A stretch of 64,000 nucleotides of DNA, from positions 17,981,331 through 18,045,330 of the forward strand of contig OY783210.1 of the NCBI GenBank assembly GCA_963678705.1, read 5' to 3'. This DNA comes from Panorpa germanica (taxonomy: Eukaryota > Arthropoda > Insecta > Mecoptera > Panorpidae). Below the pieces are notes generated by a model. The model did no database searches. It was given only the letters and a program-made list of their open reading frames with translations, and was not told the origin of the DNA. A program made the translations under genes and the position numbers. Below, piece after piece: positions 1 through 64,000 of this stretch (position 1 is the first letter of the stretch; every line of letters begins with the position of its first letter).

Positions 1-2045
1 TGTAACTTTTGTTTATTTTTCTTTTGTTTAATTTACTTTTAAACAAATTCACCTACAATTAAAACTCGCAATGAAAGATTTTATCATTGCGCAGGAAATA
101 TCATTGACCGTGAGTTCTGGTAGTTAACATACTTTGAATTTAATTGTTTTACTCATTTTACGGTTCTATTTTATTACTTAAGACATTATTATATAAGAAA
201 CATTCATGTTTCTACACTTAATAAATCTTAAAGGAAGTAAACAAAATTATAAACAATCAATTAAGTAAAGTCTATCAAAAAAATTTGATCTCAAATAGAA
301 ATGCCATTCAAAAATTGTTTTAGGTAATTGTTTCTTTTCTTAATTGTTCATATATTTGTTACTGATAAATATTTTTGTAATCTTCCTGTTATCTAGAGAA
401 AATATTTCTAATAATTTTAGCGTTCTCGAATTTTTCCTTGAGTTTCCCGGAAAATGCTCTATAAAATATCCGAAAAAGATAGAAAGTTGAAATTTTGTAT
501 ATGTATTGATTTTGAAAATATTTCGAAATTTAGAAATATAAAAATTAGGGTGAAACAAAAGAGGTTGAGAATATCAGGGACCCAAGTAGTAAACTTTGGA
601 AAAATTTTAATATCGTAGGGCAATTTATCTTTAATCACTTTTTTTTATCCATGCACAAATTTCTCACTGCTGCAAACGTATAACAAATATTCAGGCTTGT
701 ATTCAAAGTCTAGGTTTTCTATCTCTGCCAAAGAATATTATCTTTTAAAGTTTTCCACCGTGTGTTTACTTGTTCCTGCATGCGAAATAGCTTCTTGAAT
801 AGCGATGACTTCAGATGTTAATATCTCTCAAACAAAATTAAAATTATAATGTTACTAAAACTTAATTAGAATATAATTTAAATTGACTTCATTCTGAATA
901 AGCAAATTGAATAACTGAATATACCTACTAAACGTGCCTTTATGTATGTTTGTTCATAACAATACAGCCAATTCAATAAACTCATACTCATATCATACAG
1001 GTAACATGCAAAACAAAACAAGGCATGAGTCATATTTGTACTCATACACTTGGTCCCATTGACTAGGTAATAATGCTGTAACTGTATTTTACAAGCTATA
1101 AGTATTAGTTGATTAATAAATTACTTATGACTTCACTATTGTTATTGCTCTCACGTTCGCAAAGAAAATAATTATTAATTAGAAATTATCAATGACGAAT
1201 GCAACAAGCATTACGTTGGGGATATGGAACTGTGATAACCATGGAAGAATTTGCTGAGGTTAAATTAGTGAAATGTTTCAAGGTTGTATTTAAAGGGTTT
1301 AAATAAATATTAAACCTTGTGTAGAAATACCAAGGTTTAATATGGGTCAGACTAATTTCTAGACATTATTATTGGATATATCTGCTTAATAATAATTGTT
1401 TAGGATAAGGGTTAAATACATTTTTTTCCTTAATTCTACATACCTTCGGACGCCTATGTCATTCTAAAACATAGTCATTCTAAATATATTTCCGTTTATG
1501 GTAATGAAGCTGTTAAATTTAATAAATATCTAGAAACAAATGACTTTATTTTAACACATTGTTGACTAATGCCAATGCTTGTGGTTCATTATATCCTCTT
1601 CGTGTAGATATTGGTAATTAGCAGTTGCGAATTCCGAGGAAAATATTGCAACTCTATGTCAGAATTGAATAAACAAACAACAGCTTATATTATTAAAAGC
1701 ATAACATAATAATATAAACAAATATTAGTTCTATTTCATGGGCATGGGAACTAAGTGCCCATTTAGTTCTCTTTTTACGTAACTAAGAAGTGAATCATTT
1801 TGGTTTGGTTTGTTTATAGCTGCTTCATTCATGTTAAGTATCGATACTTACTGTTTTAATTTTAACCTTTAGTTGTATATTGAATGTACTTTTAGCGCGC
1901 ATGCGTCGTGAATGAGTAATACACTTTATTTAATATTAATTATTATAGTTATATAATATAAATAAAATATATTCAATATAATTATTCCTATTTCCCTATT
2001 ATGCACAAGCCGGAAAGTAATTTTAAGATATTATTGTCATTGGTG

Positions 2046-2148
2046 TCAAGCTTCGCTTAAACCTAGTAGTCCTCTGCTTTAGATTGGGTTCCAACCCGTT
2101 ATTTTGAGTGTTGGAAGATGTAATACTAACCACTGCGTCACCAACGAT
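2046..2148 (-). repeat. tRNA-derived SINE remnant
   Basis: On the minus strand, GGTGACGCAGTGGTTAG (complement of about 2126-2142) is a good RNA polymerase III A box. GGGTTGGAACCC (complement of 2086-2097) is a B-box-like sequence at normal spacing behind it. The pair is the promoter of a tRNA-derived SINE head. No clear tail or target-site duplication is visible, so this is probably an old or truncated copy rather than a functional tRNA gene; no cloverleaf closes around it. Confidence 0.55.
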
Positions 2149-4290
2149 GTTGAACTCTCTTAAATTACATAAAATTGTACAATATATTATTACTTTATTC
2201 TATTAACACCTAAGTTATCCAATAACTTTTGGACTTAGACAGACTCTAAATTATATTATTTATTTATTAAAATTGCGTATTTTTTAGCATTAAATTTATT
2301 TGTAAGAATTTTGCAATTACAAAGATCTTTTATCCTAGTTTTACATACATATTTGAACTTACAAAGTTACTTAAATTTTTACATTATACTTCATACTTGA
2401 TCTACATAACTCTACAATAGTGACGTCATACGATGTTTATGAACTATACGTTCTCTGATGTAGAAGCGAGACGGCAATAGTCAGTTCTGTCTCTTTAATT
2501 ATCCTAGTTAGATATAAATAACTATATTAATTGTTATCTTCTATAATACAAGTGACTAACTCAAAAATAATTGCACACCTCCATTATATTATTTTATAAA
2601 ATTTAAGACATGATTCCTCTATTTTAAAAACTATTCACTTTTATAGAAATATGATAATACAAATAAAGTCTTTATTATTAAATAATAACCTTTAAGAATT
2701 TGATAAAAAAGGAAATTTAAGAATAATAAAATAATTATTAATTAAATAACAAATAACAATATTATCTGAAATAGTTTAAAAAATATTTCATTAATTTATA
2801 TAGCTAATCATGTTACATTCTACGTGAAATAATATTATTACAAGTCAAGAATTAAATATTATATTTTATTTCATGATTTTAAAAACATAGCTACGAAGAG
2901 AAAGATAACATTGTTGTTGTAACATTAAACAATACCTCGAGTAACATTAAAAACATAAACAATATGCAACAAGAACGCATTGTTTACTATTTGTTAATGG
3001 GTATAATACTCGTACTTTAGTTAGAGATTTTTTTAACATTAATTAACATTGTTTAACTTATTTTACGGAGAACGTAACATTTCGATTTTGTAAATAATAA
3101 TTACTTAAAATATAAATTTAATGCCCCATAAGTTCATTTTACTTAGTGTTTGATTTTTATAAGAATAATTAACTAAATAAACATTTTTAAAATATACTAC
3201 TTACAGTAAATTATTAGAAATATTTAACAGAAAATTTATTTTTAAATATTTAATCAATATATTTATGTTTAAAGCCGAAACCGTTTATGTTAGGTAACAG
3301 ATTTAGAATCAGTCATAAGGTGTGCTATCTCAATTGAATATCTTGCAAAATATATATAGCTATCCGAGAAATAACATTATAAATTATTTCCTAAATCGTA
3401 CTCTTTAATGTGTCAGTAAAGTTATTTCAGATTCTAGTAGCTTCTGTATTCAAACAAAATGCGGGCGATCAATTTCCTATTCACTTGAACAGATACACCT
3501 GATCTAATTCCAATCAGAAACAGGCTTTATTAATGAAAGATGATTTCACATAATTTACCCTCTCTATATTCACCTGTCGGTTTTGAATTCCAACTGAGCG
3601 GGTGGTTGGATATACTGGATCTGCTGCATGTGAATCTGAAAACCAGAACGATTTCTGTTCATGCCAGGTTCTCTGCTACCTGCTTTACGCTTAACTTGTA
3701 TTTAATACTGAGGTGAAACAAATTTGTTTTATACTCAGATAACCCTAAGATTTTTGTTAAGATTCGGCGGTCATTTTTCACAGAAATTCATTTAGATGAA
3801 AGGAAATCTTTTACCATATAGTTAACTTTATTAATTAACGTAGGTATTACTATTGTTTCACTATATTTATTGGTTAAATTTAATACACTAGAAGTATCTA
3901 AACTTATTTTAATTTGTTTGAAAATAGACGTTGATTTTTATAATTTGTCAATACCGTGAAGAAACTAAGTACGTTACTCTTCAGAGTGGTGAACTACTCA
4001 AAAGAGAGTAAATGCAATTTACTACTGCAATGCAATGAAAATACAAGATAACTGTTAATAATTATATAAAGAAGCTGTAATAAGTGTTATATAAAATAAA
4101 TGTAACAATATACCAAAAAAAGAAGTTCATTATTCGACAATAAACCTTGTTAATTTAAATATACATAATAGTATAGTGGAAAGGTATTGTACTCCGAATT
4201 CTGGATTTGAACAGAATCTAAAGAATATAACAAAATAAGATTACTCATTGGCCGGTGTAAAGGCGACCACCTACAGTGACGTTCCTACAA

Positions 4291-4307
4291 TGTGTGTGTG
4301 TGTGTGT
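4291..4307. repeat. (TG)n microsatellite
   Basis: Eight uninterrupted TG units. Confidence 0.9.
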
Positions 4308-5693
4308 ATTAGGTCTTAAGCGAGGCATTTAGCGGGTTAGATCTAATAAGCCACCAAATATCATCCAACCGCGACTGGCTCACGTAAAGAAAGTAGTTGA
4401 AGCAGATCCGTCACTACTAGTTTTTCAAAAAGGATTGAAAATGGTTTGTTGAAATTAGTATTACTCCCCTTAAAGCTAAATCCGACACTGTGTTTTGTAT
4501 AAAGAAGTAGCGGTAAAGAAAAATCAAAGTTCTAAAATACTTCAACATAAGTACAAGGTAAAATGATTTAACAAACTATGCAAATACAAATAAATGGAAT
4601 GTCGCTACAAGATCAAATTGTACTCTTCTTGTAAGAGTATGCTATGCTGTACAATTAAGTACATGAAGGCAGGCATTGTTGCACAACGGTTTCAAGATTT
4701 GTTCAAAAATACCTGGTTTCTGTTTACATTTGTCCTGTACTAATAAGTACAATTTTAGAGAATTAGAGAATGCAGTTTTACAAGAGTCTTTGGGTTTGCT
4801 AATACGATGCACATGCATTTTAATCAATTCATAACATTCCTGCTAAACATAGTTATATGTATATCAGAAATCTAAATTTTGCTATTAAAATAGTGAAAAT
4901 ATCTTTTCTAAATAAATAAATTTAGGAAAAATGATAATTTTAAAAAAAGGGAAAAATACAATCATGAAATTATCTTTTTCGAATTAATAGAATGACAAAA
5001 TTACTTTTCTGGAACTTTAGAATCATAAAAAAGCGATTTTCAGACAAAGTTTTAAGTTTTTTAGATTATAAAATAAATTACTTACAGTTCTGACAACAAT
5101 GCAGCAAACATATTCTTTGGAATAATTCTACAAATACACTGGCTTTAGTAATAATGCATCACCTTCTCAAGGAGACAATCATCAGTTTACAATGTTAAGA
5201 CTTTTAAAACAGAGAACTAAATCACTTGATGTAAAAGACTGCTCGATTCTCCTCGATCATTTTGGCTAATAGTCACTAAGATACATGGGTTGCCAACATC
5301 TAACCCGGAGGAACGACATCCCGATGGAGACCTTCCACGACAAGTCGAGGAAATCGTGACTTTATCCACAACAACTAATCTTACTTAAAACTTACAGATT
5401 TTTTTTTTTTTTTTTTATCTTTATATCTTCAATAAAAGCCAAAATGTCGTATTTTTTTTATGTTTATTATAAGCATATAGGTCTTCTATCTTTTGTACGT
5501 TTGCAAATAATATTTTATTTAGGTATTGTTTCTTTTGAAACGATCTTATTTTTTTAGTGTTTTTAAATGGTTTTTGTAAAAATCATATTTTTGATAGAAT
5601 CATTATATTTTATTTAAACTTTAATTCTATTTTTAAATATTTCGTTTACCTATATTCAATAACAATTCATAATTTCTATGTACTTAACATATA

Positions 5694-5735
5694 GTAATGC
5701 CTCATTCCTACTCACTGTTTTGATATTTACAATTT
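5694..5735 (-). repeat. Terminal fragment of the ~500-bp MITE family
   Basis: GCCTCATTCCTACTCACTG followed by TTTTGATATTTA matches the end of the MITE copies at 17.6, 28.0, 30.3 and 54.4 kb. Only the terminal ~40 bp is recognisable; the neighbouring sequence does not continue the element. Confidence 0.6.
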
Positions 5736-8700
5736 TTGTACATTTTTTATATAATATTTATGTACCTGACATTACAGCAAGAAGACTGAATAATCCAAAG
5801 TCTACTAAAAAAGAAACAATAATATTAATTTTATTACTTGAATTGTTACTTTCGTAATTTCAACTTTATAAACAAGCCATTAGATCATTAAGTTGAAGAC
5901 TTTATAAATTAGCTTTTATAGATGCTTAGCTAAAGAAATCTAGCACGTTAAATTGATTTTTTATTGTAAATGTTTAAATATCTTAATTAACTTTTAGTTA
6001 ATGAAAGTTATATTGGTTTTTTAGTCACAGCGTGAAGTTAACTGTGTTAGTAGATTTACCATTTAAGCTCGTACAAAATTATGCAGGACCACACTGGTGC
6101 AGATAATTGAAAAACAAACACTTAAATTCTTTCTTAAATACAGCATCGTGCTTAATACAGTGGCTTTTGGCTTACGTGTGCACTTTGATGGCTTTGCAGG
6201 TCTCAACAGTAGCACGATTATGTAATACAATGTAATAATGGTACTTTTATTTTATAACCTATAAATTATAGGGTTTTATATTGAAAATTGTAACATTTTG
6301 TGTTAGTTTATTTATTGTACAGGTATAAGAGTGGCCACACACAGTACCACACAAATCCGTCTTAAGACGAAATTATTGACGTTGTCTCTATTTGTTTAAT
6401 GTGTTTATATACCCTACCTATATATACCTAATAAGAGAATACAATCTATGACCAATTAACCATAATAGACCATATGCCTATAGTAAAAACTATAAGATTA
6501 ACAATTAAAATAGTAATTTTTGTCGCTGTAATCATTAAAAATAAATCACAAGTTAAGTAATCTTTGACACTCTTCGCTTCTATGAATTATCATCTTTATT
6601 ATCAGCAGAATATAAAGGAAATGCATAAAAGTGCTAGTCAAATGTAAGTTGATATTATGAAGTTGATGAATAAAAATAAATAAAATTATTATTCATTATT
6701 CTACAAACTTTAATATTAATGTAATGATGACAAAATATATTTAAGAGTTAAACATAAAACAAAAATTCGAATAACTATATCTCCGTCTACTTTGTATACT
6801 GAAGAAACCAAATATTAAAAATCCGTTTGTAAAATATGAGTTGACAAGCCTATTTTGTCGTGTATAGTACATTCATTTCCATCCTGTATTAAATAGCATC
6901 CTGTCTCGGTATATTTCACTATTTAAACACCAATAAATAAGAAGAGATTTTCTACTATAATAAGCTGTTTTTTATTATATAATAAAATGGTTATAAAAGC
7001 ATAATTTTTGTTATGACGTTAACGTATTTACCTTATTAATCAGGTTTTACTGCGCACCGCTTGTGCGACAAACGCTAATAGACGCGCTTATTGGTTTTAT
7101 CTTCCGACATTGTCAATAGGACCTGTTGGGTGGCCGGCAGATTATAAAGTATTAGCGCAGTAATCTGTAAGGCGACTCTCTTTACTACCTTTCCTTAAGA
7201 TTATGTTTAACTTGACCGTTTAACATTCCCATATCAATAATACGTGAGTAAACAGAATATAAATTGCATTACTAATGTTTACCAGCTTATCGCCCCGTTA
7301 TAACGTAACGCGTGTTTCATTTATGAAATTAATCGTACTTAACTTTATAGATATAATTATTTTAGGTGAATACAAGTTATTTTACAAAAAGTCTCTAGAA
7401 AAAAATGATTTATGAATACTAAAATAAACCTACATACCAAATTTCAACTTTCTATCTTTTTTTTTATTTACAAACCACAAAATTAACAAATTTAAATGTA
7501 TTATGCAATGCATCACGAATTTTTGCTGTTTCTTTATTTTAAAATTTAATGTCTTTGAAGAAATTCTAAAATTACTTATTCAGGATAGACCCGTAGAACA
7601 CAATGATGAATTGAAGAATATATAATACACCAAATAGTGTATGTATTTCTCTTAACAATGTTCGTCGCACGGTACAAACAGATTTTGTTTCAACTGTGAC
7701 AAATTTTTATTCATTTTTGTTTAAAATCTTTTTTACCATAAAAACGTATATATTTTTAAAAACTTTTTCTATTTTTATAACTTTTGTATTAATTTACTTT
7801 AATATTAATGAACAATATGACATGTTTTTTAGTTTAATATATTTTTTTAATTCATTTCAAGTTTTTAAAATTCATATATTTCGGCTACAAGCAACCCTTT
7901 AAAAAACTCAAGAGGTTTTCAAATAATTTAATACATTCAGAAAAGGTAAAAATATATATGGAATATTTTATAAATTTGAATTTTAACATAAAGAAATTAA
8001 TTCAAGTGTCATAACATAAAATTCGATGAAAAATTGAGATGTGAAATAAGTTTTTTTATAAATAAACATTAAATTTCTAGTACAGAAACCTAAACAAATT
8101 CCTGACCTTAGAGTTTTTGAAAAATATTCTATTTAGTAAAGTAGGAATATTATATTCGCGAGTGAAACAATTTTGATTTTTCAGCTACTTTTATCATTTT
8201 TTTTTTCGTAGTTGCATTTTTCTGAAAAGTAAAATAAAATTCATAAATAAAAGATTAAATATTTGTTATAAAAGAAATTTTTTATTCTCATAATATTCAA
8301 TTTAAAATAAAATAATATATAGTATTTTCATATTTATTTTGACTTAAATGGTGTTTATATATTATTATATACAAAAATAAGCCAAATTTATTTACATAAC
8401 TTATAAAAAAATAATTATTATCGTTATATAATATAATACAGTGTAATACAGACTTTTCAATATAGTTCAATTATAAATTCTAAAATTATTATAAAAAATT
8501 AATACAAATTGAAATAAAATAATACATTTTCTGTAACATGTTTTAATTTTTTACAACAAATATGAATTTATAATATTAAATACTATTCTATAAGCGTGAA
8601 TTGAATTAAATCACTGGGAATTTTGTTCACGTAAAAAAAATATTTTTTTATACATTCTAACTTAATATAATGCCTCGTAATATTAATAAATAAATAAAAT

Positions 8701-9092
8701 TATAATCCTATATAATACAAAATATATACATCATTTTTCTTATAAATATATACAGATTCTGTAAAGTTTAGTAATCGTTTTTTAATTTAAATTAAATTCT
8801 AGTTATTTTTAAGTATATATAACAGGAGCTGCCTTAACATATATTTCGTGAATAAGGCAGAAAAATCAATTTGCTAAAAATTGCAATGAAAAATACATAG
8901 GTAACTTTTAGTTTAATAAAGTTTATACATTTTCTTTAAATAACTGATTATAAATATATCACGTGATTAAAAATTATTAATTGAGCATTTTTTAGGCGCA
9001 CAAATTGTTTCTTTTATACAGAAATTTCACTTTAAGTACTATTCAGTCACTTTATAAAGTTTGTATTTGTTTTTTTTGCGTTTAAATTAGCG

Positions 9093-12000
9093 TTACACAA
9101 AATAAGTCCTGCCTCTTCCAATTGGTTGAGGGGGCATCACCGGTGGTGCTTCTGGTATTGTGGAATACACGTGTCCGATAGACGCCGTGGAATCCCTGAG
9201 ACTTCTACGGCCACCACGGCTATCTATTGTCATATAACCGTGCTGACTTGTGACGTCATAATGTTGACTATTTGATGACGTCGACACTGAACTAACTTCA
9301 TCTTCGGTGCTCCTGTGCGATTCACTAGCATACGTAGATTGAGTAGGCGTCGGTGTGTGTGACGTCATGCCATGTATCGGCGTCGTCATAGGAACTGCAT
9401 TCTTATACCACGTATCCAGCGATGTTGGTGCAGCTGTATATCTTAAATTAGGACTTTTTTTCACATCTGGTAATTTCTTAGATGACTGATTTGTACCAGG
9501 ATTTCGTTTCACTGTTTTAAATCCTGGAACATCAGGCATTGAGAATCTTAATTTATCCCAAAAACGTTTTTCACCCCAAGATATTACGGTGCAAGTTCTC
9601 AAAAGTATTTGCAGAGTCGGATCCATCGCTATTGTCTCAAATGCTGTAGTAATGAGTAGTATTATTTTATGTCTTCTTGAACAGGGGCGAATTGATTCTA
9701 ATGTTGCTTGTAGTGCTGCTCTAAATTCAGGCCGGGACCACTCATTTTGTAGGAAATTTAGTGACAGGACTAACACAATCCTTCTAGATGCGTCGCACGC
9801 ACTAAGAAGACTATCTGCTAGGTAGGACGTTCCGTGAATATCACGATGGTGTAGACACAGAGTGTGTCCTCCCTGCTCCAGTTCAGATGCGATAACACGT
9901 GACACAAAATCTTCATCGCGGCCGCTGTAGACAACGTAGCCGTCGTAGAGTCTGTCTCGATCATCTTGAGACTCGGTAGTTGACGCAGAGTCTTTGAAAA
10001 GACGAACCCCGTACTTAGCATGGGCCCATAGTCGAACGTCTTGCCGGAATACAAAAGCTAGTGCCACTAAAAGACTGGCGCCAATCACAGCAACCAAAGC
10101 AGCGGCTAATAAAGGAATGTAGCCGTTGCCTAGTAGTCCACTAGCTTGCAAAACAGTTCTATGTACGGAAGGAGGTGACATATTTTCATCTCTTTCACTC
10201 TTGCATTTACGTATGACGGCTCCAATTGTTTCTGTGCTTGGTTTACCGTTAGTAGCATTGCATAACATTTTATCAGGATCGCCATTATTATTCAGTAACC
10301 AGGATTCTAATTTTGAGACCGAATCACAATCGCAAGTCCATTTGTTACCTTCCAGAGATACTTTTGATAACGATCCTGATTGTGTAGCAGCTTGTAATTG
10401 TTGCCAAGGTGAAAAATCAACAATTTTATTTTCATCAAGTCGTAAAACTTCCAAATTATGCATCGAGGCGAATGTATTGTTGCCTACATGTGCAATAACA
10501 TTGTGATCTAAATAAAGTTCATTTAAATTTGATAATTCTTTGAATTCAAAACCACGAAGTTCTTCTAACTGATTGTTTTCGATATGGAGCACCCTTAAAG
10601 CAGTGGCGCCGTTAAACGTTCGGTTATGCAAAGCGTCAATATTGCTGTTATTAAGAAATAGTACTTGTAGTTTTTTCTTACCGATGAAAACATGGCTACC
10701 TAGTTGGCCTAGATCGTTTCCATCCAGGTATATTTCTGTTGCGTCCATCGGGATCTTCTCTGGGACGGTTTTGTATCCAGCGTTGCTACAATCAACGACG
10801 TTTGAATTCCAGGTGTGATCGTGATAACAGCTACACCTGTCTGGGCACGTCATTTCACAATCACAAGCGTCGAAATCACAACAATGACACAATGCAAAAC
10901 AATGGCTTTCATAAGGACACAAAAACTGACTTGGCTTGAGATCCATTAGCGGTCTGACAGGCGCGCCCCGAGAGTGTGCTAACGAGCATGTAACTGTATC
11001 AAGATCCATTATTCGCGGATGCTGTCTGAGATGACTTAATTGATTAATCCGCTGCATCCATTCCATCGTGCAATCGCAATGAAACGGATTTCCACTGATG
11101 TAAAACTGTGGCATGGTTTTATGTTCAGGCACCATTGAGAGACCAAACGACGCTAACTCAATCTTTCGTAATTCGTTAGCATATAGAACAACTTTTTCTA
11201 AATTTGTTTTATTTAAAAATGTACCTGCTTCAACACTGGTTATATTGTTGTTGTTCAAAAACAACGTTTCAACACTATCAGGTATAGACGATTCAACAAT
11301 GGTTGTCAGTTTATTAAAGCTAGCATCCAACATTTTAATGTGTAGGTTCGTCCGAACCCCAAAATAGTTCCCAAGCTCAGCAATGTTATTTTGGTGCATG
11401 TCCAACCATTCCAAGCTTGCGGGTAGGTGACTGTAGTCGAACCAACGTAATTGATTGTCCGATACATTCAACCAGACAAGTCCAGGTAGATTCGTAAAAA
11501 CTCCACTAATGTCTTCTAATCTATTACCATCCAATCTAATGGCACGTAATGTTGGGTTAGAACCGAAAGCACTTTGATCGACGTGTTTTATTTGATTAGA
11601 CGCTAAATTTAACACTTGTAACGATGGTAATGTCATAAACGCGTCACGTGATATATTCACTATTAAATTATCAACTAATCTTATTCCAAAAAGTTGATCC
11701 AGTCCTTCGAACGATGAGTTATGCACTGTTTTTATTAAATTTTTACCGAGATCTAACGATTTCAAGTAATGTAACTTTCCAATGCCGTTTGGTATTTCAC
11801 TTAAGAGATTTTCATTAAGTCCTAAATCGTGTAGATTTGTCATATTTTCGAAAGCACGTTCATTTATATGTTTTATGAGGTTACTGTCCAAAAACAATTG
11901 GTTTAGCACATAAAGTCCAGTGAAATGATAAGATTCAATTTCAGTTAGTTTGTTTTGAGATAATGTCAGGGCGTGTAGATTTTTAAGTTCAGAGAAAGCG

Positions 12001-13163
12001 CCCTCCGCGATTACTTCGATTCCGTTATTATCCAACGATAGGATTTGTAAGCTGTACAAATCTTGAAACACTTGACTGTCAATCCGCGTAATTGAATTGT
12101 GAGCCAGATTTAAAACCACTAATCGCACTAGACCAGAGAAAGTATCTCGATTAACCCATCGACTCGTTAATTCGTTTCTACTTAAATCCAGCACTTGTAA
12201 CTGATCCAATCCTTCCAGAATTCCCGGCGCGAGAACACTTAGTGAGTTGTTTTGTAAATACAGCTGTGAGAGATCCCGCGAAGACTGGAAAAGCTCTGGC
12301 GGCAACGCGACTAAAGCATTACTTGACATGTTTAAAATTTTAAGTGAGGTCAATCCAACAAACGGACGATCAGCCAAAGACGATAATAAATTCTCTTGTA
12401 TTAAAAGAGTTTGAAGAGATCTTAAACTCGATAAGCCGTTATCAGGAAGTATTGTAATATCATTAAATGACATGTCCAATGTTTCAAGTCCTGTGTTGCA
12501 AGATTTACCGGGAGATGTTGGTCCGTTACCCCAGTCTGAGAATCCTAATTGAGATACATCTTGCAAACGGTTTCTGGTTAAATTAAGCACTTGTAAACTA
12601 AATAATGGACAGAATACTTCCGTGGGTAAGGTCCAGATGTTGTTATCCGCTAGATCCAGAACTCTGAGTTCCGTCAAGCCACGGAAACTTTCGGGGTGAA
12701 ATTCCATAGTCATTGCTGACCAATCAGTATTGTGTGTTCGAAGGGACAAACTCCTTAAATCGCGTAAAGATGACAGGACCATTGCAGGAACATAACGTAT
12801 TTTACAGAATTCGATTTCTAAATCTTTCAAACGTCTTAATTGCCCGAGAAAACTACCCTGGTGTTTATTTGTTTCTAGAGAACTTTCAAAGAATAGCACA
12901 TCACTGCATGATAATTTTAATGATGTTAAACGTTCGATTTGATGGCCTGTCAGATTGCCTAATAGGCTCTCTGTTCCGCCGATCGTTCGTAATTGACAAT
13001 TAAGTATGGTTGTCACCGTTTCTTCACTTGTTTCTTCTAAAGTTAACACTCTTTGCCATTCACAGCCTGCTGGAGTTGATTCCACACGACTCGTTAAAGT
13101 GCGAGTCTCGGAATTAAAAACACATAATAACATTAACACAAAATACACAAGTAAGGAACCCAT
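9093..13163 (-). CDS. Long Toll-like receptor (18-wheeler/Toll-7/Toll-10-like)
   Basis: Intronless ORF of 1356 codons encoding a single-pass receptor of the Toll family, with innate-immune or cell-adhesion/patterning roles in insects. A signal peptide (residues 1 to ~21, hydrophobic MGSLLVYFVLMLLCVF) precedes a long leucine-rich-repeat block (~60-690). Next come a cysteine-rich C-cap (NPFHCDCTMEWM, ~690-760), a cysteine-rich N-cap (CPDRCSCYHDHTW, ~770), a shorter LRR block (~800-930) and a second C-cap (KWTCDCDSV, ~940). The transmembrane helix is at ~1015-1039, the TIR domain at ~1068-1211 (box 1 YDGYVVYS, BB-loop region LHHRDIHGTSYLAD, box 3 KRFWDKL), and a Ser/Thr-rich tail runs to 1356. 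Two LRR blocks, an intronless gene and a long tail define the 'long Toll' clade rather than Toll-1 or Toll-9. The TIR is divergent, so the exact orthology is open. The start fits because the signal peptide follows immediately. Confidence 0.95.
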   Translation of the reverse strand: MGSLLVYFVLMLLCVFNSETRTLTSRVESTPAGCEWQRVLTLEETSEETVTTILNCQLRTIGGTESLLGNLTGHQIERLTSLKLSCSDVLFFESSLETNKHQGSFLGQLRRLKDLEIEFCKIRYVPAMVLSSLRDLRSLSLRTHNTDWSAMTMEFHPESFRGLTELRVLDLADNNIWTLPTEVFCPLFSLQVLNLTRNRLQDVSQLGFSDWGNGPTSPGKSCNTGLETLDMSFNDITILPDNGLSSLRSLQTLLIQENLLSSLADRPFVGLTSLKILNMSSNALVALPPELFQSSRDLSQLYLQNNSLSVLAPGILEGLDQLQVLDLSRNELTSRWVNRDTFSGLVRLVVLNLAHNSITRIDSQVFQDLYSLQILSLDNNGIEVIAEGAFSELKNLHALTLSQNKLTEIESYHFTGLYVLNQLFLDSNLIKHINERAFENMTNLHDLGLNENLLSEIPNGIGKLHYLKSLDLGKNLIKTVHNSSFEGLDQLFGIRLVDNLIVNISRDAFMTLPSLQVLNLASNQIKHVDQSAFGSNPTLRAIRLDGNRLEDISGVFTNLPGLVWLNVSDNQLRWFDYSHLPASLEWLDMHQNNIAELGNYFGVRTNLHIKMLDASFNKLTTIVESSIPDSVETLFLNNNNITSVEAGTFLNKTNLEKVVLYANELRKIELASFGLSMVPEHKTMPQFYISGNPFHCDCTMEWMQRINQLSHLRQHPRIMDLDTVTCSLAHSRGAPVRPLMDLKPSQFLCPYESHCFALCHCCDFDACDCEMTCPDRCSCYHDHTWNSNVVDCSNAGYKTVPEKIPMDATEIYLDGNDLGQLGSHVFIGKKKLQVLFLNNSNIDALHNRTFNGATALRVLHIENNQLEELRGFEFKELSNLNELYLDHNVIAHVGNNTFASMHNLEVLRLDENKIVDFSPWQQLQAATQSGSLSKVSLEGNKWTCDCDSVSKLESWLLNNNGDPDKMLCNATNGKPSTETIGAVIRKCKSERDENMSPPSVHRTVLQASGLLGNGYIPLLAAALVAVIGASLLVALAFVFRQDVRLWAHAKYGVRLFKDSASTTESQDDRDRLYDGYVVYSGRDEDFVSRVIASELEQGGHTLCLHHRDIHGTSYLADSLLSACDASRRIVLVLSLNFLQNEWSRPEFRAALQATLESIRPCSRRHKIILLITTAFETIAMDPTLQILLRTCTVISWGEKRFWDKLRFSMPDVPGFKTVKRNPGTNQSSKKLPDVKKSPNLRYTAAPTSLDTWYKNAVPMTTPIHGMTSHTPTPTQSTYASESHRSTEDEVSSVSTSSNSQHYDVTSQHGYMTIDSRGGRRSLRDSTASIGHVYSTIPEAPPVMPPQPIGRGRTYFV

Positions 13164-16100
13164 TTTTAATAAACAATATTTTTAATTATACACTTGTATT
13201 GTATTTGACAATTGTCAAGTAGTCACAGTGATAAACATTTGTAGTTGTTTTCAGTTTTATTTATATTTGAACATTGTCTTTTTATAACACTTTTATTTCA
13301 TCAACAAAACACGCGGCTCTTTGCTTAGTGGTGTCGATGACGCTACAACACAACCTCAGCAAAGCTCGTCTTGCAGACAACTGATTCATTTACTGTTTCA
13401 GTCGTCTGGACTCAACAGACAGGAACGTGTTGTTGCGAGTCAATGTGGAGTGGAGGGGATTTTGTAAATAGTCCTATACTTCACATACTTGCATTCGTTT
13501 AGTTTCGCTTAGCGTCGTTAGCTCCTCCTATATCCTTTGAGTGGGATAATGAGAATCATACAGGAAGAATTAAGAGGGCAGCATAAAGCAAACATATGCA
13601 TTGCAATTTTGTTCTATTTTATAGCACACGATTATCAAGATGTCTTAATTTTTTAATAATCTCTTATAATTTTTTATAAAATTAAAGTTTCAAGTGAGTT
13701 TTAAGAAATTGAGAAACTGCTGTCTATTATAAAACAATCAAGACAAACTAAATCGGAGTACCAAAGAAAATATTTTTAATTAAAAGCTTTTTCTTATAAC
13801 ATTTTTTTAGTTTTCTGTTTAAATAAATTATGAAATGTTTCTTGGATAAGTCAAAATTTTGAAATAATAATATTTTTTTAAATCATGAATTCTAGTGACG
13901 CTGCTTTTGTAATTTTCAAAACAATGAAAGAATCAGAATTTCGTGTCTTAACAAAACATTACTTTGTTCAAGCATAGCAATGTCTTAGGGTACTGCAAAT
14001 TTGTACTTAATAAACATTGTACAAAATATTACTTCTGTCAGTAGTAGTTTTAATGATGTGATCATTTTTCTTTAAACGTTTTCTCCGATTTCAAAACAAA
14101 CACTGATTTTATTTCATAGACGTTTTTCTGATGTTTAAATTTTCCGTTATATGCTAATTTTAAATTATTTACTACTTTTTACAAAAACTTTTTGTTTGTT
14201 AAAAGTTTTTTGATTAAAGATTTTTAAAGAACTTAATTGTGCCAAAGAACTTGATTAAAGTAAACATTAAAAGAAAAAAAAAAGAAAAACAAAATACTGA
14301 ATAAACGAGTTTGATCTTTGAAACTGTTCCGATGACGGTAAACTCTTTTTAAGGGAACTTTGTATAAAATATGCATAAATTATAATAAAATTATATCGTT
14401 TTTTTAAAACTTACTCATTTTTCATACTATTTTTTGTAGTCTGTATCATTTTTATATGTAAACTATTTTCAGATATACTTGTGTTAGAAAAACTTGTTAA
14501 GAGCTAGTTGCTGAACTCATAATTATCACAGAAATTACTTAACATAGCCAGCGAAAGAGAAATACTGGATCAACCGAACGATTTATTATTACTGTTTTTA
14601 ACTGAACCTGTTAACTAACTTGTGCCATAACTATGAACCCAGAACCGTCTAAATCATGACCAACTAAAAGCATGATTTAAAGAGACAAAAAAATTAAAAT
14701 AACAATACGTCATCCTGTGACAAAATCCAAAACATAAATATTCACTTATATTCGTGTAATATTTTACTTAAGCAAAACCTAGTACTATTTAAACTAAAAG
14801 GTTCTTTCTTTATTAATTTATAGCTTTCTTAAATGTCATTAATCCTGGAAAAGGACTTTTTATAGCTTTATAATTCTTAAGAAATTTTGTGAATACATAT
14901 AGTAAATTTTATGCAATTTAAAACTAAAAACACAATTAAATGTTAAAATTTCAAGAAATAAACCAATTGTTCGTTATATTTCTTCAAATATAAAAAGCAA
15001 CAACAAATTTATAATTTTATAAATATTTTCAGTCTCACAGTAATTTAGAAAAATAAAACTCAGCAAAAAATGTCAAGAATTTCTTAAAATAATAAAACTA
15101 ATTATAGTAATTAAGTGGCTCACAGTTATAATTATTATCAATAAATTTCATTGTATATTTATAAATCTATATTTATAGTATAATAAAATCTCTAATTAAT
15201 TTCGGAATATCGTCAGGTATAAAAATAACTTGACTGCAATATATAAAACTAAATACAAGTAGGGTATAAGCTGCCATCTCTTAAGCAGTAGCTTGAACAA
15301 GATTTTTAAACAGATTTTTACGTGTATTTTTAAAGACCATGTTTTAACTTTTTAAAATAAGTTTCAGCTTGTAAAATATAAAAAAATATAAATAATAATT
15401 AATATTAAATAAAATATATTACGGGTATATACTACGGGTAACTTTTCTCTGACATCGTGCGTCATGAATTGTGCGTCTTTAAAACAAAAGACAATGGCAA
15501 CATCGAACGTCAATTTCTGATTGCCATATTTTTCATTTTTAAATTTAATAAGAAAGTTTGTACATTTTATGTAAAATACTATTACATTTTAAAGTCGATT
15601 CAGAAGAGTAACAAAATAAAATTAAATCGAAACTGAATCTGATTATTAAACTGATCTGATCCTCTAAAAGGACCCTTAATATTGACTTTAGATTCGTTAT
15701 TTTTTAAAGTTTATTTCTCCTTTAAACCCATGTTTTAATATAACAATAGACTATTTGAGTTATATATTTTTCAGGGCGTGTTACGTCTGTCATTTTTGTT
15801 TGTTTTTCGGACCTTTGTTCGGACCTAATGTTAACCCTCTTTGTAACTTGCCGAAATGTTTGAACACGACCGCACATTAAACCCGAAGAAACATAACATT
15901 TGTGCAATATTAGTTTAGAAGAAATACTTTTAATTAACTTTACTACCTATTAGGAACATATTGTATGTTTTTGAAAACTATAAAAATGACTGATTTGATT
16001 TAAGCATGATATATTTACAACATGCCGGTTTCACATTTTGGGTTTTAATTTAAAAGAAATTAAGGTCAAATTTTGCATGCTGTAACATCAGTAACGTAAC

Positions 16101-17647
16101 AATTTTACTTGTAATAATATTTTGTAAATGACATGTTAAATATAGTATGAAACTATAGTTCTAGAAGGCCATTCAAAATATAAGAAAAAGAAAAAAATAT
16201 ATAGTATAAAAACCAGAGATATTTTTTCTGGGTATATATAGTTATGATCAAGTTATATTTACTAATTAGGTAGCGAAGTAGGTAACGACACCACAAAAAC
16301 TGCTGATTGAAACTGGTGATTAAACTCAGCATCGCAATAGGCCGACGTTAAATAAATTAAATTAAAAAATATAGTCTAAAGCTTCATTTCTGATTCCCGC
16401 ATATCGCATGATTTCGCAAGCTCAAAATTACATTTAAGGTTAAAACTTCAAATTAAAAAAAAAACAGTGAGTGGGAATGCGGCTTAAAAAAATTATCGTG
16501 CCACTTCAAAACATAATTTATGTTCCCTATTTCAATAAAGTATATTCTCTCAATCAACTTCTTATGTCAATTTTTATTCTTTTCAGTGGAAAATGTTCTC
16601 CAAGCGTCCACGGCTTAAACTTTGGGAGTGCGTTGAAGAAATCTCCGTAAACAATATTCTTGTAAGTAAAAATTTTTATCTATTACTATTTAGAATTATA
16701 AGCAATGTATAATGTTACTAGTATCGAGAAACGCCTGATATATAAGCAATAATACATACATGTCCTTAACCAAAATCCTGTTCTGCATTAGTTTTTACAT
16801 AGTTAATTATTTTTTCATAAAAATTATTACTTCTCACTGTCACTAATTTTTCATTAAAACTGACTAAGATTTTTTATTGAAAATGTGACTAAACTTTTGG
16901 GACAAGTTATTTTATAGACCACTTCATTTCTTATATACAATTCTATTCAATTCTCAACAATTTGTCATCTTACCTTTAATTTTATTCAACGATATTGTTA
17001 CAGTTCAATTAGTTTGCCTTAGTTTGGGAATTCAAATAGTTTTGTATGTTATATACAGAACAACAAACGTATTTTTCTATTTTAAAACGCCTGATAAGTA
17101 TACAATAATTCTTACATGTTTAGTTTATGCAAATCTATAAAACAAACGAGTCAATTTCCCCGTTTGATTATGCCTTAGAATATGAATTATGAACGAAATA
17201 TTTCGCATTTCGAACCAGTTAAACTTCTTTAATAATAATTTACATAACTACATTTTTTCTATTATAATTTTTAACTTACTAGTTTAACTGATTTCTTGAA
17301 TATTTTAATATTTGCCACCATCTTTTAATAATCTGAATATTGTATGTAATATAATATTTGCTATATTGAAATATTTCAAATAGTTTCTTTTATAAAATCT
17401 TAAAAGCCTCGGGCGCTTCAAAACTCAAACATTCAATATAGTAAAACACACAAACCATAAAGCTCTATAACTATTAAAAGAGTAAAAGAGATAATACATA
17501 CATCATATTATATTATAATAGAAAGAGAAAAGAATACATTGATCAGAATGCTATAATAAGTCAGTAGTGGTCAGTGAATTTCAGATGGCTAATCGAATTA
17601 TTAAATTAAAAAGATTGTTAAAAAAATAAACAGTCATCAACGTAGCG
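13164..17647. other. Toll upstream region and gene-free DNA
   Basis: This lies upstream of the Toll gene (transcribed leftward) and must hold its promoter, but I see no convincing core promoter motif. No coding ORF is visible. A MITE terminal fragment lies at 16460-16486. Confidence 0.5.
16460..16486 (+). repeat. Terminal fragment of the ~500-bp MITE family
   Basis: AACAGTGAGTGGGAATG followed by CGGCTTA matches the right end of the full copies at 28.0, 30.3 and 54.4 kb. The rest of the element is absent and is replaced by an A-rich stretch. Confidence 0.55.
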
Positions 17648-18035
17648 TAAAGCCTCATTCCCACTCACTGTTTTGATATTTAATTTACTGTTTTTATTTA
17701 ATATTGTAATCTAGATTTCAGGTTTTTGTTTAAGCATTCTTTTTCACATTTGTGTTTTAATTTAAATTTTGTTAATTTAGTTGGTGCGTATGTATCGTTA
17801 GTAATATAAATTTTGACAGTTAGACAAAATTGTATGTGAAATAATTAAAACTGCTATTTTTAATAACAATTAGTAATAGAAATTGTTTTCTCTTCTATAT
17901 TTTTCAAAAACTGACATTAAACTTCTTTTAAAAGTAAATCCTACTGCATTTTGACAGATTGTCACAATTTGGTGACGGATAGTAATATAATATAGTTTTT
18001 CTTAATTTAATATTTTTAATTTAAAACATTGGACC
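17648..18035 (-). mobile_element. MITE of the ~500-bp family, truncated copy
   Basis: It begins TAAAGCCTCATTCCCACTC and can be followed, in reverse orientation, along the copies at 28.0, 30.3 and 54.4 kb: the ACATTAAACTTCTTTTAAAAG block, the TGCATTTTGACAGATTGTCA block and the AT-rich inner part. Homology stops at ATTGGACC near 18035, so the distal ~100 bp and the second terminal repeat are missing. It has no coding capacity. Confidence 0.8.
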
Positions 18036-21000
18036 GCAAAAGAGAAAACATAGAATTTATGTAGCAAATATGTTTCCTGTATTGGGGGACAAAATTCTCG
18101 TAAATTGAACTATTATAAATATTTTTAGCTTAAAGAAATATCCGTGTACCAAATTTTGTCCATTGCTGTTACAAAGAATTAAAAACCTGTATACATATCA
18201 AGCAAAACTGGACGCCAATGTTAAAGATCTCTTCAAAATATAATCAGCTCTTGTTGTCTGTTGTTCTTCTTAAATACAACTTTGGGAAATAAAATGGGCG
18301 GTTACAATTTGGTTCCCAGAGGCGGGGCAAATACTCAACACACAATTATTATATAAACATTATAGCGTATAAATACTATAACATCTTTATGTGTTTACTA
18401 CTTAGCGTTATAATTCCCCTAAGAATCTAACTACGAGTACATAAAACTAAAGAAAAAGATAAGACATGTTCCATTCCATTGTTTGTGGACTCACTTGGCT
18501 GTACTGGTCGAGCGCCTACGGGTTATTGTGAACATTAAATGTTATCAGTGACGAATTAAGCAGTCTGGAGGTTGAGGAGCCTTTTAAATAGGCCTCCTTG
18601 CTCATTTTTTTAAATCCCAAATAGATAATTGCCTTACAATGCAAGATTTACTCTTTCTAGTTTGCCACAACCTAATTTCAAGAATCATTTTCTACTTGTC
18701 ATATAGAAATTATCTTGAACTGCAAGGTTCGCACTTCCAAGCTTGCCATAAGTTAATTCCAAGTTTTAATTTCTACTTGGGATGTACCGTTTTAAATGTT
18801 TTTTTTTAATTGTAAGGAAACATCACATGAGCCAATTCAAATTTGAACAACAAATCATAGTCATCAGGTTCGTGGTGTCATATCCAATCTAAAACTCGTG
18901 TTCAAAAAAAATAAATAAACTTGATCAAAAACTACAAAAAATTCTTTCTTTTTGTCACAACACAGCAAGGATTTTCGACTATGTGTGACAATGGGGCGTT
19001 AGTGTTAAAAAACCATGAAATTTACACTTTGGATAAAGTGTAAGCCTCCTCCTTAATCGCTTTCAAGATCGTATTGGAACTTATAATTACATTTGATTTC
19101 GTATTTGATCTGTAAAACAAATTACATATGTAACACCTAATTCTGTTCAGCAAATATTTTGCATTCGATAAGTACTCTCTACATATTACAGTGCCAATAT
19201 TAACTTAAGCTATCGTAGTTAGATGTGTAACTCTTTGCTTTACATAATTTAATCAATATTTAACTAATCTGAAGTTATAACTAAACTTCATTTACATTAC
19301 ACCCCCACCCCCTTCTCTCCTTTCACTACTATAGTAACTCTTTGCAACCCAAAGCCTCAAGACTTGTCGAAGTCCTCAGGTCTTCTGGAATTCACACAAG
19401 GAAAGGGTGAAAGATTGAATGGCGGTGATGCAGCGCCCTGATACTTGATATATTTGACGCCCTGTCGGTTGTCGGCAAACATTACATATACGATCATACT
19501 TATATGGATTAATCTACATAGTAAATTAATTTTGAACTTAATAATCAAATATGTAATTTATTAGGATATGTTTTTAATCTGACTTTAAAATAATATACCA
19601 CCCTGTAGGGTATAAACCTTAGAATTAGCTTGTGGCTAGCTGCTTCGTTTTGGATCACACGCCATTATTCAAAACGCCATATTTTTTACAATAATATCAA
19701 TTTGAAGTTATATCTGCTCATCAAAATGTATAAACATACTGTTGTTTTCCATATCAATTTTAAAATTATAATTCAATAAGCGTACGACAATATGCGTAAA
19801 CAAATGACATATTTCCTCCCATGTGATATATGATATATCGTTCATATGTTCGAATATCTCTTTCAACAAATCGTCAATCATATGTCACGTCACGTCACGT
19901 CATGCTATCAATTGACAGTCACTTATATTCATTCAAACATCAAAAATTCGTAAATCAAATAAATAAAAATGAGTGAGTGAAAGCCTGCTTTTTGTTTTCA
20001 TACATTTTTATTTATTCTCATCGTGACTTTCATTGAATTATTTGTATCCAAATTTACATACATTTTTATCAGTTTGTAGAAACAAGATCTACACTGTGTG
20101 ATTTTTTTTGTAAATTATGTTGTTGTAAACTGAGTTTTGTTTGTAATAATCCTATTAATTCGTTAGCTTTCCTTCTTAAAATAGACCAGTGGTGAAACTA
20201 GCTTATAACAATAACCCTAACACTACTTTTCCCGCATCTAACATTCTAGAACCTGCTTTGTTATTCTACTGATTATTTATTATAAAACACTTTTTTATAA
20301 TGCTTCGGATTAATGTAATGTATTTATTTTATCAAAAAAATGTTTAAATAAAAGTTGTTGAAGGTTAAAAATTCTTTTAAATGATATATGGCAAGTTTAT
20401 ATACTATAATGTGTTTAAGAAATATAGGCGAAATTGTAAGCACATGCACTTGCTGTTAAATGTCATTACTAATTTTTAGAGAACTGCTCTACTTTACCGC
20501 GGTACAGTTTCATATCTATAAGAGATACAAGAAAATGTTGTATGCACAAATTATAGGAAATTGAGTTCTCTATCAGATTGATAGTAACTATTTTTATCCT
20601 ACTGCCAACTGGTCAAAAGATATTGAAAGAAACAAAAAGCAAGAAAATCTTGCAATTTAAAATAAAAGTGTCCATGCATAAAAAGCATTAAGCATTTGAG
20701 AAGGCAATGCCGTTTTGTATATAATCCGCCTTACGATTATTACTTTCAAAATGCCTGTAGAGAAGATATATTAGACATTCGTATGTGAATACGTACGTAC
20801 AACAGAGCTATAAAATCTTATAAAACATTGAAAAGCAAACATTGTAAAGTCACGTCTCACCTATTACAGTTTTGTAGATGCAGCGCAGCGCAGTGCGGTG
20901 TGGCATTCAGTTGCTGAACCTAATGATTAGAATGCTAGAATGCATCGTAGTTCGCGAGTTGGAGGAGTTCCTTATTCCATTCCTTCATTCCTCGATTAAA

Positions 21001-23506
21001 ACCTGGCTAGAACATCTTCGCGGTTGAAATCGTGGAAAAGTGAAGTATTAGTAACAACTGCACTTCGATGCGAGCTTCTAAATGCAATATCTGTGATCTA
21101 CATGAGGTAGCTAAGAAGTTGTAAGAGATAATTAGAATAAAATAATAAATAAAACGAATTCTCACGCATTCCTGTTCAGCTCCTATTTTAAGGTCAGTCA
21201 AAATTGCTGCAATGAAAATAAAATTTAATCAAAAACAAAGTTCGTTAGAGTTTTATTCTAGCTTAAAGTTCTAGCACTGTTATGTCACGTGAAATGAATG
21301 TTATTATAAAATAACCCTTATGGAAGTAGGAATATAGGTGCATTAGAAATCAGGAATATTAAATTAAAAAATACAACACAAATTCACAAATTAAATCAAC
21401 TTGTTTTAGTTGATTAATTCATCTACAATTATAAATAATAAAATTACGTCTAAACAATATTTCAACTATAAGCTGTTTTAGAATTACTTATCTTGTAAAA
21501 CTACAAGTTTAACATAATGTTACATACGAATGTATCATACCGTGGTTGTGATACATTAGTCAAGTTATCACCAAAAATCTTAAGCTATAATATAATAATC
21601 TTGTTTTTAATTAGTAACTAAATGTGAACTTATATTTAAATACCTACTGAAATTAATCGCTACACGTTCTGTTACTGTTACTGACTTCCATTCGTTAGTA
21701 ATATGACTAAAACCTCTTCTTCGTTTCATCGAATTCCATATAAGTTTATATGTTTTTATTTATGGTTTCTTAGGCTTCATTAGCAAACAACCTATGCTTA
21801 ATCTTCTTATATTTTATACTTTACATCCTGACAAAAAGAAAAATCTCTTCATGGCCACCACTCTTTTGAATCTCGTACTCGCAACTGAAAGCATATGACT
21901 TTTTTGGAAAAGAAGAAAAGTTTCTATTACATACTAGTCAGCAAAACTCTGAAATACAGGCTAGAAATCTGTTACAAATTTTATAAGTATACATGTTATG
22001 TATAAATCTTACAAAAGCGTTTACCATTTTGCAATAATATTTGTGTTACCCGACGTAAGAGTTCTAAATGAGCATAGGAGCGCTAGAATTTAAAAATGTA
22101 AAAAAACCTTCATATAGAACAAAAAAAATAAGTAATACTATTTTTATAAGTCTTTTAGAAACCTTATAACTTCATAACTTGTTAAAAATGATGTTCCTAC
22201 AACACCATAACTACTGCGAAAGAGACAGCTACAGTCTAAAAAGTTAGACAGTTTTGCTATCTTTATTTAGATTTATATACAAAATATTACTTGTATATTA
22301 TTTCCGTTTATTCTGTACCAGTAAATATAAATGAAAGCAGTAAAAATGTCTGACAAAATTCTACAAAATAATAACAAGCCAGTAATTTCAAAACATAATT
22401 ATTTATTTCATCGATTATATTTAAAATTTATAATTCATTTGAAAAATTTAAAAATATTTGTGGGGTCAGTTACATTTTTAAGAAATATTAGTATTCTTTG
22501 TAAGAAATATAAATTAGTTGAAAGAAAACATTAAAATGTTATCACGAAATTAATCGGCAGTTGCGATTCAATTAATCGGCAGTTGACAATGACTGTTGAT
22601 GGTTTGTTTTCAATACGATATTGTTGATTACAGTCGAAGGATTATCTATTACTGATGCAGGTAGACTTGTATTAGTCAGTTCGTGCTTTGATTTCAAAAT
22701 TAAATTTCTTGATACTACATTCCTTGTGTGAGAAATAAATTTATATGAATTTCGTGCCTAGATGTTTGTTTTAATAACAATCAAAATTAATTTATTGATT
22801 CTACGATTCGTCGAGTTTTTGTTTTTAAATTTGAAACCTTTTGATATAGAAAGGGCATCAATTGCATGAAGAAGAAGAAGTCCCAGTTATCGATAGAAAA
22901 CATACTATTAATATATAGAGATCTTACAAAGATTTCAATCAAAAACATTACGCATGATTGTAGATGCACCTACAGTGAGACAAGAAATTAAAACTCGAAC
23001 GGTGAAAAATAATATATTGCGGGATACTGTCCAGCACCCTAAAGAAATCCATATACTATATAACATAAATAAAATAAAATGATATAAATATTCATAATTA
23101 TGATCTATTCATACTGAACGTAATGCACTGTGCCTGATGCAAGTGATGCACATGTGTGCAGGCTGTCATTTAGTTAAAGCATTGGTGTTCATCAAAGTTG
23201 AACTTGGAAGTCCAATGCCGCTCTCATAAAAACCCACATTTACACATATGTCTAGCGTATCGCATATCACACTCACGCATTACAAATAATTGTACATTCA
23301 ATGATAGAAATACACATTTTCAATTTATATACTCAAAATTACACTTACATTATAATCTAAACATCACTGGATGGCAGTGCAACTAGCGTCCAAAAGTAGA
23401 ACATCTAATTTTGGCCTCATTAAGTCCACTATCCAGAAATGTGGCTCTAAATCACTTAAAATCACAAATTGACGGAACATTCTGTTCGTCATTTTCAATT
23501 TTGATG
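18036..23506. other. Gene-free region
   Basis: No ORF here looks protein-coding. Small items seen are a TCACG pentamer repeat at 19883-19902, a GCGCA-rich stretch near 20880 and a direct repeat of ATTAATCGGCAGTTG at 22551 and 22572. None of these suggests a gene. Confidence 0.5.
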
Positions 23507-23514
23507 CTTAGGCC

Positions 23515-23935
23515 CAGTGGCGTAGAAAGGTAACCAAGGGCCCCGGTGCAAAAAAAAAAATCTGGACCCATGACTAAACTGAACGCGCGATAACTAGAAT
23601 GCGTACCTCTGCCTGAGAGAATTACGTAATAGATTTAGATCCTTGCCTGGTCCATGCTTCCCCCCTCCCTCATGTTTAGTGATAAATTTGTACACAAGTG
23701 AGTATGAAATACACTCTCAATAAAAAAAATTCATTCCTATTTAGAATTTTTGTTATTGTTTATGTTTTTGTTATAAAAGTTTTGTATGCATTGTCGGGAA
23801 TAACTATTTACTAAAAGTATTACTTCACTGTGAAACCGTTAAAATATAAATATAAGTCATAAATGGTTGAGGGCCCCCTGAGCTTGGGGGCCCCGGTGCA
23901 CTGCACCGACTCGCCCATACCTAGCTACGCCAGTG
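23515..23935. mobile_element. hAT-type MITE with intact 8-bp target duplication
   Basis: A 421-bp element bounded by inverted ends CAGTGGCGTAG and CTACGCCAGTG, and flanked by the perfect 8-bp direct repeat CTTAGGCC (23507-23514 and 23936-23943). An 8-bp duplication and CAGTG ends are diagnostic of the hAT superfamily. Internal subterminal inverted motifs are GGGCCCCGGTGCA on the left and GGGGGCCCCGGTGCA on the right. There is no transposase ORF, so it moved in trans. The intact duplication argues for a fairly recent insertion. Confidence 0.9.
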
Positions 23936-23943
23936 CTTAGGCC

Positions 23944-26900
23944 TTCAGTTTGAAAAAATGGCAGGAACAAAGTAGTCTGTCTGATAGATATTGAGTTACG
24001 CCGCTGTAAATTAGAGTTCTTCATCGAAGTAATAATTCAAAACAACGAATGGCATTCAACATGTGCATGCGCTTACAATTTTGCCCATATTTCTTAAACC
24101 TTAAATTTAAGAGGATTTTTAACGTCTTACAACTTTTGTTTAAATATTTTTTAAGAAAATAAATAGTTTACAAATAAATATATCTTACATATAAATATTA
24201 AATTTGAAATTTCAAAACTTCAATGTTTATATGTCTACAAAATATTTACCAAATTTAAGAGAGAAATTACGTAAAACCAAGTGAAACTTGCATTTATTTT
24301 ATAGATGCGATTTTTTACCCCTGTAATTGAATTTAATAATAATATTGTTACGACAGTTTACGCCAAAGAGAAAACATAACTGTGCTAAAACTTTTGCAAG
24401 CGACTGTGTTTATGCTGTAATGTAAATAAAGCAAAGCAGCTTAAGACAGTACTTCGCTTACGTTCTTACAACTCTTGTAGCTTCTTGTTCTTGTTATACT
24501 CGTATGTTAAGTGTTATTTTACTGTACTTTAATCAGCTGATGATTTTAATTGCTTTACGCATGCGTGCTAACAACGCGTTTAAGCAAATCGTTTAACTCT
24601 TCTGTTTATTGTATTCTGGACAAACATTATGGTCCATGGTCTACTGGGTTTACAGATACAGTATACTGTTAGTTGTTACTTTTATCCCTCACTGTACACA
24701 CATATAACATGAGCATTTAAATTGTGTGGTAACAAATAAATTTATACAATTGTACTCAAAGTCGAGGTTTTAAATGGTCTTTATATTCTGTTGCAGATAG
24801 AAATAAAATTGACGGTTCATTCTCTCTTTTACTGAGTAATGTCCTTGTTTATTCTTTTCAATAAAGATATCTACCCGTGTACTTTGTCGTTTGAAGGCAT
24901 GTGGTTTAATAGCACTGGTTGATGCGTTAAGTCTGCTTTTAGAGAGAAAATATCAGCAAAAGCATTATAAAATATTCTGACTGTAAATCTGATTATTATG
25001 AAATAATTAACAGTGTTCTTTAGTGTCTCTAAAAGCATTTACAGTTCTTCATCTGTTCTACATCTTGTCATAACAAAGGCAATTTGGATAACCTTATGTT
25101 TTTCTAAATCAAATTCAATCAGGTATGTCTTCATTTTTGTCTTTTTCTTTAATATTTATATGAGTACATCCACTTACAGTTATTAGCACTAAATACATAA
25201 TATATAATTATTACATACATACTTAATAGTTTAAAATATAAATTTAGAATTAAGAATTTGGAATACAAGTTTAGAATTTCAAACGTAAAATAACACATAT
25301 ATAATGTTAAATTTAGAATTGTTACAAGTGAAGTGACTTACAAGAAACAGATTTCTTCTTAATATTATGGGTACTTACAAAATATGGTTTTTGAAATATA
25401 AAGTACTTGAAACTAGGTGTAATTTTTATGAATATATAACAACTTATACGCAGAAACTTCTATTCTATTTAAAGTTATCTTCTTTCTTTATTATTACATA
25501 AAATTCAGTTCTCTTTCGTTTAGGTGTGTATAATTTCTAATTCATTTATATCAGTTGGAATTTCGTTACATTTTTCATTGTTGGCTTTGTTGTATACCTT
25601 ATAAGTTTCGCTCCAAATAATTTCACTTTGAAATACCCATTTTTGTAGCTCAAAAGTTTTTTCAGATAGTTATATTTAGATATTTCTTTACTCATTTTTA
25701 TGTGTCACTAGTATATCACGTTCGAACAAGTTATATAAAATCATTGTATCCCCATTATTTATTTCACTGCGTGCATTCGTGTTTTCATGAACAATAGACA
25801 TTTTGACTGACAATATACACCACACTGTACACAAAATACAGTGTGTACAGTTGTCCATGTCACCCATTGCGAACAACATCGATAAATACATAATAGTGAC
25901 TTCTGAGGACGTTACCACATATTCAAATAACGATTAAATACATTGAAAACCGTTTAGCATGGAAACACAGAGATCAGGACTATTATCGCGTTAATGTGAA
26001 TTTTGTACAGCTATATAGATGACAGGGAGCAATTAAACACAATTAAGTTTGTAGCGGGAGAAGAAATGCTTTGGAAATTTGACAAAATCGTATTTTATAG
26101 ACAGACGATATTCATGCCTTTTTCTTCTTGCGGTTTTATTCGAAATTAGTTTAACTCTCAAATGAATTAATCAAATCCCCCCTTCCCCTCCTTCTTCCCG
26201 CAAATCCCAATATCTACACCGAAATATTATTTACACCTATCAAAATCTGTAACGTACAACAATTAGTATAATTCCAATTATTCATTTATTCTTTTTAATA
26301 ATTCATAAATTCCCACCCTCAGTTCCTCGTTATCCTTTGAACAGCATTCAGGCAGGACTCGTATACTCGTAACCTATTCTATTTTACAGACAGTAAAACC
26401 ACCAAAATATGGACATTTGGTCCTCACATAAAATGACATAGACAGACAACGATGCCTTGTTATTTCACTTGTTTTGGGCTGTCAAATGATGATCATAATA
26501 TATCTACCCCTGTCCTTTTCATGTCAGTTGAATTCAACCCTCTACGATCTATCCCAGCCCAATCCCCTATTCTCTGCCTACCTTAAATGTAGAAGCACAT
26601 GTTATAAATGTCACACACCCTCGAATTGCGTGGATCATACTTCATCGTAGCCCATATCCGATATTCTAACCCTCAAATCACAGCTATTCTAAATCTGTGA
26701 TTTTTAACTTATCTTTCGTTTATTTAGAGTCACAAAATTTTGCTTATTTTCGATTTTAGTACATTACTTTGATAGAACCATCTAACTTAATATTTTGGTA
26801 CCTCATTACCTTGAGCTTTTTCATATTTTGAAACTTTATGTTTTTAAAATTTATGTTTCCTTGCCAAATTTGTATGCTCATATATATACTTTCTACCCAG

Positions 26901-28021
26901 TGGCACATTATCCCATGGTTAAAAGGACTAAATGACCAAACAGAGTATTTTATAGTTGTGCTTGTTTCGAAGGACCTTTTTCAGCGCTTATTCACGATCG
27001 AAAATAAGTGGCCGCTGCGCACAGGAGTAAATAATGACCACTCGTTGTCACTTTTCATGTATCTTGTTTTAATTTACTTCTCTCGACAGATTCTTTAATT
27101 TATATTTTATGCCTAAGAAGGGATAAGCTCCTTCATCCTTGCTGAAACTCACCGAGTCTCGTTATATTTCATTAGTGCCGACAAGGGCATTTACAGTGCC
27201 TTTATTTAGTGGTCTATTAGCAAACTTTTGTCTAAAAGAAGCGGGGTACCGAGAGGAACAATCCGCTTAGCTCCCACTTCCAAAAACTCGATTTTATTAT
27301 GACTAGATTCAAAATGGTTTGATTAGATACAATTAATTTTGCTTGGGGTGTTGAAAAGTTAACAGTTTGAAACGTACATGGATGGTAAATAAAAAGAGTT
27401 CTTAAAACACAACTTTATACAAATCACGTTTATTTTAATCATTTGTAGCGGCTATTTAAAATGGATTGAAACTAGTAACTTGTTCAAAATCGTAATATGT
27501 CGCCCAATTGCGTGATGACAAAGCTGACAACTTGTGAAGCGATGTACGTATCGGAAAGCTAGACTCTACATTTCTAGTGAAACATTTTGTGTTTAATATT
27601 TTGGGAATCTTTGAACAATCCTTGTTCAAGCAAAGGATGAACATCAAACTATGCGCATAGTATATGCTACATTACTCACGTTGTCCTACAAATACAACTG
27701 TACCTATTTTGTATGTCTTGCGTAACTTTATAAGTCATGTAATCTAGATTTACATAATTCTGTTTACATTTTCGTAAAGTGTGGTTAGGCCACTACTATG
27801 TACAATGAACGTATAATAGTATATAGTCTATTTGTTCAAAAGTTTTCTTGCATATTTCAATCATTAACCAATATTAATTTGGTTACTCTCTTGTGTTCTA
27901 TTAATTTTCATCACTGCTATACAATATTCAAATGTCGGTTACTACTTACAGCTCTCTTAGAATGGTTAGATACTAGCGCAACTAAGGAAGGGATTCCAGC
28001 ACTCATCCAAAAATCCAACTC
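23944..28021. other. Gene-free region
   Basis: No supported gene. A short imperfect hairpin at 25802-25860 and pyrimidine-rich tracts near 26180 are present. A slightly GC-richer patch at 27110-27300 could be an old exon or element remnant but matches nothing I can name. Confidence 0.45.
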
Positions 28022-28518
28022 TAAAGTATCATTCCGACTCACTGCTTTAATTTAATTTTGTATTTTGTATATATTCATTTTTTTGTATTTATTATATTTT
28101 TGTAGTCATTCAAAGTACCATTTTTTAAGTTTTCTTAGTTTTCTAGAACCTTACAAGGTCCAATGTTTTAAATTAAAAATATTAAATTAAGAGAGACTGT
28201 ATTATGTTATAACCAAAATGTGACAATCTGTCAAAATGCAGTAGGATTTACTTTTAAAACAAGTTTAATGTCAGTTTTTGAGAAATATAGAAGAGAAAAC
28301 AATTTCTATTACTAATTGTTATTAAAAATAGTAATTTTAATTATTTCACATAGCATTTTGTCGAATTGCCAAATTTATATTACTAACGATGCATCCGCAC
28401 CAACTAAATTAACTAAACATAGAATAAACACAAAAACACGAAAACCTAAAATCTAGATTACAATATTAAATAAAAACAGTAAATTAAATATCAAAACAGT
28501 GAGTGGAAATCAGGCTTA
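28022..28518 (+). mobile_element. MITE of the ~500-bp family, full-length copy
   Basis: This runs from TAAAGTATCATTCCGACTC to CAGTGAGTGGAAATC followed by AGGCTTA. The ends are imperfect inverted repeats of each other (about 25 bp, core CATTCC-ACTCACTG). The inside is AT-rich and non-coding and aligns along its length with the copies at 30.3 and 54.4 kb. A TA at each border is compatible with a TA target duplication, but the exact border is ambiguous by one base. Confidence 0.85.
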
Positions 28519-28851
28519 AGAAATGTTTAATTTTCACAAATATAAAACAAATGAACTATAGCTAAAAGTTCACGTCCTTTTCAGATTATTTGTGTGTTTT
28601 TTTTTACATAAATACAATTACATATAAATAAAATAATCCTCACGACATAACACCTCCCTCCTACCCCCCTAAACTGTCCGTCTAGCGTCTAGACTTGAGA
28701 CATTTATCCATTTAGTGAATTTGATAACAAATCATTTGAATAATAAAGTTACTCTTATTTATAGACTTACTTTTCTGTACTTTTAACGCGAACGATTAAT
28801 AACAAGGCCCTACGTTACTTGAAACTTTTACGCAGTTTCTATTCAAGAAAC

Positions 28852-28974
28852 CAGTGTCGGATTAAACGGTGGGCGCCCAGAGCTCGTTAGAATGTTAAGT
28901 TAGTGGATATAATTGTGTTTTTCAGTGGTCCGTTTTATATCTAGTCTAGTGACAGACACCTTAGTCCGCCACTG
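28852..28974. mobile_element. Short hAT-type MITE (123 bp)
   Basis: Ends CAGTGTCGGATTAA and TTAGTCCGCCACTG are inverted repeats. They are flanked by CAAGAAAC (28844-28851) and CAAGAAAT (28975-28982), an 8-bp duplication with one mismatch. It is a non-coding hAT derivative of a different family from the ones at 23.5, 40.2 and 61.3 kb. Confidence 0.8.
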
Positions 28975-30315
28975 CAAGAAATATTAATACTTCACTTGAT
29001 TTAATACATTATGATCGATTGCTTAGATTTTATTTTAATTGCAGTGTCTGAATCTGAATAATTATTCTTAATTATTCTATCCTATTAAAAAGAGAAATGC
29101 CATCGAAATGTAAAGACAAAATTGCAAAAAAAAGGGGGAGGGGGAATGTAGTGTAGGCGTTGGTTGAATAAGACGTTGTTGTATTTATTAAATAAAATTG
29201 TGTTTAATTTTTATTTTTCCTATAACGAATTGTAACTGGATATATATGAATTATCAACTCACTTCCCGCTAAATACAGCTAACGTGATAATAATTAAATT
29301 TTATCTAACATAATAAACGATACGTGTTACATAAACAATGTTACCTACAAAACAGCGTTTTGTGACCTGTGTTACTTGTTTATAAAAAATAAATCTAACC
29401 CTTTGGGTATTAACATAATCAAAAACATTTAAGGATTATATCTTGGGAAGTCCTTTTTAGGGATTAAATCGTAAGGTATCTTTATTTACACCTTACTTTA
29501 AATTTTTCTTTATTTATTCTTATTAGATTAACTATTACAAAGCTTCAGTAATATATTAATTGTATATAAAGTAACATACATGTTTTCTATTTAGCGGGTT
29601 ATTTGTCATTGAAAAGAGTAAAACTTTAGAGAGCTAAACAACTACTTACATAGAAAAGTTATTGAATACGTAATTATATTAAATCAAAAACAAAAAAAAG
29701 ATACTAAATATTGTAAAAATAATTACCTAGTTATTGCAGCAGTAATTTAAGAAAAGAACGTATTCGGGCAGAATGGGCAATTACTTTTATAAAGGGATGT
29801 CTCAAATTAAGTTTAAACGTTTCATTTTCTTCATTATTCTTACTTTGTCAGAACATACTTGCTTCGCTGCAACGTTTCTGTGTCCCACATATACATATAT
29901 TCTTTATACTCGTATGTGTTTCCAAGAGATGTCGCACACAGTTAAAGCAATTCATTACCTACTTATTCTTTATATTAAAATATCTCCCTAGGTATTAATA
30001 CGACCAGCATCACCCCCACCACTACACCCCTCAGTCTGTTATCAACGTTAGCTTTTTGACGCCTTAGCCTTAGCATTTACTTCTACAAATTTTGTTATTT
30101 TTTTACAACGTTTATGTTAATTTTATTACATAATTTATTCTTCTGCTCGAATTCACAAGACGATCCTTGACAGTCATTGAGTCATATAAATGTAAATCAG
30201 AATATATGTTGTTGTACAGGGGTGAACTTACGCACGGGTGAAATGTAGTTGTGATTAAGGAAAAGGAAAATAAGCAACAATTGTGTACGGAAAACCCCCA
30301 TTTATTTAGCAAGTA

Positions 30316-30832
30316 TAAAGTATCATTCTCACTCACTGCTTTAATTTTATTTTGTATTTAATTTAAATTGTTTAGTATATGGCAATACGCGTAGTCATTC
30401 ACAGTATCATTTTTAATTTAATTTATTTGTTAAGTTTTCTTAGGTTTTTAAGAACCTTATAAGATCCAATGTCTTAAATTAAAAATATTAAATTAAGAAA
30501 AACTATATTATATTATAATCTCCAAAATGTGACAATCTGTCAAAATTCAGTAGGATTTACTTTTAAAAGAAGTTTAATGTCAGTTTTTGAAAAATATAGA
30601 AGTGAAACAAATTTCTATTACTTATTGTTATTAAAAATAGCAATTTTAATTATTTCACATACAATTTTGTCGAATTGTCAAACGATGCATACGCACCAAG
30701 TAAATTAACTAAACTTAAATTAAAACACAAATGTGAAAAGGAATGCTTAAACGTGAACCTGAAATCTAGATTACAATATTAAGTAAAAACAGGAAATTAA
30801 ATATCAAAACAATGAGTGGGAATGAAGCTTAA
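30316..30832 (+). mobile_element. MITE of the ~500-bp family, full-length copy
   Basis: It runs from TAAAGTATCATTCTCACTC to AATGAGTGGGAATGAAG followed by CTTA, with imperfect inverted ends, and is collinear with the copies at 28.0 and 54.4 kb. It contains the shared internal motif ATGGCAATACGCGTAGTCATTCAC, also found in the 54.4-kb copy, so these two are the closest pair. Non-coding. Confidence 0.85.
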
Positions 30833-31900
30833 TTGTTATGTGTTTCTACCAGGGCCGGTCCGAGAGGCATGCGGAAGATGCGGTTGTATCGGGCATCAAG
30901 GTAAAGAGTGCGCCAAACTGTATAAAGCAGCGCCAACTTTAATTTAATTTCACAGTAGACTATTTGAAATATGAAAGAGAAGTGAAGGCGAAATCTGTGA
31001 GTTCATAGGTTTTTAAAACTATCTGAATGGTTAATCGGTATGTAATCGATCTCAGTCGTTGTCTTAGTATACCTGTAACGATGCGAGCTATATATTTTCG
31101 ATGCGCTAGTGAATGTAAACCATCGCTCTGTACGATTCACCTCTGGAATTGTGGCAGAAACGAAGAAAGGCAACCGTGGAAGCGACAACAGCAATGACAG
31201 TGGCAGGTCTAATACAGCGATCTACATTGCCGACTCCCCCAACACTCTTGTCATTTTCACACGGAGTATGGTACAAGGAGCGGGAAGCTGCGATATGAAT
31301 TGGTTGCTCCGTTTCGGTCTTACTCGGTCGCTGTCATTGCCATATCAATAAAAGTTAGCGGCATTTGCATAAAATGATATGTAAAGTTTGATATACACTA
31401 GATTATTAACTTTAAGTTGAATTAAAGTTATCGATAGAGGATTTAATGTGAGGAAATTAAAATAACATTGTCGTAATTCCATACCGTATTTTCTAAATTG
31501 ATCTATTACCATCGACGCCGCTTGGTCCTTGCAACCACCACAAAAACTGTCAATAAAAATATCTTAATAACTTCACTAAGATATCTGCGTAATTAATAGA
31601 TGACCGGGGTAATTAACACAGGAAGAAATATTTAAATAAATCAATTTTATGAACCTTGTTGATTTTATAATATGGTGTTGTGAAAATACGATCTATTAAT
31701 TAGTAACATAAATGAATTAATTATCTATAGTATTATATATTTACCAATTAATTAAAATTCATGTAATATGTTACACTCTCATTATGAAATAAAAATTTAG
31801 ATATATAAAATAATTAAAAATTGTTCTTTTTTAACTCTCAAACCTCCAGCGTTTAAAATTGTGTTATTTAGACTTTTTATTAACAGAAAATATCACTTTT
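30833..31900. other. Unassigned region with a GC-richer island
   Basis: At about 30850, AGGGCCGGTCCGAGAGGC resembles a hAT-type terminal sequence, but no matching end was found. Bases 31090-31370 are clearly richer in GC than the surroundings and carry short overlapping ORFs on both strands (31109-31351 plus, 31003-31194 minus). I recognise neither; the segment may be an old element body or a decayed exon. Confidence 0.4.
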
Positions 31901-32090
31901 TGTATCAGGGTATCATGAACGTGACATTAAATTTAAAAAAACATCGTGTTTCATTCATAAATAGGAACTGCATTCATAAGAAAAATACCAAAATTGTTTT
32001 ATGTCAAAATGTCATATTTGTATCAGGGTATCATGAACGTGACATAACCTAGAAAAGATCGTGTTTCATTCATAAATAGAACGGAGTAAG
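31901..32090 (+). repeat. Tandem duplication with 118-bp period
   Basis: TGTATCAGGGTATCATGAAC begins at 31901 and again at 32019. Both copies continue through ATCGTGTTTCATTCATAAATAG. Two copies are visible; the second is followed directly by the exon-like segment at 32094. Confidence 0.85.
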
Positions 32091-32093
32091 AAT

Positions 32094-32193
32094 GATTTTG
32101 ATTGATTGTGATTTAGAAGAATTTTTATTAGTTGGTGGTAAGGCAGCAAAGAAGCATGGTAAGGATGTAAAACTTACTTTTTGTGGTAAGTTT
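32094..32193 (+). pseudogene. Exon-like coding segment, unidentified
   Basis: ATG at 32094 opens a short frame (MILIDCDLEEFLLVGGKA, then AKKHGKDVKLTFCG). It has balanced, protein-like composition and ends at a consensus donor, GTAAGT, at about 32194. I recognise no domain. It may be the first exon of an unassigned gene or a relic like the debris at 33.4 and 36-38 kb. No convincing partner exon in phase was found. Confidence 0.25.
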
Positions 32194-33349
32194 GATATAT
32201 TAGCTTTAAATTAAATAGTAATGATTACATTTAAAAATGTAGTATATTATGATAACAAATAGATTAGCTATTATTGTTATTAGGAGATTTTTAATTATTG
32301 GTTTGATTAAGCATAACCTCAATACATTTTAAATATCTACGTGGTTTTAATGAAAGGTTTATTGAATACATGTACATATGGTGTTGTCATAATACTAGAC
32401 TAAAAGTAAATAATTTCTCAGTGTTATACCGGCTTGCCAATACAAATTCGACGCGTCTAAAACCACATTGTCTGATTCTGATACGAGTTCTCCATGCTTC
32501 TATATCTGATATTATTTTAAAACAAGTCACAATACGTACTCGTACTATGAAATCATTCAATGAATTATTCAAAACGCATTCTACTCGTCAATCATATTAA
32601 CTCTGTTTCTACAAGATTCGAGAAGTGTTCTACCAAAATCTTGTATACTCGTACATTTTGTATATAAATTTATATTTCTATTTTAATACTTTTCTTTTTG
32701 GGATATCTTGTCTGTTTGTCTCCAATCTTTTAGTCAGTGTTTCATATTTTTATCATACACGATGCAGCACAGGACAGGACTCCTCTATTTCTGTGTTGGA
32801 GATACGTTTTTAGTTTTCCATCTGTAGAACTTGTCTTGAATATTGATAAAGGAATATCGTTGAAACTGGCAGACGACAACAGCTACTTGACGATGTATGA
32901 AGTTAACATTACTATGCGACTGTTTTAGCAGTTTTATTTTGTATTTATTTTAACATTTGTCGATACTTTCAAAGAAAATACATAACACATAAATCATAAT
33001 CATTTAATGTATATTTATAATTAAAGTAATGCCTAACATAATCTAAGATTGCAAAATAAATATTAGGAAATATTAAAGCACTAGACGTTTGCGAAGCTGC
33101 CGCCATCTCTTTTATAATTCCACAACTGCATGAACTCCATGAACATATGACATTTTCTTATGTCAACAGTTGGTTCCTTCAGTGATTTTTTAATTCTAAA
33201 TTTCCTTGAATATATCTAACAGTTTCTTAAAAGATTCGTGTACAATAATCTCGTGTGAGACATGTTTTTAATTTGAAAATAATCATTAAAAAAAAGAATC
33301 TAAAAAAAATGTGTAATGTTAACCTAAAAATTATATAATTTTTTCAGAT

Positions 33350-33560
33350 TTTGATTGACAAGTTCCAAGTATTCAAAGATTGTCGAGGGTATGTTGATAT
33401 GTGTCCCACGTGGTTTTAAGATGACAAGCGTGAACTGGCAAGTGAGTTAGACAAAAATGACAAGCTGTGACATTGCCTAGACAAGGGCAAGCAGCTTAAG
33501 AAGAAGGGCTTCTTTCACTCCCGTGGAGTTCCAGCAAGAGAACAACAGAGTTTTCATGGT
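33350..33560 (+). pseudogene. Decayed coding-like segment, unidentified
   Basis: After a polypyrimidine-AG (TTTTTTCAG, ending near 33346) the sequence is GC-richer and lysine/glutamate-rich in one frame (DDKRELASELDKNDKL, then DKGKQLKKKGFFHSRG). It is interrupted by stop codons and ends near a GTAAGG. It looks like an old exon with frameshifts. I cannot assign it to a family. Confidence 0.3.
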
Positions 33561-36162
33561 AAGGATTAATATTTAAGAATAACTTTGATATTTTAAATTC
33601 TCACAAACTTTCTTAGACTTATTCTATTGATTAATTAACTAATTCTGAAGAGGGATTAGTTTCGGGTTTCGTAATTAATAGTATATGCCTTTCTGGTACT
33701 TTAGTTGTTAATTTATGTTTTATAGCTGAATGAATGCTTTAATGATATTTCAATGATATTTTTTTTAGCTAAATCAGTGGATTTTCTATCGATGAAACAA
33801 ATAATGCAGCACAAATTTGTATTAATGACTGAGTGATCCACCAGAACAGAAAACTTTGAAAACAAAAGGATTAATAAGTAAGAATATTTCAATTTTTTAT
33901 AAATATTGTTACTTTTTAGTTCTTGAGAACATTGCTACAGAACAAGTATTGTAAAACACTTCGATGTCTAAAATGAAAGAATGTATTTTATGGGTATCAA
34001 CAAAAATATTTATGCCCCTCATTTGTCATATATTAATTTCATTTATGTATTTCCTTAAGGTATTAAATAGAGTGCGAAGTGTTGTTCCGAGTCAGTGTGG
34101 GGGTGACTTTTTTTTTGGTTTTTTTGGGGGTGAGTGACACTTTGGGACATGCAACCGTATAGATATTCATTTAATATAAAAAATATATATTAAGCTTATC
34201 GTTCGGTTTATTAAAACCCTAACCCCTGGCTATATTAGGTTGATATAATGTTAAAAAAAAGTTAATAACATAAAAATATGGTGCACTTTTAGGGGGATGA
34301 TACAAGGGTAAAAAATGTATAGTAGTTTGTGCATTTATTTACCCTGTGGATGTTTTTTATGTTGTCAATAGACATCGAGTATAAATATTTAGATAGATGT
34401 GAAAGTGCTTTTAGCTTGAACATTATTTAAATCTATTTTTGCTTTGCTAAAAATTGTTTTTTTTAAATGTTTGAATTTTTACTATTGTATTTTCTTAATT
34501 ACAGAATCAACTTGTGGTCCTATTACGCAAGGGATTATATTTTACTACTTGATATGATAGAAAACTTATTTTTAAACAAGGCCTTACTAAATATTTATAG
34601 ACAACATCTCAACAAATTCATAATTGTAATATCAATGTTGAAATCTGTAATAAGATCACAATTTTCTTCTGTTTTATGTAGGAGGCATCATATGTGGAAC
34701 ATCTGACTATATTTTATACTCCCTGACTTTAATAGCTCGTGCCAAATATATCTAGTCGAGGGCTGTGGGTGGATGTACATATTGCGTACCCGGAATTTGA
34801 CTCTGGTTGACTCGATTTGTCTTTTTTTTGTCTGCGATCCGGTTTACGTTGTTTTCCATGCCCTTAAGGGTGGTTCCGGATATATTAGTACTCTTATTAG
34901 GGTTATATGCAACCACTCACACCCCTATATACACAACGTGCACTAAGCTACCCCTCAAAGAATGCATCTTCGGCACCGACCAACATGATACGCATATTGC
35001 TATTTTTGATGCGTTTTTTATGTATTAGTTCCTCCAGTTTTTTTTATCAAAGTTAGTAGCATTATTTATTGCCACGTGGCATGTCAAAACAAAATTATAT
35101 TTATTTGATATTAATTTCATGAAAGGAATCGTGAAAGCTTTTGAGTGTTTTAGAGCCCGTAATATTTTTGAGATATTACTAATGGATACATGCTGAAAAT
35201 AGTTTCACTGCTGAAAATGTTTGCGCTGTAAGAATCTTGCGTTTGAATTAACACATAAGGCATTGTTACCAGGCTGCTGTGCTCTCGGGCTTTATAAACA
35301 GCAAAATGGAGCTATTTATCATTTAAACGTAATGCTATATTTTTAGCAACAATACACGCAAATGTGGAGATCAATCCTAATACATTAAAAATGTTTATAG
35401 ATTTTTTTATTGAAGTAAATAAATAATATTTATAATAACATGCGGATATATTTTATAATATTAATAAGGGTGAAAGTTTAGGGGATATTATAATAGCAAC
35501 CCTTGTTTTTTTGTGATGCTGAACACATCCGGAATATTTATTTTTCTCTTGCATCATCTTTGTCTTATCTATAGCCCATGATTATGTTATTATGTTCATT
35601 CCCTTAAAAGTTTCTTAAGGGTAATAGCTACTATAATCTATATACTTTATTATTTCATCACTAATTACAGAAGCTATAATTAGACTTATTTAGTAATTAT
35701 TATTTTAATCCTGATACTTATGCAATTATAATAACATTGTAAATTAGAAATATTTCTTACTCTCTGAATTGTTTGCAATTATAACAACATTAATTTAATT
35801 TTTTTTTTTAAAGGTGCGGCAACAACAGCTCTCCCACGGATCATACTGCACATAAGAGGTACAATATTAATACCTTACCTCTACCAATGTATTTTGTAGT
35901 TCTTTTTTTCAATTTTCTGGTTGATCTTTAGTTCTTCATCAGTATAGAGTACCCTGACATTCTCATGTAAAGTGTTATGTTTGGAAACATACTTTTTGTG
36001 CAACTTTTAATAATGAATCTAAAATATATGTACTTTGTATTTATTGCAAAAACTATTAGATTTGTTTTCAGTTTCTTATTAACTGGCAGAAACCATCAAT
36101 AACTGTTAACTAATAATTATTGTCTGTGTTAAGTGTTAACATATATTTTCTTCTTGTTCTAG

Positions 36163-36293
36163 CTGCAAGAACCTCCAGTAGCTACTACTGGAATACTACA
36201 AGGTTAATGTGGATGTCATTATTTTAAAGTTTATGTCTACTTACAACATTTCGCTGTTAACTTCGCTAATACAGATGGATTATTGCCTTTTAA
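36163..36293 (+). pseudogene. Exon-like block, upstream copy of a duplication
   Basis: This block starts after a polypyrimidine tract and AG (CTTCTTGTTCTAG) and ends at AA|GTAAGT. It is closely similar over its whole length, and in both intronic flanks, to 37387-37514. This copy carries an in-frame stop in the frame that is open in the other copy. The shared peptide HFAVN...DG is reminiscent of the RFAVNDG motif of SLC25A32-type mitochondrial carriers, which would fit the carrier exon at 37.7 kb, but the match is short and tentative. Confidence 0.4.
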
Positions 36294-36474
36294 GTAAGTT
36301 TATAATTTGAATAATATTTTACACAAATAGGGATAGGGAGAATAAAAGTTTCCAGGTAAAATATTGATAGTTGTTATTATCTTAAAGTAAATACACTAAG
36401 TCGCTCTGGCGTCGTTGTTAATTATATATAACAAATCATTTTATTAGACTTTATGATATTTTTCAGCACTATAT

Positions 36475-36560
36475 ATGGGGGGCAATGCTCTATATATTGG
36501 GCTATATGGCACGGCTAAAGAGATTTAAGAGGCAACATGCAAATGAAATTAAGTAGCTAT
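36475..36560 (+). pseudogene. Possible carrier-derived exon relic
   Basis: After TTTTTCAG the frame reads HYIWGAMLYILGYMARLKRF. Its WGA and following aromatic/LK pattern loosely resembles the NIWGAG...LYFLFYNTIK stretch of SLC25A32-type carriers. It is short, and I would not call it without the better-supported carrier exon 1.2 kb downstream. Confidence 0.2.
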
Positions 36561-37386
36561 TATATATATTATCTTTGGGCAATATAAAAGATGAACATTA
36601 AGAAAGTGTACAACACATTTGAAGAAAAGTATGAAGGTAAACATATAAATTCATAATATTGGTCTTTGTTGTATATTTGTGACGCAAATTGATAAATCAT
36701 TTAGAAAAATGTGAAGATCTGACACTGGATGTCATTTTCCATACATAGAATTTATTAAAGTAGTTTAACATCTGATAGACATATTCTTAAAACAGAAAGA
36801 GTATTTAAGATTAGAATTAAGATGAAAATTATCGCTGTTGTGTTTGTGCCTTGTAAATTACAAGTTAAATGTATAAAAAATACATTAAACAAATATATAA
36901 TATCCAAGAAAAAATATAACCTAAAAAAAAGTAGTAAGTGTAAATTTCTGTGGTCGCAATATTTGTTAGTAAAACGAATGGCCGCATTCTTTAGCTCGGA
37001 TATTTTTAAGTAAATGTAATAAAGTGCTTTACTATTTATGAACAATTACTATAATTAAGTAATAAGTATTGTATCGATAGATCAAATTCGTGAAACGTGC
37101 AAGTGTTTAAATATATTTTCTATCAGATTCAATTAGCGTTATGTCTAATAATAATGTTTTCTTTCTACTTGTAATGTTTGTTACTGTACATTACTAGCTA
37201 TATAGTGGTTGCCTACATTACTAGCTATATACTTGGTTCATCAATCATTATTATTTCTCCTTTGTAAAATAATCTTTGTTCACTGAACAATGTTACATAA
37301 TTGTACAAATAGTTTCCTATTTTCCATTGGATTTCTTATTTAAAGTGTCTTAGTAAATGTTAACATTTATTTTCTTCTTGTTGCAG

Positions 37387-37514
37387 CTGCAAGAACTCCA
37401 GCAGCTACTGGAACACTACAAGGTGAATGTGGACATCATATATTATAAAGTTTATGCCTACTTACAACATTTCGCTGTTAACTTCGTTATTACAGATGGA
37501 TTATTGCCTTTTAA
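37387..37514 (+). pseudogene. Exon-like block, downstream copy of a duplication
   Basis: Here the acceptor is CTTCTTGTTGCAG and the donor AA|GTAAGT. One frame is open throughout (starts LQELQQLLEHYKVNVDI, ends DGLLPFK). It is the intact-frame sister of 36163-36293, about 1.2 kb away, so the duplication includes intronic flanks and occurred at the DNA level. The product is not recognised. The HFAVN...DG resemblance to the SLC25A32 family is weak. Confidence 0.4.
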
Positions 37515-37723
37515 GTAAGTTTATAATTTGAATAATATTTTTTCTATAAACACCTTTAGGGTTTCTCTTCATTTTCATCGTAGTATCGGTGAGTTTGACC
37601 ATGACACTTGAATGGGTTTGACAACTCTTTTTCCATTCCATTCAATGATTATGGAAATGGAATTTCCATAATGAAATGATTTTTACATAAAACTTTAGCT
37701 AATTAGTATTCTTATATTTGCAG

Positions 37724-37950
37724 GGTACATCAGAGTATTTACTATATTCGCGGCTATATCAGAGTTAATCGCTGCTTCACCAAGATATTCTTATCAAGTA
37801 ATTCGGACACGGCTTGCAAGATCATAAGAACTTCTACAATGGTTGGCGTTTTACATTGCATTAAGCAGATTTGGAGATTCGAAGACGTCGATTCGAAGAT
37901 TTTTGTAAAGGTCTTGTAATGTCAATATGGGAAAAATTTACAAGTGATTA
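37724..37950 (+). pseudogene. Decayed last exon of a mitochondrial folate/FAD carrier (SLC25A32 type)
   Basis: After an acceptor at 37721-37723 the three forward frames together give, in the right order, GTSEYL, then FAAISELIAASPRYSYQVIR with TRLA, then QDHKNFYNG, then GVLHCIKQIWRFE, then FEDFCKGLVMSIWEK. This is the pattern of the third repeat of SLC25A32-type carriers: the YPYQV(I/V)R(T/A)RLQDQ signature, a short loop, then W+xEG..GFYKG. At least four frame changes and several stops show it is no longer coding. The parent protein moves folate or FAD across the inner mitochondrial membrane. Whether an intact gene exists elsewhere in the genome cannot be seen here. Confidence 0.7.
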
Positions 37951-39349
37951 ACTAGGGCTTAAACCTAATTTAAGTATTAATTATTTTATTAGGAAAGTAG
38001 CTCAATTACATAATTTATTATATCTAATGAATAATTGTGATGAAAAATGTAATTTATGTTTAAATGGAATGATTAGAAAGAATTTTTATGACCAAAGAGT
38101 GTATAGTACACGAAAAAGCTAGAAAAGTATTAGTAACTGGATTCTTTCAAGATAAAATATGACACAGTTTTTAATGTTTAATATTCTTCAAAAGGTTTTC
38201 TTATTTTTTGTAGTAAGTATTTTGATTATACAATAATTTCAATAATTGTTTTCCATGTTTATTAAAATATTATATATACAACATTTTACTTGGCAAACAT
38301 AATTAAATGAGTTTTGCCATTTCAAACATAATTTACATTATTCTTAACATCAATATTAGTACTGGTTATTAATTTAAATATTGTATAATTTATATACTCA
38401 TGAAAAATGGCTTAACTTGATGAGAAACTATTAATATACTGCGTTTGTTTAGAACAAAGAGATGAAAATAATAGTTCAACAATAAATAAATACATTTAGA
38501 ATATTATCGAAAAAGTATTGAATAAAAAGTGCATACTTATTATTGTCTAAAGTATTTATTATTGAGATATCAAAAATTTTAACTGTAATTTATTTTAAAT
38601 CTTTCTGCTATTGAGAAAGTCCTTTACTAAAAATTTAATGAAACAAATTTTATGCAATTAAATTTGAGATTATAAAGTAATTCTTGCAATATATAATTGC
38701 AGTAATATTTGTTATAAATAAGAAGTTCAATAATCATTTGAGATGCAAATTGGAAACTTAAACATAACCTTAACGATGTAATAGTTTAAAGAGCAGAAAA
38801 TAAGTTTAAAATTTAATCCATGACTGATAATTTATTTAAAACACAAAAGTAAAATTTGTTTCTATTTATAATTGTTAATTATAAACGTTTTTAGATTGCA
38901 AAGAAAGTCGTTAAAAAAAGACCTGTGAAAAGTATAAGTAAAGAGAAAAGTAGTTAAGCTTGGATTTATATTTGAATATCCGGTGAGGTAGGAGGAGGCC
39001 ACCATCCTAATTAGAACCTTATTTTTAATATAGGAGAGCCACAGAGAAAATGAAAATATAAACCCAAGTTTGATTTCCTAGCAAATTTCCATTGACATAC
39101 AGAGATAATATTAACTACAAAATGACACCATTGACAAAATCATTGCTCTGAGTTGATCAACTTTTCAATTAAGAAAATAAGTGTACGTAGTATCATTAAA
39201 AATTAATTAATTACAAATTGTGCTTTGTTGTCCATTTTAAAAAATGTAGGAAAACATTTAGGATTATGTAAGTGTGGTATTCAAACAACAATAACTATCG
39301 AATTATGCAACTCAGAGCAATGATGTTGGTTTCGTTTTGTAGATAATAT
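37951..39349. other. Gene-free AT-rich DNA
   Basis: No coding frame, RNA gene or clear repeat boundary seen. Confidence 0.5.
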
Positions 39350-39412
39350 GTCTGTGAGCATTGAAGCTTGACGTTAGACTGCTGTGTCTTCGGGTTTGAT
39401 CCCCAGACCAGA
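39350..39412 (+). repeat. tRNA-derived SINE head, probable
   Basis: CGGGTTTGATCCCC (39391-39404) is a good polymerase III B box with a pairable T-arm. A weaker A-box-like GTGAGCATTGAAG lies ~40 bp upstream, and an A-rich stretch follows near 39440. It is not a complete tRNA fold, so most likely a SINE head. Confidence 0.4.
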
Positions 39413-39610
39413 ATTCTATTTTCTGGGTTTGGTTATAAAAAAAATAAATGGGCACTCGAAGACTTAATAAACAGTAAACAATTGGACGACATATGGAAAA
39501 TAACACACAACAATAAAGTACAGATCTACGTTAACAGAAAAAAATCTTCCTAAGATAGACAGAGTATGCATGTTTGAGGAAAAAGCGGGAAAATGTCAGG
39601 TTGTAGTGCA

Positions 39611-39634
39611 GTTGTTGTTGTTGTTGTTGTTGTT
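39611..39634. repeat. (GTT)8 microsatellite
   Basis: Eight uninterrupted GTT units. Confidence 0.9.
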
Positions 39635-40170
39635 AAAAGATGAAAAGTGAAGTTATAGTTATTGTAAAATAAAATGGAAAAGCGAAATTATATTATAGGA
39701 TAGTTATTAAAGAATTATAAAATATGTAATGCAAAATGTTTGTAAAACGTACACATTGTTTAAATTATTGAAAGTTGATGCACTCAAATAAAATATATGT
39801 TATATTAATATGTCCGTATGCCAATACGGACATTTATGAAATATGACATTTTTTGAGGTATGTAAGGAAAACAAAAAACAAACAGATAAATTTTAGAGTA
39901 AAATTTGCAAAAATCATTTTCTTTATGATGTTTTTAATTTGTAAGTTTACAAAATATTTTATTACTTGATAGGTGGTATAATTTTCTCCTTTACATTCCG
40001 AGAAACCGATATTTTTTGGCAGTCATCTAAAATTAAATTTAAAATGGTGGCCATTCCAACAGGAGAGGTAAGGGATCCTCCCCACATGTGGGTATTTTTA
40101 TTGATAAAATTACGTGTTTAACATGCACGTAAATAAATGGTAATCGGCGACAGGACACCCTGTACATAAA

Positions 40171-40363
40171 CAGAGATGTGCACAAATACATTTGCAATAC
40201 TTTGCAAAAGTATTTAAATTGAAAATAGACCAGGCTTCCAGACGAGTTTTGGCAATGTCTCAAGCGGTCGGAGCACTAAAGGCTCCCTGAGTCCGGCACT
40301 TGTCTTTTTATAGAGTCTGAATTGTATTTAAATACTTTTCAAAAGTATTTGTGCTCACCTCTG
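40171..40363. mobile_element. hAT-type MITE nested in the foldback spacer
   Basis: The ends CAGAGATGTGCACAAATAC and GTATTTGTGCTCACCTCTG form a 19-bp inverted repeat with two mismatches. A further AATACTTTTGCAAAGTATT-type palindrome lies inside each end. The CAGAGGTG-type terminus is typical of hAT. The flanking octamers TACATAAA and TATATATA match at six of eight positions, a decayed target duplication at best. 193 bp, non-coding. Confidence 0.7.
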
Positions 40364-40425
40364 TATATATACATGTTAAATATATAATATATTTATATAA
40401 ATATTTATATATATTATGTAAATAT

Positions 40426-40620
40426 AGTCCAAATCACAGTAGTTCGGCGACGACTTATACTTAAAAGAGGTTATAAGAGCGGTATAAATCTATAATACGA
40501 TATATATTTTTCTATACACATTATAGAAAAATTAGTGAGTGCTTTTTATTTATATTGGCAGTTTATACTCCACAACTTGTTTTAAGTATGAGTCGCCGCC
40601 GAACTCTCGTAATTTGAACT
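40426..40620. mobile_element. Second nested inverted-repeat MITE
   Basis: AGTTCGGCGACGACTTATAC, followed by TTAAAA, on the left pairs with TTTTAAGTATGAGTCGCCGC followed by CGAACT on the right. The outermost bases TAGTCCAAAT and ATTTGAACTA also pair, consistent with a TA target site. About 195 bp, non-coding; the superfamily is uncertain, but TA flanks point to Tc1/mariner-type mobilisation. Confidence 0.65.
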
Positions 40621-41064
40621 ACACATCATATTATCGATAAAAATACCCACATGGGGAAGGGGTCATCACCGCTCCTGTTGGAAAGGCCACCAATTTAATT
40701 TTTAATTTTAGATGACTGCCAAAAAATATCGGCTTCTCGGAATGTAAAGGTGTTACGGATATGGAAAAAATATTATTTGAAAGAAAATTATACCACCTAT
40801 CAAGTAATGAAAACATTTTGTAAACTTACAAATTAAAAACATCATAAAGAAAATGATTTTTGCAAATTTTACTCTAAAATTTGTCTGTTTGTTTTTTGTT
40901 TTCCTTACATACCTCAAAAAATGTGACAATTGATGTCCATTATTTTTACAATATATGTAGTGGCATACGGACATATTAATATAATATATATTTTAATTGA
41001 GTGCATCAACTTTCAATAATTATTAGCAGTTTATTATATATTATTTTATTTTATGTCTCGTATA

Positions 41065-41471
<407 letters not shown>

Positions 41472-41604
41472 GTATGTATGTATCGTCGGTTTGAGCTTTA
41501 AAATAAACATAATACTAATATTATAATTGTATGTGAATTGATATATATATATAAAACAAATTAAAATGTTTTATTTATGATCTGTTAGCGAGAAGAGGAA
41601 CCAA

Positions 41605-42000
41605 TCAGAGTGGTTACGCTTCACAGGTGGCAGAAGTTTTTATCCTAGATCACAACCACTGACTTACGTTTCACTTTTATAACATAGATGACGCCATATA
41701 ACTAATAATTGAACCTTATATTTTCCTCCGTTTTATAAGAGATGGCAGAGTGGCTTAGCAAAGATTTCAACCAGTTTCATTTTGGTTCAGCTTTTATAAT
41801 GTAGATGGCGATAGTTATCTATCCTAGATCATAACCCTTTAATCATTAGTTTATGTTTTATAATATAGATGGCGATAGTTATCTATCCTAGATCATAACC
41901 CTTTACTCATTAGTTTATGTTTTATAATATAGATGGCAACATCTTAGGTCGTAACCCTTTTGAAATTTAGTTCCGATTTCGCAAAATAGATGGCGGTAGT
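41605..42000. repeat. Minisatellite, ~60-64-bp unit, about seven copies
   Basis: The motif TTTTATAATATAGATGGCG recurs at about 41674, 41731, 41792, 41856, 41920 and 41978. The three central copies are spaced exactly 64 bp apart, and outer copies are shorter and more diverged. Each unit continues into TATCCTAGATCATAACCCTT and TCATTAGTTTATG. A further diverged copy starts near 41620. The gradient (perfect centre, decayed edges) is usual for a replication-slippage or unequal-exchange array. Confidence 0.9.
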
Positions 42001-42104
42001 TGTTCAAAAATTAGCAAAATTACAGTATATATACAATGTTGCAATGGATATTTCCTCAGTGTAGCGTTAGAGCTACTCGAGTAAAGGTCGGGGTAGGCGT
42101 CGCA

Positions 42105-42119
42105 TTTTTTTTTTTTTTT
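42105..42119. repeat. Poly-T run, 15 bases
   Basis: An uninterrupted T15 between the minisatellite and the hairpin array. It could be the reverse complement of a poly-A tail of a retroelement, but no element body is identifiable next to it. Confidence 0.9.
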
Positions 42120-42140
42120 GCGTATCAATTAAGTATGTCA

Positions 42141-42393
42141 ATTAAAATTGTAAAGCCTAACGGCTTTACAATTTTAATGTAGTCGCCGAAGGCGACTACA
42201 TTGCAGCCTTCGGCTGCAATGGCAATCGCGAAGCGATTGCCAAAATGTTATTACATAGCATCCGAAGGATGCTATGGCAAACGCTAAGCGTTTGCCTAAT
42301 GCCCGCAAAGCGGGCAGATGCCTCCGGCATCCTTAATATATAGTATATGTATAGGCCTACCTTCGGTAGGCCTATACATATACTATATATTAA
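42141..42393. repeat. Array of nine consecutive perfect hairpins
   Basis: Nine palindromes with 3-4-base loops follow one another, nearly all with no gap. Stem spans (loop) are: 42141-42178 (TAAC, 17-bp stem); 42179-42199 (GAA, 9); 42200-42220 (TTC, 9); 42221-42241 (GAA, 9); 42254-42276 (GAA, 10); 42276-42296 (TAA, 9); 42301-42315 (AAA, 6); 42317-42331 (TCC, 6); 42333-42393 (TTC, 29). All stems are perfect, no two stems share a sequence, and most loops are GNA- or TTC-like triloops closed by C-G or G-C. No coding frame or known element explains it. See findings. Confidence 0.95.
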
Positions 42394-42491
42394 TATCGTC
42401 TAACAATATTGATTTGTCTATATCTATATGTATATATAAATACTTATGTAAAGGAAACTATATTCAAATATAAGTTTTTTTCTTTTCTAGC

Positions 42492-42760
42492 AACCGAGCC
42501 CCGTGGCTCACAGCTAGCGTCGTTGCCTCGTATCCGTGCGGCCCTGGGATCGTATCCCGGCCGGATCCATATAAACTAAAAAAAAAACTGCTGCGACCCC
42601 CCCCCTACCGAACCCCGGCGTACACACCGACCCACCACCCCCCACCGTACACACCCCGCCATGCCCCCTCTGGCACTGCGCGCCCATCGAACCGTGCAAA
42701 AATATACCCGGCGAAAATAATATTAAAAAATCTATGACAACCTTTTGCAATTTTTTTTAA
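42492..42760 (+). mobile_element. tRNA-headed SINE with C-rich body
   Basis: An A box (GTGGCTCACAGCTAGCG, ~42503-42519) and B box (GGGATCGTATCCC, 42546-42558) at tRNA spacing mark a tRNA-derived head. A short A run, then a strongly C-rich body (42590-42690, runs of five to nine C) with few G on this strand follow. The element ends in T- and A-rich sequence. A minus-strand ORF here is a composition artefact. No target duplication was identified. Confidence 0.65.
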
Positions 42761-43267
42761 TAAAATTTTTTTTTTTTTAAATTTTTTTTATTACATTTAA
42801 ATTTTTTATGTACATAATATACTTTTTATAAACTTACAATTTTTTTATATTCATTTTTTTTATATATATTATAAATACATAGGCAAAACATTTATAAACT
42901 AAACTTTATTTATTTAGAAACTTGTATATTTCAATGTTCCGAAGAAACAACGAAGATTCCGATGTCAGTCCACTGAAATTAAAAAAAAAAATTCTAATCA
43001 ACATGTGTTCTATTTGCTATTCGAAGTTTTTGTCAGTAGCTAGTCTTAATATTTTTCATTGAAAAAATATTGACTGACACAAACATATTGAGTAAATGTT
43101 TCATTACTTTTTGACATGCTAATAGTATGAATTGAGTGTGGGGTGAATCAAATATATTATATTATAAAATGAACATACTTGTATGAATTATATAATATAA
43201 ATGGTTCATTATTCTAAAATATCTGTTTCATCTGGCATAAAAGCAATAGAAATAGCTAGTCAGACTA
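42761..43267. other. T-rich gene-free DNA
   Basis: Dominated by T runs and low-complexity AT sequence; nothing else seen. Confidence 0.5.
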
Positions 43268-43696
43268 AGGAGTCTCTCACACTGGAACCGTTTAGTTGAA
43301 ACCTCCAACATTTCAGTAGGGTGATCGCATAAGTACATTAATTACGAGAGGAGTTTCTACTTTAATGTTTATCAATACACCACTGAAGTATGAAGTACCG
43401 TAGAAATATGTATTTCATTCGTACGTATATCAAAGTACCGCATTACGTTTTACTCGCAGTTGAATATATCCGAGCATTCTTGCAAACATACAACTTCGTA
43501 CATAACGTGAGCGGACAACAGACAGTGGATTTGGATTGGACACATTTTTATTATCTACAGTACAGTGATGTATTGATAAACATTTAAGTAAAAGATTCAT
43601 CTCATAGTAAAGTGTACTAATGCGTAACAACTGAAATACACCTCACTGAAAGAAGAGTCGGCATTGCATGTAGTCGGTTGCAGTGTGAGAACAGCT
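43268..43696. mobile_element. TA-flanked MITE with ~120-bp inverted ends (copy 1)
   Basis: The left end AGGAGTCTCTCACACTGG and right end CAGTGTGAGAACAGCT are inverted repeats. Pairing continues inward to ATGTTTATCAATACACCACTG on the left and the reverse motif on the right, so the inverted ends are about 120 bp. A TA dinucleotide flanks each side (43266-43267, 43697-43698). Non-coding. The short ORFs inside (43390-43587 plus, 43430-43630 minus) follow the repeat and are not genes. Confidence 0.75.
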
Positions 43697-43698
43697 TA

Positions 43699-44202
43699 AG
43701 GTCGGTCTCACACTGTAGTCTACTACATGCGACGATGGCTATATTTTGAAGCAGGCTTATTCGAGTTGTTTCGCATTAGTAAACTGTTTCACGGGATGAC
43801 CTTTAATATTTACGAATACATAACTGTATATTTGTACTCTAATGTCAGCCCTGTATTGCTTTTACCACTCACCGTTTCGCCCATATCAAATAATAAACGC
43901 AACGATGTCATTGACACTGCTCACGTCATTTACGTAGATGCATGATCCAACATTGTTGTGATCTATGCAACATGAAGTACATCTCCTCACGGCACTTTGA
44001 TATCCAGACGTAAGAAATACATACAGTAGTATATTAACAGACATGTTAGGCACAGAGGTTTATTATAATATTCATTTCACCCCACTTAAGAACACAGCAA
44101 ACTGTTAGACAGAATAAATCACTCAAATATACATTTTACATCTGGCTAAATTATAAGACAGTCTATTGAAAATACACAGACGTAAGCTAGACAAATTATA
44201 TA
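43699..44202. mobile_element. Partial element of the same MITE family
   Basis: Immediately after the TA bordering copy 1, AGGTCGGTCTCACACTG followed by GTCTACTACATGCGACG restarts the terminal sequence of the family. I could not assign its other end. It may be a longer relative into which the 44.2-kb copy inserted. Confidence 0.45.
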
Positions 44203-44453
44203 AGGTCTCTCTCACATTTGCTACTATATCAGTAGAGTGTAGATGCATTAGTACTTTAATGTTTATCAATATACCACTGTTGTGAAATAATCATCAGTTC
44301 TTACGTCTGTGATTATATTACAACAGGAATGTATTGATAAACATTAAAAAATCTTCATCTTCATTATGATAAAGTATACAAATGCGAACATTCCAAATAC
44401 CATACTGAAAACGACGAAGTCCCAAGTAATCGATGGCAGTGTGAGAGCAGCCT
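44203..44453. mobile_element. TA-flanked MITE, shorter relative (copy 2)
   Basis: AGGTCTCTCTCACATTTG at the left and GCAGTGTGAGAGCAGCCT at the right are inverted repeats. TTTATCAATATACCACTG and ATGTATTGATAAACATT form the inner ends of the long inverted repeat. TA flanks each border (44201-44202, 44454-44455). 251 bp, non-coding. Confidence 0.75.
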
Positions 44454-46928
44454 TAGACTATTCATTCAATATTATTTTTACATATCCAAATACATGCAAT
44501 ACATAACAGACTTAAAATACAGGGGCCCGGGGAACGAATAGGCATAGAACAGAAATATATAATAATTAATTTTGCCTGAAGTTATTTTCTTCTAAAATGC
44601 TACAGATACTTTACAATCGTTTAACACGGAAATAAAAATGGACTAAAAATAGAAGGGACATATTAAGAAATAGGGGAGGAAGCATCTCACATTCATCCCT
44701 CTATTCACACAAGATTTTAACTATTAAAATGATGTGGGGCGTAGTAAAGTTAGTACACTTCATCAGAAGTAGTTATTCTATTTTAATGTTTATCAATACA
44801 CCACTGCGTCAAAAGAAGTATCTATTTCATTCGTTCATGATTATAAAATGGTTCATTTGTACGTAGATCAGAATACTGCCTTCTTTTAATACGGGTCAGC
44901 TGCACGTACAACATAAAACATACAATATCCTGCATAAAGGGAAGGCAGCACTTTGTACTACATACGTATGAGCCATAAAATAAACGGCAGTATAAAACAC
45001 ACACTTCTAATGGCACTGACTATTGAACTACAGAACACTACAAAAAAAAAAATATCAAAGAAATTATCACAGTGGGCAAAGAGGCTATTATCCAGAGGCG
45101 GATTCACTAAATCAGTCTTTAACAAAATTACGCTGAATAGAATTTACATTTACTAGTTTAATAATGAAAGGGTTCAAAATACTTTGAAGAATAATAACTG
45201 GTAAAAATGCATAACCAAAATATATCTGTGTACTAAAGTTAATTTTTAATTATAACAACTACGGGACCTGAAAATTTAAAATTGCCACGGGCCTATGATG
45301 TGGAAGCGTAGACGGACCTGTTCTTTTATAAATACACATGGGACAACATCTACAAGAGTCAATCGAAACGGAGCCACACAAAACAAACAAAGTTATATAA
45401 TATATTAGGACACCAACCTTTATAAAGATGTTTTGTATTTTGAAGTACACCAGGAGGGTCCAACTGTAGGCTGCATACACACTGCATGCTTCAATGATAT
45501 CACCGAGACTGCAACGCGAAGAAAATGTCACATTAACATATATATACACATTGCACTGACACAAATAGAAGTTGCACTGACAGCAATAAAAAGTTATTTT
45601 AATTTTCAATTAATTTATAATGCAAAACTTTTATTGGCTTTTACTTTTATCACTAACTAAAAGCGTAGTGCGCCATTTTTCTTTTTACAGGGACACAAAA
45701 TTATACACCAAAAAAAAAATGCATTTTATTTGTTGAAATGCAAACTAATTTAAGAAGAAATTTTTTTATAAGTTAACGATTGTCTTAAATAATAGAAAAT
45801 TAATAATTTCACTTATTTTAAATAAATAGAAATATTTTATCACAATTATAAAATGCATTAGAAAATTTATTGCGTCCATTCGATACAGCATACTCTGTAT
45901 CACTCCGTATCAAAGATAATATCTCGGCATATCTCGGTATGACTCGGTGTGAGTTCATACTTGTTTAAGATAGTTTGTTCAACTTTTTAGGTTATATGTA
46001 ATATCCGATTCTGATTATTTACATTAATAGAATTTGTCTAACATATATAAAGAATAATTAATGTTCAAGACAGCAAACATTCTGTTTTGTTTTGCACACA
46101 ATCGTAAAAGTTTGTATACAGATTTTAAGAAACTGCGATCACCTTAAACGTACAAAAGATAAGAACGACAGTTTAATACAATAAGTAAGTTTAAACAAGA
46201 GCTGTTGATATTTACCAAACAAATCTACATACATTAATTTACATCCTTACTATAATTATTTGCTGCCTTACCTCCATCTACATAAAATCATTTATTATCA
46301 CAAACAATCAGAATCCTTCAAAATAGCTCTTTAAATAGCTCAATAAATACAAATAGAATTTCTATAATAAGTTTTTGTTATAACTAGGATTTAATTATAG
46401 TGCTTGTATTAATTAGAATTAATTCACTCTTTGCAGACAATAGATAATACCCTTTGGGTAATAAAACTTTTTATGACAAATTAACTTTGATTTCTATTAT
46501 TACAACTTGTTACAAATATAATGATCTAATCTTTTTTTTAATATTTGCATTTATGCTTCTTATAATTTGGATGTACATGTATGTTACATACATACGTATA
46601 TACAACGCACTTTTCCAAAATTAAAAATAGTCTGCTCTAATGTGAGAGACCTTATTTATTCAAATGCATATATAATAAATAAATAATTTATAAAAATAGT
46701 ACATTTATTTCTTTAATGAAGTAACAAAATAGTATATAATTAAGGGTCAAGAATGTGTTTGAACAAAAACATTTCATGTAATAATAAATTTAAAACAATA
46801 AACTACTAGATGAAGATCATTTCGATAATCCACGTTCCACCTTAAATATAAAATAATATTTCCTGACGCATAATCATATAAAAATTTATACTATTCATAC
46901 AATTGAAAATATAATAAAATAAATAAGA
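44454..46928. other. MITE debris and gene-free DNA
   Basis: AATGTTTATCAATACACCACTG recurs near 44784 after a CATCTCACATTCATCC segment, so a third relative of the TA-flanked MITEs starts near 44660. An opposite-facing end (CTCTAATGTGAGAGACCTTA) sits at about 46635. ORFs in between (for example 45259-45609 minus) resemble nothing known and are treated as chance. Confidence 0.4.
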
Positions 46929-47793
46929 TTAACGCGAAGGAAACAGTGATTTAACTTGACCCCAGCAGGAATGTAATGATCCTGTCAATGAGAGGAGCAT
47001 GGTCACCAAAGTAACCCACCAGCAAGCATCTTGGAGAGCAGGTGTTGAATTTCTACGCATCCACCCAGTGTAATATCCATACATCAGACTGACCATGCCA
47101 ATAACAAATGCAGCGGTTCCAATAAAGTTATGAAATAGTTTCGAAATCACAGGTTTTATTTGTTTTCGTAGATTTTGAGCAAACAAAGCCAATATTCCAT
47201 TGAGACAAGCAATGCAAAGCAGCACTAAAGAAGCCAACCCTAGAAATAGAATTTATTATAAGTAAATGTTATGTTATAAACATAAAATAGATACGTTTAT
47301 TAACAAATACCTGTTATAGCATGAATTGATACAAAATGATTTGAAGATTTTGACCAAATTTCAATAGCGATGCCAGCAATTGCGATTCCAGAACCTACAA
47401 CTTGCAGCACCCAATGAAGAGTTATTTTTGTTTTCCTTGTCGTGAGTCTACTCCATGAATTATCAGGCGCCAAACTCATGATTGACTCCGCCATTAATGT
47501 TTGAAACTGAAAATGATATTACATAGTTAATAAAAAATAAAATAAATATATTTCTTTCACTATCTTACACACAATGACACACAGACTTCTAATATTCTTG
47601 TGAAACTCACCCCAATAGTAGAAAGAAAAACATGCCAAGAAAATAAATTAACTTGTAAGAAACTAATCCAAGTAATATAAAATGTAATAGTACCAATTAA
47701 AACATGATTAAAAGTATTTACAACAGCACGAAATATTAATAAGTTTGATGCTTTTGGAATAGCTGGACAAGGACTTGTTAAATCTTCAGTCAT
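46929..47793 (-). CDS. Cytochrome b561 domain-containing protein (CYB561D2-like)
   Basis: Three coding exons: 47793-47611, 47506-47311 and 47239-46929. Introns are GT-AG with phases 0 and 1, and the product has 229 residues, close to the ~220 of CYB561D2-type proteins. These are six-helix membrane proteins that bind two haem b groups and pass electrons, typically from ascorbate, across a membrane to ferric iron or monodehydroascorbate. The four expected haem-ligand histidines are visible: His54 (FSWHVFL), His92 (LHWVLQ), His123 (SIHAITG) and His163 (LFHNFIG). There is no DOMON or other extra domain. An AATAAA signal lies about 220 bases beyond the stop (complement of 46704-46709). The start at 47793 is followed by a short polar N-terminus and helix 1; no alternative upstream start is needed. 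Confidence 0.9.
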
Positions 47794-49129
47794 TTTAATT
47801 AATAATCGTTCAATTCACCAATAATAATGATACTGTGGTAAAGTTTCAGAGTTTAAACACTAATAAAGAAATATCATACTACACAGACTATTTATGTAGA
47901 CAATTGCTAGACTTTGAAATCTCCATAACAAAATAATTTTGATTATTTTTAATCAATTATAATCTTATCTATACATGCGATCAGTCATGTATAAATTCAA
48001 ATCAGATGTCTGTAAGTTTGTAATTGATTTAAAGTGTCGGTACTTGCACGTTAATTTTAATAGTACGTGCGTGAATAGATGTGGATTTTCTTAAATCTAT
48101 TGTACCTAGATTAAATGTAATTAGTAGATAATTTACTATTATCAATAACAAGATAATATTGTGTTAAATTAAAATGAGTAATTGAAGCGTTTAGCATTAC
48201 AATAATCCTTGAAAATACACAATTAAGGTTTATTATCTGTGATTTTATCATACTTTGCAGTCTAAATTCTAATTGAAGTTAGATATACAAACTTTAAGTG
48301 TAAGTGTCGACTTTCAGTATTGAAAGTTCTCAACGCGTTGTATTTATTGAATTAAACAAGATCTAATACCTCTTGAATACGACGTCTCCTCTGCATTACT
48401 TCTCTTCCACGTTTTATTCAATAAATTCAATGCGTTGATTGTTTCCCATGCTTACAAGTCGACCCTTCCCATAATGTGTGAAGCTTTTGTTCTGCAGTTT
48501 CAGAAACACACAATCTTTGAAATCATGAAAATATAAAGAATGTTACAATAAACAATTAAAATGTATAAATCATGCTATAATCAAAACACATACTTATGTT
48601 AAAGATAATATCAAAACAATCTTTCGTAGTATATTATCTTTAAATAGCAATATAAAAATAGATGTGATACTGATTTTATTTGACGTGACAAATTACAGAT
48701 TCTCAATTAAGTTAATTTCTGTTAAGGACATACAGATTAAAAATATTTCGTCACAATTTAGATAACAATACGTATTAACAAGTTTCGTCATGAATTGATA
48801 CAATTACTATTACTTCTAGAACTTGTGGATTAATTTATTTTTTTATATCAATTGTTGACATTGTGTGCAATAGGTCTACCATTGATTAATCTATAAAAAT
48901 AATAATAAAATCTTAGGAAGAGTGTCACTAGCTTAAATTCAGTATAATATGAACGTTTACTGGCATGCTTATTAGTTGTGCAGTGTCCGTTGGAATATAA
49001 ATTGCGTTTTCAGAAAAGAAAGTGATCATATACGTATACTTACAGTAAAAAATATTATGAGTTGTCCTATCATTTATACAATTGCTAATTGATGTCAGAT
49101 TAAACATATACATTTCATTTTTGTTCATT
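47794..49129. other. Intergenic spacer with an inverted repeat
   Basis: No gene seen. CAACGCGTTGTATTTATTGA (48331 on) pairs imperfectly with the stretch ending TTCAATGCGTTG at 48437, giving arms of ~27 bp around a ~53-base spacer. Confidence 0.5.
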
Positions 49130-49135
49130 TTTATT
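49130..49135 (-). terminator. Poly(A) signal AATAAA for the ankyrin gene
   Basis: AATAAA on the minus strand about 67 bases past the stop codon at 49202. Confidence 0.55.
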
Positions 49136-49201
49136 TATAAAATTAATTAACAAAATGTAATGAAACAAGTAGTTATGTCCGTAAAAATAATATGTAACAC
49201 T

Positions 49202-50244
49202 TTAACTTTGCAGAATAGTTATCATGTGATTTTCAATTACGGCTTGAGCTGGAAAATTAAAAATCAGATTTTGATTGAAATATAAATCATCTGAAACATC
49301 TAAAAGTAAAGGGTATAAGTGACAAAAGAATTTCTGTAGTGGAAACTAGCTCAAATGTTATACGATCTGAACTTTATACTGGTTTCTCAACAAAAAAAAC
49401 TAGTTGCCACCTACACCCCTTTGTTTCTAGGTGTCTCACATATAGAGTATAAGAATTTTAAATAAGAATAATGTACCTAACGATGCTTTTTGATGTATTG
49501 CTAAACTATATGCATTTTCTCCTAGATCGTTTTCCATTGTAAAATCAGCTCCTCTTAGTAGAAGATTATGACTAGAATGAGGATGGTTTCGTGCTGCTGC
49601 ATACATCAAAGCCGTATTTCCCATCTGTTGCAAAGGAATTTATTAAATATTTACTATTTACCTACAATTATATAAATAAGAACGCTTTAACTTACAATAT
49701 CAGTATGATTTACATTCGCTCCTTTGTCTAGTAGCAATTTAATTGTTTCATGGTAGCCTCCACAAGCAGCTAATAATAAGGGTGTCTCATATTCTGGACC
49801 TAGTTTATTTACATCAGCCCCACAATCGATTAACATATTAACAGTGGTGGTTTGTCCGTAAAATGATGCCCAATGTAAAGGAGACAAACCACTCTTATCT
49901 GTCACATCACAACCCTCGGATTTAATTTGATCTAATGTAATTTCTCCTTGAGCAGCTCTTGTATGAAAATCAAATTTAATTTCTTCATCAGTATTTGTTG
50001 TTTCAGTGTTTCCACGTTGAAGGTTTGTCAACACAGTACTAACATGTTTATATGGTAAAAATGCACTTTTCCGAGCACCCCATTCAAATTTTGAAATATC
50101 TGATTGTTTAGTATCTTCTAAATTTGATTGGTCTTCTAATTTTGGTATTAATAACTTATTATCACGTTCCATTTTATTTGTAATATTATCACAATCTGAA
50201 GCACGAACTTTTAGGTTATGTGACATCAAATCGAAGTTTGACAT
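49202..50244 (-). CDS. Ankyrin-repeat protein RFXANK/ANKRA2-like
   Basis: Three exons: 50244-49696, 49624-49477 and 49248-49202, phases 0 and 1, 247 residues. The first ~95 residues are polar and low in homology. Then come ankyrin repeats: AAQGEITLDQIKSEGCDV, GLSPLHWASFYGQ with LIDCGADVNKL, ETPLLLAACGGYHETIKLLL, GNTALMYAAARNH with LLLRGADF, and a last half repeat AYSLAIHQKASLAQAVIENH ending ILQS. The order, spacing and the final VIENH helix match RFXANK/ANKRA2, which bind PxLPx[I/L] peptides (RFX-family factors, HDAC4/5, LRP2) and act in the nucleus or cytoplasm. The tiny third exon is supported by a polypyrimidine acceptor and by the family's C-terminus. The protein start lies only 138 bp from the stop of the gene upstream. 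Confidence 0.88.
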
Positions 50245-50382
50245 TTAGTTATTACCAACTGTATAAAATAAATTCTAATTATATACTAATTAAAATAAAA
50301 GAAACTATTAGAAACAATAATAAACTATTATATTTATGTAAAAAATTTGTTAACTTCAATACCACAGATAATATCTAAGTAG

Positions 50383-51265
50383 TTAATTAATTTTATCTTC
50401 AACTCTGTTTTTATTTTCCACAGCGTTCAATGACGTCCATATAAATCCACTGTTATGAGAATTCTCAATACATTGTGTTGAATGAGCTGGGGGATATGGT
50501 GTTCTGGATTTAAAATAATCAGAAGGAGCATGCATTACAAATTCCATACAATCTAATTTACGTGGGACATCTTCTTCTGGACCTAGAAATGATTAACTCC
50601 TTACAAACCAACTGACTAGATTTCATATGTCATTATTTGTAAAAGCTATAATATGTGTTACCTATGATATAAGTAGCTGGATCAAAACCGTTTTCTGGAG
50701 GAGGGCTGGCTTGTGTCGGGAGGAGCCATGTAATTACAGCACTTTTCTCACAATATTCATCAGTCATAAGTCCTCGTATTTGAGCATAATAAACGTCTCC
50801 TTCCATATCAATAAATGAAACAATATCACCGATTTGAAGGTAATTACCCTAAAAAAATATCAGTAAAAATATTACAAAGAAATATTTAAGACATAACAAT
50901 CAATAATTGAATACCTTATAATAAAGTGAATCGCTCGTTACAATAGTTGCAACTGTAGTTGGAGTTTTCATAGGTTTAGATTTAAATATATGTCTTCTAC
51001 CTTTGCCTTTGATTGAAGTTTTTTGTACAGAAGAAGGATTGGTTTTCTGAGACATATATCTAGTTGATCTAGTACTTTTACGTGTACCTTTTCCATAGCT
51101 TTCGTTTTCTGATGTTTTAGTAGTTTCTTGTCCATCTTCATCTGTTTTAGATTTATTTGTTGAATCAAAACAATCGTTACATATTTTACCACCCTCTGAA
51201 TTATGCCAAAATAAAGATTCGGACTTGTCACATTGAATGCACGTTGTTGTACTTTCGGAGAGCAT
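50383..51265 (-). CDS. GATAD1: GATA zinc finger domain-containing protein 1
   Basis: Three exons: 51265-50915, 50848-50662 and 50582-50383, phases 0 and 1, 245 residues. The N-terminal single zinc finger is CIQC-X16-CNDC (Cys9, 12, 29, 32). A basic Ser/Thr/Lys linker carries KGKGRRHIFKSKP, a stretch conserved in GATAD1. The C-terminal BAH-like part reads YLQIGDIVSFID, YYAQIRGLMTDEYCEKSAVI with TWLLPT, FDPATYIIGPEEDVPRKLD, and APSDYFKSR. In other animals GATAD1 sits in a histone-deacetylase/demethylase complex that recognises H3K4me3 and affects transcription. It is shorter than the ~269-residue human protein because the Gly/Ser-rich N-terminal insert is missing. It is head to head with mRpL24. 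No AATAAA lies between its stop and the next gene. Confidence 0.95.
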
Positions 51266-51557
51266 ATTTGTAGAGATTTTCTTTATTTTAATTGCACTGA
51301 AACATAATATGCATGTTAATCAATTGCAATCAATTGTGAAAACAAAAATTGTTTTGACATTTTAAATAGAACATCTCCGAACCACGAAAACAACTAATAT
51401 ATCAAACGAAATATAAGAATAAGAATGGTGCTGGGTCGGTAAAACAGAAAACTTTTAATTTTAGATTGCATGAGATCCGTCAAAAAATCTTCAAATACAT
51501 TTTGTGTAAAATAATTATTTAATGTATTAAAGAATTTTAATTAATAATTGTATAATA
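51266..51557. promoter_or_regulatory. Shared head-to-head promoter region GATAD1 / mRpL24
   Basis: Only 292 bp separate the two start codons, which face away from each other, so both promoters and both 5' untranslated regions must lie here unless an untranslated exon exists. No TATA box stands out; TATA-less divergent promoters are usual for housekeeping pairs. Confidence 0.6.
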
Positions 51558-52385
51558 ATGAGGATTACACAAAGCACATTAAAAAAGGTTGGAGACCTGA
51601 CGAAACAATACTCTAACTTACCGGAAAGTTATATAAAACGTAGTATGAAACAGGTAAACATAAATGTGTCCTAACCTATAATAGTTTAAATTAAATTATT
51701 AATTAATAAATACTTTTACAAGGAATATTGGAAAACACCCCGAGGAGAACCACAATATTTAAATAGGACTATCGAACGTAAAAATTTTCGTTTTACAACC
51801 AATCGTCCATGGACTGGACAATTCCGTCATCAAAATGAACCAGGAGTACGTAGGAAAAAAGTATTTTTAGAACCAATTAAGGACTGGAGTTTTTTCCGTG
51901 GGGATCGTGTAGAAGTTCTTGTAGGTAAAGATAAGGGAAAACAAGGAATTGTGAAGCAAATTTTTCAAGAACGTAATTGGGTAATAGTTGAAGGTTTGAA
52001 TTGTCATTTACGAAAGGTTGGACAAGATAAAGACTTCCCTGGAATAATAATAAAATCTGAATCACCTCTATTAGTAACAAATCAAGTGGCTCTAGTAGAC
52101 CCATATGATTTAAAGTCTGGTGCTGTTGAATGGAGATATACAGAAGAAGGGGACAGAGTAAGGGTATCTGTAAGAACTGGAAGAATAATTCCGATACCAA
52201 AATTAGCTGAAGAGACTTATGATTACAAAACTAAAGGGACTTACAAAGATGCGGAAAAAGATACAGCTGCAGAAGACTTAGCAGATATTACATTTAAACC
52301 TGAATTGAAAACATTTGAAATGGACATCATGGATAAAATGGGAATCAAGGAATACAGAGTACCAAAGAAGTTCTACTGGTACTAA
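51558..52385 (+). CDS. mRpL24: Mitochondrial ribosomal protein L24 (uL24m)
   Basis: Two exons, 51558-51653 and 51723-52385, joined in phase 0 (CAG|GTAAAC ... TACAAG|GAA), 252 residues. The first exon supplies the basic N-terminus (MRITQSTLKKVGDLTKQYS), probably the mitochondrial targeting part. The second begins EYWKTPRGEPQYLNRTIERK. The KOW motif of uL24 is at ~95-125 (FFRGDRVEVLVGKDKGKQG, followed by IVKQIF), then NWVIVEGLNCHLRKVG and SPLLVTNQVALVDP. The C-terminus KEYRVPKKFYWY is typical of metazoan mitochondrial L24. It binds large-subunit rRNA early in mitoribosome assembly. Confidence 0.97.
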
Positions 52386-52436
52386 AAAATACTGTTTCAA
52401 TTTAATTTAGTAATTGTTATTAGAATAATATTCTCT

Positions 52437-52442
52437 AATAAA
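52437..52442 (+). terminator. Poly(A) signal AATAAA for mRpL24
   Basis: Canonical AATAAA 52 bases beyond the stop codon. Confidence 0.75.
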
Positions 52443-54367
52443 AAGTATTTAAAATTTAACGTACAGTGTTTTATTTACATGTTACTTAATCAAGTCTGTA
52501 ATTTAATATTGCTTTTATATTCCATTTATTAATATTTAAATTAATCTAAATAAATGCATAAATTCCAGAATTTTTGTTACTGATACAAAAGAGAAACTTT
52601 TGTTTATCCTATTTATAAAATTCTGAACTTCTTTAAAATGATTTAGAAACAGTTAAATGTTTTTGTACATTGGTTTAGGATCTTTAAAGACAAAATAAAT
52701 TTAAAAAGCTAGTTCATTTTGTATTATCTTTTATGTTATTCCTGCTATAGAATTAAGAATTATTATTTCTAAAATTAAGCTATTTGCGATAGAATTAGGG
52801 TCAAATAACAACTAAAAAAAAACACTTATAAAACTGAAAATAATAACTGAAATAACAAAACAAGAAGATATGTGACCTATTGTCTTATTCTCTACATTAT
52901 TGATTATTGATTAGTAATATAATATTTTTAAAATAATTTTCCTATTTATATTCTTAGACCGTATCAATTTATGATTTCATACAAGTTTTTATACGGAATT
53001 GGCTCAATGGTCCCAATTAAGAAACGATAACTGCATCTTGCATTCACATGGGATTAAAATCAGAATGTTAATACAGCGGTGGTTTAGCTTTACACCAACA
53101 CTAAACATGCATTTGAGTAAAATAATAATAATTCATAAATCAAATTGTATGTTTGGTGTTAAAGATATATATTTATTTATTCTCATTAAATCAATCATTT
53201 AAGAGTTCATGAAATAATATAACCATTTAAAAATAACGGAGCGCGTTCAAAAACTTGTGTTATGTAAAGCTGACTTATCAATATTTAAACCAAATGGCAA
53301 AGGTTTGAATCCATGGTAACTTTCTAGTTTTTGAAATTAACTTGATTATGATATGCTTATTATTATTATTATATTAACATATTCTTTATTTATGTAATTT
53401 AATAACTGTTTTTCTATAATACTGTTATATTGTTACTAGCTACATTTACCTAACAGTGCTTTAATAGTGCCGCTGTAACTATATATATAACGGAGTAAAG
53501 AGTATGAGTATAAAATTTGTTCTTGTTTTATTCCATTGATTTTGATAATCGACGATAAAAAATTGCTGAGTATATGAAACAAAAAAGTCAATATTTTTTT
53601 ATTTACTTGATAATAGTGCTTTAAAAGCTTTTCTGTTCCTATTTAAATTTACGATTACAAATAATACGTTTGTGTAATAATGCATACGTTCTGCTACATA
53701 AATATTACGTAAATGTTAATTTTCGTAATGTAGTTTTGCAAATGTACGTAAATTTTACAAACTGTACAAATAAAAATTTATCTAATAAAATGTTTATAAA
53801 CATATGTGGTAAAATTTCGGTTACATTTTTGAATCACTATTTATATTAACAGACATGTGTTCGCAACACATTCCTGATGTTTGGACTGGTTATACACTTG
53901 CACTATAAATATAATTAACATATTTTTGAATTAGAGCCATTTGCTTTATCAGCTGTACATGATAAAATAAAAAAAATCGTAACATTGAAGAACTTCCGGA
54001 TTGAAATATTTAGTGTTCAAAATATAAACAGTGTCTTGAGAAAATTCCAAGTTTAACAAACGACAAATATTTTAAAAAAATTAGAGAAATATTTGTTAAA
54101 TAAATATTTAATATTGTAAATTTTATGCACATATTGATTGTGTACATAAACAAAAAAATTCCTATGTAATGGTTTCTAGAAGTGAGAGCTAAATCTCTAA
54201 GACGCAGCATCTGCCATGTACTCATAGCATTGATTCAATAGGTGAAATTAACTGCACAAGTGCAGCAATTGTTAAATGTTCCCACGATTTTAAGAAAATA
54301 TTCACCGTAAGACCTATTTCTTTACTTTCGTTTCTTTACTAAATATTACTTGTTTTGATATTAAAGA
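52443..54367. other. Gene-free region, possible SINE relic
   Basis: TTGGCTCAATGGTCCC near 53001 resembles a polymerase III A box, with a poor B-box-like GGGATTAAAATC ~50 bp on. GGTTTGAATCC near 53294 is another isolated B-box-like string. Neither makes a complete tRNA. No coding sequence seen. Confidence 0.35.
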
Positions 54368-54894
54368 TAAAGTATCATTTACTGCTTCAATTTAATTTTG
54401 TATTTAATTTAAATTGTTTAGCATATGGCAATACGCGTAGTCATTCACAGTACCATTTTTAATTTAATTTATTTTTTAAGTTTTTTTTAGTTTTTTTAGA
54501 ACCTTACAAGGTGTTTTAAATTAAAAATATTAAATTAAGAAAAACTATATTATATTATAACCTCCAAAATGTAACTATCTGTCAAAATGCAGTAGGATTT
54601 ACTTTTAAAAGAAGTTTAATGTCAGTTTTTGAAAAATATAGAAGTGAAAACAATTTTATTACTAACTGTTATTAAAAATAGCAATTTTAATTATCCCACA
54701 TTCAATTTTGTCCAATTGTCGAACTGTCAAAATTTATATTACTAAAGACGCATGCGCACCAACTAAATTAACTAAACTTAAATTAAAACACACATGTGAA
54801 AAGGAATGCTTAAACGAAAACCTGAAATCTATATTAAAATATTAGATAAAAACAGTAAATTAAATATCAAAACAGTGAGTGGGAATGAGGCTTA
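54368..54894 (+). mobile_element. MITE of the ~500-bp family, full-length copy
   Basis: This runs from TAAAGTATCATTTACTG to AACAGTGAGTGGGAATG followed by AGGCTTA and is collinear with the copies at 28.0 and 30.3 kb. The left end has lost several bases of the CCCACTC core, so its terminal inverted repeat is the weakest of the three full copies. Non-coding. Confidence 0.85.
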
Positions 54895-55550
54895 AGTCAC
54901 TGCGCATTTGATTATTTTGCTCTAGGATCACAGCAAGTAATTCAAATTTTTCATAAAACACTTTATGTAATATACATGTTTTGTGTTTAGGGGATGATAA
55001 TAAAATCTCACACTCAAATATAAAGTCATCCGAAAAGTTTTATCAAAACTTAAAAAAATATTTATTTCAGCTATTGGTTGGCGTTTAACTTTATTAAATT
55101 TTCAATTATTTTCCGGTCATTGGTTTAAGTGTATCCATTTTATTTTTCGATTCAGACTTTTCCACATACTAGTATTCAATTTCAGTTAAAACTTTCTTAT
55201 CTTTTTAACGTTTTCCAGGTATTTTATTTAAAGTAAGGTAATTTTCTTTTAGTTTTTTGAATGAATTTAGTATTTTTCTTTATTGCATTTTTAACTAATG
55301 TAATTATTTAGTTTAGCAAACACGTTTCAAGTCTTAAAACGTATTTCATTTAAACTTTACTATAAGTTTTGTTTATTTCTAAAACAAAAATTTGTTTTAC
55401 TAGTTTACTAACCATTTAAATGTGTAATACAAATTCTATTATATATTATTTTCTTAAAGTTTCAAGTGTTATCTTAAGAGGCCACGGGACTATATGTTTC
55501 CTTATATGGTATTTCAACTTTGAAGAAATAAATATTAAAATTATATAAAT

Positions 55551-55575
55551 ACGGTAGAGCTTCGATTATCCGACG
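55551..55575 (+). repeat. Pogo/Tigger-like terminal fragment, possible
   Basis: ACGGTAGAGCTTCGATTATC followed by CGACG resembles the CAGTAGAGCCTCGATTATCCG type of end seen in pogo-family elements. A related TTATCCGAATTT string lies near 56553 in inverted sense. No transposase reading frame lies between them. Confidence 0.35.
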
Positions 55576-55631
55576 TGACGACTTAAAAAAAAACATTTTT
55601 AAGCTTTTTTTCTTTACATACATATTAGTTA

Positions 55632-56296
55632 AGCCTGTCACACACTGCAAGCGTTTTTAAGCGAATTTTAATCAATCCAAACCCTGTAAGTGTAATGAAG
55701 CCTCGCACACTGCAAGCGATAGAACCGTCCGAATACGGGCGTTACGTAGGTCTCATACTGGAAGCGATATCAGCGAATTTTAACCAAACGAATACACTGG
55801 AAGCTATACAAAAGAGAATGCAATACTCTGTTAGATAGATAACAGATGAAAGTATAAGTTTGCTTACATGATAAATTATGTTACTGCAAAACAACTCCAA
55901 TACATCCTACAGTACACAAGTACTGTCGTATCGGTATGTGTATGTATATATTGTGATACAACACATGCAAAGAACACAGAAGGTGAGTTCCCAGTAAACA
56001 ATTTGGTGAAGTGCCCTATTTAGTGACGTTTCTATCACTATTTCACTTCAATTATAGTTCGCATCAACTTTATCTTCATTTGTACTCCGACAGGTGGAGT
56101 AATTTCGCCATTTGTAGGCGATAAAGTAGACATTTTATATGAAAAAATGTGAGAAACTGAACTATAAATAAACTCTTTCATGACAAAAAAATCATGACGC
56201 ATCTTCAATATGATGTCAAAGTGACTCCAAAATGTTTACTGGGTTACATTGAGAGTTCTAGCTCTGGCTAAATACGCTTGCAGTGAGCGACAAATC
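55632..56296. mobile_element. TA-flanked MITE-like element with CACTGCAAGCG ends
   Basis: CACACACTGCAAGCG at the left pairs with CGCTTGCAGTGAGCGACA at the right, with TA at each border (55630-55631 and 56297-56298). The terminal motif is repeated inside the left half at about 55706 and, degenerate, near 55755, so the left part may be a stack of ends from several insertions. Non-coding. Confidence 0.55.
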
Positions 56297-57550
56297 TAAC
56301 TCTGAAAAAACAGTGTCCCCTGCTTCCTTAAACAAAACATGTGTTCAATAGAATAGCACTTTATATAATGTCTGTAAGTATGCTTGTCTGAAATTATGAT
56401 TAACATTTTATTAAATGCTAAAAAATCCATTTATATCAAACAATTTATTAGTGTCTTGAACAAAGCTTAATGTTTCGAATTCATTACTCATGTCACAAAT
56501 TTATTTCACTAATTTTTCCTTATCACCGATTACAGGACATTGAGTTCTGTTATCCGAATTTTGCATTTTTATTGGCTTGATGCTTATGACTGATCAGAAA
56601 GAACTGCATTGTTTTTATAATCATTATTAAGCTATTACACATAACCAATGCCACCCTGCTTTAACAATATATTTATTTAGAAGGTGGTATACTGATGTAT
56701 TATTATGATATCAATTCTTTCATTAACAGTTCAAAAAACATTAGTTCTGTAATTTGTCGTTCTAACGACCTGAACTTATCACGGACACTAATGGTAAACT
56801 TATGTTTTAATATTACATTTATCGAAGACTATTTATCACATTCCAATATTCAAGTATTTCGAAAGATTCAAAATTCCTTTGACTTTATTAATTTATATAT
56901 TTTAAAAAGTATGATGTAGATATGAAGTAATGAACCATCTGGACGTGGTAGGCGGGCATTTGTTTACGATTACTGTATAAACACTAATTTGATAAGTCTT
57001 ATCAGAAGTTTTCTTAATGTAGCCATTAAAATTAAGGGTAAAATGAGATAAGAATATCATGGGAGGTTTATACCTAAATTTTTGATCATGTAGAAAATTA
57101 AAAAAATATTCATAATTTTTTTTACTAAATCAATTTTGGTTGAACATATTTATTAGTAAGAATATATATATTGATATAGCACAAGGTAAAGCATATCAAA
57201 CAGTGATTATTTAAATTTACTTAGAAACGTCAATTTCTATAAGATTTTTGTATAAATTTTATCCATGGTAACATCTTTAAGTATTATGATATCCTTTGTA
57301 AATAAAATTAATGCATTTTGCTCTATAAATAGGATATAAGAGTATTGTTATTTTCTTTGACTTAAAAGAAAAAGAAAATAAAAAACTAAAATGTAATACT
57401 CTTAATTGAAAAGAGTACTTGTATAGCAGAAACTATATTGAAAAGAGTATGGTGGGTGGAAGGGGTTACGAACAATTTTAGTAGCTGCAAGACGAACAAC
57501 GCCGCAACAACGTGTTGAAGCTATTAGACATCTTATTTAAATAAGTCATC
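56297..57550. other. Gene-free region
   Basis: A 74-codon ORF at 56695-56919 has no recognisable features and AT-driven composition. Nothing else seen. Confidence 0.45.
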
Positions 57551-57730
57551 ATGAGTGACAAAGTTCATTTGGACAAGGTTGGCTTTCTTTATAATCAAAA
57601 TAGCCACTATTGGGGTACTGAAATATTATTAGCTCATATTATTCACGATATTTTCTTGTGCCCAAATTGGATTCATTGGGAACCACATGTTTGTATCTTC
57701 CATATCATGACAACAAGCTTTATTAGGTAA
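57551..57730 (+). pseudogene. Mariner-like transposase fragment, decayed
   Basis: The frame from 57551 reads MSDKVHLDKVGFLYNQNSHY, then WGTEILL. This is the (S/T)DE.HF.LDG.VN.QN.RYWG(T/S)E pattern seen in transposases of the IS630-Tc1-mariner superfamily near the second catalytic aspartate. The frame ends at 57730 without the rest of the catalytic core, and upstream sequence has no matching frame, so only a short relic remains. No terminal repeats were found around it. Confidence 0.5.
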
Positions 57731-59670
57731 AATTTAAACCTTTTTGGATAAAATGTTAGTAGCACAATTTTGACTCTTCGAAATCATATTTATTAAAATC
57801 TCTGAATTTTTGTAATGACAAGGGCTTGTGAACTATGTCATAATTTCTATAAAACTGTGTCATTGATAAAGTTGGCTACCAGGACCTCAAATGTCCAATT
57901 ATTTTTTAATAACTCGCTATATTTTAGGAGATATTAACAATTAAAATAGTCATTTTTTTCCTTTAATTATTTAAGATATTCAACGTTATAAAGAATTCCA
58001 ATATATGTAACATTCTGTCAGGTAGATTGCCATATATTTTATTAACTCAGATAACATACTTAACACAGAATACATACTCTTATACATATAACGTCATAAA
58101 TATGGCCGATATTTTTAGCGCTAAAACTTCAATTCATATTTTTAATTGCTATATCTCCGTCAATATTTAGATATTTAATAAAATAAAAACGCCAATATAC
58201 ATTTATTAACATCTATTTCAATCGACAATTAAAAAATCGACCACTAAAAATGAGGACACAAGCCCATTGAAATGTAAAAGTAACATAAACTTTTTTAAAT
58301 AAAATTTTATATGTATGAAGTGATACTATACTCATGTTATGATTAGCGGATATGTTGTGAAAATCAGTTAACAATAAAAGTTGTGAACCTCTGTTGAGAC
58401 TTTACTTAAAACCACATTGTAACATCGAACATCTCCTTAGTGCTAATGAATCCATTTACCACGAATCTAATGAGTAATCACCTCCTAGTGCCAGACCTAG
58501 AGCTGGAGCTGGAGTATAAAACTTCTTAGTTCTAATTCTTTATCTACTTATAAAAACATTAGTTAATGGACAAGAGTATTTTCTATGTCTGTTTGTCACC
58601 GGTCACTAGATGAACTAGAGACCGCACACACACACACACGTGGTATGTAACTACAAGCATGACTAACTTTATTATTCGAATTCTTACTTAGTCACATTGG
58701 CTTTTGGGCCTTTGGCTTTTATCAAAGAATTCATTATATTTCTCTATATGTCCATACTTACTTTATACTTAAAATAATTATTTATATAATATGTTTCTTT
58801 GTGTTTTGTTTTATAATTTTGTCATTATTGAAATGATTATTTTAAATAGTTCTACGATTGGTTTATTTAAGCCGCCGTTATCTGTAACAATTATCCCGCT
58901 AAGCACAAAATATGTACTGATAAAATGTTACTTAAAGTGAAACAGCACTTCATGGTTATACAGATAAATATAGATGGTTATAGTGTATTAAAACTGTTAA
59001 CAAATTTGTGAAATTTAGATGAAAAACTATCTATTTTCTGACAAGCATAAAGGCAAGCTTAAAGATTGAGAAACTTTTCAAAATTCAACATCATCCTAAT
59101 TCGTTATAACAATATAATTATAAATGTTAGTTTTTTTTCAGTAATAATTCAGTAGTTTTTTTGTTATTCTACACTTTATAAGGAGTCTCCCGTTGTGTTA
59201 TTTTATTATACACTATTACAATAATAATAATAATAACTCATCTTGTTATTCCACCGTTAATATCCTGCAAGGATGGGATTTATATTGGAACTACTTCAGG
59301 ATCTATATTTTACTAATTTGTTCTACATATAGTAGGTACATATATAAGGTTTTTTTTATATTATATTTATTATACTCATACGTATAAGAAAAGGAAGTGA
59401 GATGCATGCTGATTAGTAGTTTTCTTATGTTAAATAATAAATTATCCGCTAAACACAGTTACGTGCATTTTAACACTATAAAAGAATTTCCACAAAAAAC
59501 TGCATTAAATTTAGCAAATTTGGAAACCGTTGAAATAAATTGAAATAGTTTATGTTCTGGACGGCAAACAAAAAATAAAGCGCATTTCAGAGTCATAACT
59601 AATGAGGTTGATTTGTAAGTGGGTTCAAGTACAAATTTTGGGTGAGAGTTTTATAGCATCTCCAGCATTG
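57731..59670. other. Gene-free region with microsatellites
   Basis: An AC repeat at about 58625-58639 and an AAT repeat at 59219-59236 are the only structured features. No coding or RNA gene seen. Confidence 0.5.
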
Positions 59671-59671
59671 T

Positions 59672-59812
59672 TGTTATGTGCTCCAGACACATGATATCAC
59701 GTGGAGAACTGGCAAAGGCCACGTGACCACCCGCGGATATAAAATCGAGACGAGACTAACTGCAGCGACTCTGATTTGAGTTATTATTAATAAAACAATG
59801 TTTTATACACAG
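59672..59812 (+). promoter_or_regulatory. Promoter- or LTR-like island
   Basis: Two E-box palindromes CACGTG (59699 and 59721) precede TATAAAA (59739-59745). A GC-richer leader (ATCGAGACGAGACTAACTGC) and an AATAAA about 50 bases further follow, starting near 59790. TATA then AATAAA within ~50 bases is the U3-R arrangement of an LTR retrotransposon, and a solo LTR is the simplest reading; TG...CA borders around 59674 and 59813 are possible but no 5-bp duplication is evident. A cellular promoter is the alternative, but no coding sequence follows. Confidence 0.35.
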
Positions 59813-61291
59813 ATGTACGTGTATATATAGCTGATTCAATCTTTCTATTGTTAAGTAAAATTAAATCGATATTTTTACAATTATCCATGAGATGCCAGAT
59901 GGTAATTTTATATCAAGATGTTTCAAGAATTCGAATATTAATTAAATATATTTATACAAATTAATATTATCATTGATAGTATAATTTATAGTCACTCGTT
60001 GATTCCTGTAGTAATTTTATGCCGACAAATTACTAAGTTTGTAAAGAGATAGAAATTTGAAATTTGATACGAAAGCATTGTCGCTGCATACCTCTTGTTA
60101 CACAATTTTTTTTAGTGTCTTTATTTTATATAAATAATTGCATAAAATCATCATAATATCAATTATTTTATATAGTTTTTACTTATTAATTATATCATTC
60201 AGTTTATGTAACAGAGTTTTATGTATGTCAAAGTGATTGTGAAAAAGCAAAATCCCTGCATTGCAATCATTGTATTCATTATATTAATTAGATAGTATAT
60301 AAAAATGCAGCTTGATATTAACTAATCTAATCGCGTAAAGGAATAACACAGCTAAATTTGTCACAAGAACATTCCATGTACGTAGAGAATTTCCTCTAGG
60401 CACGCTTTATGCAAATACGTAACATGCTTAACATTGCATGAATATTTATAGTAAATGCCAATACCACATAACCTAGCTAATATGTTCATATATATACACA
60501 CACAACAACATATATTTGTTTTCTAAATATACAACTGTTTGTAAAACATCATCGCGCTAAAATGAAGACCTGATTTGGTATTTGGGGTTTTTTCGTACAG
60601 CAGATTTATTTAAAATTTTAAAATTATCCAGTGTGCTCTGTCACTTGTTGTCAAGCAAACTTTTTAATTAAAGGTAAATTTAGAGCTAATGCTTTAATAA
60701 GTAAAGTAGAAAAGAGAATAGAGTTAAATATAGAAAAGATAAATATAGAGCTAAAGTTTAGATTGGTGTCTACGAAAACTCTATCGTCCAAATGATTGGA
60801 TAAATGATAATTTCAACAATTAAATATTCTCGGAAAAAAGAGATTATCCTCATATGTTAAATGGGTGGAAGTTTACAGTAGTTACCAATAAAACAAGCGG
60901 TGAGTGTTTTGTAACACAAATCAAATATAAATTTATTCAAATGCCAATTTTATAAATTGTATAAAAGTACCAATTTTTGCTAAATTTCAGGAAACTTTAT
61001 TAGCTATTAAAAAGCTCTAAAGTTTCACGTTTTACTGAGAGAATATTCCACGTAGAATATTATATAAGAATAGAAGGGTCAATACTACTATATTCATATG
61101 CGAAGAAGTACTTCACCAAATTACTTTGTGATAGATAAATTGATAATCTCGTGAAGAGAATTTACAATACAGAAAACAAGAACAAGAAAGATGATGTGTA
61201 TTAAATGTGTCTGTAAACATATCCTGGAAATTCTATGATTTTATGATCACGTATGAATCATCAATCGAATGTTTACGTATTGAACAAGAAG
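59813..61291. other. Gene-free AT-rich DNA
   Basis: No supported feature. Confidence 0.5.
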
Positions 61292-61299
61292 GATGGACT

Positions 61300-61702
61300 C
61301 AGTGTTACCAACCCTACTGTTTTAACAGTAGATTTGCTGTTTTCACATTGATGTCCCTGTTTTCTGTTTCATTCCTAATTTTTACTGTTTTTCGATTAGC
61401 GTTCAGCGCCACCTATTACACTATGCAAATATTTTTTAAAAAGAAAAATGAGTGTGAAAATATTGAATATGAGGCAATTGAGAATAAAAGTGGAAAATAA
61501 TTTTACTTTGATTTTTATTTTTTTGTTGTTGTGATTATTAATATAACAATGTATGTGAGTTCTGGTAACTAAGAAAATTGTTCATTGTTTTAATTATATG
61601 AGCAAAAGTATGAAATCTGCCTTTTTTTTCTTTACCTACTGTTTTCTCCTGTTTTTTTTTTGCGAGCTGCTGTTTTTTAGTTTTTTGGGGTTGGCAACAC
61701 TG
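61300..61702. mobile_element. hAT-type MITE with intact 8-bp target duplication
   Basis: Ends CAGTGTTACCAACCC and GGGTTGGCAACACTG form a 15-bp inverted repeat with one mismatch. They are flanked by the perfect octamer GATGGACT on both sides (61292-61299 and 61703-61710). The 403-bp interior has CTGTTTT motifs near both ends, in direct orientation. A 97-codon ORF (61207-61500) begins outside the element and runs into it; its apparent transmembrane part is element sequence. Confidence 0.9.
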
Positions 61703-61710
61703 GATGGACT

Positions 61711-64000
61711 ATTCCGTTAAAGTATTGACTATTTGTAAGCTTATAAACTATGGAAAATAATTGACATTCGATCAATTAAATGATAAAGTAAACCTCATTA
61801 AAATTGTAACTAATAAAAATGAAAAATTAAAAAAAAGGCGCCATAAAATTTTCAAGCAGAGTCCTCATAAGGATAAATACGGTTCTCACAGTAGTCTCAC
61901 AATTTCCTTTACTTGTCTGTATTTCTTTTCGTGCTTAAAAAAAAGATATGAGTAGCACCCAGAAAATCGAAAAATATATCTTGTTTTACATTTTAAGAGC
62001 AACATTGTAAGAGATAATTCTAAATATAGAAATGCGTTGTTGCCAAATCGTTCAACAAAGTTTGATAAACAAACTTGGTTACGATCTTAAGGATTTTAAG
62101 AGAAGCTATACATAATAATAATTTTATATCGTTTTAAAGAGTTAAAATAGTATTAACTATCTCGTTTAAAGAACATTCGTCTACAATTGATCCCTTGAGT
62201 TCACGCGTACACGTTTTTCGTTACATTTGAATGAAATTTTAATTTTTCATCTATGTTCTTACTTTACTTTACTAAAGACGTCTGTAGTTTATAAAAATAT
62301 TGAAAGTAATCTCTATTACTTCAGAAAGTATCTAAAGATGTTAGCTAATTAAATCAATACTGGATAACATTCACAGTAACAGAATTGAACAGAAACACGA
62401 AACTTTATGGTCTTCATCATAACGACTGCTGATTCCAACTTTTTGCTGGGTTATATCTGTACTTTACAAATAGCTGCTACAGAGATGAACTCAAGCGCGA
62501 GTTCGCGAAAATTAATTTGTAAGAGAAGAAAAATTATATGTACATTTATAGATAGGGCCTCAGATTTGGAAAAAATATTCATCCTTTCAACTTGGTTTTG
62601 ACATAATACCTAAAAAGAGTTTTCCGATTCTGAATACCGAATCAGAATAACACTTGTCAAACCATTGGTTTGCTTGAACGGTATTTTCCACTATTAAAAT
62701 GCTTTATGAAGGTTTTTCAGAGGTTTTTTGAAAAAATTAAGCTACTCAAGTTCGCCATAAAGTATTTAATCTCTTTTGTAACTTATTTAAGATTGGACGA
62801 TAGCTGTGGTAGACTACAAAATTATAAAATAAGGGTCTTAGTCTACTGTCCATTTAATTAAAAACTTGTTTATATACCAAACGCGAAAGTTTGACCAAGC
62901 TTGCAAAAAATTAGAGATTAGCTCGTAGAAAATCATCGAATAGCTTAAGAATTTAAACTCATACTCAAACTCACTTTTCTGTACTAAATATTTCCAATTC
63001 GAATCTGATTATATATACAGTATAATAAAATAATATCTATACTCGTATGTATATCTATACAAAAGATGTAAAGGTCACTGTACGATCCTCCATCCCTTAT
63101 TTTACCCCCGTATTGTCTCGGGGTTATTTTTATAACAAACAGCAGCAAATCCATATCAATATTATTCTACAAAAGTACGGTTTATTTTCACACTGAAAAA
63201 TATTCAACGTTATCCAAATCTGAACGATTCTTTAAATATACATTTAATATCGTATTACAGATGTAAAGCGATTGTTCGTGATGTAAAGCGTCATACTGAA
63301 TGACAATGACAATGTTTTGATAACAGATTAAGGAATTAAAATATGAAGAAAGAAATAAAGATAGTAGAGTTATAATTGATCACGCCTAGTAATGAGGATT
63401 CAATTATGTTTGTTTCGGGATAAATGTTTTTCCAATTTTCCAAAATATCGTATATAAAGTGAATGTTATTGTGGAATAGATCTGTAATAAAAAGAAAGGC
63501 AGCAACAGATGACGTAATTAATGAAAGTAATGTAGGTCTAATAAAGCGAGCCTCTAAACTCGTTACAATATACTTTTTATTTCTAATTGGAATTTTGATT
63601 TTATATACTTTTTAGGTATGTACTTATGAACTATAATGTGTGTTTCTTCTTTTAATAAAAATATCAATCAAATTTGAATTTTCTTTAATGTTTTTTTGCA
63701 TAATTTTTAGAACAAAACATAATTCTTTTTTTAATCTTTCATGGTTATTCTTGTGTGTTTCAGTGTACTGCGAAATTTTCTCAAAATTGACATGTAAAAT
63801 CTCTGTTATTAGCAATTGTAGATGTAGTAATACCTTCTTTGTACACAACAACTCACTTCAGCTTGACATCTAAGCGTGAACAGGTAATTTTTGGGTTCAC
63901 AAACCATAACAACGATGTAAACCCTTTCACAACATCAATTCACCTTGTATCTGTGGTGTGAACCAACCAGTCTATTGTGGTTTTGTCATTCTGTACCCAT
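61711..64000. other. Gene-free AT-rich DNA
   Basis: Short ORFs (61761-61955, 62407-62601, 63640-63873) have no recognisable motifs. Nothing else seen up to the window end. Confidence 0.5.

Follow-up and report, generated by a model that had tools for sequence, protein, structure and literature searches.

The 64,000-nucleotide stretch of Panorpa germanica DNA analysed here (hereafter the window) is insect nuclear DNA; within 253 nt of it (positions 42141–42393) lie nine perfect palindromes placed back to back, each closed by a loop of only 3–4 nt. This array is a real DNA structure and is far from what chance would produce. By resemblance, rather than by a sequence match, we consider that it may be an organelle-type hairpin-repeat block which was captured as inert filler in the insect chromosome, a reading to which we assign a probability of roughly 0.38; we rank it as the most likely, ahead of, in descending order, local fold-back synthesis, a mobile element, an assembly artefact and a structured RNA. 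In the literature used for comparison, perfect hairpins that form chains or families are organellar, whereas this array sits in an insect chromosome. A chain of this kind in the nucleus would mean either that foreign organelle DNA has been captured, or that hairpin-templated copying acts in a nucleus.

All nine palindromes lie where the initial annotation, which was made from the letters of the window, had placed them, with their loops in the order that it gave (Table 1). Counted without overlap, the stems comprise 104 base pairs, and 0 of the 208 arm nucleotides are mismatched, in agreement with its description of the stems as error-free. Among the stem lengths that it proposed, the 10 bp of the fifth stem is correct at full length, whereas the seventh stem has 7 bp and not 6. 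At full length several stems reach 1–3 bp into the adjoining hairpin, and some neighbours overlap by 1–4 bp. The exact layout of 9 + 3 + 9 = 21 nt recurs in five of the nine hairpins. A weak 4-bp stem, which is absent from the predicted DNA and RNA folds and may be due to chance, occupies the sole gap between hairpins that exceeds 3 nt; with this stem included, the total is 108 bp and ~85% of the 253 nt is covered, a figure which is slightly high because the weak stem has two bases in common with hairpin 5. The setting is noncoding, with short stems and small loops, and no listed open reading frame of at least 100 aa overlaps the array.

Table 1. Hairpins of the array and other features of the window (positions are those of the window; stem lengths are non-overlapping counts, with full-length stems in brackets; loops are given 5′ to 3′).
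Feature	Position	Stem	Loop	Remarks
Repeated pieces (six)	5686–5729, 16450–16491, 17639–17682, 28016–28523, 30310–30836, 54356–54899			similar ends, inversely oriented
Tollo-like frame	9093–13163			minus strand, open
Duplicated stretch	36130–36320 and 37354–37541			~1.2 kb apart
(TA)n array	41061–41470			410 bp
Minisatellite	41792–41937			64-bp period, 2.3 copies, 97% matches
Hairpin 1	42141–42178	17 bp	TAAC	base AT-rich, tip GC-rich
Hairpin 2	42179–42199	9 bp (12 bp, 42176–42202)	GAA	
Unit copy 1	42199–42241			hairpins 3 and 4
Hairpin 3	42200–42220	9 bp (10 bp, 42199–42221)	TTC	unit copy 1, first hairpin
Hairpin 4	42221–42241	9 bp (10 bp, 42220–42242)	GAA	unit copy 1, second hairpin; includes ATCGCGAAGCGAT
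Weak stem	42245–42256	4 bp	TATT	ATGT-TATT-ACAT; separates the two unit copies
Unit copy 2	42254–42296			hairpins 5 and 6
Hairpin 5	42255–42275	9 bp (10 bp, 42254–42276)	GAA	unit copy 2, first hairpin
Hairpin 6	42276–42296	9 bp	TAA	unit copy 2, second hairpin
Hairpin 7	42300–42316	7 bp	AAA	
Hairpin 8	42317–42331	6 bp	TCC	GGA on the other strand
Hairpin 9	42333–42393	29 bp	TTC	base AT-rich, tip GC-rich; TTAA at each end
tRNA-like stretch	42490–42720			possibly a SINE (by eye)

For comparison with chance, a hairpin was defined as a stem of at least 6 bp with a loop of 3–4 nt, and hairpins were counted per 253 nt. Two hundred first-order Markov versions of the window reached a maximum of five (mean 3.1), and 2000 Markov sequences modelled on the array alone reached a maximum of three, against nine in the real sequence. 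The rest of the window also peaks at nine per 253 nt, within the (TA)n microsatellite upstream of the hairpins, a type of repeat which is trivially self-complementary; by number of hairpins alone the array therefore has an equal in the window, whilst its distinct GC-rich stems are unique there. Single-strand folding of the array gives z values of −20.7 as DNA and −17.9 as RNA, with 0 of 200 shuffles folding as well in either case, and these values, together with the Markov counts, uphold the earlier claim of a non-random pattern. In both predicted folds the hairpins form separately, one after another in a linear chain, unlike the terminal hairpin of a parvovirus, which is a single long palindrome with nested internal arms.

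Read on one strand or the other, six of the eight triloops are GNA (binomial P 3e-5 to 9e-5). In every one of the eight the closing pair is C-G, backed by a second G/C pair; both tests were devised after the loops had been seen. C-GNA-G triloops are unusually stable as DNA mini-hairpins, and d(GCGAAGC) reportedly forms an extraordinarily stable hairpin. The link to this class that had been drawn in the initial annotation holds, both in these loop counts and in the presence of ATCGCGAAGCGAT, located at 42225–42237 in hairpin 4. The inner stems are GC-rich, at 37 of 58 bp compared with 29% GC in the window (P 6e-8), and only 0.23% of 153-nt segments of the window, the array's own segments counted, match the inner array in this respect. 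Hairpins 1 and 9 have stems which, at 24% and 28% GC, are AT-rich like the host.

The GC content of the inner array sets it apart from most of the window, as might be expected of an assembly chimera, or of a piece of contaminant DNA joined to that of the insect. However, both sides of the array grade into AT-rich, host-like DNA with no seam visible by eye, and at the sensitivity of blastn nothing in the records of E. coli, plasmids or phages matches the array; we consider the likelihood of such a join to be slim.

The initial annotation had also held that the stem sequences all differ, the structure being repeated and the sequence not. This is literally true of the stems, most of which are distinct, but it misses a 43-nt double-hairpin unit which is present in two copies (hairpins 3–4 and hairpins 5–6). 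The copies align without gaps, the column pairing having been read by hand and a 44th column falling outside the unit, and they differ at 10 of 43 nt (six in stems and four in loops). The six stem differences make up three fully compensated base pairs out of three (T-A/A-T, G-C/T-A and T-A/A-T), in none of which is a G-U intermediate possible; hairpins 3 and 5 carry loops (TTC and GAA, respectively) that are exact inversions of each other. The suggestion that an active process keeps the arms identical gains some support from the compensated pairs and the inverted loop, although the sample is small (three pairs in one duplicated unit).

Paired changes which preserve the stems between unit copies, and the strength of the RNA fold (z −17.9), would also be consistent with a transcribed multi-hairpin RNA selected for its fold. 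Set against this, all 104 stem pairs are Watson–Crick, none of the three changes could have passed through G-U, and the window contains no Rfam match at gathering thresholds; furthermore, known small-RNA processing acts poorly on hairpins with triloops. We place the RNA reading last in probability. The features of the array suggest DNA-level copying and correction, by template switching, over an RNA selected for pairing, and the duplicated unit with its paired changes lets these two causes of arm-matching be tested against one another.

The nearest likeness of the array, again judged by resemblance, is probably to the organelle hairpin repeats of green algae, fungi and sponges, for which, as for the other papers cited, we draw on excerpts. 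Green-algal organelle palindromes (Chlorosarcinopsis eremi, Volvox, Haematococcus) resemble it in their small loops, loop inversion and adjacent or nested insertion. In a green-algal plastid the palindrome loops are of 3 nt, loop microinversions account for 96% of trinucleotide substitutions, and palindromes are inserted beside or inside one another (PMC7043297), whilst in Volvox organelles the loops are of 3–5 nt and the palindromes are often nested in each other (PMC2670323). The stems of the plastid palindromes and of the Volvox mitochondrial hairpins are AT-rich, unlike the GC-rich inner stems of the array; Haematococcus organelle palindromes include GC-rich members (PMC7235400). The repetitive hairpin-forming elements of sponge mitochondria include double and triple hairpins, with GC-rich stems in Halisarca, and show complementary substitutions between two Vaceletia types, substitutions in Igernella and Halisarca being reported, in the excerpted text, only in loops (PMC2800124). 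These elements, and the double-hairpin elements of Allomyces, are like the array as hairpin repeats with multi-hairpin members and GC-rich stems (Halisarca); the sponge elements differ in the 7-nt loop of Vaceletia yellow18 and in being all mitochondrial. Compensated stem changes are likewise found in HyLIMP of Lobosphaera mitochondria, in which stem mutations are usually matched by complementary ones in the opposite arm (PMC4524435), although its repeat units are pentanucleotide-like and it belongs to a mitochondrial genome. A point against capture is that organelle palindromes, as described in these excerpts, form families of many similar copies with common motifs, whereas the insect array is one chain in which most of the hairpins are distinct. 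It also counts against capture that no insertion scar was visible by eye, and that the searches of E. coli, plasmid, phage, IMG/VR and GTDB records yielded no donor sequence.

If the array is a captured organelle-type block, single-stranded DNA would have folded at tips of great stability, most of them C-GNA-G triloops, and a polymerase may have slipped onto the folded strand and copied one arm from the other; because one arm is copied from the other in this proposal, the arms would stay complementary, stem changes would be paired and loops would sometimes flip. New hairpins would arise beside or within the ends of old ones, or through duplication of a two-hairpin unit. The block would then have been caught as filler at a chromosome break, and would now be a passive passenger in intergenic nuclear DNA. 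Template switching, the organelle source and capture at a break are the steps that we infer. Template switching has been proposed both to generate perfect stems and to correct them (PMC8794818; Monttinen and Loytynoja 2022), and the hairpins attributed to it resemble the array in that their stems are perfect, paired changes are instantaneous and loops become inverted. In the same excerpted account, however, loops of 3 nt are under-represented among paired changes (3.5% vs 6.1%) and those of 4 nt over-represented, whereas eight of the nine hairpins here have triloops, and the account expects exceptionally stable loops to invert rarely; on both counts it does not favour the template-switch reading.

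With 0 differences in 208 arm bases, substitutions since the arms were last equalised amount to at most ~1.4% per site (95% bound, if neutral), so that capture of a neutral block would be recent. The nuclear palindromes of Volvox, according to the excerpted text, are often degenerate (PMC2670323), and capture would have to be recent on this ground also, since the array is perfect. A more far-reaching interpretation, which we regard as rather improbable, is that the array represents a gene-free, self-propagating mini-hairpin chain of the animal nucleus, the C-GNA-G tips of which would drive intrastrand copying, with structure inherited and not sequence.

The chain may instead have been made in place, in the insect nucleus, by fold-back synthesis repeated in series during Pol theta break repair or replication template switching, which would have turned neighbouring arms into perfect hairpins. 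Pol theta can begin stem-loop synthesis at two paired 3′ bases and makes fold-back products, and templated insertions are described as the most frequent outcome of its repair in Drosophila (PMC11292364, in excerpt). The host-like AT-richness of the two outermost stems would fit such an origin, as would the nearby (TA)n array and minisatellite. The inner stems, however, are far richer in GC than the window, and among the 40 matches listed when the array was compared (blastn-short) with the rest of the window and with the 31 bacterial loci described below, none falls in the window. Moreover, fold-back yields second arms and leaves nine new first arms unexplained, and the duplicated unit with its compensated changes is likewise unexplained by it. 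We judge synthesis in place to be unlikely, though it is the strongest of the alternatives.

Mobility has been argued for fungal mitochondrial palindromes and for the Allomyces double-hairpin elements (PMC7218506, in excerpt), and a mobile element, or part of one, which moves via single-stranded DNA with hairpins as recognition or priming structures might account for the position of the two longest hairpins at the ends of the chain and for the TTAA, which hairpin 9 alone carries at both of its ends. Nonetheless, the window has 19 families of direct repeats, to none of which the array belongs (the inverted-repeat pairs number 402, of which 25 are listed), and no flanking duplication was seen beside the array by eye. 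The sole listed open reading frame of at least 100 aa within 2.8 kb falls in the (TA)n array. A mobile origin seems to us a good deal less probable than capture of an organelle-type block, and stands below synthesis in place.

A pattern for the double hairpin matched 0 loci in either IMG/VR or GTDB. The single-hairpin pattern, modelled on hairpins 4 and 6, gave 31 GTDB loci in 11 bacterial genomes (by record title): Oligosphaera (10), a Gemmatimonadetes MAG (10) and a Lentisphaeria MAG (3), one genome each, with one locus apiece in three Akkermansia and in Vogelbacteria, Bradyrhizobium, Elusimicrobia, Oscillospiraceae and Clostridia. These loci have the pattern GGCAAWCGC-GAA-GCGWTTGCC, often as the tip of a longer stem, and the loop is GAA in 31 of 31 though the pattern permitted TAA, loci of the same genome not being independent. 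A broader tally of loops across these loci is left out of account, since it is biased by their having been selected with that very hairpin. Some of these GCGAAGC-tip hairpins share all 21 nt with hairpin 4, and others are one loop base away from hairpin 6; they differ from the array in their flanks, in their often longer outer stems and in their chains, the longest of which has three hairpins. We rejected a bacterial origin, and read the bacterial loci as probable convergence on a stable tip, because the flanks differ and there is no comparable chain among the 31. A cyanobacterial origin was also rejected, with no cyanobacterial title among these loci. As regards a viral origin, likewise rejected, six of seven pattern scans of IMG/VR were empty and the seventh gave a single locus, which we read as a chance match because it lies in GC-rich DNA with overlapping reading frames and does not fold into a chain. 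The initial annotation knew of no insect element with such an architecture; a non-exhaustive survey of literature titles and abstract openings found no insect nuclear counterpart and leaves that statement uncontradicted.

Elsewhere in the window, the open Tollo-like Toll receptor frame has insect relatives with up to 66% identity (among 120 listed of 2762). In a quick tree of 40 rows, comprising the window's protein and 39 hand-picked from the 120 listed relatives, the Tollo-like protein groups as sister to a set of seven rows that includes four named flies (SH-aLRT 97), a placement that would suit a lineage sister to Diptera, such as scorpionflies or fleas. The array itself is surrounded by AT-rich DNA, between the 64-bp minisatellite, which like the (TA)n array lies upstream of the hairpins, and a stretch that appears by eye to be tRNA-like and SINE-like. 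In this stretch a tRNA-like part with a B-box-like motif precedes an A-rich segment and, after it, a C-rich one; ARAGORN made no tRNA call in the window. The stretch that is duplicated upstream of the (TA)n array matches its other copy in two pieces, which are 91% and 96% identical. Six further pieces of the window are repeated, with similar ends in inverse orientation, such as CCTCATTCCCACTCACTG and CAGTGAGTGGGAATGAGG, and look like a family of non-autonomous DNA elements with terminal inverted repeats.
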